This document shows positions 1-64,000 of a DNA stretch of 64,000 nucleotides, piece after piece (position 1 is the stretch's first letter; every line of letters begins with the position of its first letter). The translations under genes and the position numbers were made by a program. The notes under the pieces are model-generated. The model worked only from the letters and a program-made list of their open reading frames with translations, was not told the origin of the DNA and ran no database searches. The stretch comes from Dongia sedimenti (lineage in GTDB: Bacteria > Pseudomonadota > Alphaproteobacteria > Dongiales > Dongiaceae), in assembly GCA_030715195.1 (NCBI GenBank), contig JAUYVI010000010.1:1-64000 (forward strand). Reading direction: 5' to 3'.

Positions 1-499
1 AGACCCATAGCCGAAGCCATGACCCAAGACCCGCCGCCCGCGTATCCCTTCTCGTCTTTATTACAATGTCAAACAGCATGAAGGCGCCTGCTTAGACCCG
101 GTCTAGAACCTGACCGTGCCGCCCACCGGCGCCTCAGAGGAGCGGGCTTATACGCGCGGCCCGGAAGCCTGTCAACACGTGTTACGAAGCCGGGACAGTT
201 TCGCCAATCTGCCGCAAACAAGCGTCAAATTGCGGCGCTGGTTCAACGAGTTCGCTTTGCGTGAGCGGCATAGATGGGCGCCTGTCCGGCTAAAAACAAC
301 AGGCTTAATGCCGCATGTGCCCATTTTGTTCGCATTGTGGCACAACGATTTGATCTGATTATAGAATCTTGGTTGACAACGCTCGAATCCGCCTGCCATT
401 GTGACGCACATCACTAGGTTAATGCAGGGTTCGCCCCGGTCGGCAGGGGATACACGCCACCGGAAGCCAGCAACCCGATCGCAAGCAGGGGATACATAG
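1..499. other. Intergenic region upstream of the M23 peptidase gene
   Basis: I see no supported gene in this stretch. A short plus-strand reading frame at 116-358 has no recognisable domain and no clear ribosome site. The region holds a 10-bp palindrome AACACGTGTT at 174-183. A TTGACA hexamer at 373-378 could be a -35 element for the downstream gene, but no convincing -10 follows at the right distance. A purine-rich AGGGGA at about 486-491 precedes the TTG start at 500. Confidence 0.5.
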
Positions 500-2548
500 T
501 TGCCGCAGACCCGCGCTCAGATCTGGGGGACGCTTAAGCGTTATCTTGCCTATACCGCCGCCGGCTTCGTCGTACTGGGCGGCGTTGGCGCCATGCAAGC
601 GGCCCAGCCGCCGGTTGTCAGTGAAGCGAGCGCCGCTCAGGTGCTGCGGAATACGGTTTCGGCCGAAGCGCTGCTTGCCAGCAACAACATCGCACCGAGT
701 TGGACCCAGCGGCTTCGTTTCGACCTGGCGCCCATGATCACCGCGCTCGATTCGTCGCATCAGATCACCGCCCGCCCGCCGGCACCCTACTATCCAGCGC
801 CGGATACGAGCTGGGCCAAGGAAGCGGCGAGCGCCGATGCGGAGCCGGCCGAGGTCGTCGAGCCCACACCGCAGGCGCAGGTTGCCCTGGCTGACGCGGC
901 GCCGGTTCTGACCCAGACCGAGTCGAGCGAAACCCTGCTCACCCCGCCAGTTGTCGTGACGCCGCCAGTCGTCGTTCCGCCGGTGGTCGTCGCACCGGTG
1001 GTCGAGACTCCGGCTGCTGAAGCGCCGCAGGAAGAGCCAGTCATCGTTGCCGACGCGACTCCGCCGGGGGCCGAGACGGCGCCCGTGGCCGACGTGCAGT
1101 CGGCGGCGCCCGAAGAAACAACGTCGGCTTCGGAGCAAACCGCGCCGGCCACCGAGACGAATCCGGCATCCCGCGCGCTGGTCGCCACGCTGAACTGGGT
1201 CTACGGCGACAAGACCGCATCGCTGCCTGACGACTACTTCAGCGCCGCGTCGAGCCAATCCGCCGCGACGGACGCATCGCCCGAACTGCCGCTGCAGACC
1301 GCCGCCGCGCTGCCCGCGACTCCGAGCGCCGTCGTTCCGGCCACGGCCTTCGACACCAATGTCGAGCTTCAGGGCGTGAAGCGCGTCATTGAAGTCCGCC
1401 GCGGCGACACCTTGTTCGGCCTGCTGACCAAGGCGGGGCTCTCAGACGCCGAGGCCCAAGCCGCCGGTCACACCCTCGCCGACGTCTTCTCTCCGAGCGA
1501 CCTCAAGGTCGGCCAGGAGATCACACTGAACTTCGCAACCGGCGCCGGTCCCGAGACCGATGTCGAGAGCAAGCTGGTTGCCTTGACGCTGCAGCCGAGC
1601 ATGGAGCGCGACGTCAAGTTGACCCGCGATGCCGACGGCCAGTTCGTCGCGGCAGCGATCAATCGCCCGCTGACCGAGCGGGTCGACCGCGCGGCCGGGC
1701 AGATCGACATCAGCCTGTTCGAATCCGCGCGCGAAGCGGGCGTGCCGGTCGGCCTGATCGGCGACATCATCAAGGCCTATTCCTACGACGTCGACTTCCA
1801 GCGCGACATCCACGAAGGCGATTCCTTCGAGGTGATGTACGAGCGCTTCGACAACGACAAGGGCGACCTGGCGAAGGCCGGCCGTCTGCTCTATGCCTCG
1901 CTGATGATCGGCGGCAAGCCGATGCCGATCTACTACTTCGAGCGCGACGGCGACGGCGAATACTTCACCGCGGACGGCATCGCGGTCCGCAAGTCGCTGC
2001 TGAAGACGCCGATCGACGGCGCCCGGATCACCTCCGGCTTCGGCATGCGGGTCAATCCGGTGCTCGGCTACTCTGCCATGCACCAGGGCATCGACTTCGG
2101 CGCCCCGACCGGCACGCCGATCTTCGCCGCCGGCAACGGCGTGGTCGAGGAGATCGGCTGGAAGAACGGCTACGGCAAGTACATCAAGCTGCGCCACAAC
2201 GGCACTTACGAGACCGCCTACGCGCATACCAGCCGGTTTGCCAGCGGCCTCAAGAAGGGCTCCAAGGTCAAGCAGGGCCAGGTGATCGCCTATGTAGGCA
2301 CCACCGGCCGCTCGACCGGCCCGCACCTGCATTTCGAGATCATGGTCAACGGCGCGCATGTCAACCCGAGCACGGTGAAGACCGTCGCCTCCGACAAGCT
2401 GAACGGTCCGGCGCTGAAGGCGTTCAAGAACCAGGTCGCGGCGATCCAGAATCAGCGCCGCGAGCTGATCAACCGCGCCGAGATCGCCGACCAATCCGGC
2501 GCCGCGCCGGCGCTCGACTGCAACCGGGCGCGCGGCTGCCTGAACTGA
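500..2548 (+). CDS. M23 family metallopeptidase with LysM/OapA-like domain (682 aa)
   Basis: Predicted periplasmic, membrane-anchored peptidoglycan endopeptidase. A single hydrophobic segment lies near residues 14-35, followed by about 230 residues rich in Ala, Pro, Glu and Val, a low-complexity spacer probably crossing the periplasm. A LysM/OapA-like region follows (motif VRRGDTLFGLLTKAG, about residue 300). The C-terminal peptidase M23 domain carries the zinc motifs HQGIDFG and HLHFE, so it looks catalytically intact. The start is TTG, chosen because it precedes the hydrophobic segment and follows AGGGGA by about 9 nt. The next gene is a LysR regulator 103 bp away, so it is probably monocistronic. 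Its exact cell-wall substrate cannot be told from sequence. Confidence 0.88.
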   Translation: MPQTRAQIWGTLKRYLAYTAAGFVVLGGVGAMQAAQPPVVSEASAAQVLRNTVSAEALLASNNIAPSWTQRLRFDLAPMITALDSSHQITARPPAPYYPAPDTSWAKEAASADAEPAEVVEPTPQAQVALADAAPVLTQTESSETLLTPPVVVTPPVVVPPVVVAPVVETPAAEAPQEEPVIVADATPPGAETAPVADVQSAAPEETTSASEQTAPATETNPASRALVATLNWVYGDKTASLPDDYFSAASSQSAATDASPELPLQTAAALPATPSAVVPATAFDTNVELQGVKRVIEVRRGDTLFGLLTKAGLSDAEAQAAGHTLADVFSPSDLKVGQEITLNFATGAGPETDVESKLVALTLQPSMERDVKLTRDADGQFVAAAINRPLTERVDRAAGQIDISLFESAREAGVPVGLIGDIIKAYSYDVDFQRDIHEGDSFEVMYERFDNDKGDLAKAGRLLYASLMIGGKPMPIYYFERDGDGEYFTADGIAVRKSLLKTPIDGARITSGFGMRVNPVLGYSAMHQGIDFGAPTGTPIFAAGNGVVEEIGWKNGYGKYIKLRHNGTYETAYAHTSRFASGLKKGSKVKQGQVIAYVGTTGRSTGPHLHFEIMVNGAHVNPSTVKTVASDKLNGPALKAFKNQVAAIQNQRRELINRAEIADQSGAAPALDCNRARGCLN

Positions 2549-2651
2549 GCTCAAACGACTCCGTCCTTTAAGCGGATTGCCCCGGACACTTGCCGGGCGA
2601 TAGAGTGCGCTCGCCGCGCGAGTCTGGCCCGGCAATGACGACGGGCCGCCC

Positions 2652-3608
2652 ATGCTCGTGAAGCATCTCACCTACCTGACGGCTTTGGCGCGCGAGCGGC
2701 ATTTCGGCCGCGCCGCCGAGGCCTGCGGCATTTCACAGCCGGCCCTATCCGCGGCGATCCGCCAGATCGAGGGCGAACTCGGGGTCCGCGTGGTCGAGCG
2801 CTCGCGGCGCTTCATCGGCTTCACGCCCGAGGGCCAGCTCGTGCTCGATCGCGCGCAGCGCCTGGTGCATGACTTCGAAACGCTGCGACAGGACATCTCC
2901 GTCCTCAAGCGCGCGCTGGCCGGCAGGCTGCGCATCGGCGCCATCCCGGCGGCCCTGCCGGTGGTGGCGTTGCTGACGACGCCGTTTTGCGCACAGCATC
3001 CCTCGGTCTCGGTGCACATCCAATCGCTCTCCTCGAAGGAGATCCAGCGCGGCATCGACACGTTCGACCTCGATATCGGCTTGACCTATCTCGACAACGA
3101 GCCGTTGAGCCGGGTCCGGACGCTTCCGATCTATCGCGACCGTTTCGTTTTCATCACCCATGACCATCCGCGGTTCGCCGGCCGAAGCGAGATGTCCTGG
3201 ACCGATGCCGCCAAGGAGAGACTCTGCCTGCTCTCCAACGACATGCAGAACCGGCGGATCATCGACCGCGCCTTCGCCTCGGTCGGCGAGACGCCGCGGC
3301 CGGTGATCGAGGCCAATGCGTTGATCCCGGTGATCTCGCACGTCCGGCTGGGCGAGTGGTCGGGCATCGTGCCGCAGAGCCTGTTGCTGTTGACCGGAAT
3401 CTCCAGCGGGCTGCGCGCCCTGCCGATGGGCGAGCCGAAGCCGAGCCATTCCATCGGCCTGGTTTACGCCGATCGCGAGCCGGTCTCCGGCCTGGTCGGC
3501 GCCTTTCTCGCGACAGCCAAGCGTCAGAAACTGCAGCAAAGGATCGACGCCGTTGCCGCGTTGAACACGGGGGGAAGAAGCGCCACGGAGCCGCAGGAGG
3601 CCAAATGA
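2652..3608 (+). CDS. LysR family transcriptional regulator (318 aa)
   Basis: DNA-binding regulator with an N-terminal winged helix-turn-helix (about residues 1-60, GRAAEACGISQPALSAAIRQ matching the LysR recognition helix) and a C-terminal periplasmic-binding-protein-like effector domain (about 90-295). Length is usual for the family. Its stop codon overlaps the ATG of the next gene (ATGA), so it is translationally coupled to the methyltransferase. LysR genes more often diverge from their target, so it may also act on genes elsewhere. I cannot infer the inducer. Confidence 0.9.
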   Translation: MLVKHLTYLTALARERHFGRAAEACGISQPALSAAIRQIEGELGVRVVERSRRFIGFTPEGQLVLDRAQRLVHDFETLRQDISVLKRALAGRLRIGAIPAALPVVALLTTPFCAQHPSVSVHIQSLSSKEIQRGIDTFDLDIGLTYLDNEPLSRVRTLPIYRDRFVFITHDHPRFAGRSEMSWTDAAKERLCLLSNDMQNRRIIDRAFASVGETPRPVIEANALIPVISHVRLGEWSGIVPQSLLLLTGISSGLRALPMGEPKPSHSIGLVYADREPVSGLVGAFLATAKRQKLQQRIDAVAALNTGGRSATEPQEAK

Positions 3609-4405
3609 ACGCGCCCATCCCGTTCGAGAAACATCGTTTCCGCAGCGCCGCTGAGCACTATCGCAAGGGCCGTCCGCCCTATGCCCCTGCGCTGTTCGAG
3701 CGCGTCGCGGAGCGGGTCGGATTGGCTCGCGGACACGCCGTGCTGGATCTCGGCTGCGGCCCGGGGCAGCTGGCGCTTGGTTTTGCGCGCTTGGCGGGTG
3801 CCGTCACGGCGGTGGATCCGGAGCCGGAAATGCTGCGGATCGCCGCGGCCGAGGCTGCGGAGGCCGGTTACCAGATCCGCTTCATCGAGGGCAGCTCCTA
3901 TGACCTCGCCCCCACGCTCGGGCGCTTCCGCCTGACCGCGATCGGCCGCGCCTTCCATTGGATGGATCGCGCCGACGTGCTGCAACGCCTGGACGGCATG
4001 ACCGAGGCTGGGGGCGCGCTGGCCTTGTTCGCCGACCGCCATCCGGAAGTGCCCGAGAATGCGTGGCGCGCGGCCTACAACGCCGTGCTGGACCACTACT
4101 CCGCAGAGGACAGCGCGCGCCGCCAGCGCAAGGCCGCGGAATGGCCCGCGCATGAGGCGGTGCTGCTCGCCTCGCCGTTCTCGCAGCTCGAACGCATCGG
4201 CGTCATCGAGCGCCGGCGGACGCCGGTCGGGAATATCGAAGACCGGCTGCTGTCGCTATCGAGCGTCTCGCGCGACAAGATTGGCGCGCGCGCCGACGAC
4301 ATGATCGCCGCGCTTCGCGAGCAGCTGGCGCCGTTCGCGATCGACGGTGAGGTGCCGGAAGTCGTGGAATCGGAAGCCTTGATTGCGATGCGGCCGCCAC
4401 GCTGA
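3605..4405 (+). CDS. Class I SAM-dependent methyltransferase (266 aa)
   Basis: Rossmann-fold methyltransferase. Motif I LDLGCGPGQLALGFAR is clear near residues 48-63, followed by an acidic VDPEPEML turn, and the domain resembles the UbiE/Methyltransf_11 group. Substrate is unknown. The ATG at 3605 overlaps the LysR stop, which fixes the start and implies co-expression. The stop codon lies inside a perfect GC-rich inverted repeat (4390-4417) shared with the convergent clpB end. A residue pair FHW after the SAM site (GRAFHWMDRADVL) is typical of small-molecule methyltransferases of this group. Confidence 0.85.
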   Translation: MNAPIPFEKHRFRSAAEHYRKGRPPYAPALFERVAERVGLARGHAVLDLGCGPGQLALGFARLAGAVTAVDPEPEMLRIAAAEAAEAGYQIRFIEGSSYDLAPTLGRFRLTAIGRAFHWMDRADVLQRLDGMTEAGGALALFADRHPEVPENAWRAAYNAVLDHYSAEDSARRQRKAAEWPAHEAVLLASPFSQLERIGVIERRRTPVGNIEDRLLSLSSVSRDKIGARADDMIAALREQLAPFAIDGEVPEVVESEALIAMRPPR

Positions 4406-4417
4406 GGTGGCGGCCGC
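4390..4417. terminator. GC-rich inverted repeat between convergent genes
   Basis: GCGGCCGCCAC (4390-4400) and GTGGCGGCCGC (4407-4417) form a perfect 11-bp stem with a 6-nt loop. It contains the methyltransferase stop codon and ends 10 bp from the clpB stop. There is no T-tract on either side, so intrinsic termination is not proven; it may act as a bidirectional pause or 3' end stabiliser. Confidence 0.4.
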
Positions 4418-4426
4418 GCTTCGCGT

Positions 4427-7024
<2,598 letters not shown>

Positions 7025-7096
7025 GTTTCAGCCCTCTTAGGACCGCGCCCAAAGCGAGGCACGCGGTCTCGATGCCATGCGGGATAACCCTCCATC

Positions 7097-7129
7097 AAAT
7101 ATGGAAGTGGTTAATCCCTTGGCAAGGGG
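7097..7129 (-). promoter_or_regulatory. RpoH-type heat-shock promoter for clpB
   Basis: On the minus strand CCCCTTG is followed, 18 nt later, by CCATATTT. This fits the alphaproteobacterial RpoH consensus (CTTG, 17-18 nt, CYTATNT). It lies about 75 nt upstream of the clpB start codon, the expected place for a chaperone heat-shock promoter. Confidence 0.65.
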
Positions 7130-7171
7130 CTGAAACCGGTTTTGGAACGACCGGCCTGCGCCGGTTCGTCG

Positions 7172-7957
7172 CTACTGGGTCTCGCCGGGAACGGGCAGCG
7201 GGGCCGGTGTGGCGGCGGGCTCTTCGCCCTCCCCCCGAACCCGGCGGCCGGGACCACGCCGGCGACCGCGGCCGCGGCCTGGCTGGCGGCCGTCTTGCTG
7301 CTGGCCGTCGCGCGGACCCGCATTGGCACCTTCGGCCGGCAGCAGCTCATCCGGATAGGACGGCTGCTCATCGGGCGCGACGTTGCCCGACTCGCCGTTG
7401 GATTCCGAATCCTCGCCATGGGCGTCTTGCGATTCGGCGCCGCGCTGGCCCTGCTGATTCTGGTTCGGGTGCTGATGCTGATTGTGCGAGTCGCCGGAAT
7501 TTTGGTTCGACCGCATCTGGCCGTTGCCGTGACCACCCTGCTGGTTGTCCGAGGCGTGCTGCTGCTCGTCGCCGCCGCCGGAATGCCCGTGGCCGGACAT
7601 AGCGGCAGAGAGGCCTTGACCGTTATTCACGTTGATGTCGGCGACCGAGACTTCGCGTCCGCCGATGCGCGGGCGCTGGCCTTCGTTCTGCGCGGCCACA
7701 ACCCGATAGTAGTGGTCGGCATGCTGCAGAAAATTCTCCGCGGCGACGCGGTCGCCGGCAGTGCCGGCATCGCGCGCGAGCTGGAGATACTTCTCGAGCA
7801 CCTGATAGGCGTTGCCGCGGACCCGAATGTCCGGACCCGAGCTGTCGAACGAGTGCGCCTTACTCGGTTGGCCACCGCCGCCGCCGTGGTGCGGCCCGCC
7901 ATGGGGCTTGCGAGGGCCGCGACCGCGACCCCGTCGGTTCTGGTTATTCGGTCTCAT
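7172..7957 (-). CDS. DUF4167 domain-containing protein (261 aa)
   Basis: Alphaproteobacterial protein of unknown function. The N-terminus is a basic Arg/Gly/His-rich stretch (MRPNNQNRRGRGRGPRKP) that resembles RNA-binding RGG tails, followed by the compact DUF4167 domain (about residues 40-100, with AYQVLEKYLQLARDA and NFLQHADHYYRVV). The rest is low complexity, rich in Gln, Asn, His, Asp and Gly, ending in another RGRGRRRGPGRR block. Synteny between prmC and clpB is a hallmark of the family. An RNA or ribosome-related role is only an inference from the basic tails and from the prfA/prmC neighbours. Confidence 0.88.
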   Translation of the reverse strand: MRPNNQNRRGRGRGPRKPHGGPHHGGGGGQPSKAHSFDSSGPDIRVRGNAYQVLEKYLQLARDAGTAGDRVAAENFLQHADHYYRVVAAQNEGQRPRIGGREVSVADINVNNGQGLSAAMSGHGHSGGGDEQQHASDNQQGGHGNGQMRSNQNSGDSHNQHQHPNQNQQGQRGAESQDAHGEDSESNGESGNVAPDEQPSYPDELLPAEGANAGPRDGQQQDGRQPGRGRGRRRGPGRRVRGEGEEPAATPAPLPVPGETQ

Positions 7958-8228
7958 GCGTCAAAATCACTTCGCATTGCTGCGGTCCTGGCTTCACGTC
8001 TCGGCGATCTCACCGCATAGAATTCAGCAGCGGCGAAATCAGGAAACGCGCCCAATCATCTTCAGGTGTTAGCTCACCCGGGGACCGCCATTCCGATGTC
8101 GGGGGCCGTATCAGGGGTGCGGGCCAGCCAGCGGCTGTCGTCCGATTGCTCACCCCAGAGCCGAAGCGACCGTAATCGGTTCGGGGGCGATTTCCAACAG
8201 TTTTTTTGCATCGCCAAAGAGCCCGAAT

Positions 8229-9071
8229 CTAGCGGGAGAACAGCAGGCAGCGCTCGATTCCGGCGAGATCCTGCGCGGTGGCGAGATCGGTCAAACCAGC
8301 ATTCTCCGCCAGGCCACGCACCGCCGCCCCCTGCCCCGCGCCGATCTCGAGGGCCAGCAGGCCACCCGGCTTCAGGCGTTGCGCGGCCTGGGGCATCAAG
8401 GCGCGATAGGCGGACAAGCCATCCATGCCGCCGTCCAGCGCGCCGGGCGGGTCGTATTGCGCGACCTCCGGCGCCAGCGTGTCGATGGCGGTCGACTCGA
8501 TATAGGGCGGGTTGGAGACGATGACATCGAATGCGGCGGCAATGCCGCGCGCCCAGTCGCCGACCTGGAATGCGGCGCGGGCTTGGAGGCCGAGCGTCTC
8601 GGCATTGCGCGCGGCGATATCGCGCGCGGCCGGATCGACGTCGACGCCAAGGCCGGTCGCCTGTGGCAGTTCCGAGAGCAGCGCCAGCAGCAGGCAGCCG
8701 GTCCCGGTGCCGAGGTCGAGGATCGCTAGCTTCGCGCTGCGCTCGGGTATCCGCGCGAGCACCGCCGCGACCAGGGTCTCGCTGTCCGGCCGCGGATCGA
8801 GCGTGGCCGGGCCGACCGCGAAGCGCAGCGACCAGAATTCGCGGCTGCCGAGGATTCGCGAGACCGGCTCGCGCGCGCAGCGGCGCGACACCATCCGCTC
8901 GAACAACTCCGCTTGCGCGGCGGTAAGGGCCTGCTCCGGAAAGGCGATGATCTGGCCCCGACCGCGCCCGCTGGCCGCTTCCAGCAGGATGCGCGCCTCG
9001 GCCTGCGGCCTTTCGATTCCGGCCTCGCCCAAGCGCATCGCGGCTCGGGCCAAGGCTTCGCCGATGGTCAT
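8229..9071 (-). CDS. prmC: Release factor glutamine methyltransferase PrmC (280 aa)
   Basis: Transfers a methyl group from SAM to the glutamine of the GGQ motif of peptide release factors. It has the helical N-terminal release-factor binding domain and a Rossmann domain with [16 protein letters not shown], and the diagnostic NPPY motif (VSNPPYIES). Its ATG overlaps the prfA stop codon (ATGA), so enzyme and substrate RF1 are translationally coupled. A longer reading frame in another phase on the same strand (8074-9102) is not coding. Confidence 0.96.
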
Positions 9072-10144
9072 TGGATTTCCGAGAGCCGCTCGGCCTGGTC
9101 ATGGGCGATCAGCGCGTCGATGATCTCATCCATCTCGCCCTCCATGACGCGATCGAGCTTGTAGAGCGTCAGGTTGATGCGGTGATCGGTGCAGCGCCCT
9201 TGCGGGAAGTTATAGGTGCGGATCCGCTCCGAGCGGTCGCCGCTGCCGACCTGGCTCTTGCGGGCGCTGGCCCGCTCGGCGTCCTTGCGGCTGCGTTCCA
9301 GGTCATAAAGACGGGCGCGGAGCACCTTCAGCGCCTTGGCCTTGTTCTTGTGTTGCGATTTCTCGTCTTGCTGCTGAACCACCAGCCCGCTCGGGATGTG
9401 GGTGATGCGGACCGCGCTGTCGGTCGTGTTGACCGACTGGCCGCCGGGACCGCTGGAACGGAACACGTCGATCCGCAGATCCTTCTCGTCGATCTGCACA
9501 TCGACTTCCTCGGCTTCCGGCAGCACCGCAACCGTCGCGGCCGAGGTGTGAATGCGGCCCGAAGCCTCGGTCTCCGGCACACGCTGCACGCGGTGCACGC
9601 CGGATTCGAACTTGAGATGCGCAAAGACGTTGCGGCCGGTGATGGTGGCGATCGCCTCCTTATAGCCGCCGAGGCCGGTCTCGCTCACCTCCATCGGCTC
9701 GAAGCGCCAGCCTTTCAGCGTGGCATAGCGCGCATACATGCGGAACAGGGCGGCGGCGAACAAAGCCGCTTCCTCGCCGCCGGTGCCGGCGCGGACTTCG
9801 AGGATGGCGTTGCGCTCGTCGGCTTCGTCCTTCGGCAACAGCAGCAGCTGGACCTTCTTTTCCAGCGTCGGAAGCTTCTCCTGCAAGACCGCACGCTCTT
9901 CCTCCGCCAGTGCCTTCATCTCGGCATCGGCGGAAGGATCGGCCAGCAATTGCTGGAGATCCGTCGACTCGCGCTCGGCCGAGCGGAGTTCGCGGATCGC
10001 TTCGACTACCGGCGAGAGGTCGGAATATTCCTTGGAGAGCTTGGCAAAGGACTGCGCGTCCTTCGGGCCCTCGCTCGCCAACAGGGCGGCGATCTCGTCA
10101 TACCGCTTGGCGACGCGATCCAGTTTCTCGTTCAATGCAGACAA
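9068..10144 (-). CDS. prfA: Peptide chain release factor 1 (358 aa)
   Basis: Recognises UAA and UAG stop codons and triggers peptide release on the ribosome. The GGQ catalytic loop is present ([17 protein letters not shown]), and the codon-recognition tripeptide region reads PET ([14 protein letters not shown]), a variant of the PxT motif of RF1. Length is normal. The start is TTG, 1 nt after the hemA stop, with GAGG 6 nt upstream; no ATG is available near the conserved N-terminus. The gene is coupled upstream to hemA and downstream to prmC. Confidence 0.96.
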
Positions 10145-10145
10145 T

Positions 10146-11393
10146 TCAGTCCTCGTTCTCTTTCGCGCCCGTGCCGATGCCGAACAGCGCCAAGGCGGCG
10201 GCTTCCAGCTTCGGATCCGGCGCGGAATCCTTCAATACCGTGATCGGCCGGTGCAGCAGCCGGTTGATCAGGCGCCGCGTCGCCTCGGCCGCGTCGAGCC
10301 CGGGCTGCTCGGCCAGCAGGCGCTCGCGCTCGGCGTCGAAATGGGCTTTCAAGGCCGACAGTGCCGTCGCGGCCGTGCGCGCCTCGCTGTCGCGCTCGAA
10401 AGCGACGACCGCGGCATCGATGATGTTCCAGGCCGCCGTCGCCGCTTCCTCGCGGCCGTGCCTGCCGCGCATCGCCAGCCGCTCGAGATCGTCGAGTCCG
10501 TAGAGGAAGGCGTCATCGACGTCGTTCACCCGGGGATCGATATCCCCCGGAACCGCCAGATCGACGAACAGCATGGGCGCGCGCCGGCGCGCCTTCACCG
10601 CCGCCTTCACCTGATCGGGGCCGATCACGGTCTGCGCGCCGTCCAGCGCGCTGATCGTGACATCCGCGGCGGGCAGCAGCCGGTCGAGATCGGCCAGGGT
10701 CGCGGCATGGGAGGCGCGGTGCCGGGAGGCCCAGGCCTGGGCGCGCTCCGGGCTGCGATGGACGAAGGTCCAGCGGCTCAAGCCGGCTTCCGCCAGTTGC
10801 TGCATGACGAACTCACCCAGCTCGCCGTCGCCCAGGATCAGGGCATTGATATTGGGCAGGTTGCCGAAGACCTGGCGGCAGAGCGCAATGACACAGGCCG
10901 CCATCGAGACCGATTCCTGGGCGATCTCGGTCTCCGAGCGGACCTTCTTGCCGGTCTGCAAGGCCGAGCGGAACACGGCGTCGAGCTCGGTCCCCAACAT
11001 GCCGGCGCGGGCCGCCAGGCGATGTGCATCCTTCACCTGGGCCAGGACCTGTGGCTCGCCGACGATCTGGCTTTCCAGCGAGGCGGCGACGGCGAAGGCA
11101 TAGCGCAGGGCTTCCGCCCCGGTCAGGTGATGCAGCTGCGGCGCCACTTGCGCCGCCGGCAGGGCGGCGGCTTCGGCGATCAGCGCCGCGAGCTTCGGCG
11201 CATTCGCCCCGGCATCTTCGACGGTGGCCCAGATCTCGCAGCGGTCGCAGGTGGCGAGCACGGCGGCCTGCTCCAGGCCGATCTCGCGGCAGCGCACCAT
11301 CAGGCGCAACTGGTCGGCCTCGGTACCCTGGAGCCGGTCGCGCAGCAGGTCGGGGGCGCCCTTGTGACTGGCGCCCACCACGAGGAATGTCAT
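10146..11393 (-). CDS. hemA: Glutamyl-tRNA reductase (415 aa)
   Basis: First enzyme of the C5 route to heme: reduces glutamyl-tRNA(Glu) to glutamate-1-semialdehyde with NADPH. Visible are the N-terminal catalytic domain with the active-site cysteine in [10 protein letters not shown] (family pattern S/TCNRxE), the NADPH-binding [11 protein letters not shown], and a C-terminal dimerisation helix region. I chose the ATG at 11393 because AGGGG lies 5 nt upstream and the protein then begins [14 protein letters not shown], as in the family; the longer frame to 11450 would run into hisS. The gene sits between hisS and prfA in one minus-strand block. Confidence 0.93.
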
Positions 11394-11427
11394 CGCCCCT
11401 ATCCCAAGGCCATGACCTGTAGGCCCA

Positions 11428-12672
11428 TCACCGGAAAGCTTCGAGCGCATCCGCTATGCGGTCCAGCCCGATGGCGCTCTGTTCGCCGCTCGAGAGATTT
11501 TTCAGCGTCGCCACGTTCTGATCAAGCTCGTTGTCGCCGAGGATCACGGCCACCTTGGCGGCGATCTTGTTGGCGCGCTTCATCCGCGACTTCATATTGC
11601 CGGAGAAGCCGAGATCCACGACGAAGTCGAGGCTGCGCAGTTCGCCCGCCAGCCGCAGGGCCGTCGCCTCGGCGCGCTCGCCCAGCGGCACCAATGCGAT
11701 GGGCACTCGCGCCTCCGGCGTTTCCCGCAGCAGCATGGCGCAGCGCTCGATACCGCTGGCCCAGCCGACGCCCGGAGTTTCCGGCCCGCCCATCATACCG
11801 ACCAGGCCGTCATAGCGGCCGCCGGCCAGGATGGTTTTCTGCGCGCCCAGTTCCTCGCAGGTCACCTCGAAGCAGGTGTGGCAGTAATAATCGAGGCCTC
11901 GCACCAGGCGCGGATTGACGACATAAGCGATGCCGAGCGCCTCGAGCCCGGCCTTCACCCGGGCGAAGAAGTCGCGGCTCGCCGCGTTCAGATAGTCGGT
12001 ATAGACCGGCGCATCGGCAACCACCGCCTGATCGCCCTTATCCTTGGAATCGAGGATGCGGAGCGGGTTGCGCTCCAACCGGTTGATGCTGTCCTCGGAC
12101 AGGCGCGCCTTGTGGCCGGAGAGATAGTCCACCAGCACGCCGCGGTAATTCTGCCGGCTCTCGGTGTCGCCCAGCGTGTTGATCTCGAGCTGCGCGCGGT
12201 CCCAGGCGCCGATCCGGCGCAGGAACTCGGCGCCGGTCGCAATCACCTCGACATCGCCCAGGGGCTCCCTGATGCCCAGGAGCTCGATGCCGGTCTGGTG
12301 GAACTGCCGCATGCGGCCCTTCTGCGGCCGCTCGTAGCGGAACATCGGACCGGAATAGAAGTATTTCAGCGGCAGGTGCTGCGCGAGACCGCCGGAGATC
12401 AGGGCGCGGGCCACGCCCGCCGTGCCTTCCGGCCGCAGCGTGATGGTTTCGCCGCCGCGATCGGTGAAGGTGTACATCTCCTTGGTGACGATGTCGGAGG
12501 TGTCGCCGAGCGTGCGCTTGAAAACCTCGGAGAACTCGAAGATCGGCGTGGCCATCTCCTGAAAGCCGAAGCACTCGGCGGCGCGCCGCGCGGTCTCGGC
12601 GACGCGGCGATAGCGCCGCATCTCATCAGGCAAAAGATCATGTGTGCCGCGGACCGGCTGAAGCTCGGACAT
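11428..12672 (-). CDS. hisS: Histidine-tRNA ligase (414 aa)
   Basis: Class II aminoacyl-tRNA synthetase that charges tRNA(His). Motif 1 to 3 regions are present, including RPEGTAGVARALI (motif 2 area), the histidine-specific LVRGLDYYCHTCFEV, and GGRYDGLVGMMGG. The C-terminal anticodon-binding domain follows (about residues 325-414). Length is typical. It lies 21 bp downstream of ispG and 34 bp upstream of hemA, consistent with one housekeeping operon. Confidence 0.97.
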   Translation of the reverse strand: MSELQPVRGTHDLLPDEMRRYRRVAETARRAAECFGFQEMATPIFEFSEVFKRTLGDTSDIVTKEMYTFTDRGGETITLRPEGTAGVARALISGGLAQHLPLKYFYSGPMFRYERPQKGRMRQFHQTGIELLGIREPLGDVEVIATGAEFLRRIGAWDRAQLEINTLGDTESRQNYRGVLVDYLSGHKARLSEDSINRLERNPLRILDSKDKGDQAVVADAPVYTDYLNAASRDFFARVKAGLEALGIAYVVNPRLVRGLDYYCHTCFEVTCEELGAQKTILAGGRYDGLVGMMGGPETPGVGWASGIERCAMLLRETPEARVPIALVPLGERAEATALRLAGELRSLDFVVDLGFSGNMKSRMKRANKIAAKVAVILGDNELDQNVATLKNLSSGEQSAIGLDRIADALEAFR

Positions 12673-12693
12673 GGAGGAGACCCGGAAAGGAGG

Positions 12694-13833
12694 CTATTCG
12701 GCGGCGGCGGCGGACGTCTTGGCCTTTTCCGCTGCCTTGGCGGCTTCGATCTCCGCCGCTTTTTTCTCGATGAGCTCGGCCATGTGCTCAACGATATCCT
12801 GGTTCTTCAGCCGATGGTGCTGCTGGCCGGCGAGATATACCATATGCGTGTCGTTGCCGCCGCCGGTGAACCCGATATCGGTCTCACGCGCCTCGCCCGG
12901 CCCGTTGACCACGCAGCCGATGATCGAGACCGACATCGGCGTGGTGATATGAGCGATGCGCTTCTCCAACGCCTCGACGGTCTTGATCACGTCGAAATTC
13001 TGCCGCGCGCAGGACGGGCAGGAGATGAGATTGACGCCGCGATGCCGCAGGTTCAGCGACTTCAGAATGTCGAAGCCGACCTTCACCTCTTCCACGGGAT
13101 CAGCCGAGAGCGAGACGCGGATGGTGTCGCCGATGCCGGCCCAGAGCAGCGAGCCCAGGCCGATCGAGGACTTCACGGTCCCGGTGCGCAAGCCGCCGGC
13201 CTCGGTGATGCCGAGATGCAGCGGGTAGTCGCAGGCGTCGGCCAGACCCTGATAGGCGGCGACCGCCAGGAAGGGATCGGACGCCTTCACGCTGATCTTG
13301 AACTCGCGGAAATCATGATCCTCGAGGATCTTGGCGTGGGTGAGCGCGGATTCGACCATCGCCTCGGGGCAGGGCTCGCCGTAGCGCTCCAGCAATTCGC
13401 GTTCGAGCGAGCCGGCATTGACGCCGATCCGCATCGAGCAGCCATGGTCCTTGGCGGCCTTCACCACCTCGCGCACGCGCTCGGCGCTGCCGATATTGCC
13501 GGGGTTGATGCGGAGACAGGCGGCGCCCGCCTCGGCGGCCTCGATGCCGCGCTTATAGTGGAAGTGGATGTCGGCGACGATCGGCACCGTCACCTGCTTC
13601 ACGATTTCCTTCAGGGCCGCGGTCGAATCCTCGTCCGGGCAGGAGACGCGGACGATGTCGGCACCGGCGGCTTCGGCGGCTTTCACCTGGGCGACCGTGG
13701 CCGCGATGTCCGAGGTGAGGGTGTTGGTCATGGTCTGGACCGAGATCGGCGCATCGCCGCCGACCAGCACGGAGCCCACCCGAATCTGCCGGGATTTCCG
13801 CCGCTGGATGTCGCGATAGGGACGAACGCTCAT
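12694..13833 (-). CDS. ispG: 4-hydroxy-3-methylbut-2-enyl diphosphate synthase (379 aa)
   Basis: Penultimate enzyme of the non-mevalonate (MEP) isoprenoid pathway: reductively opens MEcPP to HMBPP using a [4Fe-4S] cluster. The N-terminal TIM barrel begins with conserved [12 protein letters not shown]. The C-terminal cluster domain has cysteines in LISCPSCAR and in [13 protein letters not shown]. The C-terminus ends in an Ala/Lys/Glu-rich tail, not conserved in the family. It shares the ispG-hisS order found in many proteobacteria. Confidence 0.97.
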
Positions 13834-13954
13834 GATCCGGAAACTCGCTGCTGGTGAAAAAGGCAGGGCTGTCGCCGCCGCGACGCCGCAAGTGCGCTCA
13901 GAACATGCGCTGGTGAGGTTAAAAGATCAAGTGCCGCGGCGCGTTCCATCGTTC

Positions 13955-13978
13955 AGACTGCGAAAATTAACGCAGTCT
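13955..13978 (-). terminator. Hairpin downstream of the RodZ-like gene
   Basis: AGACTGCG and CGCAGTCT form a perfect 8-bp stem around an 8-nt A/T loop, 16 nt beyond the stop codon of the RodZ-like gene and about 120 nt before ispG. There is no U-tract after the stem on the minus strand, so it is only a possible attenuator or 3' processing barrier. Confidence 0.35.
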
Positions 13979-13994
13979 TATCAGGAGCTTACGG

Positions 13995-15167
13995 CTATTC
14001 CTCGGTATTGAACGCCGAACCGTCGGAGAGGGCGGTCGGATCCAGCTTGATGCCCCGCTTCACGACTCCAAGCGAGCCGAGGCTTTGCATCGGCTTGCCC
14101 TCGAGCTCGATGACGATCCCGCCCGCGTTGCCGGTGGTCATGACCATGCCCTTCTGGTCCGGCACATTGAAGGTCTCGCCCTGGCGCAGCACCCGCTGCA
14201 GCACGACGGCGTCCTTGCTGTCGCGGATCTCGATCCAGCTGTCGCGGTTGGCGCGGATCACCACCTTGGCGGCGGGCGGGACCGGCGCCGGCTGGGCGGC
14301 GGTCGAGGCCTCCTCGGTCGCGTTGGGCGCAGGGGGCACGGCGGCATCGCCGGTCGGCTGCGCTGTCGACGCGATGGTGGACGGCGCGGCTGGGGCCGGA
14401 GTCGATGGCGCGGCCGGGGCCGGCTGACCCTGTCCCAGGGCCACCGCGGCCGGCGCGTTGGTGGTGGGCGACGGTGTCGCGACCACGGCCGGTGGCGGCG
14501 GGGTCGGTGCCGCTGCCGGCGCAGCGCTCGGCGCCGGTTCCGGGGCGGCTTCGGTCGCGGCGGCCGCGGCCGGCGGCGTTGCCGGATTCGGTGTTTCGGG
14601 CTGCGTGGCCGCAGTCGCGGCCTGCGCCTCGGTGCGGGCCGGCTCCGCCGGCGCTTCGTTCTCCACCGTCTGGCCGACGCCGGTGGCCTTCTTGATGTAG
14701 TCAGGAACCTGGTCGATCAGCTTGATGCCGGTGCCGCCGGATTGCGTCGCGTAATACCAGCCGCCATAGATGGCGACGGCCAGCAGCAAGCAGACGCCGA
14801 GGATCGCGCCGCCCGGAAAGCGGGATTCCGAGCCTTCGGTCGGCCAGACCAACTCGTTCTGCCGGCTGCGCCGCGCCAGCTCGTCCCGGTAGTCGCTGAC
14901 CACGTTGCCGCCATCGAGGCCGAGATAGTCGGCATAGGCGCGCACGAAGCCGATCGCATAGGCGTTGCCAGGCAGCTCCTGGAACCGCCCTTCCTCGATG
15001 GCACGGATGTAGGCCGAGCGGATCCGCAGCTGGCGGGAAACGTCTTCGACATCCTGCTGGATCTCTTCGCGCCGGCGGCGCAACAGGGCGCCGACGCCAC
15101 CGAAACGGCCATCATCCGGCATGTCGGTCTCGCCAGTCTTGAACAGATTGGATCTGCGTTGCGCCAT
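13995..15167 (-). CDS. RodZ-like helix-turn-helix membrane protein (390 aa)
   Basis: Probable cell-shape protein of the RodZ type. A cytoplasmic Cro/C1-like helix-turn-helix (about residues 25-95, with IRSAYIRAIEEGRFQELPG) is followed by one transmembrane segment (about 118-140). A roughly 130-residue Ala/Pro/Thr linker and a C-terminal DUF4115 domain (about 290-365, VVIRANRDSWIEIRD) complete it. Known RodZ proteins link MreB to the elongation machinery in the inner membrane; assignment here rests on this architecture. It lies upstream of ispG, a frequent arrangement. The linker's low complexity is normal for the family. Confidence 0.85.
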   Translation of the reverse strand: MAQRRSNLFKTGETDMPDDGRFGGVGALLRRRREEIQQDVEDVSRQLRIRSAYIRAIEEGRFQELPGNAYAIGFVRAYADYLGLDGGNVVSDYRDELARRSRQNELVWPTEGSESRFPGGAILGVCLLLAVAIYGGWYYATQSGGTGIKLIDQVPDYIKKATGVGQTVENEAPAEPARTEAQAATAATQPETPNPATPPAAAAATEAAPEPAPSAAPAAAPTPPPPAVVATPSPTTNAPAAVALGQGQPAPAAPSTPAPAAPSTIASTAQPTGDAAVPPAPNATEEASTAAQPAPVPPAAKVVIRANRDSWIEIRDSKDAVVLQRVLRQGETFNVPDQKGMVMTTGNAGGIVIELEGKPMQSLGSLGVVKRGIKLDPTALSDGSAFNTEE

Positions 15168-15262
15168 CCATGGTCCCTGAAGGCATCATCATAGGGATTT
15201 AGCTCGTTATAACTTTGGGCTCCGACCGGCGCAATTGCAGAAAAGCCTGCAAATTACAGCAA

Positions 15263-17533
15263 TTACAGGGCAACCCCGTGATCCCGGGCGAAGACCAGCA
15301 GCCGGCTCCGCAGATCGGAGACAGGACGGGCCTGCAACTCGGCCCAATAGGACAGAAGGCGGCCCAAGTCCAGGCTGCGGATCATGGCGCGGACCGGGCC
15401 GATCGAAGTCGGCGCCATCGAGAGCTGGCGGAAGCCGAGGCAGAGCAACGCCATGGCCGCGATCGGATCGCCGGCCATCTCGCCGCAAAGGCTCAGGGAC
15501 TTGCCCTGGGCGTTGCAGGCCGCGGCGATCATGCCGAGCAGCTTCACCATGGCCGGGGCCAGATTGTCATAGCGATCCGCGAGCCGCGGATTGCCCCGAT
15601 CGGCCGCATAGAGGAACTGCTTCAGATCGTTGCTGCCTACGGAGACGAAGTCGAGGCGGTCGAGCAAGGTGTCGAGCTGGAAGTAGAGCGAGGGCACCTC
15701 GATCATCGCGCCGACCTTGATCTCGCTCGGCAGCTGCTGGCCGGCCTGGCTCGCGCGATCGAGCTCCAGCTTCAACAGCGAGCGCGCCTCGTCGAACTCC
15801 CAGGCTTCGGCCACCATCGGGAACATGATGGAGAGGGGCCGGCCCTCCGCGCCGAGGATCAGCGCGCGCAATTGCTGCCGCAGCAGCGCCGGCCGGTCGA
15901 GCGAGATGCGGATCGCACGCCAGCCCATCGCCGGGTTCTCCTCGGGCTCGCGCTGCCAATAGGAGAGCACCTTGTCGCTGCCGATATCGAGCGTGCGGAA
16001 GGTGACCGGCTTGCCGTTGCTCGCATCCATCGCGCGCTTGTAGACATCGCGCTGCCGCGCCACGTCCGGGAAGCTTTCCGCCACCATGAAGGTGATCTCG
16101 GTCCGATAGAGCCCGATGCCGGCCGCGCCCTGGGCCTCGATCTGCGGCACGTCGATCAGCAGGCCGGCATTGACCATCAGCGTGACTTCCACACCGTCCA
16201 GGGTGACCGCGGGGAGATGGCGGATCGCGGCGAAGGCCTGCTGGCGCTCGCTGCGCTGGCGCATCGCCTCGGCATAGGTCTGCTGGATGTCCTCGGGCGG
16301 CCGCACGTAGAGCTGGCTGTTGTCGCCGTCGACGATCAGCGGATCGCCGGGCAGGACCTTCGCCATCAGGTCGTTGCAGCGGCCGAGCACGGGAATGTCG
16401 AGTGCGCGCGCGATGATCGCCACATGCGCGGTGGCCGTGCCCTCCTCGAGCACCACGCCTTTCAGCTTCTTGCGGTCATAGTCGAGCAGCTCCGCCGGAC
16501 CCATGTTGCGGGCGACCAGGATGGTCTCGTCCGGCAGGTCGCGCGGCTGCTGGATATCGGCCTGGCCGAGGAGATGCCGCTGCAGGCGGTTGGCGAGGTC
16601 GTCGAGATCCGCCAGGCGCTCGCGCAAGTAGGGATCGGTGATCTCGCGCATGCGGGCGCGGGTGTCGTTCTGCACCTTCTGCACCGCCGCCTCGGCGGTG
16701 AGGCCGGTCTCGATCGCCTCAACGATGCGGCTGGCCCAGCCGCGATCCTCGGCGAACATCCGATAGGTCTCCAGCACCTCGCGGTGCTCGCCGCCGGCCG
16801 CAACCTCGCTGGTCGCCAGCATCTCGTCGAGGGCGAGCTTCATTCCACCCATCGCCTCGTCGAGGCGCTCGATTTCCTTTAGCGGATCTTCGGCGACCAG
16901 CTGGGTGATGGTGATGTCCGGCTGGTGCAGGACCGCGATGCCCTTGGAAATACCGGGCGCCAGCATCGTGCCGTCGAGGCGCATCGCGACGACGGCGATG
17001 CCCTCTTCCGGCGCCAGCTCCGCCTGGTTGACCACCTTGCCGCTGGCGATGACCTCCGCCACCACCATGGCGACGGTTTCCAGCGTCTCGACCTCTTCCT
17101 CGGTGTAATGGCGGCGCGTCTTGTTCTGCACGACCAGCACACCGAGCACGCGACCTGAGCGCAGGATCGGCACGCCCATCCACGACTGGTAGATCTCTTC
17201 GCCGGTTTCCGGGCGATAGGCGAATTGCGGATGATGTTGCGCGTCGGCCAGGACCAAGGGGCGCGCATGGCTGGCGATATCGCCGACCAGGCCTTCGCCG
17301 ACCCTGAGGCGCGTGTTGTGGACGGCTTCCTGCTTCAGGCCTTCGGTGGCGAACAGCTCCAGCACCTGGCCGGCCCGCATCACATAGGTCGAGCAGACCT
17401 CGGCCACCATGTCACCGGCGATGATGCGGACGATCTGGTCGAGGCGCGCTTGCGGCGTCCCCGGCTGCGCCATGATGTTGCGCAGTCGTTTGAGCAGCAG
17501 TCGCGCGCCGGTCGGGCTGCCGCTCTGGCTCAT
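15263..17533 (-). CDS. ptsP: GAF-domain phosphoenolpyruvate-protein phosphotransferase PtsP (756 aa)
   Basis: Enzyme I of the nitrogen-related phosphotransferase system: autophosphorylates from PEP and passes phosphate to NPr. It has an N-terminal GAF sensor domain (about residues 20-165), the enzyme I N-terminal domain, the swivelling phosphohistidine domain (ATAHVAIIARALDIPVLG, histidine in TAH) and the PEP-binding barrel with RTEITFM and CGEMAGDPIA. Length matches PtsP. It is followed after 1 nt by a nitronate-monooxygenase-like gene upstream and follows ask in the block, the conserved alphaproteobacterial order. Such systems commonly affect potassium transport and KdpDE, which is notable given the kdp locus in this window, but a link is inference. 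Confidence 0.95.
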   Translation of the reverse strand: MSQSGSPTGARLLLKRLRNIMAQPGTPQARLDQIVRIIAGDMVAEVCSTYVMRAGQVLELFATEGLKQEAVHNTRLRVGEGLVGDIASHARPLVLADAQHHPQFAYRPETGEEIYQSWMGVPILRSGRVLGVLVVQNKTRRHYTEEEVETLETVAMVVAEVIASGKVVNQAELAPEEGIAVVAMRLDGTMLAPGISKGIAVLHQPDITITQLVAEDPLKEIERLDEAMGGMKLALDEMLATSEVAAGGEHREVLETYRMFAEDRGWASRIVEAIETGLTAEAAVQKVQNDTRARMREITDPYLRERLADLDDLANRLQRHLLGQADIQQPRDLPDETILVARNMGPAELLDYDRKKLKGVVLEEGTATAHVAIIARALDIPVLGRCNDLMAKVLPGDPLIVDGDNSQLYVRPPEDIQQTYAEAMRQRSERQQAFAAIRHLPAVTLDGVEVTLMVNAGLLIDVPQIEAQGAAGIGLYRTEITFMVAESFPDVARQRDVYKRAMDASNGKPVTFRTLDIGSDKVLSYWQREPEENPAMGWRAIRISLDRPALLRQQLRALILGAEGRPLSIMFPMVAEAWEFDEARSLLKLELDRASQAGQQLPSEIKVGAMIEVPSLYFQLDTLLDRLDFVSVGSNDLKQFLYAADRGNPRLADRYDNLAPAMVKLLGMIAAACNAQGKSLSLCGEMAGDPIAAMALLCLGFRQLSMAPTSIGPVRAMIRSLDLGRLLSYWAELQARPVSDLRSRLLVFARDHGVAL

Positions 17534-17534
17534 C

Positions 17535-18581
17535 CTACCGCTCCGCCCCCGCGGCTCGACCAGTACGACGGTCCGCCAGGGCCGAGATCGCTTCCTCGAT
17601 CATGTCGCGGATGATCTCCGCGGTCTGCTGCTCCTTCACCACCATGCCGACGCTCTGGCCGGCCATGACCGAGCCGCTATCGACGTCGCCGTCGATGACC
17701 GCGCGGCGCAGCGCGCCGGCCCAGAAATGCTCAATCTCGAGCTGCGCCGCCTTCATGTCGAGCTCGCCCTTGTCGAAGCGGTCGATCACCTGGCGCTGCA
17801 TTTCGTTGAACTTCTTCACGCCGTCATTGACCAGCGCCCGCACCGGAATGACCGGGAAGCGCGGGTCGAGCTGGACCGAAGGCATCGCGTCGCGGGCCGA
17901 GGCGCGGAGGAAGGCCTTCTTGAAATTCGGATGAGCGATCGATTCCGTCGCGCAGACGAAACGCGTCCCGAGCTGGACGCCGGAGGCGCCCATCTCCAGA
18001 TAGCCGAGCATCGCCTGGCCGCGGCCGATTCCGCCGGCGACGAAGACCGGCACGTCGCGGATCGCCGGCAGGATCTCCTGGGCGAGCACGCTGGTCGAGA
18101 CCGGGCCGATATGGCCGCCGGCTTCCATGCCTTCGATGATGATCGCGTCGGCGCCGGAGCGGACCAGCTTCTTCGCCAGGGCCACGGCCGGCGCGAAGCA
18201 CATCACCTTGGCGCCGCCATCCTTCAGCTTCTGGATGGCGCCGCCGGGCGGCAGGCCGCCGGCGAGCACGACATGGCCGACCTTGGTCTCCAGGCAGACG
18301 CCGATCAGGTCCGTCAGCGCCGGATGCATGGTGATGAGATTGACGCCGAACGGCTTGTCGGTGAGCTCCTGCGTCGCCTTGATCTCGGTGCGCAGCAGAT
18401 CCGGGGTCATCGAGCCGCAGGCGATCACGCCGAAGCCGCCGCCGTTCGAGATGGCGGAGACCAGATGGCGCTCGGAGACCCAGGTCATGGCGCCGCCCAT
18501 GATGGCATAGCGGCTGCCCAGGAACGCGCGTCCCCGCTGCCACAGCTCATCCAGATGGGCTTCCGCCGCCTTGCGATCCAT
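17535..18581 (-). CDS. Nitronate monooxygenase / FabK-like flavoprotein (348 aa)
   Basis: FMN-dependent TIM-barrel enzyme of the 2-nitropropane dioxygenase family, which includes nitronate monooxygenases and enoyl-ACP reductase FabK. Visible signatures are YAIMGGAMTWVSERHLVSAI at the N-terminus, GADAIIIEGMEAGGHIG (the conserved His after AGG) and VFVAGGIGRG for phosphate binding. I chose the ATG at 18581, preceded by GGACGGCGGA; a TTG at 18602 would add 7 residues. It is packed between ask and ptsP with gaps of a few bases. Substrate is undetermined. Confidence 0.85.
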   Translation of the reverse strand: MDRKAAEAHLDELWQRGRAFLGSRYAIMGGAMTWVSERHLVSAISNGGGFGVIACGSMTPDLLRTEIKATQELTDKPFGVNLITMHPALTDLIGVCLETKVGHVVLAGGLPPGGAIQKLKDGGAKVMCFAPAVALAKKLVRSGADAIIIEGMEAGGHIGPVSTSVLAQEILPAIRDVPVFVAGGIGRGQAMLGYLEMGASGVQLGTRFVCATESIAHPNFKKAFLRASARDAMPSVQLDPRFPVIPVRALVNDGVKKFNEMQRQVIDRFDKGELDMKAAQLEIEHFWAGALRRAVIDGDVDSGSVMAGQSVGMVVKEQQTAEIIRDMIEEAISALADRRTGRAAGAER

Positions 18582-18604
18582 TGCCGGTGGTCCGCCGTCC
18601 AAAG

Positions 18605-19867
18605 TTATTCCGCGTCCAAACCATAAGCCGTGTGCAGGGCCCGCACCGCAAGCTCGGTGTATTCCTCCGCCACCAGCACGCTGATCTTGATCTCCGAGGT
18701 CGAGATCACCTGGATGTTGATCCCCTTCTCGGCCAGCGCCTTGAACATGCGCTGGGCGATGCCGGCATGGCTGCGCATGCCGACGCCGATCACCGAGACT
18801 TTCACCACATTCGAGTCGGAAATAAGGCTGTGGAAGTTGAGGCTGTTCTTCTTGCCTTCGAGCACCTGCTTGGCGCGCTCGAAGTCGCCCTTCGACACGG
18901 TGAAGGTCATGTCGGTGTTCTTGCCGTCTTCCGAGACGTTCTGGACGATCATGTCCACGTTGATGTTCGCATCCGACAAAGGCCCGAAGATCGACGCGGC
19001 GACGCCCGGCCGGTCCGGGACGCGCATCAGCGTGATCTTCGCTTCGTCACGGCTATAGGCGATGCCGCTGACCAGTTCCTGTTCCATGATCTCATCCTCA
19101 TTCACGACCAGCGTGCCCGGCTTGTCCTCGAAGCTCGAGAGGACCTGCACCCGCACGCCGTGCTTCATGGCCATTTCGACCGAGCGAATTTGCAGCACCT
19201 TGGCGCCGAGCGACGCCATCTCCAGCATTTCTTCGTAGGTGACCTTGTCGAGCTTGCGCGCCTTGGCGACGATCCGGGGATCGGTCGTGTAGACGCCGTC
19301 CACATCGGTGAAGATATCGCAACGATCGGCCTTGAGCGCCGCCGCCAACGCCACAGCCGACGTATCCGAACCGCCGCGGCCGAGCGTGGTGATCCGGTGG
19401 TCGGGGCCGATGCCCTGGAATCCGGCGACGACCGCGACCTGGCCCTGGGCGAAGCGCTGCTCGAAAGCGCCGGTGTCGATCCCCATGATCCGCGCCTTGC
19501 CGTGGGCGTCGTTGGTCTCGAGCGGGATCTGCCAGCCGAGCCAGGACCGCGCGTTGACGCCGATCGCCTGCAAGGCGATCGCGGTCAGGCCCGCGGTGAT
19601 CTGCTCGCCCGCGGCGACCACGGTGTCGTATTCCCGCGCGTCATGCATCGGCGACAATTCGCTGCACCAGGCCACCAGCTGGTTGGTGTGGCCGGCCATG
19701 GCCGAGACCACGACTGCGACTTCATGTCCCGCGTCGACCTCGCGTTTCACCCGCGCGGCGACGGCGTTGATGCGTTCGATATTGGCGACCGAGGTGCCGC
19801 CGAATTTCATGACGATCCGGGTCTTCCGGCCTGAGCCTGCCCTGGATTGCGCCCCCGATTGAGCCAT
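18605..19867 (-). CDS. Aspartate kinase (420 aa)
   Basis: Catalyses ATP-dependent phosphorylation of aspartate, the first step to lysine, threonine and methionine. It has the N-terminal kinase domain (MKFGGTSVANIERI; LGRGGSDTSAVALAAAL) and two C-terminal ACT domains that usually bind feedback inhibitors. I took the ATG at 19867 because AAGGA lies 10 nt upstream; a TTG at 19888 would add 7 residues. It is the first gene of the minus-strand block and diverges from ubiG across about 240 bp. Confidence 0.95.
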   Translation of the reverse strand: MAQSGAQSRAGSGRKTRIVMKFGGTSVANIERINAVAARVKREVDAGHEVAVVVSAMAGHTNQLVAWCSELSPMHDAREYDTVVAAGEQITAGLTAIALQAIGVNARSWLGWQIPLETNDAHGKARIMGIDTGAFEQRFAQGQVAVVAGFQGIGPDHRITTLGRGGSDTSAVALAAALKADRCDIFTDVDGVYTTDPRIVAKARKLDKVTYEEMLEMASLGAKVLQIRSVEMAMKHGVRVQVLSSFEDKPGTLVVNEDEIMEQELVSGIAYSRDEAKITLMRVPDRPGVAASIFGPLSDANINVDMIVQNVSEDGKNTDMTFTVSKGDFERAKQVLEGKKNSLNFHSLISDSNVVKVSVIGVGMRSHAGIAQRMFKALAEKGINIQVISTSEIKISVLVAEEYTELAVRALHTAYGLDAE

Positions 19868-20109
19868 TCGAGAAATATCCTTAACCAAGCCGAGCCGCTG
19901 GCACCCAGCCCCGGATTTGCCCCTCGAATTTGCCCATGCGGCTTCCCGACAGCGGCCATCTTACGGCCGCCTCGACCGGAATCCTGCCCTGGAAATCAAT
20001 GGGAAATGGATTGTTTTGCCAGCGGTGCGTATCCATACTCATTCGATGCCGGAGAGGCAAGCATTCACACGGCTTGCGGGCTGATTCTTCAATCATTTGG
20101 CGGACATTC

Positions 20110-20931
20110 ATGGAGCCTTCGCACACCCCTCCCGGCGGTCCCGGAACCGGCCGGCCTTGGGCCTCCCCGGGCGAGGCCACGGCACGGTCCGGCAGCGGCT
20201 CGGTGGATCATGCGGAGATCGCCAAATTCACCGCCATGGCCGATGCCTGGTGGGATCCGGCCGGCAAGTTCAAGCCGCTGCACCGGTTGAACCCGGTCCG
20301 CGTCCGTTTCATCCGCGACCGGCTGGCGGCGCAGCACGGCCGCAATCCGGAAGAGCCCGAGCCGTTGCGCGGCCTCTCCATCCTCGACATCGGCTGCGGC
20401 GGCGGATTGCTGGCCGAACCGCTGGCCCGGCTCGGCGCCGAGGTGACCGGAATCGACGCCGCGGAGCGCAACATCGCGATCGCCCGCCGGCATGCCGAGA
20501 CCGTCGGCGTCAAGGTGACCTACCTGCCCTGCAGCGCCGAGGACCTCGCCGTGCAGGGTGCCAAGTTCGATGCCGTGCTCGCCATGGAGATCGTCGAGCA
20601 CGTGGCCGATCTCGACGCCTTCTTCAAGGCGGCAGCCGGCATGCTGAAGCCCGGCGGCACGATGGTGGTCGCGACCCTCAATCGCACCGTGAAGTCCTTC
20701 GCCTTTGCCATCGTCGGCGCGGAATATGTCCTGCGCTGGCTGCCGCGCGGCACCCATGACTGGCGGCGCTTCATGCGACCGTCCGAGCTGGCACGCCAGC
20801 TCCGCGCCCATGGCTTGGAGATCAAGGAGCTGGCGGGCGTTTCCTACGACCCGATCGGGGATTCCTTCGCGATCAGCCGGGATTGCGGCGTCAACTACAT
20901 GTCCGTCGCCCGACACGCCGGTCATCGGTAA
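20110..20931 (+). CDS. ubiG: 3-demethylubiquinol 3-O-methyltransferase UbiG (273 aa)
   Basis: SAM-dependent O-methyltransferase acting twice in ubiquinone synthesis. The family hallmark FTAMADAWWDPAGKFKPLHR lies near the N-terminus, followed by SAM motif LDIGCGGGLLAEPLARLG, EIVEHV, and the C-terminal TLNRTVKSFAFAIVGAEYVL and GTHDWRRF signatures. ATG 20110 is chosen because it gives the family length; the open frame extends further upstream but without conservation. Divergence from ask is common in alphaproteobacteria. Confidence 0.96.
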   Translation: MEPSHTPPGGPGTGRPWASPGEATARSGSGSVDHAEIAKFTAMADAWWDPAGKFKPLHRLNPVRVRFIRDRLAAQHGRNPEEPEPLRGLSILDIGCGGGLLAEPLARLGAEVTGIDAAERNIAIARRHAETVGVKVTYLPCSAEDLAVQGAKFDAVLAMEIVEHVADLDAFFKAAAGMLKPGGTMVVATLNRTVKSFAFAIVGAEYVLRWLPRGTHDWRRFMRPSELARQLRAHGLEIKELAGVSYDPIGDSFAISRDCGVNYMSVARHAGHR

Positions 20932-20950
20932 GGCAATCCCGCCACAATTG

Positions 20951-20964
20951 GCCGAGTCGACTCG
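20951..20964. promoter_or_regulatory. 14-bp perfect palindrome upstream of the SYLF gene
   Basis: CCGAGTCGACTCGG is a perfect palindrome 20 bp after the ubiG stop and about 105 bp before the SYLF protein start. It could be an operator or a small hairpin at the ubiG 3' end. No T-tract follows. Confidence 0.3.
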
Positions 20965-21068
20965 GTGAATTCCGCGTGAGTGTCCTGGGAGTTGATTGCA
21001 CCCCGGAACCCGCGCGGTTATGTGTGGGTTTAGGGTTCGCTTTCCCCGAGTCGTAGGAGATCGTCGCG

Positions 21069-21755
21069 ATGAGTTTCCGCATGAACCGCCGAGCCTTGAT
21101 CGCTTCCTTGGCGCTGGCGCCCGTCATGGCGACAGCCGGGCCGGCCTTCGCCCTCACCGACCAGCAGGAGCTGATCGACGAGGCGCGCATCACCTTCGAC
21201 AAGCTGATCACCTCGCTCGAGTTCGGCGAGCTGCCCGGCTATGTGAAGAAGGCCAAGGCGATCATGATCTTCCCGGACATCTTCAAAGCCGGCTTCGTGA
21301 TCGGCGGCCAGGGCGGCAGCGGCATCCTGCTGGTGCGCGATGCCGCCAAGGGCTGGAGCCAGCCGGCTTTCTACACGCTGGCCGAGGGCAGCCTCGGCCT
21401 GCAGATCGGCGGCCAGTCCTCCTCGACGATCTTCACCATCATGAGCCAGAAGGCGCTCGACGCCATCCTGGACAACCAGATGAAGTTCGGCGGCGACATG
21501 TCGGTGGCGGCGGGTCCGCACGGCAAAGGAATCGGTTCGGATACGACGACCAATTTCTCGTCCGACGTCTACACCTTCGCCAAGACCGCGGGCGCCTTCG
21601 CCGGCATCTCGTTCAACGGCGCCGGCATCCTCAAGAACGACGACGACAACCACGCCTATTACGGTCCGAACGCGACGCCCTACGGCATCGTCATCGAGCG
21701 CAAGTTCCAGAATCCGAACACCCAGAGCCTGCTGAACAGCCTCGCGCCGTACTGA
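21069..21755 (+). CDS. SYLF/Ysc84-domain lipid-binding protein (228 aa)
   Basis: Secreted or periplasmic protein with a signal peptide (basic MNRR, hydrophobic ALIASLALAPVMATAG, cleavage near AFA-LTD, close to residue 29). The mature part is one SYLF (Ysc84 actin-binding family) domain, with YVKKAKAIMIFPDIFKAGFV and a glycine-rich GGQGGSGILLVRD start and the terminal FNGAGILKNDDDNHAYYG. SYLF domains bind phosphoinositides in eukaryotes; the bacterial role is unknown. AGGAG precedes the ATG by 9 nt. It is probably monocistronic. Confidence 0.9.
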   Translation: MSFRMNRRALIASLALAPVMATAGPAFALTDQQELIDEARITFDKLITSLEFGELPGYVKKAKAIMIFPDIFKAGFVIGGQGGSGILLVRDAAKGWSQPAFYTLAEGSLGLQIGGQSSSTIFTIMSQKALDAILDNQMKFGGDMSVAAGPHGKGIGSDTTTNFSSDVYTFAKTAGAFAGISFNGAGILKNDDDNHAYYGPNATPYGIVIERKFQNPNTQSLLNSLAPY

Positions 21756-21810
21756 GCACCGTCGCTCCGGCGGATTCCGCGTGACAGCCGGCCGGTCGGG
21801 ACTGGAATAT

Positions 21811-21833
21811 CCCCTTGCTCACGGAGCAAGGGG
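21811..21833 (+). promoter_or_regulatory. Hairpin sequestering the Shine-Dalgarno of the sulfatase gene
   Basis: CCCCTTGCT (21811-21819) and AGCAAGGGG (21825-21833) form a perfect 9-bp stem with a 5-nt loop. The 3' arm contains the AAGGGG ribosome-binding site of the GTG start at 21842. In mRNA the stem would hide that site. It could alternatively be the terminator of the preceding gene, but no U-tract follows. Confidence 0.45.
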
Positions 21834-21841
21834 CCGGGCCG

Positions 21842-23338
21842 GTGCGTAAACCCAATATTCTTTTCGTGATGTTCGACCAGATGGCGGCCTTGTCGCTGCC
21901 GGTCTACGGGCATCCCATCGTCCGCATGCCGAACCTCGAGGCGCTGGCGCGCCGTGGCGCGGTGTTCGACAACGCGTATTGCAACGCCCCGCTCTGCTCG
22001 CCCGCGCGCTTCGCGCTGATGACCGGCCGGTATCCGTCGAGCATCGGCGCCTATGACAATGCCGCCGAGTTGCCTTCCGACCAGCGGACCTGGGCGCACC
22101 GGCTGCGCATGCTCGGCTATCGCACCTGCCTCTCCGGCAAGATGGATTTCACCGGCGCCGACCAGCTGCATGGCTATGAGGAGCGGCTGACCACCGATCT
22201 CTCGCCCTCGGATTTCGGCTGGACGCCGAACTGGGACCGGCCGGACCTGGTGCAGAACTGGTACCACACCCTGGGCAGCGTTGCCGAGGCCGGACCATGC
22301 GACTATTCGCTCAACATGGAATATGACGAGGACGCCTGCTTCAAGGCGGTCCAATGGCTGCACCGCCGGGCCGGCGAAACGGACGAACGCCCTTTCGCGC
22401 TCACCGTCTCCTTCATGCATCCGCACGATCCCTATCAGGCGCCGCGCGCCTTCTGGGACATGTATGACGGCGCGGAAATCGACGCGCCTGCGGATGACGG
22501 CCAGCCGATCGCGGCGCGCGACATGTTCGGGCAGCGGATGTACCGGCTCTATGACCGCGGCGAGATTCCGATCGATGCCAGCCGAGTGCTGCTGGCCCGC
22601 CGCGCCTATTACGGCATGCTCAGCTATTGCGATTCACTGCTGGGCCGCCTGCTGGAGCGCCTGGAGATGCTCGGCCTCTCCGAGAACACGGTGGTCGTGG
22701 TCACCAGCGATCATGGCGACATGCTGGGCGAGCGCGGCCTCTGGTACAAGATGGTTTTCTTCGAGCGCGCGATCCGCGTGCCGCTGGTCTTCGCCGGCCC
22801 TGGCATTCCGGCCGGCGCCCGCGTGACGGAGCCGGTCTCGCATCTCGACCTGATGCCAACCTTCACCGCCATGGCCGGCGGCGAGATCACGGGCGACGGG
22901 CAGAGCCTCATGCCGCTGCTCCAGGGCATGCGCGACGCGGCGCGCGAGGTGGTCGGCCAGTACATGGGCGAGGGCTACGATCATCCGCTGATCATGCTGC
23001 GGCGCGAGCAATGGAAGTTCATCCATTCACAGGCCGAAGGCAGTTTCCTCTACGATCTTGCCGCCGACCCAATGGAGCGGCGGAACATCGCCAATAGCGA
23101 TCTCGGCCGGAGCCTGCGTGATGAGGTCGAACGGCGCTGGGATCTCGCCGCCTTGCGTGAGGCCGTGCTGGCCAGCCAGAGGCGGCGGCGTCTGATCCAC
23201 GGCGCGTTGACCCAAGGCCGTATTGCGCCTTGGGACTTCGAGCCGCGCGAGAATGCCAGCGGGGCCTATTGGCGGAACTACGGCGACAACCGGCCGGATC
23301 CCGATCGCGCGCTGCGCCTCCCACGCGTGCCGCAATGA
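21842..23338 (+). CDS. betC: Choline-sulfatase (498 aa)
   Basis: Alkaline-phosphatase-superfamily sulfatase expected to hydrolyse choline-O-sulfate to choline and sulfate. The sulfatase signature CSPARFALMTGRYPS supplies the cysteine converted to formylglycine, and metal-binding residues appear in MFDQM and TSDHGDMLGERGLW. The C-terminal tail with SQRRRRLIHGALTQGRIAPW and ARENASGAYWRNY-type spacing (PRENASGAYWRNY) matches the choline-sulfatase C-terminal domain. I chose GTG 21842 because AAGGGG lies 8 nt upstream; TTG 21815 would add 9 residues. No bet genes for betaine synthesis are nearby. The stop overlaps the ATG of the PAS gene. Confidence 0.85.
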   Translation: MRKPNILFVMFDQMAALSLPVYGHPIVRMPNLEALARRGAVFDNAYCNAPLCSPARFALMTGRYPSSIGAYDNAAELPSDQRTWAHRLRMLGYRTCLSGKMDFTGADQLHGYEERLTTDLSPSDFGWTPNWDRPDLVQNWYHTLGSVAEAGPCDYSLNMEYDEDACFKAVQWLHRRAGETDERPFALTVSFMHPHDPYQAPRAFWDMYDGAEIDAPADDGQPIAARDMFGQRMYRLYDRGEIPIDASRVLLARRAYYGMLSYCDSLLGRLLERLEMLGLSENTVVVVTSDHGDMLGERGLWYKMVFFERAIRVPLVFAGPGIPAGARVTEPVSHLDLMPTFTAMAGGEITGDGQSLMPLLQGMRDAAREVVGQYMGEGYDHPLIMLRREQWKFIHSQAEGSFLYDLAADPMERRNIANSDLGRSLRDEVERRWDLAALREAVLASQRRRRLIHGALTQGRIAPWDFEPRENASGAYWRNYGDNRPDPDRALRLPRVPQ

Positions 23339-23841
23339 ACGACATCCTCCGGCAGATCCCGCAGGGCACGCCGGAACGCGTGCGGCAGTTGGCCGAATAT
23401 TGGCTGAGCCTGGGCGGCGGCAAGGCGCCGGAACGCAGCCGGCTCGACCCCAGCGCCATCGTCGGGCTGCTCCCCTATGTCCTGCTGATCGAGTTCGAGG
23501 ACGAGCCGTTCCGCGTGCGCTATCGCCTGACCGGCACCAAGGTCGATGAGATGACCGGCATGAACATCACCGGCCGCCACCTCGACGAGTTCGCCACCGG
23601 CGAATACCGCGCGGTGGTCGAAGGCATCCAGCGCTGTTACGCCAAATGCCGGGAGACCGGACAGGCCGTCATCGAGGCCTATCACTGGCCGAACGACCGC
23701 GATCTGTCGCGGCTGGTCTGGATGGGCCTGTTCCCGCTCAAGCTCAACGGCGAGATTCGCCAATGCGTCTCGATCGAGGATTACGGGCCGCTCGGGCTTC
23801 ACCCCGATCCGATCGACTGGGGCGTCGCGCTGAAGCTCTAG
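23335..23841 (+). CDS. PAS-domain protein, PAS_5-like (168 aa)
   Basis: Single-domain soluble protein of the alphaproteobacterial PAS_5 type. Characteristic features are LDPSAIVGLLPYVLLIEFED, RVRYRLTGTKVDEMTGMNITGR and a final strand MGLFPLKLNGE. No output domain is present, so it may be a ligand-binding accessory protein. Its ATG overlaps the sulfatase stop (ATGA), indicating co-translation, but a functional link is unknown. Confidence 0.8.
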   Translation: MNDILRQIPQGTPERVRQLAEYWLSLGGGKAPERSRLDPSAIVGLLPYVLLIEFEDEPFRVRYRLTGTKVDEMTGMNITGRHLDEFATGEYRAVVEGIQRCYAKCRETGQAVIEAYHWPNDRDLSRLVWMGLFPLKLNGEIRQCVSIEDYGPLGLHPDPIDWGVALKL

Positions 23842-24142
23842 GGCTGCGGCGCTCGCTTGCGTTCCCGAACCCTGACGACCTCCGGCCGTCCGAAGGCGGG
23901 CCAAGCGCTTGACTCTGAACGTCTTTGTCACTCTCGGAAGGGGCAATCGACTCTTCGTTCTGTCGGGGTCCGGTCGGGGTTGCGGGTGTCCGGAATGCGG
24001 CCTGACGTGGTTTCGTTTCGTCAACGCTGGGTCAACGTTGCAGAGCAGCAATCACGATATCAAACAGCGCAACCATCATACCAAAGTCGACGCCGCGCGT
24101 CTCTCGCTGCGCCGCGTGAATTCGGGAAATTTCAACTGCACC
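23842..24142. other. Convergent intergenic region, no gene seen
   Basis: This 301-bp stretch lies between the PAS gene and the kdpE 3' end, which converge. I see no supported gene. It contains a repeated GTCAACG (at about 24019 and 24030) and a lower-GC part from about 24040 to 24075. No clear intrinsic terminator with a T-tract is visible. Confidence 0.5.
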
Positions 24143-24835
24143 TCAGCTGTCGTCGCGCAGTCGATAGCCGACGCCGGCGGCATTCTCGATCAGCGATGCG
24201 GTACCGTCATCGGCATCGATCTTGCGCCGCACCTGCCCGATGAAGACGCGCAAGTAAGCGGTGTCCTCGAGATGCGCCGGTCCCCAGACCGCCTGCAGCA
24301 GCTGGCGGTGGGTCACCACCTTGCCGGCATTCTGCGCGAGCAGCCGCAGCAGATCGAACTCCTTGGGCGTCAGATGGATGTCGGCGTCGCCCCGCGTGAC
24401 CTTGCGCCGCGCGATGTCGATCTTGAGGTCGCCGGCCTTGACCACCGGCGTCGCGCCCTGCTGCCGCAGGCGGTGCCGCAGCGCGGCGCGCAGCCGCGCC
24501 AGCAGCTCGCCGATCCCGAACGGCTTGTTGACGTAATCGTCGGCGCCGAGATCCAAGGCTTCGATCTTCTCCGCCTCGCGAGCGCGGGCCGAGAGCACGA
24601 TGATCGGAATCTCCGACCACTCGCGCAAAGACTTGATCACGTCCTTGCCGTCCATGTCCGGCAGCCCGAGATCGAGCACGACGATCTCCGGCGCATCCGC
24701 GGCGGCGCGCTTCAGCGCCGCAGCGCCGGTCTCCGCCTCGATCACCTCGAAGCCGCTGGCACCGAGACTGGCCCTGAGGAAGCGCAGGATCTGCGGCTCG
24801 TCGTCGACCACGAGAACCCGGGCGGTGTCGCTCAT
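24143..24835 (-). CDS. kdpE: Response regulator KdpE (230 aa)
   Basis: OmpR-type regulator of the potassium-uptake operon. It has a receiver domain with the acidic pair DDE, phospho-acceptor Asp in IVVLDLGLPDMDG (about residue 55) and conserved Lys in NKPFGIGEL, then a winged-helix DNA-binding domain ending in GVGYRLRDD. The ATG at 24835 overlaps the kdpD stop (ATGA). It is the last gene of kdpFABCDE. Confidence 0.96.
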   Translation of the reverse strand: MSDTARVLVVDDEPQILRFLRASLGASGFEVIEAETGAAALKRAAADAPEIVVLDLGLPDMDGKDVIKSLREWSEIPIIVLSARAREAEKIEALDLGADDYVNKPFGIGELLARLRAALRHRLRQQGATPVVKAGDLKIDIARRKVTRGDADIHLTPKEFDLLRLLAQNAGKVVTHRQLLQAVWGPAHLEDTAYLRVFIGQVRRKIDADDGTASLIENAAGVGYRLRDDS

Positions 24836-27537
24836 CTCCCCACCTCGGCCTCGATTGCGGTCGCGGATTTGGGTTGCGGCGGCGTCGCAAAGCTCACGGT
24901 GAAGCGGGCGCCGCGACCGATCTCGGTCGGGCTGGTGACCGTGATCTCGCCGCCCATCGCCTCGACCAGCCCCTTGCAGATCGAGAGGCCGAGCCCGGCT
25001 CCGGCGCTGCCGGCATCCGTTCGGCCAGCCCGGTAAAACTTGTCGAACAGGTGCGGCAGGTCGTCCGGATCGATGCCGCGACCGTCGTCGGTCACCGACA
25101 ATTCGAGGCGATTTCCCATCCGCCGCGCGGTCAGCACGATTTGCGTCGCACCGAGCGCATGCTTCAGTGCATTGTCGATCAGATTCATCAGCACGTTTTC
25201 CAGCAGGACGAAATCGGCGCGGATCAGCGGCAAATCGCCCGGAATCTTCCGCCCGACCAGCTCGGCCTTCGGCCGGCGCGCCACCCGGCGGATCGCGGAA
25301 TCGACCAGGTCTGCGACATCGATCCAATCCGCCTTCGTTTCCAGAGCGCCGGATTCGAGCCGCGTCATGTTCAAGAGATCGGCGACGAAGCGGTCCAGCC
25401 GGTCCGCCTCTTCCTCGATCGTCGCCAGCAGCTCTTCGCGGCCCTCTGCCGTGAGCTGGCCGCCTTGCTGGCGCAAGGTGGTGACCGAGCCCAGGATCGA
25501 CGTCAACGGCGTCCGCAGGTCATGCGATACCGAGGACAGCAGCGCGCCGCGCAGCCGGTCAGTGGCGTCGAGCGCCTCTACCTTGGCCGCCTCCTCCGCA
25601 TAGTCGATGCGCTCGATGGCGACCGCCGCCTGGTCGAGCACCGCGTCGAGCGTGCGCAGCATCTCACCCGATGCCACCCGCTCGCCGTCCCTGCGCCGGA
25701 TGCCGACCACGCCGACGATCGAATCCTTGGTGCGGATCGGGCGGAAATGCCAGTCGGCGGTCGGCAGAGTGTCGGTGCCGAAGCCGGCCGGCTCGGCATG
25801 CTCGCGGGCCCAGCGCGCCGCCGCCCAGCCGGAGGGCTCCAGCGCGTCTTCCGGCGGCCAGGCGTGGCTGATCACCAGCTCGTCGCCATCCGCCAGCATC
25901 ACCATGGCCTGATGGTCGGCAACGCGATTGGCGTGGATCGCCACGGCATGGACCAGGTCGTCGCGGCGGAACGTGGCACCGAGACGGCTGGCGAAATCAT
26001 AGAGCGCCCGCATCGCCTTGATGCGCGCCTGTGCCGCCTCCGCCTGCTCGCGCACCGTACCCGCCAGCGAGCCGATGGTGATCGCGACGACCAGGAAGAT
26101 CAGCAGCGTGATCAGGTCGACCGCATGCGCGACGCGGAAGTCGATGAGTGGGTCGAGGAAGAAGAAATTGTAGCAGAGGAACGCCGCAACCGAGGTGATC
26201 GCGGCCACCGTTCGCCCGAAGGTGATCGCGGAGAACACCACAACCGCCATGAACAAGGTCGACATGTTGCCCGGCCGGTTGAGATCCGGGATCAACTCGC
26301 CGGCCACAACCGCTGCGGTAATGCCCGCCATGCTGCCAGCCCACGGCAACCAGCCTTTCGGCAGTCGGAGATCTCGACCCCAGCGCCACTGCCGCTGCGT
26401 GTTCTGCGTGAGGACATGCACTGAAATGCCGTTGGCACGGCGCACCAGCTCGTGCGGCAACGAGCGTCGCAGGATTTCCTTGATCCAGCTGCCGCGTGAG
26501 CGGCTGATCACGATCTGAGTGACGTTGTTGCGCTTGGCGAAACGCAGGATCTCGCCGGGCAGGTCGCGCCCGACCACCCGCTCGACCCGGGCACCCAGAT
26601 CCATCGCGGCTTTCATGGCGGCCTCGGCGGGATCGCTCTCCGCGGCCTGCGGCAGCGGCGCGTTCGGGCGCTCGATATGCAGCGCGATCCAGGACGCCTG
26701 CAGCTGGTCCGCCAGCCGGCGCGCGGCGCGCACGGCAAGCCCGCTCGCGGGATCGCGGCCGATGCAGACCAGGATCCGCTCGTTGACCGGCCACGGTCCC
26801 TCGATGCCATGGGCCCGCATGTAGCCCAGCACCTGGTCATCGACCCGGTCGGCGGTGCGCCGCAGGGCGAGCTCGCGCAGGGCCGCGAGATTGCCGGGAT
26901 TGAAGAACTTCTCCAGCGCGCGGCCGGCCAGCTCCGGGGCATAGACCTTGCCCTGGTTCAGGCGCTCGATCAGCTCAGTCGGGGTGAGATCGACCAGCTC
27001 GACCTCATCGGCCTGTTCCAGGATCTTGTCGGGCACGGTCTCGCGCACCCGCACGCCGGTGATCCGGGCGACCACGTCGTTCAGACTCTCGATATGCTGG
27101 ATGTTGAGGGTCGAATAGACGTTGATGCCGGCAAACAGCAGCTCGGTCACGTCCTGCCAGCGCTTCGGGTGCAGGCAGTCCGGCGCATTGGTATGGGCGA
27201 GCTCATCGACCAGCACCAGCTGCGGCCTTCGCGCCAGCACCGCCGCGAGATCGAATTCCTGCAACGTATGGCCGCGATGGGCGATCGACCGCCGAGGGAC
27301 GACTTCCAGCCCCTGCACCAGCGCCGCCGTTTCGGAGCGGCCATGGGTCTCGACCACGCCCACCACCACGTCACGCCCGGCGGCCTTCGCCTGCCGGGCA
27401 CCCTCCAGCATCGCATAGGTCTTGCCCACGCCCGGCGCCATGCCGAGATAGATCTTAAGCCGGCCGCGATCGGCGCGGCCGGCTTCGGCAAGCAAGGCTT
27501 CGGGTTCAGGGCGGAACGGTTCCTCGTCCTCGGTCAT
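24832..27537 (-). CDS. kdpD: Sensor histidine kinase KdpD (901 aa)
   Basis: Membrane sensor of potassium limitation and turgor. The N-terminal KdpD domain has a Walker A GMAPGVGKT (residues 32-40) and the Walker B-like LVLVDELAHTNAP, then a universal-stress-protein-like domain. Four closely spaced membrane helices of DUF4118 (about 395-495), a GAF domain, the HisKA box SVSHDLRTPLTSILG and a HATPase domain (DDGRGIDPDDLPHLFDKFYR) follow. Full length. Coupled to kdpE by a 4-nt overlap and 18 bp downstream of kdpC. Confidence 0.97.
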   Translation of the reverse strand: MTEDEEPFRPEPEALLAEAGRADRGRLKIYLGMAPGVGKTYAMLEGARQAKAAGRDVVVGVVETHGRSETAALVQGLEVVPRRSIAHRGHTLQEFDLAAVLARRPQLVLVDELAHTNAPDCLHPKRWQDVTELLFAGINVYSTLNIQHIESLNDVVARITGVRVRETVPDKILEQADEVELVDLTPTELIERLNQGKVYAPELAGRALEKFFNPGNLAALRELALRRTADRVDDQVLGYMRAHGIEGPWPVNERILVCIGRDPASGLAVRAARRLADQLQASWIALHIERPNAPLPQAAESDPAEAAMKAAMDLGARVERVVGRDLPGEILRFAKRNNVTQIVISRSRGSWIKEILRRSLPHELVRRANGISVHVLTQNTQRQWRWGRDLRLPKGWLPWAGSMAGITAAVVAGELIPDLNRPGNMSTLFMAVVVFSAITFGRTVAAITSVAAFLCYNFFFLDPLIDFRVAHAVDLITLLIFLVVAITIGSLAGTVREQAEAAQARIKAMRALYDFASRLGATFRRDDLVHAVAIHANRVADHQAMVMLADGDELVISHAWPPEDALEPSGWAAARWAREHAEPAGFGTDTLPTADWHFRPIRTKDSIVGVVGIRRRDGERVASGEMLRTLDAVLDQAAVAIERIDYAEEAAKVEALDATDRLRGALLSSVSHDLRTPLTSILGSVTTLRQQGGQLTAEGREELLATIEEEADRLDRFVADLLNMTRLESGALETKADWIDVADLVDSAIRRVARRPKAELVGRKIPGDLPLIRADFVLLENVLMNLIDNALKHALGATQIVLTARRMGNRLELSVTDDGRGIDPDDLPHLFDKFYRAGRTDAGSAGAGLGLSICKGLVEAMGGEITVTSPTEIGRGARFTVSFATPPQPKSATAIEAEVGR

Positions 27538-27555
27538 CCGCTGATCATAGCCGAA

Positions 27556-28161
27556 CTATTCGGCCGATGCCGCATCCAGCGCCATGTTCAGCTTCAGCAC
27601 ATTGACGTGCGGTTCACCGATGATCCCGAGGAAGCGACCCTCGGTGTTGTCGGCCACCAGCTGGCGCACCTTCTCCTCCGGCAGGTTGCGGGCCTTGGCC
27701 ACCCGCGGCACCTGGAACAGCGCGCCGGCCGGCGTGATATCCGGATCGAGCCCGCTGGCCGAGGCGGTCGCGAGGTCGGCCGGCACCGGCACTCCCGGAT
27801 TCTCCGCCTTCAGCTTCTCGACGTCGCCGGCGACCCGGTCCACCAGGGGCTTGGCGATGGGGCCGTAATTGGAGCCGACCGAGAAGCCGCCATTGTAGGG
27901 GGTCGGCACGGTCTTCGACGGATCCTGAGGATCCGGACCCGGGGTCATCGAGGGACGGCCATGGAAGTACTTCTCGGACGCGAAGCTCTGCCCGATCAGC
28001 TCCGAGCCGATGACGGTGCCGTTCTTCTCGATCAGGCTGCCATTGGCCTGGTCGGGGAAGGCCACTTGGGCGATGCCGGTCATCGCCAGGGGGTAGGCCA
28101 GGCCGAGGATCACCGTCATGACGACGATCATCAGGATAGCGGGGCGGATCTGGTTCAACAT
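27556..28161 (-). CDS. kdpC: Potassium-transporting ATPase subunit KdpC (201 aa)
   Basis: Small single-span subunit of the K+-pumping KdpFABC complex. One N-terminal transmembrane helix ([20 protein letters not shown]) is followed by a periplasmic domain with the family motif [15 protein letters not shown] and the C-terminal [24 protein letters not shown] precedes the ATG. It lies 11 bp after kdpB. Confidence 0.97.
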
Positions 28162-28172
28162 GGTTCTGCTCC

Positions 28173-30233
<2,061 letters not shown>

Positions 30234-30249
30234 AATTCAGTCCTCGATC

Positions 30250-31980
<1,731 letters not shown>

Positions 31981-32006
31981 GATGGAAGCTCCTGGAGATC
32001 GCTGGG

Positions 32007-32096
32007 TTAGAACCGTTCGGGACGGATCAGGGCGTAGACGAGATAGGCAAGGAGGCCGAGCGAGACCACCGCGCCGAGAACGAGGTCGAGTGTCAT
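32007..32096 (-). CDS. kdpF: Potassium-transporting ATPase subunit KdpF (29 aa)
   Basis: Tiny one-helix subunit that stabilises the Kdp complex. The product is [20 protein letters not shown] followed by YALIRPERF: one transmembrane helix with the family ending of Tyr-Ala-Leu-Ile-Arg-Pro-Glu-Arg-Phe. It lies directly upstream of kdpA, as in other bacteria. Confidence 0.93.
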
Positions 32097-32103
32097 GGTG
32101 TCC

Positions 32104-32187
32104 TCACATCCGATCGCAAGCGGCGGTGTAGAGAATGAGAATCGCAAAGGACGCACAGCCGATCGCGATCATGGCTAGATCAAGCAT
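32104..32187 (-). CDS. Small membrane protein upstream of kdpF (27 aa)
   Basis: The product begins MLDLAMIAIGCASFAILILY and ends TAACDRM: one transmembrane helix with a short polar end. CAGGAGAA lies 7 nt upstream of the ATG. It is 7 bp from kdpF and in the same direction. From memory, similar 27-30 residue peptides starting MLDL and ending near a Cys-Asp/Glu-Arg tail occur before kdpF in other alphaproteobacteria; function is unknown. It may be an accessory Kdp subunit. Confidence 0.75.
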   Translation of the reverse strand: MLDLAMIAIGCASFAILILYTAACDRM

Positions 32188-32364
32188 GTCTGGTTCTCCT
32201 GTCCCGATCCGGTGCTGGGAAGCATTGGTTCCACTGCCGCAGCCCTTCGCGTGCCGGCCGTTTGCAGGCCGCCGCACAATTCCACTTTTGGTTAACTTAG
32301 TCCGATGTTGGGGCTCTGAATTGATCTGGCGCAATTTGACCCGCCTGGTCATCCGCGCGCTGAC

Positions 32365-32544
32365 TCAGTCAGCGTTGATCCTGGCTGGATACCGCGAATC
32401 GCCGGACGGGCGGTCGGCAGTGACCGGAATGACCGAGCGGGAAACCGGCATGGAGCCGGCCGGAAGGTCGGCGAACAGTCCGAAATAGACCGCCTGACCG
32501 AACAGCAAAGCACCACCGAGCACATCAAAGATAAGGTCCAACAT
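32365..32544 (-). CDS. Small membrane protein at the head of the kdp operon (59 aa)
   Basis: The product begins MLDLIFDVLGGALLFGQAVY, giving one hydrophobic helix, then a polar tail of about 30 residues (SMPVSRSVIPVTADRPSGDS). A strong GGAGG lies 8 nt before the ATG, the best ribosome site in this leader. The opening MLDL is shared with the 27-aa peptide downstream. It is probably the first gene of the kdp transcript. I do not know a family for it; the tail could be spurious if the true peptide were shorter, but the stop codon is clear. Confidence 0.55.
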   Translation of the reverse strand: MLDLIFDVLGGALLFGQAVYFGLFADLPAGSMPVSRSVIPVTADRPSGDSRYPARINAD

Positions 32545-32617
32545 TGTTCTTGCCTCCCAGTGCGTGGCCGTCGGGGACCATCCCCGCGGACCGGGTCCAG
32601 GAGTCGTTGAACAATGT
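32541..32617 (-). promoter_or_regulatory. Candidate structured mRNA leader of the kdp operon
   Basis: ACATTGTTC (minus strand, 32617-32609) can pair perfectly with GAACAATGT (32549-32541), which includes the ATG of the 59-aa ORF. The enclosed 59 nt contain CGGGGA-TGG-TCCCCG and GGACC-C-GGTCC hairpins and the GGAGG ribosome site. This suggests a folded initiation region. No known riboswitch class is recognised. Confidence 0.35.
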
Positions 32618-32960
32618 GTTGCGGATACGCGTTGATCTTCCATGCTGAACTGCAGGAAGCGATATAAGGATTCTGTAAAGAACATCCGGACCTCGGGCGA
32701 TGCAGTCGCTGCGGGATGCGCCCGGTGCCCTCGCGACCGGACCGGCCCTTGCCTATGCTCCGCTTACGGCCTGGCGGTCGAAGGGCTGTACCGGAGACCA
32801 GGCGTCGCGTCGCCATCCCCCTCACACTCGGATGTTCAAGAGCGCGGCGATTCCCGGCAAATTTAACCAATCCTTCAGGGGTTTGGCCGAAAGTCCATAT
32901 TTCGAGGCAGAGAGATGATGCAAGCGGGAGCTTGCCGTTCGCCGATGGAACGGCGCGGGA
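32545..32960. other. Divergent intergenic region between kdp and the histidine kinase
   Basis: About 416 bp with no supported gene on either strand beyond the kdp leader elements listed separately. Reading frames here are short and without recognisable domains. Promoters for both the kdp operon (leftward) and the histidine kinase (rightward) must lie in it or just beside it. Confidence 0.5.
32661..32682 (-). promoter_or_regulatory. Candidate kdp promoter/KdpE site
   Basis: The minus strand reads TTCTTTACAGAATCCTTATA, an A/T-rich island in GC-rich DNA about 120 nt upstream of the first kdp ORF. It contains TTTACA and TTATA elements reminiscent of the T-rich KdpE site of enterobacteria. The match is weak; only position and composition support it. 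Confidence 0.25.
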
Positions 32961-34244
32961 ATGATGTTGGTATTAGGCGCATTGATGGGCGGGATCCTGG
33001 CCGGCGGGCTGGGGGTCTTGGCGATGCAACGCCTGAAGCGCGACCGCGCTTCGCCGGTGGCGCAGAACGCCATCATCAGCCTGGTGTTGGATTCGGTCGA
33101 TGCCGCGATCACCGTCTATGATCGCGAGGGCCGGCTGATCCGGGCCAATCGCTGCGCCCAGCGCCTCTCCGGCTTCACCGAGGCCGAGCTCTGCAATCCC
33201 GAAACCTGGAAGCAGATCATCCCTCCGGAAGACTATTCCGGGGTTGCGAGCTTCCTCAACAAGCCGAAGCTCGCGGATTTCCCCAAGCCCCACATCAACC
33301 ACTGGATCGGCAAGTCCGGCGCGCGGCGCCTGATGAAGTGGTCGAACGTCGCGTTGGATGACGGCAATGGCGGCGTCATGCTGGTGGTCTGCATCGGCTT
33401 CGACATCACCGATCAGCGCCGCTTCGAACAGGAGCTGATCGAGGCGCGCAACCGGGCCCAGGAAGCGAATGTCGCGAAGTCGATGTTCCTCGCGAACATG
33501 AGCCATGAATTGCGGACGCCCCTGAATGCGATCATCGGCTTTTCACAGATCATCCGCGACCGGATGTTCGAGTCCGCGCCGGACAAGACCGCGGAATATG
33601 CCGGCGACATCTATGACAGCGCGGTCCTGCTGCTGGACCTGATCAGCGACATCCTTGACATGTCGAAGCTGGAAGCCAACAAGGCCGTCCTGCAGCCGGA
33701 AGACGTCGACGTCGTGCAGCTGATCTCCGGCTGCATCAAGCTGGTCCGCCAGCGTGCCCAAGAAGTCGGCATCAAGATCATCCAGAGCATCGACGCCGAG
33801 CTGCCGCTGCTCCATGCCGACGAGCGCATGATCAAGCAGGTGCTGCTCAACCTGCTCTCCAACGCCATCAAGTTCACGCCGAGCGCCGGAACCGTCCTGG
33901 TCGCGGCGGGGATCACGCATGACGGCGGCATGCAGATCAGCGTCTCCGATACCGGCATCGGCATTCCGGAATCAGAGCTCCTGAACCTGTTCCGCCCGTT
34001 CCACCAGGCGCAGTCGCCCCGCGTGCAGAAGCCGCAAGGCACCGGCCTCGGGCTCGCCATCTCCAAGCGGCTGATCGAGCTGCATGACGGCCAGGTCGCA
34101 ATCGCCAGTGTCGAAGGGCGGGGCACGACGGTCACCGTCACATTGCCGAAGTCACGCTGCCTTGCGCAGCCCGCCAAGAATCCCACGCGGACACCGGCCA
34201 TCGCCGCGGTCGAACCGCTGCGCGCCACCGGCACCGGTCACTGA
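32961..34244 (+). CDS. PAS-domain sensor histidine kinase (427 aa)
   Basis: Membrane-tethered sensor kinase. One N-terminal transmembrane helix (MLVLGALMGGILAGGLGVLA) is followed by a PAS domain (about residues 35-155, ITVYDREGRLIRANRCAQRL), a HisKA domain with phospho-acceptor His182 in NMSHELRTPLNA, and a HATPase domain (VSDTGIGIPESEL; GTGLGLAISKRL). No receiver is fused. A stand-alone receiver lies 2.1 kb downstream at 36396 and could be its partner, but this is inference. The first of two adjacent ATGs is used. Confidence 0.9.
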   Translation: MMLVLGALMGGILAGGLGVLAMQRLKRDRASPVAQNAIISLVLDSVDAAITVYDREGRLIRANRCAQRLSGFTEAELCNPETWKQIIPPEDYSGVASFLNKPKLADFPKPHINHWIGKSGARRLMKWSNVALDDGNGGVMLVVCIGFDITDQRRFEQELIEARNRAQEANVAKSMFLANMSHELRTPLNAIIGFSQIIRDRMFESAPDKTAEYAGDIYDSAVLLLDLISDILDMSKLEANKAVLQPEDVDVVQLISGCIKLVRQRAQEVGIKIIQSIDAELPLLHADERMIKQVLLNLLSNAIKFTPSAGTVLVAAGITHDGGMQISVSDTGIGIPESELLNLFRPFHQAQSPRVQKPQGTGLGLAISKRLIELHDGQVAIASVEGRGTTVTVTLPKSRCLAQPAKNPTRTPAIAAVEPLRATGTGH

Positions 34245-34254
34245 CGGAAAGTTC

Positions 34255-36207
34255 TCACTGCTTCGCCGCGGAATCCGGTGGCATCAAAATCAGCGTGACG
34301 CCGGCCTTGGCCAATGCCGCGGCCTGCGCGGGCGACGCGTCCTTGACGATCAACCGACAATGGCGCGCACTCAGCGCCTTTACCAGGCGACTTGCCGCTT
34401 CAGCCCCCACCGCCGCGGCGCCGCTAACTGCCAGGTGCCTTACCGCGATGGATGCGAGCCGTGACGAACTGGGCAATCTGCCGGCGAAGCTCGGATCTGA
34501 GATCGGCAATTCGAAGGCGACGGCTCGAAACAGAGTAGAGAGCCGCGTAGCGACATCCGTAAGCCTGGCCTGCGCAACGTCAGGCGGGAGATCGATGACT
34601 TCCACAACCACCTGACGTCGGCCCGCTTCGCCCAAGTTCCTGGCAACCTTGAGCCAGGTTTCGCAATCGCGCGCATGCGACAGCGTGATGAATCTGACCG
34701 AGGTTACGATGAGATCCGAATTGTTCTGCCCCATCGTGGCGAGAATCCGCTCGCTGGCACCCGCCAACAGGAAGATCTCGGCCTCAAGGCCATAGGGATT
34801 CTGCCCAAACGAAAGCAATGTATCCACGGCGACGCGAAGCGTCTTCGGCATTCGAACGACGAGGATCGGTGCAGGCTGATGCTGCTCGGTCTGGATGTGT
34901 TGAAATATCGCCTTTCCGCTTCGCAAGCCGGATTGGGCGGTCTCGCGGGCCTTGGCTTCAACCCGCCGCCGTTGCGTTTCCAGGCGCTCCTCCAGCGCAT
35001 CGATAATCGCTTCCTCGCCGCCGGCTGCCTCGGCGGCATCGACCACGACCGACGCTGTATAGGAGGCGACTTGCACCTGCATCACCTCGGGCATTTCGCC
35101 CATCAGCTTTTCGCGGATCTCCTCGCCGATGGCGCGGGCCTTGAATTGGGCTTCCGATTCGGTCAGGCGGTCGAAGAACACGAGGAAGCCGTCATTGCCG
35201 GAACGTCGGCAGAGGTCGCCCGCCTGGCAGTGTTTCTTGATGATCCGCTCCGCCAAGGCCAGGCTGCGCTCGGCGACTTCGGGCCAACGGTCGCCCAGGT
35301 TCTCGCGGATCGCCTCCAATCCGACCAATTGCAGCTTGCCAGCAACGACCGGTGCCGCCCCACTCTGCTTTCCCAGCGCTTGTCGCACCGCGTGTTCGAA
35401 ATTGGCGGGCGCCGCGCTTGGGCTGTCGGTCGCGATCTCGAGTTTGACGACAAAGTACTGCTGCTGGTCCGGTTGCTTGATCACCGTCAGATGCAGCACG
35501 CCCGCAACCGGCGTTCCCTTGCGGTGCAGTAGCTTCAGATTGAGTTGCTTGGTCTGGTCGACATTGTCATGGGCCGCGATCAGCTTCTCCAAAGCGGGAC
35601 GGCCGGACTCATCGACCAGCATCGAGAGCGGCTTGCCGATCGTGTCGAAGACACCCCAACCGAGTTGACGACTGAGGGCCGCATTGCTCATGATGATCGC
35701 CGCGGTGCTGTCGGCCACCAGCAATGGGTTATCGATCACCCCGAACACCGACGCCAGCAGTCGCTGAGTGGTCTCGCGTTGCTGCTCGGCCTGTTTGCGG
35801 TTGGTGATGTCCCGGCCGATCCGCACCAGATAATCCAGTGCCTTGTTCGGGCTCCAGATCGGAACCGTCGAGAGTTCGATCCAGTATTCCTTGCCCTTGG
35901 CGTCCTTGGCTTTCAGTTCGGCCGCAGTCGTCTCGCCCGTGTCGCGAATCTTCCGCAACTGGGCAAGCACCGTCGGCATGGCATCGGCCAACACGATGCG
36001 GCTGAGCGGCTGCCCGATCAACTGTTCCTTGGTGAATCCGGTCCGGCGCTCCGCGGCGGCGTTCATGAACTGGATCGCCGGACCTTGAGACGCATCGACA
36101 TTGCCGTCGGTGATCACGATGGTCTCTTGTGCCCGAGCCACCAGTGCCTCGGTCAATGCTGCGATCAGACTACGGTCCTTGGACATCTGGTCCATTGTGT
36201 CTGCCAT
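34255..36207 (-). CDS. PAS-PAS protein with degenerate GGDEF domain (650 aa)
   Basis: Cytoplasmic signalling protein with no signal peptide. PAS 1 spans about residues 20-135 (IVITDGNVDASQGPAIQFMN, ending GRDITNRKQAEQ) and PAS 2 about 145-260. A GGDEF-like domain follows (about 285-390), but the signature reads SGNDGF (336-341) in place of GGDEF, so diguanylate cyclase activity is unlikely. The last 230 residues resemble a divergent EAL-like or other alpha/beta domain that I cannot assign securely. It converges with the histidine kinase gene, 10 bp apart. It is probably a sensor or scaffold. Confidence 0.75.
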   Translation of the reverse strand: MADTMDQMSKDRSLIAALTEALVARAQETIVITDGNVDASQGPAIQFMNAAAERRTGFTKEQLIGQPLSRIVLADAMPTVLAQLRKIRDTGETTAAELKAKDAKGKEYWIELSTVPIWSPNKALDYLVRIGRDITNRKQAEQQRETTQRLLASVFGVIDNPLLVADSTAAIIMSNAALSRQLGWGVFDTIGKPLSMLVDESGRPALEKLIAAHDNVDQTKQLNLKLLHRKGTPVAGVLHLTVIKQPDQQQYFVVKLEIATDSPSAAPANFEHAVRQALGKQSGAAPVVAGKLQLVGLEAIRENLGDRWPEVAERSLALAERIIKKHCQAGDLCRRSGNDGFLVFFDRLTESEAQFKARAIGEEIREKLMGEMPEVMQVQVASYTASVVVDAAEAAGGEEAIIDALEERLETQRRRVEAKARETAQSGLRSGKAIFQHIQTEQHQPAPILVVRMPKTLRVAVDTLLSFGQNPYGLEAEIFLLAGASERILATMGQNNSDLIVTSVRFITLSHARDCETWLKVARNLGEAGRRQVVVEVIDLPPDVAQARLTDVATRLSTLFRAVAFELPISDPSFAGRLPSSSRLASIAVRHLAVSGAAAVGAEAASRLVKALSARHCRLIVKDASPAQAAALAKAGVTLILMPPDSAAKQ

Positions 36208-36395
36208 CGTTCCACGGCTTCCCTTGCCACCGCACCGGTCACCATAAGGAGCGAACTCAGATCACGCGACCGGGAACTAGGAATATTTCACCGCCGCGCT
36301 TAAGGGACCGTTAACCACATCGGCGCAGCCTCAAATTTGCAACTTCTCGGCACGGGCCGGCATTTGCGGGCACCGGATCTGATGGGGATCTTGAG

Positions 36396-36782
36396 ATGTC
36401 GCGGATCTTGGTTATCGATGACGACGCGGATTTTCGAGCCATGGCACGTCGTCTCCTCGAAGAGGAGGGCCACGAGGTGATCGAAGCGGGAACAGGCTCG
36501 GAAGGCATCGAGATGTTCCGCGCCCTGCAACCGGATGTCATCGTGACGGATATCTTCATGCCGGGGAAGTCGGGCGTCGAAACCATCATGCAGATTCGTG
36601 AGGAAAGCACGTCGGTCCGGATCATTGCCGTATCCGGGAACGGCGGAATTGCCGCCGGCGATATCCTGGGCTCGGCCTTGCGAGCGGGTGCAAACCAGAC
36701 GCTTGCGAAGCCCTTTCCCATGCGACAGTTCGTCGATGCCGTACAGGACGACAAGTCCACCGGCGGCGGCCAGTCACGATAG
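36396..36782 (+). CDS. Stand-alone response regulator receiver (128 aa)
   Basis: Single receiver domain of the CheY type. The acidic pocket DDD (residues 8-10), phospho-acceptor Asp52 in VIVTDIFMPGKSG, the Ser in IAVSGNGG and the Lys in LAKPFPMRQF are all present. No output domain is attached. GGGGATCTTGAG precedes the ATG. The loop IAAGDILGSALRAGAN is typical of alphaproteobacterial receivers found with hybrid or PAS kinases. Confidence 0.92.
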   Translation: MSRILVIDDDADFRAMARRLLEEEGHEVIEAGTGSEGIEMFRALQPDVIVTDIFMPGKSGVETIMQIREESTSVRIIAVSGNGGIAAGDILGSALRAGANQTLAKPFPMRQFVDAVQDDKSTGGGQSR

Positions 36783-36797
36783 AACGAAACGGAAGTC

Positions 36798-38015
36798 TCA
36801 GCCCAACGCGGCTTTGAGATCGGCCGTCGGATCGGCGGCGATCGCCGGCGCAATCGTCTTGCCCCCTTCCAGCGCCTTCTTCCCGAAGGCATAGGCCAGC
36901 GCATCGTTCATCGCATCGACCGCGATCAACACGCCCTGTCGGTAGTACCAGACCGATTGGCTGCCCGGCCGCTTGCCCGGCCGCACCACGACCTGGTCAT
37001 AGCCGCGGTTGAGACCGGCGATCTGCAGCTTCACGTCGTACTGGTCCGACCAGAACCAGGGCACGGGATTATAGGGCGCTGCGGCACCCAGCATCGCGGC
37101 CGCCGCATGCTCGGCCTGTTCGATCGCGTTCTGCACGGATTCGAGCCGCGTCCGCACGCCCTGCCACGGAAAGCTGGCGCAATCGCCCGCGGCGAAAATG
37201 TCGGGATCGGAGGTGCGGCCGCTCTCGTCCACCGAAATGCCGTTCTCCACGGCAAGCCCGGCCGCACGGGCGAGGTCGTCGTTGGGCAGCACGCCGATGC
37301 CGACGATGACGAGATCGGCGGGCAGTACGGTGCCGTCTTTCAGAAGAACCGAGGCGACGCGGCCATCGACGCCCTCAGTCCGCTCGAGGCCCGCGGCCTC
37401 GCGGATCGTCACGCCGTGGCACCGATGCAGCTCACGAAAATAGGCCGACGTCTCCGCAGCCGCGACGCGCTGCAGGATTCGCTCCGCCGCCTCGATCACC
37501 GTCACCTGCATGCCCTTGGCCGCCGTCACCGCGGCGGCCTCGAGACCGATATACCCGCCGCCGACCACGACCAGCCGCATGCCCGGCTTCAGCTGTGGGA
37601 TGATCGCGTCGGCATCGGCGAGGCCGCGGATCGTGACCACCCCGGGCAGCGCGCCGCCGATCTCCGCCGGCAAGGTGCGCGGCCGCGCCCCGCTGGTCAA
37701 TGCCAGCCGCCGATAGCGCAAGCGCGCTCCATCCGACAGCGTGAGCTCATGCTCCCGTGGCCACAGCGCGACGACGCGCTCCTCCAGCCGCAGCTCCACG
37801 TTCTGCTCGGCATACCAGTCGCGCGGCCGGATCAGCAGCCGCTCGACGTCGAGCTCGCCGGATACGTACTTTTTGGAGAGCGGCGGCCGCTGATAAGGCG
37901 GCACCTTCTCATCGCCGATCAGGATCAGCCGGCCGGCATGGCCGAGCGCCCGCAGCTTCGCCGCCAGCGCGACACCGGCCTGCCCGGCGCCGACGATGAC
38001 GATCGGGTCGGACAT
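36798..38015 (-). CDS. Ferredoxin reductase of the P450 system (405 aa)
   Basis: FAD-dependent NADH:ferredoxin oxidoreductase of the putidaredoxin/rhodocoxin-reductase type. FAD-binding IVIVGAGQAGVALAAKLR starts the protein; a second NAD-binding GGGYIGLEAAAV lies in the middle; the FAD-contacting DIFAAGDCASFP and the C-terminal WFWSDQYDVKLQIAGL complete the family pattern. It is the last gene of the catabolic operon. Its ATG overlaps the ferredoxin stop by one base (TAATG), so the pair is coupled. Together with the P450 this makes a full class I electron-transfer chain. Confidence 0.93.
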   Translation of the reverse strand: MSDPIVIVGAGQAGVALAAKLRALGHAGRLILIGDEKVPPYQRPPLSKKYVSGELDVERLLIRPRDWYAEQNVELRLEERVVALWPREHELTLSDGARLRYRRLALTSGARPRTLPAEIGGALPGVVTIRGLADADAIIPQLKPGMRLVVVGGGYIGLEAAAVTAAKGMQVTVIEAAERILQRVAAAETSAYFRELHRCHGVTIREAAGLERTEGVDGRVASVLLKDGTVLPADLVIVGIGVLPNDDLARAAGLAVENGISVDESGRTSDPDIFAAGDCASFPWQGVRTRLESVQNAIEQAEHAAAAMLGAAAPYNPVPWFWSDQYDVKLQIAGLNRGYDQVVVRPGKRPGSQSVWYYRQGVLIAVDAMNDALAYAFGKKALEGGKTIAPAIAADPTADLKAALG

Positions 38016-38332
38016 TAAATGTAGGGTACGCGCAGGATGAGGCCATCGAGCTCCGGCACCGCCTTGATCTGGCAGGAGAGGCGGCTAGTCGGCTTCCGTT
38101 CGGCGACGGTGATTTCCAGCATGTCGCTTTCCATGTCGTCGGGAGCGCCGGTCTTCGCATACCACGCGGGATCTACATAGACATGGCAGGTGGCGCAGGA
38201 CAGGCAACCGCCGCATTCGCCGATCACGTTCGGCACGTTCTTGGCGACTGCCGCTTCCATCAGGTTATGGCCGACCGGCACGTCGGCGGTGATTTCTTTC
38301 CCGTCCTTGAGGATCCAGGTGACCTTCGGCAT
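38015..38332 (-). CDS. 2Fe-2S ferredoxin, putidaredoxin/adrenodoxin type (105 aa)
   Basis: Electron carrier between the adjacent reductase and P450. Cluster ligands are Cys40, Cys46 and Cys49 (ECGGCLSCATCHVYV, with an extra Cys43) and Cys87 in RLSCQIK, which is the C-x5-C-x2-C...C pattern of vertebrate-type ferredoxins. The ATG at 38332 gives the usual length. It lies 16 bp after the glutamine-synthetase-like gene. Confidence 0.95.
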   Translation of the reverse strand: MPKVTWILKDGKEITADVPVGHNLMEAAVAKNVPNVIGECGGCLSCATCHVYVDPAWYAKTGAPDDMESDMLEITVAERKPTSRLSCQIKAVPELDGLILRVPYI

Positions 38333-38348
38333 CAGGCAGGCTCTTTCA

Positions 38349-39635
38349 TCAGACGTAATAAATGTAGTAGTCGCGCAGGGCATCGCCTTCCAACGCCGCC
38401 GTCCGCTCCAATTCCAGCTCCTTGATACCGATATGGTTGGCAACCAGCAACTCCCCGACCGCGGAAACCAGCGGCTGATCCGCCGCCAATGCCTTCAGCG
38501 CCTCGGCCAAGCTGTCCGGCGTGCCGTCGGTTGCGTCGTGGTTCATGATGCAATCGGCGGTCTCGGCCGGCGGCAGCGCGTACTGGTTGACGACACCGAG
38601 GCGCGCCGCCTGCAGGACCGCGGCGACCAGGGTGTAGGGATTGGCGGCGGCATCGCCCATGCGATGCTCGAGCCGCGCCTTGACCCCGGTCTCGGCGGAA
38701 AGCCGCGTGGTGACGCCGCGGTGATCGATTCCCCAGTTGCGCCAATAGCCCGAGAGGCTAGCCGGCTTCAGCCGCTCGTAGGAATTGACGGTCGGCGCCA
38801 CCAGGCCCGCCATGCCGCGATGATGGTGCATCAGCCCGGCGATACAGCCTTTGGTGAGATCGGTCATCTCGCCGGGCTTCGAATTGCCGAACACGTTCTT
38901 GCCGTTCCGATCGGAGAAGCTGAAGTTCACATGCAGCCCGCTGCCGCCCTTGTTCAGGAACGGCTTCGGCATGAAGGTGAGGATGATGCCGTGGTCGAGC
39001 GCCACCTCGCGTGCCAGCACCCGGAACAGGAAGATGTCATCGACCGCCTTCACCGCCTCGTCATAGGTCAGCGTGAACTCGAATTGCGGTGAGTCGTATT
39101 CCGAGGTGATGCAGTCGATCCGGAAGCCGAGTTCACTCGCCTTCGCCCAGATCGCATCGGTGAAACGCAGCGGATCGGCGAACCGGCCCGTGCTGTAGAC
39201 ATAGGCGCCGGGCGTGTCATAGGGGACCAGCTTGCCCTCGGCATTGCGCTGGAAGGCGAAGGCTTCGAGCTCCAGCCCGACCTTGGGATTCAATCCCATG
39301 GCCTGCCAGTCCTTGACCGCCTGCTTCAGCCGGCCGCGGCCGCAGATGCCGAGCGGCGCGCCCTTGCTGTCGTAAAGATCCGCGATCACCACCCTGGTGC
39401 TCGGCTCCCAGCCGTCGCGGATATCGGCGCCGACATAGACCGCGTCCATGTCGGGTAGTCCTTCGAGCATGGTGCCGCCCGGGGCCGGCGCCATCTCCTT
39501 GTCATAGGTCAGCGCGAAGGTGCCCTGGCAGAACCGCGTCGAGCCGTCGCCGATCTTGCTTGCCGGCATGTACTTGCCGCGCGCGATGCTCAGGTGATCG
39601 CAGAACAGCAGACGGAGTCGGTCCGTCGTCCCCAT
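38349..39635 (-). CDS. Glutamine-synthetase-like ligase (428 aa)
   Basis: Member of the glutamine synthetase superfamily, probably an ATP-dependent gamma-glutamyl ligase acting on an amine other than ammonia. The N-terminal beta-grasp and catalytic domain are present: GLELEAFAFQ, GGSGLHVNFSFSD (cf. the GSGxHxHxS metal motif, with the second His replaced by Asn) and ARLEHRMGDAAANPY near the C-terminus. It is shorter than GlnA and lacks the adenylylation loop of GlnA. Known relatives glutamylate polyamines, isopropylamine or aniline before oxidation. Its place inside a P450 and ring-cleavage operon suggests an amine substrate. The specific substrate is unknown. Confidence 0.85.
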   Translation of the reverse strand: MGTTDRLRLLFCDHLSIARGKYMPASKIGDGSTRFCQGTFALTYDKEMAPAPGGTMLEGLPDMDAVYVGADIRDGWEPSTRVVIADLYDSKGAPLGICGRGRLKQAVKDWQAMGLNPKVGLELEAFAFQRNAEGKLVPYDTPGAYVYSTGRFADPLRFTDAIWAKASELGFRIDCITSEYDSPQFEFTLTYDEAVKAVDDIFLFRVLAREVALDHGIILTFMPKPFLNKGGSGLHVNFSFSDRNGKNVFGNSKPGEMTDLTKGCIAGLMHHHRGMAGLVAPTVNSYERLKPASLSGYWRNWGIDHRGVTTRLSAETGVKARLEHRMGDAAANPYTLVAAVLQAARLGVVNQYALPPAETADCIMNHDATDGTPDSLAEALKALAADQPLVSAVGELLVANHIGIKELELERTAALEGDALRDYYIYYV

Positions 39636-39666
39636 CTCTAGTCTCCCCGTGGTCTCGTCGTTCTTC

Positions 39667-40929
39667 TTATTGCAGTGTCACCTTCACCGGCAGGCGCTTG
39701 ATGCCGCCGATGAAGTTGGAACGCAGGAACTCGTGCGGGCCGGCCTGCTCCAGGAGCTTCACCCGCTTGACGAACTCCTGCAACAGAATCCGCACCTCCA
39801 GCCGGGCCAGCCACATGCCGAGGCAGATGTGCGGCCCACCCTGACCGAACGCGATGTGCCGGTTCGGCGTCCGCGCGAGGTCGATCTCGAACGGGCTCTC
39901 GAAGGCCTCCTCGTCGCGATTGCCCGAGACGAACCAGAGCAAGACTTTGTCGCCTTCCTTGACCGTCTTGCCATGCAGTTCGAAGTCTCGTGTCGCGGTG
40001 CGCCGGAAATGCATGGTCGGCGAGGCCCAGCGGATGAACTCGTCCGGCGCCGTCTCCCAGATCGAAGTGCCGCCATTGCGCAACTGCTCCATCAGCACCG
40101 GCCGGTTGGCCAATGCAAACAGCGAGGCAGCGATCGAATAGCGCGTCGTATCGTTGCCGGCCGCGACCAGCAGGCAGAAGAAGTTCCGGAACTCCAGCTC
40201 GGAGATCACATTGCCATGGGAATCCGGCTGCAGGATCAGATGCAGCACGCCTTTGGTATCGCCGCGCGCCTGCTTATCCGCCATCAGCTTCTTGGCATAT
40301 TCGTAGAGCTCGGCACCGGCCGGCGACCGGAACGGCATCAGCCGATAGGCCTCGGTATCCACCTGGTCCAGCACATGCTTGGTGAACTCGGGGTCGGTGT
40401 TGGCGATCAGCTGATCGCCCTTCTCCACCAGCCAGTCGAGATCGCTGTCGGGCGTGCCGAGGATCTGCCCCAGCATACGCATCGGCAATTGCCGCGCGAT
40501 CTCCTTCGTTGCATCGAACGACCCTTGCGCCAGCGCCGTGTCGAGAATGTCGTCGCACAGCTTGCGGATCTGCTCGGCGAATTGCGCGATCACCGGCTGG
40601 GAGAAGGCCTTCGCCACCAGCACGCGGGTGCGCGTGTGTTCCGGCGGATCGGTCTCCTGGAAGGTGCGGCGCGCCAGGTACTCCTCATAGGTCTGGTCTT
40701 CCATCCGGATGCCGCGCGCCGAACTCAGAAGCTTGCTGTCGCGGTTCAATTCCAGGATGTCGTGATGCCGGGTCACCGACCAGAACCCCTGGCCGCCCTT
40801 GTAGTCGCACCAGGCCAGCGGATCCTCATGTCGCAGTCGCGCGAACGTGTTGTGGGGCGCGCCGCGCACGAAGGAATCGTGGCTGGAGAGATCGGCATGG
40901 CCGTCGTCGATGGGCGTGAAGATCGTCAT
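39667..40929 (-). CDS. Cytochrome P450 (420 aa)
   Basis: Soluble bacterial class I P450 monooxygenase. The heme-thiolate cysteine is Cys369 in FGQGGPHICLGMWLARLE, the oxygen-activation I-helix reads AAGNDTTRYSI, and the ExxR and meander regions are recognisable. No membrane anchor is present, as usual in bacteria. It would take electrons from the ferredoxin and reductase encoded 1.3-2.9 kb downstream. Hydroxylation or O-dealkylation of an aromatic is likely, but the substrate is not deducible. Confidence 0.95.
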   Translation of the reverse strand: MTIFTPIDDGHADLSSHDSFVRGAPHNTFARLRHEDPLAWCDYKGGQGFWSVTRHHDILELNRDSKLLSSARGIRMEDQTYEEYLARRTFQETDPPEHTRTRVLVAKAFSQPVIAQFAEQIRKLCDDILDTALAQGSFDATKEIARQLPMRMLGQILGTPDSDLDWLVEKGDQLIANTDPEFTKHVLDQVDTEAYRLMPFRSPAGAELYEYAKKLMADKQARGDTKGVLHLILQPDSHGNVISELEFRNFFCLLVAAGNDTTRYSIAASLFALANRPVLMEQLRNGGTSIWETAPDEFIRWASPTMHFRRTATRDFELHGKTVKEGDKVLLWFVSGNRDEEAFESPFEIDLARTPNRHIAFGQGGPHICLGMWLARLEVRILLQEFVKRVKLLEQAGPHEFLRSNFIGGIKRLPVKVTLQ

Positions 40930-40949
40930 TTCAGGCAGGCTCCTCCAAC

Positions 40950-41735
40950 CTAAGGCGACGGCACCAAACTGCGGCCGCCGTTCCAGGTGACGCCGATCTG
41001 GCGGTAGTACCCGCCGATGATTTCCTTGACCTCCAGCCCGGCCAGTTCCTCGGTCGGCACGTCATAGAGGCGGAAGCTCTCGACATCGGCGATCCAGGGC
41101 TTGCCGCCCTCGAACTTGGCGCCGGTCGATTCGATCAACTCGACATGGGCGTCGCCCTTGCCATCTATAGCCGGCAGCCAGCGGTGATGGGCCATCGGAT
41201 GACCGTTCACGAAGCCGTTCTTCTCGACCTCGCCGCGGAGCGTGATCACCGCATCGGCAATCCGCCGATCCGCCGCCGCCAGAGTGGCGCCGAACACCGC
41301 GCCCGCCGCCAGGCGCGGCGCCGGACCGAACGGGTGCGGCCGGGTCATGTGGATCGAGCCGAGCTTCTTCGGATAGCCCTGGTGGATGCCGCGCAGCAGC
41401 GCGAAGTCCTTATCGACCCAGATGTAGACGCAGCGCGAATAGGTCCGACCGTCGAACTTGCAGCGCACGACGACGAAGGCCTCCTTGTATTGCGCGCGGA
41501 TCGGGTCCAGCAGCTCCTCTTTCGAATCCCCGCAAGACTGCCAATCGGCCCAGATCAGCGCCACCGCACCCGGATCCTCATCGGCCGGAGTCAGCGGCGC
41601 CGGCAGTAAGGCCGCGACATTCTTCGGATCGGTGCGGTACTCGATGGTCAGCAGGTCGCCGGAATAGTGCCAAGGCGGCGGGGGAATGAGCGACGAACGG
41701 CCGGTGGCGCTGCGCGGGTAGAAGAAGCCCTTCAT
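40950..41735 (-). CDS. Acetoacetate decarboxylase-family protein (261 aa)
   Basis: Member of the acetoacetate decarboxylase-like superfamily. The Schiff-base lysine region GYPKKLGSI is conserved (Lys123/Lys124), as are EYRTDPKNVAALLP at the N-terminus and the GGYY-type C-terminal end. Such homologues also act as decarboxylases, aldolases or hydratases. Here it may process a ring-cleavage product in place of a missing downstream enzyme. I chose ATG 41735, with GGAG 12 nt upstream and 2 bp after the previous stop; an upstream frame to 41783 overlaps the previous gene. Confidence 0.85.
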   Translation of the reverse strand: MKGFFYPRSATGRSSLIPPPPWHYSGDLLTIEYRTDPKNVAALLPAPLTPADEDPGAVALIWADWQSCGDSKEELLDPIRAQYKEAFVVVRCKFDGRTYSRCVYIWVDKDFALLRGIHQGYPKKLGSIHMTRPHPFGPAPRLAAGAVFGATLAAADRRIADAVITLRGEVEKNGFVNGHPMAHHRWLPAIDGKGDAHVELIESTGAKFEGGKPWIADVESFRLYDVPTEELAGLEVKEIIGGYYRQIGVTWNGGRSLVPSP

Positions 41736-41737
41736 GT

Positions 41738-42592
41738 TCAGGCTCCCGGCTTCTTCGGCGGGCGGATGCCGCGGAATTCCCAATCGCCGCCTTGGGCGGT
41801 CGAGAGCACCTCCTCGGATTCGCTCGGCTGCGCGCCGACATCGTCGCGGATCGGCTCCGGTCCCTCGACGATGGTGTTGGACAGGCGGCCCAATCCTTCC
41901 ACCTCGACCTCGACCAGGTCGCCCGGCTGAACGGGGCGCGAATTGGCTGGCGTGCCGGAGAGCAGCACGTCACCGGGTTCCAGCGTGATGGTGCGCGCGA
42001 TGTCGGCGACCAGGTAATGCATATCCCAAGTCATCTCCGCCGTGTTGCCGTCCTGCTTCAGCTGGCCGTTCACGTACGTCCGCAGATACTTGTTCCGGAA
42101 GTCCCAGCCTTCCACGAGTCCTGGCCCGAGCGGGCAGAGCGTGTCGCTGCCCTTGACCCGCAGCATCGAGCCCGCGTCGGTGTCGCGGAAGTCGTGCAAG
42201 CCGAAATCGTTCGCCACCGTGTAGCCGCGGATATAGTCGCCTGCCTCTTGCGGCGAGACGTTGCGGCAGCGACCGCCGATCACGATCGCGACCTCGCCCT
42301 CATAGTTCAGCCATTTGCAGCGCTTTGGCCGCACGACCTCGCCGCGATGGGAATTGAGCGAGGAGATCGGCTTGTGGAAATAGGTCGGCGTCGCCGAGAG
42401 CTTGATCTGGAATTCCTTGACCCGGCTGACATGGTTCAAGTGCACGCAGATGATCTTGGTCGGCATCACCGGGGGCAGGTGCTGCGCATCGGCGATCTTC
42501 ACCCGGCGCCCGTCATCGGCCACGAGTTCCTCACCCTGGCGCTCGACCTCGACCACCGCACCGGCCAACAGGATTCGCCGCGTCTCCCGCAC
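41738..42592 (-). CDS. Fumarylacetoacetate hydrolase-family protein, HpaG-like (284 aa)
   Basis: Metal-dependent enzyme of the FAH superfamily, which includes HpaG-type isomerase/decarboxylases of the homoprotocatechuate pathway. Metal-binding acidic residues appear in NYEGEVAIVIGGRCRN and in ANDFGLHDFRD, and KGSDTLCPLGPGLV and SGTPANS match the family. An N-terminal 60-residue extension precedes the domain. It lies 11 bp after the extradiol dioxygenase gene and 2 bp before the decarboxylase-like gene. The specific step, hydrolysis or decarboxylation, is inference. Confidence 0.88.
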   Translation of the reverse strand: MRETRRILLAGAVVEVERQGEELVADDGRRVKIADAQHLPPVMPTKIICVHLNHVSRVKEFQIKLSATPTYFHKPISSLNSHRGEVVRPKRCKWLNYEGEVAIVIGGRCRNVSPQEAGDYIRGYTVANDFGLHDFRDTDAGSMLRVKGSDTLCPLGPGLVEGWDFRNKYLRTYVNGQLKQDGNTAEMTWDMHYLVADIARTITLEPGDVLLSGTPANSRPVQPGDLVEVEVEGLGRLSNTIVEGPEPIRDDVGAQPSESEEVLSTAQGGDWEFRGIRPPKKPGA

Positions 42593-42603
42593 GTTCAGTC
42601 CTC

Positions 42604-43500
42604 CTACTGCGCCGCCTTGCGGCGTGCCTGCCAGCCGTCACCCGGCCGGTCGAACCAGATATGCACCTGGCCGGTGCCGATCGAGTTCTCGTACTCGCTG
42701 TAGAGCCGGCCCGGCGCGCAGAAATCGGCCTCGCCCATGGCCGCCGCCATCATCACGTAGTGACCGAAATTGGCCTCGGGCTTGTACTGCAGGAACTCCG
42801 GCATCGCCTTCAGCACGCGCGCATGATCGCCGGCCTTCATCCAGTCGAGGCGATCGAGGTCCGCCCTGGCATGGGCCGGGCTGAAGATGTGCTCGACTCC
42901 CGCCGCCTCATGCGCGCGCAGCTTGCTCAAGGGCCAGAATTTGTGGCTCATCGCACCGGAGGCGAGCAGCAGGACCTTGCGGTCGATGCCGGCGATCGCC
43001 TCGCCCAGCGCCCGGCCGACCCGCAGAAAGTCATCGGTCTCGCCGGTCTGCGCGCAGGAAACCGAGACCCAGGCCTCGTTCGCCTTCTGCAGATAGGTCA
43101 TCAGGTTCACGGTCGCGTACTGAATCGGCAGGCAGGGATCGTCGATCGGCGTGATCCAGGTACCGTGCTTGCCGGCGAGTGCCGTAACGGCCTTGGCAAA
43201 TTCCGGGTCGCCCGGCGCGTCATAGGGCACCTGGGACATGCCGCGCGGCAGTTCGTCCGAAGTATATTTGCCGTGACGCCGCGCGTGCGACGTGATCACG
43301 AACTCGACCGTGGTGAACCAGTGCGAATCCAGCACCACGACCAGATCGTAGTCGAGCTTCGACAGGACCTCGGCCTTGAGCCGGTTGAGGCCCGTCACTA
43401 CCGAGAACTCCTGCCCGTTGTTCAACTCGTAGCGGATCGCCTTCGGCAACATGACCGTGGGGACATGCGCCAGGAGTCCGCAGCCTGCGACCTCACCCAT
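42604..43500 (-). CDS. Class III extradiol ring-cleavage dioxygenase (298 aa)
   Basis: Probable catecholic meta-cleavage dioxygenase of the LigB superfamily, closest in style to 3,4-dihydroxyphenylacetate 2,3-dioxygenase (HpaD/HpcB). Iron-ligand candidates are the early His in LLAHVPTVM and the His in VLDSHWFTT, plus an acidic residue downstream. SGAMSHKFWPL and GHYVMMAAAMG are family features. I chose ATG 43500 (GGAG 5 nt upstream); ATG 43515 would add five residues. It overlaps the end of the aldehyde dehydrogenase gene. Substrate catechol unknown. Confidence 0.88.
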   Translation of the reverse strand: MGEVAGCGLLAHVPTVMLPKAIRYELNNGQEFSVVTGLNRLKAEVLSKLDYDLVVVLDSHWFTTVEFVITSHARRHGKYTSDELPRGMSQVPYDAPGDPEFAKAVTALAGKHGTWITPIDDPCLPIQYATVNLMTYLQKANEAWVSVSCAQTGETDDFLRVGRALGEAIAGIDRKVLLLASGAMSHKFWPLSKLRAHEAAGVEHIFSPAHARADLDRLDWMKAGDHARVLKAMPEFLQYKPEANFGHYVMMAAAMGEADFCAPGRLYSEYENSIGTGQVHIWFDRPGDGWQARRKAAQ

Positions 43501-44956
43501 TCTTGCTCCATCCATTCGGCGAGAAGATGCTCGCCTTCACATCGCAGTAGAAATCGAACGACCAGGTGCCGCCCTCGCGGCCGATGCCGGACTTGCCGTT
43601 GCCGCCGAACGGCTGGCGCAGGTCGCGCACGAAGAAGCAGTTGTTCCAGACCAAGCCGGCATTGATCTGCGCCGAGACGCGCTTCGCCCGTTCCTCATCG
43701 CCCGTCATGACCACGCCGGCCAAGCCGTATTCGGTGTCGTTGGCCATGGCGATCGCCTGCTCTTCCGTGCGGAACGACTGCAGACAGAGCACGGGGCCGA
43801 AGACTTCCTCGCGCAGGATCTCCGCATTCTCCGGCGGATCGAGGAACAGCGTCGGCTGATAGTAGAGGCCGCCGAGCTTGGCGTTCGGCCCACCGCCCAG
43901 GACCGGCTGTAGCCCTGCTTCCTTGGCCCGGCGCACGAAGCCGTCGATGCGCTGGAAATGCGGCCGGCTGATCTGCGGGCCGATATCGATCGTTTCGTCG
44001 CGCGGATCGCCTTGGCGGATCGCCTGGGCCTTTTCGGTGAAGGCCGCGAGGAATTTTGCGCGGATCGACTCCTCGACCAGGATGCGCGTGCCGGCGAGGC
44101 ACACCTGGCCAGCATTGTCATACTGCCCGACCGCAGTCGAGACCGCGAGATCGAGATCGGTATCGGCGAAGACGATGAACGGCGACTTGCCGCCGAGCTC
44201 GAAGGAGAGCGGCACCAGGTTCTCCGCCGCCGCAGCCGCGATGGTCTTCGCCGTCGGGACCGAGCCGGTAAAACTGATGCGCCGGACCTTCGGATGCCGG
44301 GTCAGCGCGGCACCCGCCGTCTTGCCCAGGCCTTGCACCACGTTGAAGACCCCGTCCGGCAATCCCGCCTCCGCGGTGATATCGGCCAGCAGCGAGGCGG
44401 TCAGCGGCGCCCATTCCGGCGGCTTGTAGACGACGGTGCAGCCCGAAGCCAGCGCCGGCGCGATGCGCCAGGTGCCGAGCATCAGCGGCGCGTTCCAGGG
44501 CGTGATGATCGCCGCGACACCGGCGGGATCCCAGCTCACATGGTTGCGATGGCCGCGGGTGTCGAAATCCGGATGGTCGAGCTGCAGCAGCCAGTCGGCG
44601 AAGAAGCGGAAATTGTGCGCGACCCGCGGCATCACCCCGCGGCGATGCGAGCGCAGCAGCGAGCCGTTGTCCCGCGTCTCGACCACCGCAAGACGCTCGA
44701 TGTTCGCTTCCACACCGTCGGCGATCTTGTGCAGCAGCCGCGCGCGTTCCTCACGGCCGGTTCGGCCCCAGGTCTTGAAGGCCGTCTGCGCCGCTGCGGC
44801 GGCCTGCTCGATCTCGGCAGAGCCCGCGCTCGCGACATCGGCGATCGGGGTCTCATCGATCGGCGAAATGCTCTGGAAGCGGTCCGCGCTGTCCACGCGC
44901 CGGCCACCGATCCAATGCCGCGTATCGATTTCGACGCCTTCGACTGTCGCCGCCAT
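43493..44956 (-). CDS. Aldehyde dehydrogenase, HpaE-like (487 aa)
   Basis: NAD(P)-dependent dehydrogenase probably oxidising the semialdehyde produced by ring cleavage, as 5-carboxymethyl-2-hydroxymuconate semialdehyde dehydrogenase does. The catalytic glutamate is in SFELGGKSPF and the catalytic cysteine in NAGQVCLAGTR; the cofactor motif is FTGSVPTAK. It is the first gene of the catabolic operon, directly preceded by a palindromic operator (45017-45028) shared with the permease promoter. The gene overlaps the next one by 8 bp. Confidence 0.9.
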   Translation of the reverse strand: MAATVEGVEIDTRHWIGGRRVDSADRFQSISPIDETPIADVASAGSAEIEQAAAAAQTAFKTWGRTGREERARLLHKIADGVEANIERLAVVETRDNGSLLRSHRRGVMPRVAHNFRFFADWLLQLDHPDFDTRGHRNHVSWDPAGVAAIITPWNAPLMLGTWRIAPALASGCTVVYKPPEWAPLTASLLADITAEAGLPDGVFNVVQGLGKTAGAALTRHPKVRRISFTGSVPTAKTIAAAAAENLVPLSFELGGKSPFIVFADTDLDLAVSTAVGQYDNAGQVCLAGTRILVEESIRAKFLAAFTEKAQAIRQGDPRDETIDIGPQISRPHFQRIDGFVRRAKEAGLQPVLGGGPNAKLGGLYYQPTLFLDPPENAEILREEVFGPVLCLQSFRTEEQAIAMANDTEYGLAGVVMTGDEERAKRVSAQINAGLVWNNCFFVRDLRQPFGGNGKSGIGREGGTWSFDFYCDVKASIFSPNGWSKNG

Positions 44957-45016
44957 GCCGCCTCCCTGCTGCCTCCCCTGGGGGCCGATCGGATTGTTCT
45001 GCCGCTTTGCCGATCG

Positions 45017-45028
45017 TTCGACGTCGAA
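45017..45028. promoter_or_regulatory. Palindromic operator site A, catabolic operon
   Basis: TTCGACGTCGAA is a 12-bp perfect palindrome within ATCGTTCGACGTCGAATAAT, 61 bp upstream of the aldehyde dehydrogenase start. Site B near the permease shares ATCGTTCGA-xx-TCGAATRA. Repeated occurrence at both promoters controlled by the neighbouring MarR protein makes an operator likely. Confidence 0.6.
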
Positions 45029-45081
45029 TAATTAGCCAGCGCCTGACCCAAGTCAAGCGCCCATGCATTCCTCAGGCTTGC

Positions 45082-45663
45082 TCAGTCGATCTCGTGGAGG
45101 GGACCGTCGATTTTCTCGATGGTCGCGAGGATGACGCGCAGCACGTCGGTCGCGGATTTCGTCTGCTTGCCGCTCAGCCCGCCGACGATCCGGGTCTCCT
45201 CGGCATTGAAGCGCGGGAATAGGCTGGAGATCAGCGTATCGCCGGCCGAGGTCAGGTTGACGATCACCAGGCGGCGCTCCGCCTCGTTGGTACGGCGGCG
45301 CACCAGTTTGCGCGCCTCCAGCGTGTTCAGGATTCCGGAGAGCGTGCTCTTGGCGACGCCGGCTTCGATCGCGAGCTTCCGGGTCTCGAGCTCGCCATAG
45401 ATCCAGAGGCACCAGAGCGTCACGAAAGCCGACCAGTGCAGGTCGGCCTCGGTGAGGACGCAGCGCTCGAAGTGATCCCGTATGGCAGCCGAGGCGCGGT
45501 GGATGTTGGAGACCAAAGCCATCGAGTCGAGATTGACCTGCAGCCCGGCGACCCGGCGCTCGCCCAGTACCTCGGCCAGCGGCTTCTTGGAATGCGGGTG
45601 CAGCTTGGGCGTCGCCGCCGGGCGTTTGGTGCGTGCGGCGGGCCGCGCGGGTTTGGCCACCAT
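45082..45663 (-). CDS. MarR family regulator (193 aa)
   Basis: Winged-helix repressor of the MarR family, in the position of HpaR in homoprotocatechuate clusters. An N-terminal basic Ala/Pro/Lys-rich tail of about 45 residues, unusual in length, precedes the MarR fold. The recognition helix lies in RKLAIEAGVAKSTLSGILNTL and the wing in RRRTNEAERRLVIVNLTSAG. It lies upstream of the catabolic operon on the same strand and diverges from the permease. It probably represses both through the palindromes at 45017 and 45802, released by an aromatic ligand. Confidence 0.9.
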   Translation of the reverse strand: MVAKPARPAARTKRPAATPKLHPHSKKPLAEVLGERRVAGLQVNLDSMALVSNIHRASAAIRDHFERCVLTEADLHWSAFVTLWCLWIYGELETRKLAIEAGVAKSTLSGILNTLEARKLVRRRTNEAERRLVIVNLTSAGDTLISSLFPRFNAEETRIVGGLSGKQTKSATDVLRVILATIEKIDGPLHEID

Positions 45664-45698
45664 GATCTCCTCGGTCCTGAAGGGGCCGTCTTATAGCA

Positions 45699-45737
45699 CC
45701 CTGAAGCCGCTCCCTGAAGCCGCTCCCTGAAGCCGCC
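45699..45737. repeat. Three tandem 13-bp repeats
   Basis: Three consecutive copies of CCCTGAAGCCGCT (45699-45711, 45712-45724, 45725-45737; the last ends CCGCC). They lie 36 bp upstream of the MarR start codon. Probably slippage-derived, but their place in a promoter region makes copy number possibly relevant to expression. Confidence 0.85.
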
Positions 45738-45745
45738 TTGCGCCG

Positions 45746-45773
45746 GCCGATCGTTCTTCCTCGAACGACCGGC
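45746..45773. promoter_or_regulatory. Inverted repeat site C between marR and the permease
   Basis: GCCGATCGTTC and GAACGACCGGC form an 11-bp inverted repeat with one mismatch around ttcctc. The left arm shares CCGATCGTTC with site A, suggesting a third, looser MarR site controlling marR itself. A hairpin role is possible. Confidence 0.4.
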
Positions 45774-45801
45774 TTGCCCCACCGCTTGATCTGCGTTATC
45801 G

Positions 45802-45813
45802 TTCGATATCGAA
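45802..45813. promoter_or_regulatory. Palindromic operator site B, permease promoter
   Basis: TTCGATATCGAA is a 12-bp perfect palindrome inside ATCGTTCGATATCGAATGAA, about 100 bp upstream of the permease ATG. It matches site A except for the central two bases. Confidence 0.6.
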
Positions 45814-45911
45814 TGAAAAATGCGAGGCATCCGCGGCGAGAGCGGATGCAACAACGCAGCGATGGCGGCGGCACTCAGTGCCACCGCGGACACAGGGGGA
45901 GGCTTGAAGCC

Positions 45912-47384
45912 ATGGCACAGACTGGATCTTCGTCCGGCGGGCAGACCGACCGGCTCCGGCGTAACGCATTGGGCGTCGCCGCGATCACCTTCTTCGTCGT
46001 CTCTGCGGCGGCGCCCTTGACCGCCGTCGCCGGCGGCTATCCGATTGCGATGCTGTTCGGCAACGGCTCCGGCGTGCCGGCCGCCGTCGTACTGACGACG
46101 CTCCTCCTGCTGATCTTCTCAGTCGGCTACACGACCATGGCGCGGCATATCAGCAACGCCGGCTCCTTCTTTGCGTTCACCGCGCGGGGCTTGGGCGGCG
46201 TCGCCGGCGGCGGCGCTGCCTATATCGCCGTGCTGGCTTACAATGCGATGCAGATCGGTCTTTACGGATTGTTCGGCGCGGTGACGGCCCAGGTCCTGTC
46301 TGGTCTGCCCGGAATCGGCCCGGTCGTGGCCGGGATTCCGTGGTGGGGCTGGGCGCTGCTGGGGATGGCGCTGGTGGGCGCCTTTGGCTATCTGAAGATC
46401 GATCTCTCCGCACGGGTGCTCGCGGTGCTGGTCTGCGTCGAGTACATCATCGTGCTGATCCTCGATTTCGCGATCATCGGCGCCGGCGGCGACAGCGGCA
46501 ACAGCATGGTGAGCTTCACCCCAGAGGCCTTCTTCCAGGGCTCGCCGACCATCGGACTGTTGCTGTGCTTTGCGGCTTTCATGGGCTTCGAGGCCACCAC
46601 AATCTACAGCGAAGAAGCCCGGGATTCCGGCCGCACCGTGCCGCGCGCAACCTATCTTTCCGTGCTGATCATCGGCATCTTCTACGCCGTGACCACCTGG
46701 TGCATGGTGAACGGCGAGGGTGCCGACAAGGTGCTCCCTACACTCCAGGGTCTGCCGGATCCGGCCGCCTTTATGTTCATTTTGTCGGAGCGATACATCG
46801 GCGCCTGGCATAGCCAGATCATGGGCCTGCTGCTGATCAGCAGCGTGTTCGCGGCCCTGCTCGCCTTTCACAATGCGGCGGCTCGCTATTTCTACGTGCT
46901 CGGTCGCGAGGGCCTGCTGCCGGCGCATCTCGGCCAGACCCATGACGCGCATCAGAGCCCGCACCTGGGCTCGCTGCTGCAGACCGTGCTCGCCTTCATC
47001 GTGCTCGGCATCTTCATCGTGACCGGCCAGGATCCATTCCTCGCCGTGTTCGCCTGGCTCACAAATCTCGCGACCTTGAGCGTGATCACCCTGATGGCGC
47101 TGGTCTCCTTCGCGGTGATTGCATTCTTCCGCAAAAGGCCCGAGCTTTCTCCCTCCGGCTTCAAGACCTTCCTGGCGCCGCTGGTCGCCGGCGTCCTGCT
47201 CGCGATCATCGCTATCCTGGTGGTGAAGAACTTCCCCATCCTCACGGGCGCAAATGACGCCATCGCCTATGGACTGGTCGCGCTGGTGCCGATCGCCGGC
47301 CTGCTCGGCGCCGTCGTCGCCAACCAGTTGAAGCAGAAATCCGGCGCCGTCTTCGCCGAACTCGGGGCACATCGGGCGGATTGA
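45912..47384 (+). CDS. APC-family amino acid/amine permease (490 aa)
   Basis: Cytoplasmic-membrane transporter of the amino acid-polyamine-organocation superfamily with about 12 to 14 hydrophobic segments. The first helix has the unwound AAAPLTAVAGGYPIAM motif and the gate-region GFEATTIYSEEARDSGRTVPRA is typical of this family. GGGGGAGGC lies upstream of the ATG. It diverges from marR and shares its operator, so it likely imports the substrate of the catabolic operon or an amine precursor. A strong terminator follows at 47401. Confidence 0.92.
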   Translation: MAQTGSSSGGQTDRLRRNALGVAAITFFVVSAAAPLTAVAGGYPIAMLFGNGSGVPAAVVLTTLLLLIFSVGYTTMARHISNAGSFFAFTARGLGGVAGGGAAYIAVLAYNAMQIGLYGLFGAVTAQVLSGLPGIGPVVAGIPWWGWALLGMALVGAFGYLKIDLSARVLAVLVCVEYIIVLILDFAIIGAGGDSGNSMVSFTPEAFFQGSPTIGLLLCFAAFMGFEATTIYSEEARDSGRTVPRATYLSVLIIGIFYAVTTWCMVNGEGADKVLPTLQGLPDPAAFMFILSERYIGAWHSQIMGLLLISSVFAALLAFHNAAARYFYVLGREGLLPAHLGQTHDAHQSPHLGSLLQTVLAFIVLGIFIVTGQDPFLAVFAWLTNLATLSVITLMALVSFAVIAFFRKRPELSPSGFKTFLAPLVAGVLLAIIAILVVKNFPILTGANDAIAYGLVALVPIAGLLGAVVANQLKQKSGAVFAELGAHRAD

Positions 47385-47400
47385 TCGCCGAGCGGTGAGA

Positions 47401-47431
47401 GGGCCGGGGGATCGTCCCCGGTCCTTCTTTT
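47401..47431 (+). terminator. Intrinsic terminator after the permease gene
   Basis: GGGCCGGGGGA and TCCCCGGTCC fold into a strong GC stem with a 3-nt loop and a small bulge, followed by TTCTTTT. It lies 16 nt after the permease stop codon. Confidence 0.75.
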
Positions 47432-47519
47432 CGCCTTCCTGACCGGCGCGAGTTGATCAAGATCAAAGCGCGCGGCCCCGCGCCCCGCTCCAATACGGCA
47501 TGAGCATCAACCGCCCGCC

Positions 47520-49010
47520 ATGCTGAAGCTGCGTCGCGTCGCCATCGACACACCGCGCGAGAACGTCGTCTATCTCGCACGGGATTGTCCGATCTATCGC
47601 GCGGAGAAGTTCCAGGGCCTGGCCAAGATCGAGATCGCGGCCGGCGGCCGCTCGGTCCTGGCGGTGCTCAACATCAGCGACAATGCCCATCTGCTGCGGC
47701 CGGACGAACTCGGCCTCTCGGAGCAGGCATTCAGGCAACTTGGTCTCCCGGAAGGGAGCGACGTCAGCGTCGCCCAGGCCGCTCCGCCGGCCAGCCGCGA
47801 GGCGATCCGCGCCAAGGTCACCGGCGCGCGGCTCGGCTATGCCGAGTTCGAATCGGTGATCCGCGACATTGTCGCCAACCGCTATTCCAAGATGGAGATC
47901 GCGGCCTTCCTGATCGCCTCGGCCAGCTTCCTCACCACCGAGGAGGTGCTGGCGCTGACCCGCGCCATGGCCGCGGTCGGCAGGCGCCTGACCTGGCCGG
48001 AGCAGACCGTGGTCGACAAGCACTGCATCGGCGGCATTCCCGGCAACCGCACCTCGATGATCGTGGTGCCGATCGTGGCGGCGCACGGCCTTTCGATCCC
48101 GAAGACCTCGTCGCGGGCGATCACCTCGCCGGCTGGCACCGCCGATACAATGGAGGTGCTGGCGCGGGTCGAGATCAGCGCCGAGGAAATGCAGGACATT
48201 GTCCGCGCGGTCAAAGGCTGCATCGTCTGGGGCGGGCATGTGAATCTCTCGCCGGCCGACGACATCCTGATCTCGGTCGAGCGCCAGCTCGGAATCGACA
48301 CCCGCGAGCAGCTGGTCGCCTCGATCCTCTCCAAGAAACTCGCCGCCGGATCGAGCTATCTCATCATCGACATCCCGGTCGGCCCCTCCGCCAAGGTGCG
48401 TTCGCTGGCCGACGCGATCCGCCTGCGCAAGCTGTTCGAGTTCGTCGGGGACCAGGTCGGCCTCTCGCTCAATGTCGAGATCACCGACGGCAGCCAGCCG
48501 ATCGGCAACGGCGTCGGCCCGGTCCTGGAGGCCCGCGACGTGCTCCGCGTGTTGCATGGCGATCCGGCCGCGCCAGGCGATCTCCGCGACCGCGCCCTGC
48601 TGCTGGCCGGGCGCATCCTGGAGTTCGACCCCGCCTTGCGCGGCGGCAAGGGCAGCTTGCGAGCACTCGAGCTCCTGGAATCGGGCGCGGCGGCCCGGCA
48701 ATTCGACCGCATCATCGCCGCCCAAGGCCCATCGCCCAATATCGCCGCCGGAACGATGGTCGAGGACGTTCTGGCGCCGCGTTCCGGTGTCGTCACCGGG
48801 ATCGACTGCTACCGCATCGCGCGGGTCGCACGGATGGCAGGCGCGCCCACCGACAAGGGTGCCGGCGTCGATCTCTTCAAGAAGGTCGGCAGCCCGGTCG
48901 AAGCCGGCGAGCCGCTCTATCGGATCCATGCCGAGCATGCGACCGACTTCCGTTTCGCGACCGAGATGGCCGGGGCCGATTCCGGCTACGCATTGAGCAA
49001 GGCATCATGA
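47520..49010 (+). CDS. Thymidine/AMP phosphorylase family protein, archaeal-like form (496 aa)
   Basis: Pyrimidine-nucleoside/AMP phosphorylase family enzyme of the long form. An N-terminal domain of about 85 residues, absent from the classic DeoA, precedes the alpha domain. The phosphate and substrate loop [19 protein letters not shown] and the signature [18 protein letters not shown] are clear. Archaeal members phosphorolyse AMP, CMP and UMP to ribose-1,5-bisphosphate; in bacteria the substrate is not settled. It is coupled to a beta-CASP nuclease by a 4-nt overlap, a pairing that suggests recycling of RNA-derived nucleotides. Confidence 0.85.
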
Positions 49011-50620
49011 CGATTTCCCTGAAATTCTGCGGCGCCGCGGGCACGGTGACCGGGTCCTGCTATCTGCTGAGCCACCCGCGCGGCCGCGTCCTCATCGATT
49101 GTGGGTTGTTCCAGGGCCCCAAGACCCTGCGCGAGCTGAACTACGGCGCCCTGCCCTTCGATCCCGCGAAGATCGACGCCGTTCTGGTGACCCATGCGCA
49201 TATCGATCATTCAGGCTTGCTGCCGAAGCTCTGCAACGCCGGCTATGCGGGCAAGATCATCGCGACGGTGGAGACCAATGCGTTGCTCGAATGGATGCTG
49301 CCGGATTCCGGCGCGATCCAGGAGGGCGAGGTGCAGCGCCTGAACCAGCGCAATGCGCGGCGCGGCCGGCCGGAGGTCGAGCCGATCTACACCCGCGCCG
49401 AAGCCGAGGCGATGCTGTCGCGCCTCACCGCGATCGCGCGGGATGCCTGGTCGGAGATCATGCCGGGCGTGCGGGCCCGGTTCCACGATGCCGGCCACAT
49501 CCTCGGCGCCGCCTCGATCGAGCTTGAGGTCATGACCGACGACCCGAAGCAGCGGCTGCTGCGCATCCTGTTCTCCGGAGATATCGGGCCGGATATCAAG
49601 CCGTTCCATTCCGGGCCGGAGGCCGCCGAGAATTTCGACTATGTCGTCATTGAGGCGACCTACGGTGATCGGGAGCGAACGAGGCTGACGGACGAGGCGC
49701 GGCGCACGACCCTCAAGTCCGTGGTCACCGAAGCCCGCTCGACCGGTGGCAACCTGATCATTCCGGCCTTCGCCGTCGAGCGCACCCAGGAGCTGCTCGC
49801 CGACCTCGTCACTTTGACCGCGAAGGGTGAGATTCCGCCGATGCCGACCTTCCTCGACTCGCCGCTGGCGATCCGGGCGACCGAGGTGTTCGAGCGGTTC
49901 CACGACCAGCTCCGGCTCCCACCCGATATCGCCGATCCGTTCCACGCGCCGCACATCCACTTCATCGCCACCGCCGAGCAGAGCATGGCCTTGGACCGTG
50001 TCGCCGGCGGCGCCATCATTATCGCGGCCAGCGGCATGTGCGACGCCGGTCGGATCCGCTATCACCTAAAGAGCAATCTCTGGCGCTCCGACGCGACGGT
50101 CCTGCTGGTCGGCTATCAGGCGCCCGGCACGATGGGCGCCCTGCTGCAGTCCGGCGTGGCCTCGGTCCGGATCCATGGGCAGGAGGTGAAGGTGGCGGCA
50201 CGCATCCGGACGATCGACGCCTATTCCGGCCACGCGGATCGCGGGGAGCTGCTGGCCTGGCTCGAGGCGCGGCTGCCGATCTTCCGGGGCGTGTTCATCA
50301 CCCATGGCGAAGACGCGGCGCTCGCCAGCCTGAAGGACGGAATCCTCGCCAAGGGCCTAGCGAAGGCCGACGTGGTGATCCCCCGGCTCGACCAGACCTT
50401 CATTCTGCATCCGGCCGAGACGCCGCGTGCCGTTGCGGCCGCCGAGCCGCCGCGGCTCGACCCGGTGAAGACCGAGATGCTCCGCGCCGGACGCGATTGG
50501 CACAACGACTATGCGAGCTTCCTGCTCGATCTCCAGGACTCCATCGCCAAGACCGCCGGCGAGCGCAATCGCCAGATCCTGCTGCGCCGCCTCCGCGAGG
50601 TCCTGACCGAGAAGCGCTAA
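49007..50620 (+). CDS. Beta-CASP metallo-beta-lactamase RNA nuclease (537 aa)
   Basis: Zinc-dependent nuclease of the CPSF73/YSH1-type beta-CASP family. The HxHxDH motif is THAHIDHSG; further ligands lie in [11 protein letters not shown] and FSGDIG; the beta-CASP region has SGHADRGEL near the C-terminus and [14 protein letters not shown]. The final 80 residues are an extension rich in charged residues. Likely an RNA endo- or exonuclease. Its ATG overlaps the phosphorylase stop (ATGA), so both are co-translated. Confidence 0.88.
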
Positions 50621-50725
50621 GCCTGTTCGCCCGATTGATTGGGGCCACTCCCATCCGCGCGGCGAGAGCGCCTAGCCGACTCACGCGGCTTGCGCCAAGA
50701 TGCCCGCCGAGTCTTCGGGGGAATC

Positions 50726-52783
50726 ATGCCACGCGATCCACGCTATGACATTCTATTCGAGCCGGTCCCGATCGGACCGGTGACCGCCAAGAACCGCTTC
50801 TTCCAGGTGCCGCATTGCAACGGGATGGGGATGAGCTTCCCCAATGCGATGATCGCGATGCGGCGGATGAAGGCCGAGGGCGGCTGGGCGGTGATCTGCA
50901 CCGAGGAGACCGACATCCATCCCTCCGGCGATCTGTCGCCGCTGGTCGAGGGACGACTCTGGGACGATCGCGACATCCCCATCTTCGCCCGCATGAACGA
51001 GGCAGTGCACGACCATGGTGCTCTCGCCGGCATCGAGCTGGTCCATACCGGCCATCGCGACGGCTGCCTCTACAGCCGCGAGGTGCCGATCGCCGTGGGC
51101 CATGTGCCGGTCTCGACCGGATACCCGGTGCAGGCCCGCGCCATGGATCGCGCCGACATCCGGAACTATCGCCGCTGGCACCGCGATGCAGCGCTCCGCG
51201 CCAGGCGCGCCGGTTTCGATCTCATCTATCTCTACAGCCATGCCGGCAGCTCGCTGCTCGGCGATTTCCTCTCGCGCAAGCGCAACCGGCGCAGCGACGA
51301 ATATGGCGGCAGCCTGGAAAACCGGATGCGCCTGCTGCGCGAAGTGCTCGAGGACACCCATGAAGCGGTCGGCGACACCTGCGCCGTCGCGCTCCGCTAC
51401 GTGGTCGATGAGGGATTGTCGGAGGACGGCGCCGCGAACATGGATGAATCCCGCGCCGTGATCGAGGCGCTGGCGGAAGTGCCCGACCTCTGGGACGTGA
51501 ACATCCGGGAATGGCGCCGCGATTCCATGCCGTCGCGCTTCGGCCCCGAAGGCTCGCAGGAAGAGTTCATCGGCTTCGTGAAGAGGCTGACCACCAAGCC
51601 GGTGGTCGGGGTCGGGCGCTTCACCTCGCCCGACACCATGGTCTCGCAGATCCGCCGCGGCATCCTGGATTTCATCGGCGCCGCCCGGCCGTCGATCGCC
51701 GATCCTTTCCTGCCGAAGAAGATCGAGGAAGGCCGGAGCGACGACATCCGCGAATGCATCGGCTGCAACATGTGCGTGACCTCCGACTTCACCATGGTGC
51801 CGATGCGCTGCACCCAGAACCCGACCATCGGCGAGGAATGGCGCAAGGACTGGCATCCCGAGATCATCCCGGCCAAGGCATCCGACGATCGCGTGCTCAT
51901 CGTCGGCGCCGGCCCGGCCGGTCTCGAATGCGCGCGTTCGCTCGGCAACCGGGGCTATGCCGTGACCCTCGCCGAGGCGCGCGAAGTACTGGGCGGCCGG
52001 GTGCATGACGAAAGCCGGCTCGCCGGCCTCGCTACCTGGGGCCGGGTCCGCGACTACCGGGTGCAGCAGATCCAGCGCATGCCCAATGTCGAGACTTATC
52101 TCGGCAGCCGGCTCTCCGCGGCGGACATCCTCGACTACGGCTTCCCGCGCGTTGTGCTGGCGACCGGCGCCAGCTGGCGCCGCGACGGGATCGGTCGCTT
52201 TCACGCCACCGCCATTCCGGGCCTCGCCGACATCGCCGTCTTCACGCCCGAAGACATCTTCGCCGGCGCGAAGATCGCCGGGCCGGTCGTGGTCTACGAT
52301 GACGACCACTATTACATGGGCGGCGTCCTGGCCGAACAGCTGCGGTTGCAGGGGGCCGAGGTCACGCTGGTGACTCCCGCGTCGGATGTGTCGAGCTGGA
52401 CTGCGATGACCTTGGAGCAGACCTGGATCGAAGAGCGCCTCTATCAGCTCGGCGTCACGGTGAAGGAGAAGCACGGCCTTTCCGCCGCCGGCAAGGGCGA
52501 AGTTCGCATCGCACACACCGGCAGCGGCCGCGAGCAGACCCTGCCCTGCTCGTCCCTGGTGCTGGTCACCATGCGCCTGCCGAACGACGCCCTGTTTCAC
52601 GCGCTTGAACAGGCACTGCTGGCCGATGCCGGCATCATGTCGCTGACCCGGATCGGCGATTGCCTGGCGCCCTCGACTATCGCCGCGGCGGTCTATTCCG
52701 GCCACCGCTTCGCGCGCGAGATGGATGCGCCGCCGCGCAACGACGAAGTGCCGTTCAAACGCGAGCTGATCACTCTCGAATAA
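50726..52783 (+). CDS. Trimethylamine dehydrogenase-family flavoprotein (685 aa)
   Basis: Iron-sulfur flavoprotein amine dehydrogenase related to trimethylamine/dimethylamine and histamine dehydrogenases. The TIM-barrel FMN domain (about residues 1-380) has Cys31 in VPHCNGMG, equivalent to the cysteine forming 6-S-cysteinyl-FMN. The [4Fe-4S] ligands are Cys344, 347, 350 and 362, followed by FAD/NAD-like domains (VLIVGAGPAGLECARSLG). The substrate bowl keeps Trp263 and Asp266, but the Tyr60 equivalent is Glu61 and Trp355 is not conserved. The substrate is therefore probably not trimethylamine. ATG 50726 has GGGGGA upstream. Followed 11 bp later by a cupin gene. Confidence 0.85.
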   Translation: MPRDPRYDILFEPVPIGPVTAKNRFFQVPHCNGMGMSFPNAMIAMRRMKAEGGWAVICTEETDIHPSGDLSPLVEGRLWDDRDIPIFARMNEAVHDHGALAGIELVHTGHRDGCLYSREVPIAVGHVPVSTGYPVQARAMDRADIRNYRRWHRDAALRARRAGFDLIYLYSHAGSSLLGDFLSRKRNRRSDEYGGSLENRMRLLREVLEDTHEAVGDTCAVALRYVVDEGLSEDGAANMDESRAVIEALAEVPDLWDVNIREWRRDSMPSRFGPEGSQEEFIGFVKRLTTKPVVGVGRFTSPDTMVSQIRRGILDFIGAARPSIADPFLPKKIEEGRSDDIRECIGCNMCVTSDFTMVPMRCTQNPTIGEEWRKDWHPEIIPAKASDDRVLIVGAGPAGLECARSLGNRGYAVTLAEAREVLGGRVHDESRLAGLATWGRVRDYRVQQIQRMPNVETYLGSRLSAADILDYGFPRVVLATGASWRRDGIGRFHATAIPGLADIAVFTPEDIFAGAKIAGPVVVYDDDHYYMGGVLAEQLRLQGAEVTLVTPASDVSSWTAMTLEQTWIEERLYQLGVTVKEKHGLSAAGKGEVRIAHTGSGREQTLPCSSLVLVTMRLPNDALFHALEQALLADAGIMSLTRIGDCLAPSTIAAAVYSGHRFAREMDAPPRNDEVPFKRELITLE

Positions 52784-52794
52784 GGGATCTATGG

Positions 52795-53142
52795 ATGCTT
52801 GAGGATTGGCAGAAGCTCGCGGCCAGCGAGATCGAGATTCCGCTCCAGGACGTGCCCGCGGCGCAGCGCGTCTCAGGCGCGCCCCGAACCGGCTCGGTGC
52901 AGATCGAGAAGTTCGGCGGGGCCGTGGTCGGCGTCTGGGAAATGACGCCCGGCGTGATGCGCGACGTCGAGGTGGACGAAATCCTGACCGTGCTCGCCGG
53001 CACCGCCACGGTGGAATTTCAGGACGGCGGCAGGATCACGCTCGAACCCGGCGCGATCGCGCGCCTGCATGCCGGCCAGAACACGGTCTGGACCGTGACC
53101 GAGACCCTGCGGAAGGTCTACATCCTGCTGCCGCCGCGCTGA
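52795..53142 (+). CDS. Cupin domain protein (115 aa)
   Basis: Small beta-barrel protein of the Cupin_3 type, related to ureidoglycine-aminohydrolase-like cupins. Features are WEMTPGVMRDVEVDEILTVL and a final TLEPGAIARLHAGQNTVWTV. It lacks the full two-histidine metal motif of typical metal cupins, so it may be a binding or regulatory protein. It is co-transcribed with the amine dehydrogenase-like gene (11 bp gap), suggesting a shared amine function. Confidence 0.82.
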   Translation: MLEDWQKLAASEIEIPLQDVPAAQRVSGAPRTGSVQIEKFGGAVVGVWEMTPGVMRDVEVDEILTVLAGTATVEFQDGGRITLEPGAIARLHAGQNTVWTVTETLRKVYILLPPR

Positions 53143-53145
53143 ATC

Positions 53146-53622
53146 TCAGAGCGCCGGGACCTGCAGGATGTCGAGGATGACATTGGTCGCGGCGCGGATC
53201 AGCATCACCCGATCGTCGGCGATGACATAGCGATAGTCCGGCGCCAGCGGCGGCAGCTGCACGATGAGATCCGGCGGCAGATCGCGGTATTCCAGACCGG
53301 GCGGGAGATGGCCGTTGCGGACCAGCTGCTTGGCCAGGCCCGGCGGCAGGCTGCCCTTCTTGGCGATGCCCGGCGGCAGGTTCTTGTGCTTGTTCTTCCG
53401 CTTGTTGTTGCCGCTGGCTTGGTCCGGATTGGCGGCCACCCAGGCATCGGCGTTGCGCGCGAAGTAGTCGCGGAGAATGCGCCGGGCGGCCGCGTCGATG
53501 ATGATATCGCCGACACTGGGTCCCCCGGTTTGCGCCGCACCCGGCTCGGATTGCGCCGCACATTGCGCAATGCCGCTCAACCCGATCAAGAGACCGACGG
53601 AGATCTGCAACAGCAATCGCAT
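53146..53622 (-). CDS. CigR-like exported protein (158 aa)
   Basis: Secreted or periplasmic protein with a signal peptide (MRLLLQISVGLLIGLSGIAQC, cleavage near AAA/AQS). The mature part resembles the anti-virulence regulator CigR family: a Gln/Asn/Lys-rich stretch, then LPPGIAKKGSLPPGLAKQL and LPPGLEYRDLPPDLI, and a C-terminal hydrophobic MLIRAATNVILDILQV. Function in non-pathogens is unknown. It converges with the cupin gene 3 bp apart and is the last native gene before the tRNA remnant. Confidence 0.75.
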   Translation of the reverse strand: MRLLLQISVGLLIGLSGIAQCAAQSEPGAAQTGGPSVGDIIIDAAARRILRDYFARNADAWVAANPDQASGNNKRKNKHKNLPPGIAKKGSLPPGLAKQLVRNGHLPPGLEYRDLPPDLIVQLPPLAPDYRYVIADDRVMLIRAATNVILDILQVPAL

Positions 53623-54207
53623 GTCGTTCCCACCACTGCACCGGAAATCGATGCTTCCCGAATGAGAACGACCCGGGCGCGGAATAAGTCCGCCGCTCCG
53701 GCCGGTTTGTTATTGAATTTTATGAGAAATCTGGCGCACCCGATACGATTCGAACGTACGACCTTTGCCTTCGGAGGGGGCCACAACCCCTTGATAAGAT
53801 TGGCAAATTCAGGAAATTCAATTCCTTAGCGTCGCCGTCTGTCGCTCGATGTCGCCGCTAGTCGCCCTCAAGTGTGCCAAAATTGTGCCAGCCAAACGAC
53901 CTGAGTCCGCCCGGCTGACAGCGCTTTCGTAGCACCGCGTAGCAGCCTTCGCCAGTGCCCATTCCGACCGCTTCGAGGCGATGGCCGAGCCAAATTTTAT
54001 GCCGGCTGCACGCTCGAAGTTGACAGGCCCAGAAATCCAGGTGACCGTTTTTATGGGCGTTGTCCCAGCGAGCGGGCTTTAATTCATCCGGACGACGGTA
54101 TGGAACCGTCCGGGCGCGATGGCGCCCGCTGCACCGTAGCCTCGCTACCGCAACCGCAGCCCTGAAGTCCTTGCAGCACGGGACATGTGCTGGCGGGCTC
54201 GTATCGA
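53623..54207. other. Island boundary region with tRNA remnant
   Basis: This 585-bp stretch contains the tRNA-Arg remnant (53732-53777) and no other gene I can support. A minus-strand frame at 53858-54232 encodes about 124 residues with no recognisable domain. Composition drops in GC around 53700-53830 compared with the DNA to the left, in line with foreign sequence. No intact integrase is visible. Confidence 0.5.
53732..53777 (-). tRNA. 3' remnant of tRNA-Arg(CCG), likely attachment site
   Basis: On the minus strand the sequence from CTCCGAA (anticodon loop, CCG) through the variable loop, T arm GTACGTTCGAATCGTAT and a 3' acceptor strand ending GCGCCA is intact. The 5' half (acceptor strand, D arm and most of the anticodon stem) is missing: the expected GCACCCG is not found upstream and the 5' anticodon stem does not pair. 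This is the displaced 3' end produced by an element that integrated in a tRNA gene, with native DNA to the left and foreign DNA to the right. Confidence 0.75.
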
Positions 54208-54495
54208 ATGTCAGCATCCATGGTGGTGCCACAGCTCCTGCTCAACTACGAGCAAGCCGCCGCCGCGCTCGCGCTGTCGCGCGCCGCGCTTAGGGATCTT
54301 GTCTATAAGGGCCGAGGCCCGGTCGTGACCAGGATTGGGCGCCGGACGTTGTTCGCGGTCTCTGACCTGGAAGAATTCATTGGGCAGCATCGAGAGGTGC
54401 CGAGGTTCGCACCTGCCAACGAGGATAACCGTCCGCGACGGTCAAAGCGTGGCCGCCCTTCTATCGCCGAGTTGATGGCGAGGCGCGCCGCTTAG
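54208..54495 (+). CDS. Small excisionase/MerR-like helix-turn-helix protein (95 aa)
   Basis: DNA-binding protein of the HTH_17/excisionase type. LLNYEQAAAALALSRAALRD forms the helix-turn-helix and VVTRIGRRTLFAVSDLEEFI the wing with the typical Arg. The tail RRSKRGRPSIAELMARRAA is basic. It sits near the tRNA remnant, where excisionase genes of integrative elements occur. ATG 54208 chosen; ATG 54220 and an upstream GTG are alternatives, as no strong ribosome site is seen. Confidence 0.7.
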   Translation: MSASMVVPQLLLNYEQAAAALALSRAALRDLVYKGRGPVVTRIGRRTLFAVSDLEEFIGQHREVPRFAPANEDNRPRRSKRGRPSIAELMARRAA

Positions 54496-54510
54496 CCGCC
54501 GAAGAGAGCC

Positions 54511-55578
54511 CTAGCCGGCTCCAGCTGCTTTCACTCCCAGTTGGTCTAGGCGTTCCTCAGCCGCGTTCTCTTCAACACGGAAAGCGGCCGCCACATCCTT
54601 GATTGTGCCACCTTCATACAGGAGTTCCAAAACAGCTATTTCAGGCATGGAAACAGCCTCGTGCGCTCGCTTTAAGTCAACAATCGTCCAGCCTGCACCT
54701 ACACCAACATTTACGGGCTTTGAATAGATCGTGTGGCCGCTCGACATTCTGCCACCGGGGCCAGCGGCTATCGTTGGATCAGGAATAGTCGATGGCTTAC
54801 CCCAGCTTTCAAAAATGTTTAAGTCGCGAGGACAGCCCCACTCACTCATATCGATGGGCACAATGTTCTTGTGCTGAACCGTATAAACGACTGGATAGAG
54901 ATCGAAGTCAAAATGACCCTTAACCCGAGTGAGGAAATTAGTGCTAAGCGCCTTCACCATTTCCGCATGAGATAGCGTCTTCGTCACAACCGGTAGGGCG
55001 ACATTATTCACGATAGTATTCATGTTCTTCCTAATACCGACTTCGCTTGCCTCTCTATGCCCCTCGATTGCAGCGCGACCTTGATTTGTGAGGGAGTTGA
55101 CGCGCCTCCGCCATTCGGCACGCGTCGCAACCAGTCCAGCGTCACGCAGAACGGGCATCGCTCGGGCAACCGTCTCTTCAGTGCGGTCGATTTTTTTGGC
55201 AAGCGCTTTATTGTCCAGTGGCTCCGACGCGCCCGCTAGAGCCTCGAGAATCCGGCGATGCTTCACGACCAGTTCAGCCGCCTCTATGCCGCGGCGCTGC
55301 TGTGAGCCAACTGTAAAAAGTGTTGTCAGAGCTCGAAGCTGGCCCGCAACCATATCATCTCGTTCCTTACGATCGGGCCGCACGCGGATGCGACTATACA
55401 ATCGCTCCATCCGAGGAACGCTCTCTCTGATCTCCTCGTCAGCTCCCTCCGCGATCGCATCTGCAACAATTGAAGCGACGTTCTGCACCTCGGCATCAAT
55501 GCGCTCGAGATCCTCGGTGTCGACGGCGTCTCCAAGAAAGTCGATCGCCCTCGTGAAATCTTCCTGGGTAATGGACAT
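54511..55578 (-). CDS. Winged-helix protein of unknown function (355 aa)
   Basis: No confident family. A central winged-helix fold is suggested (about residues 100-175, with LAKKIDRTEETVARAMPVLRD acting as recognition helix region and a TRAEWRRRVNSLTNQGR wing). The N-terminal 95 residues are acidic and helical. The C-terminal half (about 185-350) has a DFDLYPVVYTVQHKNIVPID strand region of unknown fold. GGAG lies 3 nt before the ATG. Lower GC than neighbours supports horizontal origin. It shares strand and island with the nitrilase-fold gene upstream. It could be a regulator or effector. Confidence 0.6.
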   Translation of the reverse strand: MSITQEDFTRAIDFLGDAVDTEDLERIDAEVQNVASIVADAIAEGADEEIRESVPRMERLYSRIRVRPDRKERDDMVAGQLRALTTLFTVGSQQRRGIEAAELVVKHRRILEALAGASEPLDNKALAKKIDRTEETVARAMPVLRDAGLVATRAEWRRRVNSLTNQGRAAIEGHREASEVGIRKNMNTIVNNVALPVVTKTLSHAEMVKALSTNFLTRVKGHFDFDLYPVVYTVQHKNIVPIDMSEWGCPRDLNIFESWGKPSTIPDPTIAAGPGGRMSSGHTIYSKPVNVGVGAGWTIVDLKRAHEAVSMPEIAVLELLYEGGTIKDVAAAFRVEENAAEERLDQLGVKAAGAG

Positions 55579-55632
55579 AGCTCCGCCTCGATTAGCCTTC
55601 TTCTACGATTAAGTAGGCAAATCTGCACTTAA

Positions 55633-55651
55633 GTCAACTGACGTCAACTGA
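55633..55651. promoter_or_regulatory. Direct repeats upstream of the winged-helix gene
   Basis: GTCAACTGA occurs twice (55633-55641 and 55643-55651), spaced 10 bp, one helical turn, about 55 bp upstream of the winged-helix gene's ATG. On the minus strand these give TTGAC motifs that could serve as -35 elements. A repressor or activator binding twice on one face is plausible. Confidence 0.4.
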
Positions 55652-55696
55652 TCTCGTTCAAAAGCAAACAACTGCAAGAAAGCTATGGTTAATGAC

Positions 55697-57136
55697 CTAA
55701 TGCTTTGAAATTGAGCTTAAATTCCAAGTTTCAGGATGCCAGCTTACGACTTCTGCAACCGGACTCGTGAGGGGGAGAGGGACATGAACGAAGCGCTCCC
55801 TAAGATCAGCGCTCTCCACATCGGCTAGGAAAGCAATTCCGCACTGACCTGAAACGCGGTGAGTGGCTCCGCTCGCGTTGTTGACCTTATTCTGTCGCAG
55901 AGTAAGCGGAACACTGTTCGCGACGATCACGCGGCACCTGCCAGAGAAGCTTGCCTTTGTGCCGAACCTATGCGGCCAGCGCTGTTCTTCGATCGTCGCG
56001 TCGAGGATCGGCGTGAACTGCAGATCAAGCAGCATATTCTCTCGCAGCCACACGCCCGGCTGAAAGCGGCTGAGATCTTCACAGATCAAAGTGGCGATTC
56101 GACCGAAGAAGCCGTGCTCCAGCACCGTCACGGTATCGCCGGCCGTAGTGTATTCGTTGAGCGTCGCCCCCTTACACGGGAGCGCATAGCGATCGCATTG
56201 ATCCTTCTTCAAGTTCCAATGAGTCAATTTTCGATGCTTAAGTATCTCTCTCCCGAGATGATCTAGAACGATGCTTTCGTTGTAAGGCGGCTTGCCGGAG
56301 GCGTCGGGCATGCGCGCCGATCCGGCGAAGACCAGTGAGAGTTGGGAGGTCGGGCCGTGCGCGGCGACCGCGTCTTTAAGCACCGTGATGGCGTCCTCGT
56401 GGATTGCCATTTCGGGAAATGCGATGACGCGGCAATTCTGCTCGCATAGATATTTGACCACATCCTTGATGCGGTCGTGGAGCGGCTGGACCTGGACGTC
56501 GTAGTGTTCCTGTCCCGCGACATCCAAGGTCTTGAAATCAAAGTCCGTGTCTGCTTCGGCGATCGGCGCGATGCCCAGGCTCCAGGGGCGGGTAAGATCG
56601 AAGGGTCGTACGTCCGCGGCCGCTGACATTCTAAAGTCGATCTTGATTTTGATTGGCTTGGTCTCGTCGTCAGGATGCGTCGAGGTGATCTCCCCCGGCA
56701 GTACAAAAAGGGTCTCAAAGAAAGCTGCGGCACCGACGTAATTCTTAGGCATCGACAGCGGATCCTGCCAGCGTCCACCGAGCGGCCTACGCAAGATCAG
56801 CCGATCGCTGGATGCCGCTGAGTCGAAGCGGTGGCGCAGGAGGTACTGGCGTCTTGCTTCCCGCAGTTCGGAATTCAGGCCGGTAGTGGGGCCGGTCATA
56901 GGCAAGAACCAAGCGTCGATCGCTTGGGCTGCGATCACAGCCCGCTGTTGATCCGTCCCCGACCATTTCTCCAGTTCGGCCGCCGCGGTGGGTCTGCTGA
57001 TCAGTCCCACCGCTTCCGCTTCCAGCCTTCCATGTACGAGCGCCGAAGGCGGCGGGATTGCGCCGCCGGCCTCGGTTGCCTGCTCAATGGAATTCCAGAG
57101 CCGTATGAAGAGATCGGCCAGTTCTGTCGAAAGCAT
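55697..57136 (-). CDS. Nitrilase/CN-hydrolase-fold protein (479 aa)
   Basis: Nitrilase-superfamily carbon-nitrogen hydrolase domain in the C-terminal half (about residues 190-450). The catalytic triad is complete: Glu242 in IAFPEMAIHED, Lys303 in KHRKLTHWN and Cys352 in IATLICEDLSRF. The N-terminal 185 residues form an unassigned domain. Substrate is unknown; family reactions include amide or nitrile hydrolysis and amidase coupling to NAD or protein substrates. ATG 57136 chosen (GGGGA 9 nt upstream); a TTG at 57193 would add 19 residues. It lies in the island beside an unknown winged-helix protein. Confidence 0.75.
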   Translation of the reverse strand: MLSTELADLFIRLWNSIEQATEAGGAIPPPSALVHGRLEAEAVGLISRPTAAAELEKWSGTDQQRAVIAAQAIDAWFLPMTGPTTGLNSELREARRQYLLRHRFDSAASSDRLILRRPLGGRWQDPLSMPKNYVGAAAFFETLFVLPGEITSTHPDDETKPIKIKIDFRMSAAADVRPFDLTRPWSLGIAPIAEADTDFDFKTLDVAGQEHYDVQVQPLHDRIKDVVKYLCEQNCRVIAFPEMAIHEDAITVLKDAVAAHGPTSQLSLVFAGSARMPDASGKPPYNESIVLDHLGREILKHRKLTHWNLKKDQCDRYALPCKGATLNEYTTAGDTVTVLEHGFFGRIATLICEDLSRFQPGVWLRENMLLDLQFTPILDATIEEQRWPHRFGTKASFSGRCRVIVANSVPLTLRQNKVNNASGATHRVSGQCGIAFLADVESADLRERFVHVPLPLTSPVAEVVSWHPETWNLSSISKH

Positions 57137-57268
57137 ATAGCGCAATCCCCGATCGCAGATACGGCGCTGCAATACCCTGGATTGAACTACCAATGCCCGG
57201 CTCTGGGTGCAAGTTATTCGCGTTGCCAGCGATGTTGCTATGCGGCATGCGTAGGCGGTGACCTCGGC

Positions 57269-57280
57269 TTCTAATTAGAA
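57269..57280. repeat. 12-bp A/T-rich perfect palindrome
   Basis: TTCTAATTAGAA is a perfect palindrome in the 240-bp gap between the nitrilase-fold gene (to the left) and the Pnkp 3' end. It may be an operator for the nitrilase-fold gene. No second copy was noticed nearby. Confidence 0.35.
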
Positions 57281-57376
57281 CGCCATTGACTGAAGCGATG
57301 CAGTGCCGAATCCTGCCGCCGGCGGCGTGGTGAGCTAAGCCCCCAAGAGCAGCCGCCCGGAGGAAGCGACACAAAA

Positions 57377-59938
57377 TCAAAGCCGCGGGTCGATCGGCTG
57401 GCTTTCCAGCGCCAGCACGCCGAACGCACACTCATGCACCCGGCGCAGCGGCTCGCGGCGGACGAAGCGTTCCAAACCTTCGATGCCGAGGGCGAACTCC
57501 TTCAGGGCCAAGGCGCGCTTGCCGCCGAGGCTGCGTTCGCGCAGGCGCTCAAGGTGCTCGGGCATCGTGTAGTCGGGGCCGTAGATGATGCGCAGGTATT
57601 CGCGGCCGCGGCACTTCAGCGCCGGCTGCACCAAGCCCTTGCCGCCGCGCGTCACGAAGTCGAGGGGCTTCAGCACCAAGCCTTCGCCGCCGCGAGCGGT
57701 GAGCTCCGTCCACCAGTCGCAGAGCGCCGTGCGCGCTTCCGCGTCGGCCAGCGCGACGATGCGGTGCGGCGTCGCGACAAGCAGCGCCGGATCGGCGGCG
57801 GCGAACGCAGCCGCCGTTGCCATGTGCCAGTCGTGGCCACGGTCGATATGCACCTTGCCCTCGCTCGCCAGCACATGGAACGGCGCCAGCTTCAGGTCGT
57901 CGATGCCGGCAACCGGCCAGATGTAATGCTCGACTGCCGCAGCGTAGGCCCCAGCGTTTGCAGCGCGGGTTTCCATGCGGGCGAGCAGCGGCGCCACGTC
58001 GACGCCGCGCGCCGCAGTCTGCCGCAGGACGGCCACGGTGGCGACCGTGGCCGCGCCGGAAGCCACGGCGACCGGGCGGTATTGCTCCGCGATCAGGCCC
58101 TGTGCCTTGGCTGACCAAGGCATCAGTTCCGCGTCGAGGCAGAGCCAATCGCTTCCGAGGTGCTCCCACAATCCGGCAGCGGAGGCCGCCGCGGCGACGC
58201 GCGCCAGCACCGCCTGCTCCAGCGCGTCGTCCTTGAAGAACGGACGGCCGGTGCGGGTATAGATGCGGCCCATGCGATCGTCCGGCACGCCGAAGCGGCG
58301 CAGCGCTGCGTCATGGTCGCGCGCGACGACCAGAACGGCGCGGCTGCCCATGTGCTTCTCTTCGGCGATCACGCGTTCGACGCCGGCGCGCTCGAAATGC
58401 GCCAGCGCCTCATCCGGATGCTCCAGCAGCCGTTCCCGCGCCGAGGTCTCCGAGGGCGACATGGTCGGCGGCAGGTAGATCAGCCAGCGCGGGTCGACGG
58501 CGAAGCGGCTCATCACCTCAAGCGCCGCGGTGGCGTTCTCCGGCTCGATCCGGACATGGCCATAGAGCGCCGTCGTGATCGTGCGCTTGCCGCTGACCTC
58601 GGCGAGATCCAGCAGCGCGTCCGCCTCCTGCTGCGCGCTGCGCCCGGCCGCTTGCGCGGCCAGCGGGCGGACCGGCTCGCTGTAGACCCGCGCCGCCGGC
58701 ACGTCGACCAGCTCCAGCTCCGGATAGCGGAGCGCCGTCAGCTTGCCGCCGAAGACACAGCTGGTATCGACGCAGATGGTGCGGTTGACCCATTCCGCCG
58801 CCGGCGTCGGCACGTGGCCATAGACCACGGTCGCCTTGCCGCGATACTCCGAGGCCCAGTTGAAGCGCACCGGCAGGCCGAACTCATCCGTTTCACCCGT
58901 CGTCTCGCCATAGAGCGCGAAGGAGCGCACCGCGCCGGAGCCGCGGCCGTGCATCTCTTCCTTAAGGCCGGCATGCGCGACCACCAGCTTGCCGCCGTCC
59001 AGCCAATAGTGGCTGCGGAGATCGTCCATGAAGCGGCGTGACTCCTCGATGAACGCGGCGCGGCCGCCTTCATTCAAAGCCTCGAGCTGCGCCATGGTCT
59101 CGGCCAGGCCATGGGTGACCTGCACATTCTTGCCGTTGAGCTTGCGCACCAGGCGCGCCTCGTGGTTGCCCTGGACGCAAAGGGCCTGGCCGGCGGTCAC
59201 CATGTCCATCGCGAGGCGCAGCACCTCTGGCGACTTCGGCCCGCGATCGACCAGATCGCCGAGGAAGATGACGCGGCGGCCGGACTCGTGGACCGGAACC
59301 ACGCGCCCGTCGACCTCGCGCGGGCGATAGCCGAGCTTCTCCAAGAGCGCCGTGAGTTCGTCATGGCAGCCATGGATGTCGCCGATGATGTCGAACGGCC
59401 CCGGGTCCTGGCGACGGTCCGTATAGAGCGGGTCGCGCGTCAGCGTCGCCGCCTCGGCCTCCTCAGGCGTGTTCAGCGTGAAAACATGGCGGAAGCCCTC
59501 GCGCTGCAACCCGCGGATCGAGCGGCGCAGCAGGCGGACTTGGTTGCGCACCACATGGGCGCCGAAATCGCGGTCCGAGCGGCCCTTGTTGCGCGCGATG
59601 CACAGCGCCTCGGGCATGTCGAGCACGATCGCCACCGGCAGCGCATGGTAGCGGCGCGCGAGATCGACCAGCAGGCGGCGGTCCTCCGGCCGCACGTTGG
59701 TGGCATCGACCACCGTCAGCCGGCGAGCGGCAAGGCGCTTGCCGGCGATGAAGTGCAGCACGGCGAAGGCGTCGGGCGTCGCGTTCTGGTCGGTCTCGTC
59801 GTCGGCGACCCAGCCACGCAGCCGGTCCGACGACAGGATCTCCGTCGGCAGGAAGTGGCGCGCGGCGAAGCTCGACTTGCCGGAGCCAGAGACGCCGATC
59901 AGCGCGACCAGGGCGAAATCGGGGATCCTCAGTTGCAT
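57377..59938 (-). CDS. Polynucleotide kinase-phosphatase/ligase Pnkp (853 aa)
   Basis: Bacterial RNA-repair enzyme with three modules in order. The 5'-kinase has a P-loop GVSGSGKS (residues 15-22). The binuclear metallophosphatase has GDIHGCHDEL, GDLVDRGPKS, GNHEARL and VVAHAGL (about 180-325). The C-terminal RNA ligase has its nucleotidyl lysine Lys528 in EEKHMGSRA. It heals 2',3'-cyclic phosphate and 5'-OH breaks and, with Hen1, seals them. Full length for the family (about 850). It overlaps the end of hen1 by 10 nt, showing coupled expression with it. Confidence 0.96.
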   Translation of the reverse strand: MQLRIPDFALVALIGVSGSGKSSFAARHFLPTEILSSDRLRGWVADDETDQNATPDAFAVLHFIAGKRLAARRLTVVDATNVRPEDRRLLVDLARRYHALPVAIVLDMPEALCIARNKGRSDRDFGAHVVRNQVRLLRRSIRGLQREGFRHVFTLNTPEEAEAATLTRDPLYTDRRQDPGPFDIIGDIHGCHDELTALLEKLGYRPREVDGRVVPVHESGRRVIFLGDLVDRGPKSPEVLRLAMDMVTAGQALCVQGNHEARLVRKLNGKNVQVTHGLAETMAQLEALNEGGRAAFIEESRRFMDDLRSHYWLDGGKLVVAHAGLKEEMHGRGSGAVRSFALYGETTGETDEFGLPVRFNWASEYRGKATVVYGHVPTPAAEWVNRTICVDTSCVFGGKLTALRYPELELVDVPAARVYSEPVRPLAAQAAGRSAQQEADALLDLAEVSGKRTITTALYGHVRIEPENATAALEVMSRFAVDPRWLIYLPPTMSPSETSARERLLEHPDEALAHFERAGVERVIAEEKHMGSRAVLVVARDHDAALRRFGVPDDRMGRIYTRTGRPFFKDDALEQAVLARVAAAASAAGLWEHLGSDWLCLDAELMPWSAKAQGLIAEQYRPVAVASGAATVATVAVLRQTAARGVDVAPLLARMETRAANAGAYAAAVEHYIWPVAGIDDLKLAPFHVLASEGKVHIDRGHDWHMATAAAFAAADPALLVATPHRIVALADAEARTALCDWWTELTARGGEGLVLKPLDFVTRGGKGLVQPALKCRGREYLRIIYGPDYTMPEHLERLRERSLGGKRALALKEFALGIEGLERFVRREPLRRVHECAFGVLALESQPIDPRL

Positions 59939-61350
59939 GTGAAGACTCCCATCTGGGTCGGCGTCCCGAGTTCCGGATCTGCCTCGCCGATTCCCTCAAA
60001 GCGCACGGCATAGCCATGGCGCGCCGCGACCGCCGCCGCCCAGGCTTCGAACTCGGCCCGGCTCCATTCGAAGCGATGATCGTGATGGCGCAGAGCATGC
60101 TCCGCCAGCGTCTCGTAGCGCGCGTTGTATTCCTTGTTGGGCGTGGTCACGACGACGTTCTGCGGCCGGGCATCGCCGAACACGGCGGACGCGAGCTGTT
60201 CCAGCATCGGCAAATCGATATGCTCGATCACCTCCACCAGCGCCGCGGCGTCGAAGCCCTTCAGGCGCGCATCGCGATAGGTCAGCGCGCCAAGCAACAG
60301 CTTCACCCGGTCTCTCACCCGCTCCGACAGGCGCTCTAGCTTCAACCGGGCTCCGGCGGCCTCGAGGTCGCGCAGCGACGCATCGACGCCGACGATGCGG
60401 TCGAACTGGCGGTCCTTCAGCAGCGCCTGGATCAGCCGGCCGGATCCGCAGCCGAGGTCGAGCACGCTGCGCGCCCCGGACTCGCGCAGCACCTCGGCCA
60501 CGCGCTGGATGCGCAGGTCATTCAGCCTCGGCGCCGGTGCTTCCGCAGGCGCATCGGTCCCCGCCTCGCCGGTAGCGTCCGCCAGCGCATCTACTTCCGA
60601 CGGCGCCGCCTCGTCGAGCTCGCTCAGGCGTTCGAGCGCGATCCGGGCGAGACGGCGGCCGTGCTTCAGGTAGCGGCGGGTGATGAGGTCGCGCTCCGGA
60701 TGCTGCGCCAGCCAGCCTTCGCCGCGGCGCAGCAGCTTCTCCACTTCATCTTCCGACACCCAATAATGCTTGTCGTCGTCCAGCACCGGGATGAGCACAT
60801 AAAGATGCCCGAGCAGGTCGGCGAGCGGCAGCGTTCCGGACAGCGTCAGGTCCCAATACGGCACGCGGATCTCCGCGTCGCCGGCAACCGGGACCGCGGT
60901 GACCGTGTAGCCGAGCGGCGCGAACAGGCGCTCGATCAGCGCCGCCCCGCCGTTGCAGGCGATCGGCACCAGCTTTGCCTCCAGCGGCAGGGCGGCGTCC
61001 GCCAGTTCCGGCTTCGCCTCGGATTTGCCGGTCATCGCTGAGCCGAAGACCCGGCCGAGCGCCACGCTCAGGAACGACGACGCGGCATAGGGCCGATCAT
61101 TGACGTATTGGGCGAGCAGTCCGCCCTCCCCGCCCTTCGACCCGCCGTCGCGACGCCGGCCGCGCACCAGCGCCACCGGATCGATGTCCAGGATGAGGGC
61201 CGCCGTGCAGCGCTCCGCGCTTGCCTCCGGATAGACGACATGCGCCGTCCCGAAGCCGACATCGAAGCTCTGCGGCCGATCCGGATGCTTGCGCAGCAGG
61301 AAGCCGAGATCCGTGGCCGGCTGGTGGGTCGTGGTCAGGGTGAGCAGCAT
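59929..61350 (-). CDS. 3'-terminal RNA ribose 2'-O-methyltransferase Hen1 (473 aa)
   Basis: Bacterial Hen1, partner of Pnkp in RNA repair. The N-terminal half (about 1-240) is the ligase-activating domain found in bacterial Hen1, with LTLTTTHQPATDLGFLLRKH and YVNDRPYAASSFLSVALGRV typical of it. The C-terminal half is a SAM methyltransferase with LDLGCGSGRLIQALL, the metal-binding VEVIEHIDLP and TTPNKEYN, and HHDHRFEWSR. It methylates the 2'-OH at the break so that the repaired RNA resists re-cleavage. It ends by overlapping pnkp and lies 43 bp after the 122-aa gene. Confidence 0.95.
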   Translation of the reverse strand: MLLTLTTTHQPATDLGFLLRKHPDRPQSFDVGFGTAHVVYPEASAERCTAALILDIDPVALVRGRRRDGGSKGGEGGLLAQYVNDRPYAASSFLSVALGRVFGSAMTGKSEAKPELADAALPLEAKLVPIACNGGAALIERLFAPLGYTVTAVPVAGDAEIRVPYWDLTLSGTLPLADLLGHLYVLIPVLDDDKHYWVSEDEVEKLLRRGEGWLAQHPERDLITRRYLKHGRRLARIALERLSELDEAAPSEVDALADATGEAGTDAPAEAPAPRLNDLRIQRVAEVLRESGARSVLDLGCGSGRLIQALLKDRQFDRIVGVDASLRDLEAAGARLKLERLSERVRDRVKLLLGALTYRDARLKGFDAAALVEVIEHIDLPMLEQLASAVFGDARPQNVVVTTPNKEYNARYETLAEHALRHHDHRFEWSRAEFEAWAAAVAARHGYAVRFEGIGEADPELGTPTQMGVFTCN

Positions 61351-61393
61351 GTTTCTTCGGTCGATGTTGTTGGAACGCGGAGCGGCGACCGCC

Positions 61394-61762
61394 TCACTCG
61401 GGACGTTGGTCCGTCCCGAAGGAAGCGATCACCTCGATCTTACCGACGATGTTAGCATTGAATGCTTCAAGTTCGTCGGCAGGGATCCAATACTCGCGAT
61501 GCTGGGAGCCGCCGGCCTCCTGGACCGGGTAGCGGTCCAGAAAGTCACGCGACACCGCGAAGCGGGTGACGAAGCCGGAACCGGATGCCTTGACGTTCCA
61601 GTCGCGTGCGATCTTCACCGCATAGTCCTCGGTGAGCACCGGATAGAAGATCGGCTGCTCCGGCAGGCGCGGCGGAAAGGCGCTGAACCCGCTCTCGCGG
61701 ATCAGCTCCAGTTCCTTGGGACCGACCGGTCGGAAGAGAGTCACGGTCTGCATTGTACTCAT
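61394..61762 (-). CDS. Conserved small protein in the RNA-repair operon (122 aa)
   Basis: Beginning MSTMQTVTLFRPVGPKELEL, with ESGFSAFPPRLPEQPIFYPV, EDYAVKIARDWNV and RYPVQEAGGSQHREYWIPAD. I recall homologues annotated as ADP-ribosylation/crystallin J1 proteins, a label with little evidence. No catalytic motif is obvious. It sits between rsr and hen1 in the same operon, 64 bp after rsr, so it may be an RNA-repair accessory. ATG 61762 chosen with AAGG close by; ATG 61753 would be three residues shorter. The frame continues upstream to 61822 without conservation. Confidence 0.75.
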   Translation of the reverse strand: MSTMQTVTLFRPVGPKELELIRESGFSAFPPRLPEQPIFYPVLTEDYAVKIARDWNVKASGSGFVTRFAVSRDFLDRYPVQEAGGSQHREYWIPADELEAFNANIVGKIEVIASFGTDQRPE

Positions 61763-61826
61763 CCTTATCGCCTTCAGAGACGGGCCGCCGCTCCGCCCGG
61801 AAGAACCGGGACGGAGCGGCACGACG

Positions 61827-63428
61827 TTAGCGCCGGATGAAGTCGGCGATCACCGCCGGTGCAGCGGCGTCGAAACCGACCACATCCAGCATGCCGGCAT
61901 CGTTCGGATCCGCGATCGAGAATCCGTTCGACACCATCCCGACCACCACCAGCTTGGCGGCGATCCCGCTGCGCTCGCGGTACTGGCGCAGGGCCTGGAC
62001 CGGGTGCACCTTGCCCGCCCAGGTCTCGCTGTCGGTCAACGCCACGAAGGCATCGACCTTCAGCCCCCGCTCCAGCGCGTAGAGCATCGGCAGCGCGCAG
62101 TCGGTCCGGCCAAACGGCAGGTTGCCGACCGCCTTCACCGCCTGGTCCAGCCGCATGGCCGGCGAGAGAGTGAGCGGCGCCATTTCGGTTCCGCCCTCCC
62201 AACTCGCGCCATTCGCCGCGGTGAAGCCCACCAGGTGGGTCTTCGCCTCGACGCGTGCCGTCACCAGCGCCAGGGCTGCCGACGCGTCGCGCGGCGTCAG
62301 GGAGGAACCGGCCACCCGGCCCACCCCCATCGACCCCGAAACGTCGAGCGCCAGCAGCAGGCGATTGCCGGTCGGCTCGACGTTCCGGAACGCCGCGTAG
62401 AACGCGTCGTTCAAGGCGTCGACGACCTGCGGCACCGGCTCCCAGCGCAGCCCGCCCTTGTCCCCGCGTCCCTCCACATAGGTGCGGAGCGCGAGCAGAA
62501 TCGCAAGCGGGTGCAATCGCGCCTTGCGGATTCGCTCCGCATCGCGCAGCGTCTCCGTGACGGCCTCGACCGCCGGCTCGAACGGCTTCAGCACGCCGAC
62601 CGACGTCAGCTTGGCGAGGTTGCGGACCAGGGCCGTCATCGGCATGCGCTCCAGGAGCGCCTGCCAGACTTGCGGCTCGTTCAGCAACCCGGTCGGCACG
62701 GTCTCACGCGGCAGATCGTAGGTACGGATCAACCGCGCCGCCTCGACCGAATCTTCAGCCTTGGCGAGCGCCATCGCGCCGCCGACGATAGCCGGCAGGT
62801 TCTCACCCGCCGTTCCGCGGCAGATCCAGTTGAACAGATCGCGCCGGGCCGGTTCGTCGGTCAGCGGGTGGGCGAGCCGCAACAGGTCGCGGTGCGTCCA
62901 CCCTTCGCGCTGCCGATACTTCACCGCCTGGTAGGCGAGCTGCTCGACCGGCCGCGCCAGGTACCAGCGGGCCACGGCACGCCGCAGCCCGCGGCCCCAG
63001 CCGCGCATCGCCTGGACGGTCTCGGCGAACTGGAACAGCTGCGTTCCGGTCCGTGCGATCCGCGGCAGGGCGGCGAAGGCCGCCTGCTTGGTCGCCTCGT
63101 CGCCGAGCGCCGTCGCCAGAGCGAGCGCGAAGATCGCCGGCGCCGGCTTCGGCGCGCGACCCGCTTCGATCATCTCTGCGATCCGCGCGACCGCGCGCGA
63201 ACCGTCGGCCGCGATACAACGCATCACCGCCTCGGCGTTCTCGACCGTCAGCTTGCGCGCGCCGGCATAATAGCTCCCGCCCTCGGTCCCGAGGACGAGG
63301 AAGCGGTCCAGCCGCGTCCAGTCATCGACCGGGAAGGCATAGCCCCCGGCCGAGTTGGCCACGGTCCCGGCGATCGGCTCCGACTGTGGCGTGCGCCGCA
63401 GCGAGAACAACTTTGCGTACTTCATCAT
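61827..63428 (-). CDS. rsr: TROVE-domain protein Rsr, bacterial Ro60 (533 aa)
   Basis: Ring-shaped RNA-binding protein, bacterial counterpart of vertebrate Ro60, which binds Y RNAs and misfolded or damaged RNA. The helical-repeat TROVE domain spans about residues 15-340 (YAFPVDDWTRLDRFLVLGTEGGSYY start), and a von Willebrand A domain follows with MIDAS motif DVSGSMG (362-368) and further ligands in GRTDCALP and ALTDSET. ATG 63428 chosen with GGAGGAGG just upstream; a longer frame upstream would run into the Y-RNA array. It is the first protein gene of the operon after four Y-RNA-like genes. Confidence 0.95.
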   Translation of the reverse strand: MMKYAKLFSLRRTPQSEPIAGTVANSAGGYAFPVDDWTRLDRFLVLGTEGGSYYAGARKLTVENAEAVMRCIAADGSRAVARIAEMIEAGRAPKPAPAIFALALATALGDEATKQAAFAALPRIARTGTQLFQFAETVQAMRGWGRGLRRAVARWYLARPVEQLAYQAVKYRQREGWTHRDLLRLAHPLTDEPARRDLFNWICRGTAGENLPAIVGGAMALAKAEDSVEAARLIRTYDLPRETVPTGLLNEPQVWQALLERMPMTALVRNLAKLTSVGVLKPFEPAVEAVTETLRDAERIRKARLHPLAILLALRTYVEGRGDKGGLRWEPVPQVVDALNDAFYAAFRNVEPTGNRLLLALDVSGSMGVGRVAGSSLTPRDASAALALVTARVEAKTHLVGFTAANGASWEGGTEMAPLTLSPAMRLDQAVKAVGNLPFGRTDCALPMLYALERGLKVDAFVALTDSETWAGKVHPVQALRQYRERSGIAAKLVVVGMVSNGFSIADPNDAGMLDVVGFDAAAPAVIADFIRR

Positions 63429-63453
63429 CGTCTCCTCCTCCTTCCCAACAAGC

Positions 63454-63561
63454 GCGGCGGACATGTGTCTGGTCGAGGCATCGCCGCTTTCACGGCGCCG
63501 CTCCGGGAGGTGCATCGCACCCACCACGGTCCAAGGTAATCCTCGCCCTCCGGCCCGCCGC
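63454..63561 (-). ncRNA. Y-RNA-like RNA 4 (about 108 nt)
   Basis: On the minus strand GCGGCGGGC pairs with GTCCGCCGC (one G-U), enclosing an internal loop and an inner CGAGG/CCTCG stem. The 5' strand carries GGGCCG-N6-GAGGATTA, the motif shared by the four units. The loop holds small hairpins, for example GGTGC-gat-GCACC. It lies 25 nt upstream of the rsr ATG, the usual place for a Ro-bound Y RNA. Ends are inferred from pairing; no promoter is mapped. Confidence 0.7.
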
Positions 63562-63583
63562 CGGACTCCATCTCTCCCGTTAT

Positions 63584-63673
63584 CCAGTGGCGGACGTGAA
63601 CCGATGAGGGCAATGCGGCACTTGGCAAGCGCCGCACCTTGGCAAGGTAACCCTCATTCATCGGCCCGCCTGG
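63584..63673 (-). ncRNA. Y-RNA-like RNA 3 (about 90 nt)
   Basis: GGCGGGC pairs with GTCCGCC (one G-U) and CCA with TGG outside it; an inner ATGAGGG/CCCTCAT stem of 7 bp follows an internal loop. The 5' strand has GGGCCG-N6-GAGGGTTA. The loop contains TGCGGC/GCCGCA and CCTTGGCAAGG hairpins. It is separated by 22 nt from each neighbouring unit. Ends are set by the stem. Confidence 0.72.
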
Positions 63674-63695
63674 CCGGACACTTCGAACGCGCGGC

Positions 63696-63794
63696 GGCGC
63701 GGGCGTGTGGGACCGAGGGCGCGACACCTTGCGGTGCTGGGGGATGCCTCCCCCGTCGCCATGTGCAAATAACCCTCGCCGATCGGCCCGCGCC
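63696..63794 (-). ncRNA. Y-RNA-like RNA 2 (about 99 nt)
   Basis: GGCGCGGGC pairs perfectly with GCCCGCGCC; an inner CGAGGG/CCCTCG stem follows the internal loop. The 5' strand has GGGCCG-N6-GAGGGTTA. The distal part folds as a three-way junction: GCGAC/GTCGC closing CACC-ttgc-GGTG and GGGGG-atgcct-CCCCC. No tRNA-like arms are present. It is 22 nt from its neighbours. Confidence 0.72.
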
Positions 63795-63816
63795 AATCGC
63801 ATCTTCAGTCCAGTGA

Positions 63817-63955
63817 CGGCACGGGCGTGTCATGCGTGAAGGCGTCTTGGTGCTCTACCTCTGAGCTACGGGCCCGTAAGATGTTGGACCCGACGGGATT
63901 CGAACCCGCGACCTCCCCGTTATGAGCGGTAACCTTCACACGCCGGCCCGTGCCG
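63817..63955 (-). ncRNA. YrlA-like Y RNA 1 with permuted tRNA domain (about 139 nt)
   Basis: CGGCACGGGC pairs with GCCCGTGCCG (10 bp); an inner GTGAAGG/CCTTCAC stem follows. The 5' strand has GGGCCG-N6-GAAGGTTA. The distal part is a tRNA in permuted order: a CCG-CTCATAA-CGG anticodon-like hairpin, T arm GCGGGTTCGAATCCCGT, acceptor 3' strand CGGGTCC, a 10-nt loop AACATCTTAC, acceptor 5' strand GGGCCCG, then D arm GCTCAGAGGTAGAGC. The acceptor strands pair perfectly over 7 bp (one G-U). This is the known YrlA layout in which the tRNA ends are joined and the Y stem replaces the anticodon side. A normal tRNA gene cannot read this way. Confidence 0.85.
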
Positions 63956-64000
63956 ACGACGGACAGAATCAATCCTCCGTTTCTCCTTCAACTTGTTGGC

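What the first reader, a model, noticed from the sequence alone, without database searches (positions are those of the whole stretch)
63454..63955. Tandem array of four Y-RNA-like genes upstream of rsr
Four units of 90-139 nt stand head to tail on the minus strand, 22 nt apart (stem-defined ends), just before the Ro60-like gene. All share a GC stem, an internal loop, GGGCCG-N6-GARGRTTA on the 5' strand and a CCYTC...CAC...CCG 3' strand. The distal loops all differ: one is tRNA-like, the others are hairpin sets. Known bacteria usually carry one or two Y RNAs by rsr; four with diversified loops suggests distinct tethers or clients for one Rsr. Units 2-4 lack the tRNA-like module and do not match a class I recognise.
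Basis: partly seen in the sequence, partly recalled or inferred. Interest (0 to 1): 0.9.

Follow-up and report, generated by a model that had tools for sequence, protein, structure and literature searches.

The report
Y RNA array mimicking tRNA anticodons
Next to a bacterial Ro60 gene and two RNA-repair genes lie four small-RNA genes of a known type (Y RNAs); unexpectedly, two of them, like many relatives in bacteria and phages, seem to carry exact copies of tRNA anticodon loops, which suggests they stand in for the tRNAs that toxins and phage defences cut.

Summary
Four Y-RNA-like units lie head to tail on the minus strand (63955-63817, 63794-63696, 63672-63587, 63561-63454), directly before rsr, followed by hen1 and pnkp. 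A covariance model built without the window finds units 2-4; Rfam YrlA finds unit 1 below its cut-off. Strands pair with their own partners better than with those of neighbour units.

Four tandem Y RNAs are not unusual: 14 of 21 rsr loci, the window's included, score three or more.

The new point is the distal parts. Right after the conserved GGUUA many units have a hairpin whose 7-nt loop reads as an anticodon loop: 30 of 47 units with a T arm (shuffled mean 8.1) and 38 of 72 without (7.6). A second, pattern-based set repeats it more weakly. Window unit 1 is a circularly permuted tRNA body whose anticodon-arm core equals 13 nt of host tRNA-Met(CAU); unit 3 equals 13 nt of host tRNA-Gly(GCC). 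Units 2 and 4 show none. Free folds form this hairpin in 15 of 21 such units without a T arm, but in only 6 of 23 with one. Best reading: Rsr-docked tRNA surrogates; a decoy or docking role is inferred.

The parts
63997..64000 (-). Last four bases (GCCA) of an extra, divergent tRNA-Arg(ACG) gene that runs on outside the window (contig C2 63997-64073)
   Evidence: ARAGORN on the flank; the genome holds another tRNA-Arg(ACG) at C24:413919, 78-79% identical
63817..63955 (-). Y RNA unit 1: Rsr-type double stem plus a circularly permuted tRNA-like body
   Evidence: descriptor 64.7; YrlA 43.7 bits, cut-off 69
63917..63929 (-). Unit 1 anticodon-arm core CCG-CTCATAA-CGG (CAU)
   Evidence: 13-nt exact match to host tRNA-Met(CAU) from position 29; 12 of the 13 nt are the insertion relative to Rfam YrlA. 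The free fold pairs this stretch otherwise
63893..63909 (-). Unit 1 T arm
   Evidence: sequence and fold
63869..63892 (-). Unit 1 acceptor-like stem CGGGTCC / GGGCCCG closed by a 10-nt loop
   Evidence: sequence and fold
63852..63866 (-). Unit 1 D arm
   Evidence: sequence and fold
63696..63794 (-). Y RNA unit 2: Rsr-type stem, two distal hairpins, no anticodon-like loop found
   Evidence: R1 37.2 bits, E 2e-4, held out; descriptor 58.7
63587..63672 (-). Y RNA unit 3: Rsr-type stem plus one or two anticodon-like hairpins
   Evidence: R1 32.1 bits, E 2e-3, held out; descriptor 50.7
63636..63648 (-). Unit 3 first hairpin ACC-TTGCCAA-GGT
   Evidence: 13-nt exact match to host tRNA-Gly(GCC) from position 28; best chance match in 60 shuffles 11 nt
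63615..63635 (-). Unit 3 second hairpin GCGGCGC-TTGCCAA-GTGCCGC with the same 7-nt loop
   Evidence: the free fold makes one longer hairpin of nearly equal energy (-44.9 against -44.7)
63454..63561 (-). Y RNA unit 4: Rsr-type stem, two distal hairpins, no anticodon-like loop found
   Evidence: R1 37.0 bits, E 2.3e-4, held out; descriptor 49.7
61827..63428 (-). rsr (bacterial Ro60), 533 aa, purine-rich ribosome-binding stretch GGAAGGAGGAGG before it
   Evidence: Pfam TROVE and vWA_Ro60; NCBIfam RNA-bind_Rsr 539.6 bits, below its equivalog cut-off of 900
61394..61762 (-). 122-aa ORF of unknown family, conserved next to rsr in G014
   Evidence: no Pfam, NCBIfam, PADLOC or PHROGs match; 73% identity over 115 aa in L015
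59929..61350 (-). hen1, RNA-repair 2'-O-methyltransferase
   Evidence: TIGR04074 667 bits, cut-off 340
57377..59938 (-). pnkp, end-healing and sealing RNA-repair enzyme
   Evidence: TIGR04075 1360.8 bits, cut-off 750

Best explanation
The four units are Y RNA genes of the rsr/hen1/pnkp RNA-repair cluster, probably transcribed ahead of rsr. Each RNA has the same two-part base stem, which docks it on Rsr (pairing shown by comparison; binding inferred from the known family). The distal end is a tRNA surrogate held by that stem: unit 1 a circularly permuted tRNA body (anticodon arm, T arm, acceptor stem, D arm, opened between positions 26 and 27) copying the anticodon-arm core of the host's tRNA-Met, unit 3 a stripped unit showing the tRNA-Gly(GCC) anticodon loop, units 2 and 4 hairpin pairs whose target I cannot name. 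Most likely way of working (inferred): Rsr RNPs present tRNA parts, above all anticodon loops, to enzymes that cut or mend tRNAs, either drawing anticodon nucleases away from real tRNAs or bringing damaged RNA, Rsr and the Pnkp-Hen1 machine together during toxin or phage attack. The loop shown seems to be swapped in evolution. My odds: identity as Rsr Y RNAs about 0.93; display of anticodon loops as a selected feature of this Y RNA family about 0.7 (lowered from 0.75 after the free-fold check); decoy rather than docking or decay about 0.4.
For: Position: 116 of 119 units found by a position-blind detector lie within 1.5 kb of rsr. Pairing: 14 of 18 stem pairs show changes on both sides and 94.7% of cells pair, against 41-45% when slid; with anchors chosen by sequence alone, own partners beat within-locus permutations (outer 0 of 5000, inner 0 of 2000). 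Anticodon loops, structure-only selection: loop length 7 in 30 of 47 T-arm units (100 shuffles: mean 8.1, max 15) and 38 of 72 others (7.6, max 15); T-arm hairpins have U33 26 of 30, purine 37 25 of 30, A38 24 of 30; the others U33 27 of 38, purine 37 27 of 38, A38 17 of 38. Among 43 near-rsr loops with U33 and purine 37, A34 occurs 2 times, and after A36 or U36 position 37 is A in 29 of 31. 26 of 44 such loops equal a real tRNA loop; random triplets give 12.7, max 22 of 2000 (one library loop came from a unit itself). Free folds form the hairpin in 15 of 21 units without a T arm. Window loops match two host tRNAs over 13 nt. Linear tRNA-Y chimeras: 9 of 9 hairpins have U33, R37, A38. Three Cellulomonas orthologues: the triplet plus position 37 are 4 of the 7 variable columns among the first 60. 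Repair genes.
Against: No expression, binding or cleavage data. Units 2 and 4 have no anticodon-like loop. Free minimum-energy folds form the anticodon stem in only 6 of 23 T-arm units and 0 of 8 linear chimeras with such a loop, and in neither window unit, against 27 of 34 host tRNAs (folds know no tertiary contacts, modifications or protein). For unit 1 the cloverleaf with the arm costs 2.7 kcal/mol. The arm mostly has 3-4 pairs; a tRNA has five. In the second, pattern-based set the signal is weaker: 14 of 39 T-arm (60 shuffles: 5.8, max 9) and 13 of 58 others (6.4, max 11). Canonical YrlA cores do not show it significantly: 9 of 32 against 5.1, max 11 of 300 shuffles. 49 of 105 rsr loci gave no unit with the strict detector, so the sample leans to GC-rich, conserved cores. 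U33 and purine 37 were required before some counts (A34, 36-37, library match). Loop length 9 is raised too.
Confidence: 0.58

Rival explanations
1. Plain tether model: the units are ordinary Y RNAs that bind Rsr and tie it to PNPase or other partners; the anticodon loops are leftovers of the tRNA genes from which the distal parts arose and have no role of their own.
For: Rsr-Y RNA-PNPase is the studied bacterial mechanism (passages of PMC7790460 and PMC8394870). Unit 1's T and D arms look like tRNA copies: 16-nt and 15-nt exact matches to host tRNA-Glu and tRNA-Ala. T-arm units mostly do not form the anticodon stem in free folds (6 of 23). Canonical YrlA cores show no significant anticodon loop.
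Against: Loops occur in units with no T arm (38 of 72) and fold there (15 of 21), and in three Cellulomonas orthologues the triplet changes while the frame stays, which a mere relic would not be expected to do.
Confidence: 0.27
2. Docking model: the tRNA surrogate recruits Pnkp-Hen1 (or RtcB, RlaP) to Rsr-held broken RNAs, acting as a pseudo-substrate rather than a decoy.
For: hen1 and pnkp follow rsr here; RlaP is near the array in L015 and L025. PMC7824862 describes TROVE proteins with a tRNA-like partner as a platform for RNA repair (passages read).
Against: No hen1 or pnkp relative was found at E 1e-4 in the other loci held, within their limited flanks, so those enzymes are not a fixed part of such arrays.
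Confidence: 0.25
3. Not RNAs: the region is the start of a protein gene (ORF 63425-63802, 125 aa) or a chance repeat.
For: An open frame overlaps units 2-4.
Against: Unit-specific pairing across loci, motif-by-motif repeat, no hit in window 1-60000.
Confidence: 0.03

Closest known systems
YrlA, Rfam RF02553 (bacterial Y RNAs)
   Same: Rsr-type base stem, permuted T arm - acceptor - D arm in unit 1; canonical loci also come as tandem sets of 3-6 core motifs
   Different: Different core motif (GGGCCG..GGUUAYC instead of AAUGC..CUACA), unit 1 below the gathering score, and a 12-nt insertion exactly where the anticodon arm sits
Salmonella rsr-yrlBA-rtcBA and Deinococcus Rsr-Y RNA-PNPase (RYPER)
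   Same: Rsr with Y RNAs; RNA-repair context in Salmonella (passages read)
   Different: Repair genes here are pnkp-hen1; the passages read describe a tRNA-like domain with D, T and acceptor arms and mention no anticodon arm
Pnkp-Hen1 ribotoxin-repair systems (PMC4411300, passages read)
   Same: Same or related enzymes; the related Pnkp1-Rnl-Hen1 complex was tested on colicin D-cleaved tRNA-Arg
   Different: 'Y RNA' and 'Ro60' occur 0 times in that text; here both enzymes follow an rsr array headed by an extra tRNA-Arg(ACG)
Phage-encoded tRNAs against host tRNA cleavage (PMC7824862, passages read)
   Same: tRNA supply at some rsr loci: 38 ARAGORN calls (one a tmRNA call) around rsr in Minicystis, 34 in an actinomycete MAG
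   Different: The units are not tRNAs; they are permuted or stripped tRNA parts on an Rsr-type stem

Membership tests
Rsr-associated bacterial Y RNA | Encoded next to rsr, same strand | tested here: met
   Unit 4 ends 25 nt before the rsr start codon; 116 of 119 relatives within 1.5 kb of rsr
Rsr-associated bacterial Y RNA | 5' and 3' ends form a long stem broken by an internal loop, kept by covariation | tested here: met
Rsr-associated bacterial Y RNA | Expressed and bound by Rsr | not testable with these tools
   Needs RNA-seq and co-purification
YrlA (RF02553) | Score at or above the gathering threshold (69 bits) | tested here: not met
   Unit 1 43.7 bits, units 2-4 not reported as YrlA. 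Such scores alone prove little: 20 of the 21 loci L412-L432, scoring 41.8-46.6 bits, hold tandem tRNA genes
YrlA (RF02553) | tRNA-like module with T, acceptor and D arms | tested here: inconclusive
   Met by unit 1, not met by units 2-4
Pnkp-Hen1 RNA-repair operon | hen1 and pnkp equivalogs adjacent | tested here: met
   TIGR04074 and TIGR04075 over cut-off
RYPER (Rsr-Y RNA-PNPase) | Y RNA tethers PNPase | not testable with these tools
   Needs biochemistry
tRNA | Linear cloverleaf recognised as a tRNA gene | tested here: not met
   ARAGORN finds none in the window

The most novel reading that the evidence does not exclude
rsr-linked Y RNA arrays are panels of swappable anticodon stem-loops: whole tRNAs (circularly permuted, or linear with the Rsr stem inserted between positions 26 and 27) and stripped anticodon arms, docked on Rsr as decoys against anticodon nucleases, with the triplets tracking the nucleases a lineage or phage meets.
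Probability: 0.33. Interest if true: 0.9.

Novelty: new variant of a known kind. Interest (0 to 1): 0.72.

Why it matters
What bacterial Y RNAs do beyond tethering PNPase is an open question. If their distal parts are anticodon-loop mimics with changing triplets, the question becomes testable at once: change the triplet and see which tRNA nuclease or repair enzyme stops responding. It would link Ro60 RNPs, phage tRNAs and RNA repair into one defence and counter-defence theme, and would offer a reason why phages carry rsr.

Tried and rejected
YrlA score as proof: dropped, because 20 of the 21 loci L412-L432 (41.8-46.6 bits, from a search of 398 genomes) proved to hold tandem tRNA genes, mostly tRNA-Lys, also -Asn and -Val; L420 holds none and is unexplained. 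R1 with filters off on the flank gave short GC hairpins instead of the units; not understood. Mobile-island reading of the head tRNA: no repeat of the tRNA 3' end in the window within 3 mismatches, so no att site was shown. Whether the tRNA-His at the head of the G014 array is an extra copy is open: a DNA search found only itself. Distal loops of window unit 2 have no relative above the shuffled range; unit 4's best score, 30, lies between the shuffled maxima of 28 and 31 seen in two runs; unit 3's, 26, equals or just passes its maxima of 26 and 24. Anticodon loop in canonical YrlA: 9 of 32 against 5.1 shuffled, max 11, so not shown, though two units carry a tRNA-Lys-like CTTTTAA loop. Pair probabilities printed are wrong (index error of mine) and not used. 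Structure of the 122-aa ORF: three attempts, machine busy; its best PDB sequence match was E 0.05 to a lipase, taken as chance. Papers: Chen 2014, Sim and Wolin 2018, Wang 2018 and Burroughs and Aravind 2016 are not held, so what they say on anticodon arms or array size is unchecked. That is weak evidence of absence.

Rows dropped: L031 (same contig as L004) before the count of 61 units; 20 of 61 cores left out of A1 (4 window units, 16 near copies and outliers); near-identical contigs; 7 loci on contigs already used and 3 duplicate units, where one further piece of a used contig (L274) was not dropped and loci numbered above L363 were not scanned.

Full report
What is there. The window is the first 64 kb of a 182-kb contig of a 6.1-Mb genome. 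Its order holds 17 genomes in one family. Its class is that of G432, whose contig is the Methylobacteriaceae record L004 (same length and mirrored rsr position), so the host is an alphaproteobacterium. On the minus strand, in order: a terminator-like site (2 found in the region, 0.9 expected), an extra tRNA-Arg(ACG) whose last four bases fall in the window, four Y-RNA-like units, rsr, a 122-aa ORF, hen1 and pnkp. No consensus promoter was found; joint transcription is inferred from spacing only.

Are the units real? A descriptor (outer stem, inner stem, CAY before the 3' outer strand, UUA after the inner 5' strand) scored 64.7, 58.7, 50.7 and 49.7; the best score in 34,320 resampled bases was 48.2. 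rsr relatives were fetched from genomes (10 loci; 2 of 17, 4 of 385 and 4 of 199 genomes, counts that include the genome at the centre); plasmid and phage records with a match numbered 59 and 348, of which I fetched a few. At a score of 49 or more, 61 units were found at 21 loci, the window's included and one duplicate contig dropped; 14 of the 21 have three or more and 9 have four or more. With 5' and 3' anchors chosen by sequence alone (61 pairs, some wrongly anchored), own partners pair better than partners permuted within the same locus: outer positions 2.39 against 2.01 of 3 (0 of 5000 permutations as high), inner 5.59 against 4.79 of 7 (0 of 2000). On 41 units, 14 of 18 pairs have changes on both sides (these units had been chosen for pairing, so one search is the fairer test). 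The model from these 41 finds window units 2-4.

Kin. G014, of another genus in the same family, has rsr at 77% identity, five units, the same 122-aa ORF, and a tRNA-His upstream. Sets of three to six are common both here and in canonical YrlA loci (5, 3, 6, 5, 4, 3 and 6 core motifs in seven loci, counted by motif alone).

Distal parts. In T-arm units the body reads anticodon arm, variable region, T arm, acceptor 3' strand, loop, acceptor 5' strand, D arm: a tRNA circularly permuted between positions 26 and 27. The Rfam YrlA consensus has no anticodon arm; unit 1 aligns to it with a 12-nt insertion exactly there. I then asked, by structure alone, for a hairpin of at least 3 pairs starting within two bases of the A of GGUUA. 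At loop length 7 there is a clear excess: 30 of 47 T-arm units (100 shuffles: 8.1, max 15) and 38 of 72 without a T arm (7.6, max 15). Length 9 is also raised (21 and 20), which I put down to 7-nt loops with the innermost pair ignored. Loop letters fit anticodon loops: T-arm U33 26 of 30, purine 37 25 of 30, A38 24 of 30; others U33 27 of 38, A37 24 of 38, A38 17 of 38. In the 43 near-rsr loops with U33 and purine 37, A34 appears twice, and after A36 or U36 position 37 is A in 29 of 31. 26 of 44 equal a real tRNA loop in a 227-tRNA library (random triplets 12.7, max 22; shuffled 1.0, max 5; one library loop came from a unit).

Free folds. In minimum-energy folds of the whole unit the anticodon stem forms in 15 of 21 units without a T arm, 6 of 23 with one, 0 of 8 linear chimeras, and neither window unit 1 nor 3, against 27 of 34 host tRNAs. 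This favours the hairpin in the stripped units and leaves it unproven by folding in the tRNA-like ones.

Second set. 14 of 39 T-arm units (60 shuffles: 5.8, max 9; U33 11 of 14, A38 10 of 14) and 13 of 58 others (6.4, max 11; U33 7 of 13) have the 7-nt hairpin. The effect repeats for T-arm units and is marginal for the rest.

Window units. Unit 1: CCG-CTCATAA-CGG, identical to 13 nt from position 29 of the host's tRNA-Met(CAU), with an acceptor strand GGGCCCG also found in that tRNA. Unit 3: ACC-TTGCCAA-GGT, identical to 13 nt from position 28 of host tRNA-Gly(GCC); the loop TTGCCAA recurs 17 nt on in a 7-pair stem. Sixty shuffles of either unit gave at most 11 nt against 34 host tRNAs. Units 2 and 4 have no such match.

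Linear form. In phage-like contigs the gene can run the other way round: tRNA acceptor and D arm, then the Y 3' strand, a short loop, the Y 5' strand, then anticodon arm, T arm and acceptor 3' strand, some with encoded CCA. Of 24 candidates called linear, 15 reached the top score; eight were read and folded (L119, L089 twice, L090, L097, L099, L135, L157). All eight show the acceptor stem and T arm in the free fold; the Y stem is only partly formed in L119, L097 and L135. Nine of the linear candidates have the hairpin and all nine have U33, purine 37 and A38. So the Rsr stem and a whole tRNA seem joined at the same point, 26/27, in both circular orders.

Swapped triplets. One unit in three Cellulomonas species (92% mean column identity) is constant around the loop, but the triplet and position 37 read GTG-G, CGA-A and GTT-A; these four columns are four of the seven variable ones in the first 60. 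This is three sequences, one unit.

Mechanism. Shown: docking-stem pairing, anticodon-loop likeness at family level, the repair-gene context. Inferred: binding to Rsr, display to tRNA-cutting or tRNA-mending enzymes. Hughes et al. (PMC7790460, passages read) suggested that the YrlA tRNA-like domain, not itself cut, might competitively inhibit the anticodon nuclease; the loops found here would make such a decoy specific. The extra tRNA-Arg(ACG) fits tRNA supply under attack: colicin D-cleaved tRNA-Arg is the test substrate of the related Pnkp1-Rnl-Hen1 complex (PMC4411300, passages read). Of eight proteins of the neighbourhood scanned against PADLOC the only strong match is a TIR-domain protein about 7 kb upstream (E 1.4e-14).

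Noticed in passing
contig C2 63997-64073 (L002:7998-8074, minus): Extra, divergent tRNA-Arg(ACG) heads the array, 41 nt before unit 1; by eye one acceptor pair (C2-A71) is mismatched. The genome's other copy is at C24:413919.
   Followed up: partly
window 61394-61762 minus; L015:6762-7112: 122-aa protein of no known family, conserved next to rsr in two genera (73% identity).
   Followed up: partly
L089, L090, L097, L099, L119, L135, L157: Phage-like contigs encode linear tRNA-Y RNA chimeras with the Rsr-type stem between tRNA positions 26 and 27, some with encoded CCA.
   Followed up: partly
L029 unit at -614, L023 near rsr, L406, L410: Further permutation: tRNA-like bodies opened in the D loop, with an anticodon-like hairpin kept (read by eye).
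   Followed up: no
L007, L012: rsr sits inside large tRNA clusters (38 ARAGORN calls, one a tmRNA call, and 34) in Minicystis rosea and an actinomycete MAG.
   Followed up: no
L412-L419, L421-L432: Rfam YrlA scores 41.8-46.6 bits on tandem tRNA-Lys, -Asn or -Val genes, so mid-range YrlA hits are unreliable.
   Followed up: yes
L015:3942-4400 minus; L025; L030: An XRE-type regulator gene faces away from the array (by sequence likeness only in L025 and L030), suggesting a regulated promoter; RlaP lies nearby in L015 and L025.
   Followed up: partly
L002:11505-15882: Upstream genes with defence-model matches: an AAA ATPase and a phosphoesterase (weak) and a TIR-domain protein (ThsB-like, E 1.4e-14).
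   Followed up: partly
L003 against L024: An 'Anaerolineae' MAG contig carries nearly the same rsr region as an alphaproteobacterial genome: transfer or misbinning.
   Followed up: no
phage records: The mycobacteriophage Y RNA array region carries 'hypothetical protein' features in 31 of the 40 listed records (195 matched in all).
   Followed up: no
window 55697-57193 minus: Carbon-nitrogen hydrolase (nitrilase-like) gene directly downstream of pnkp.
   Followed up: no
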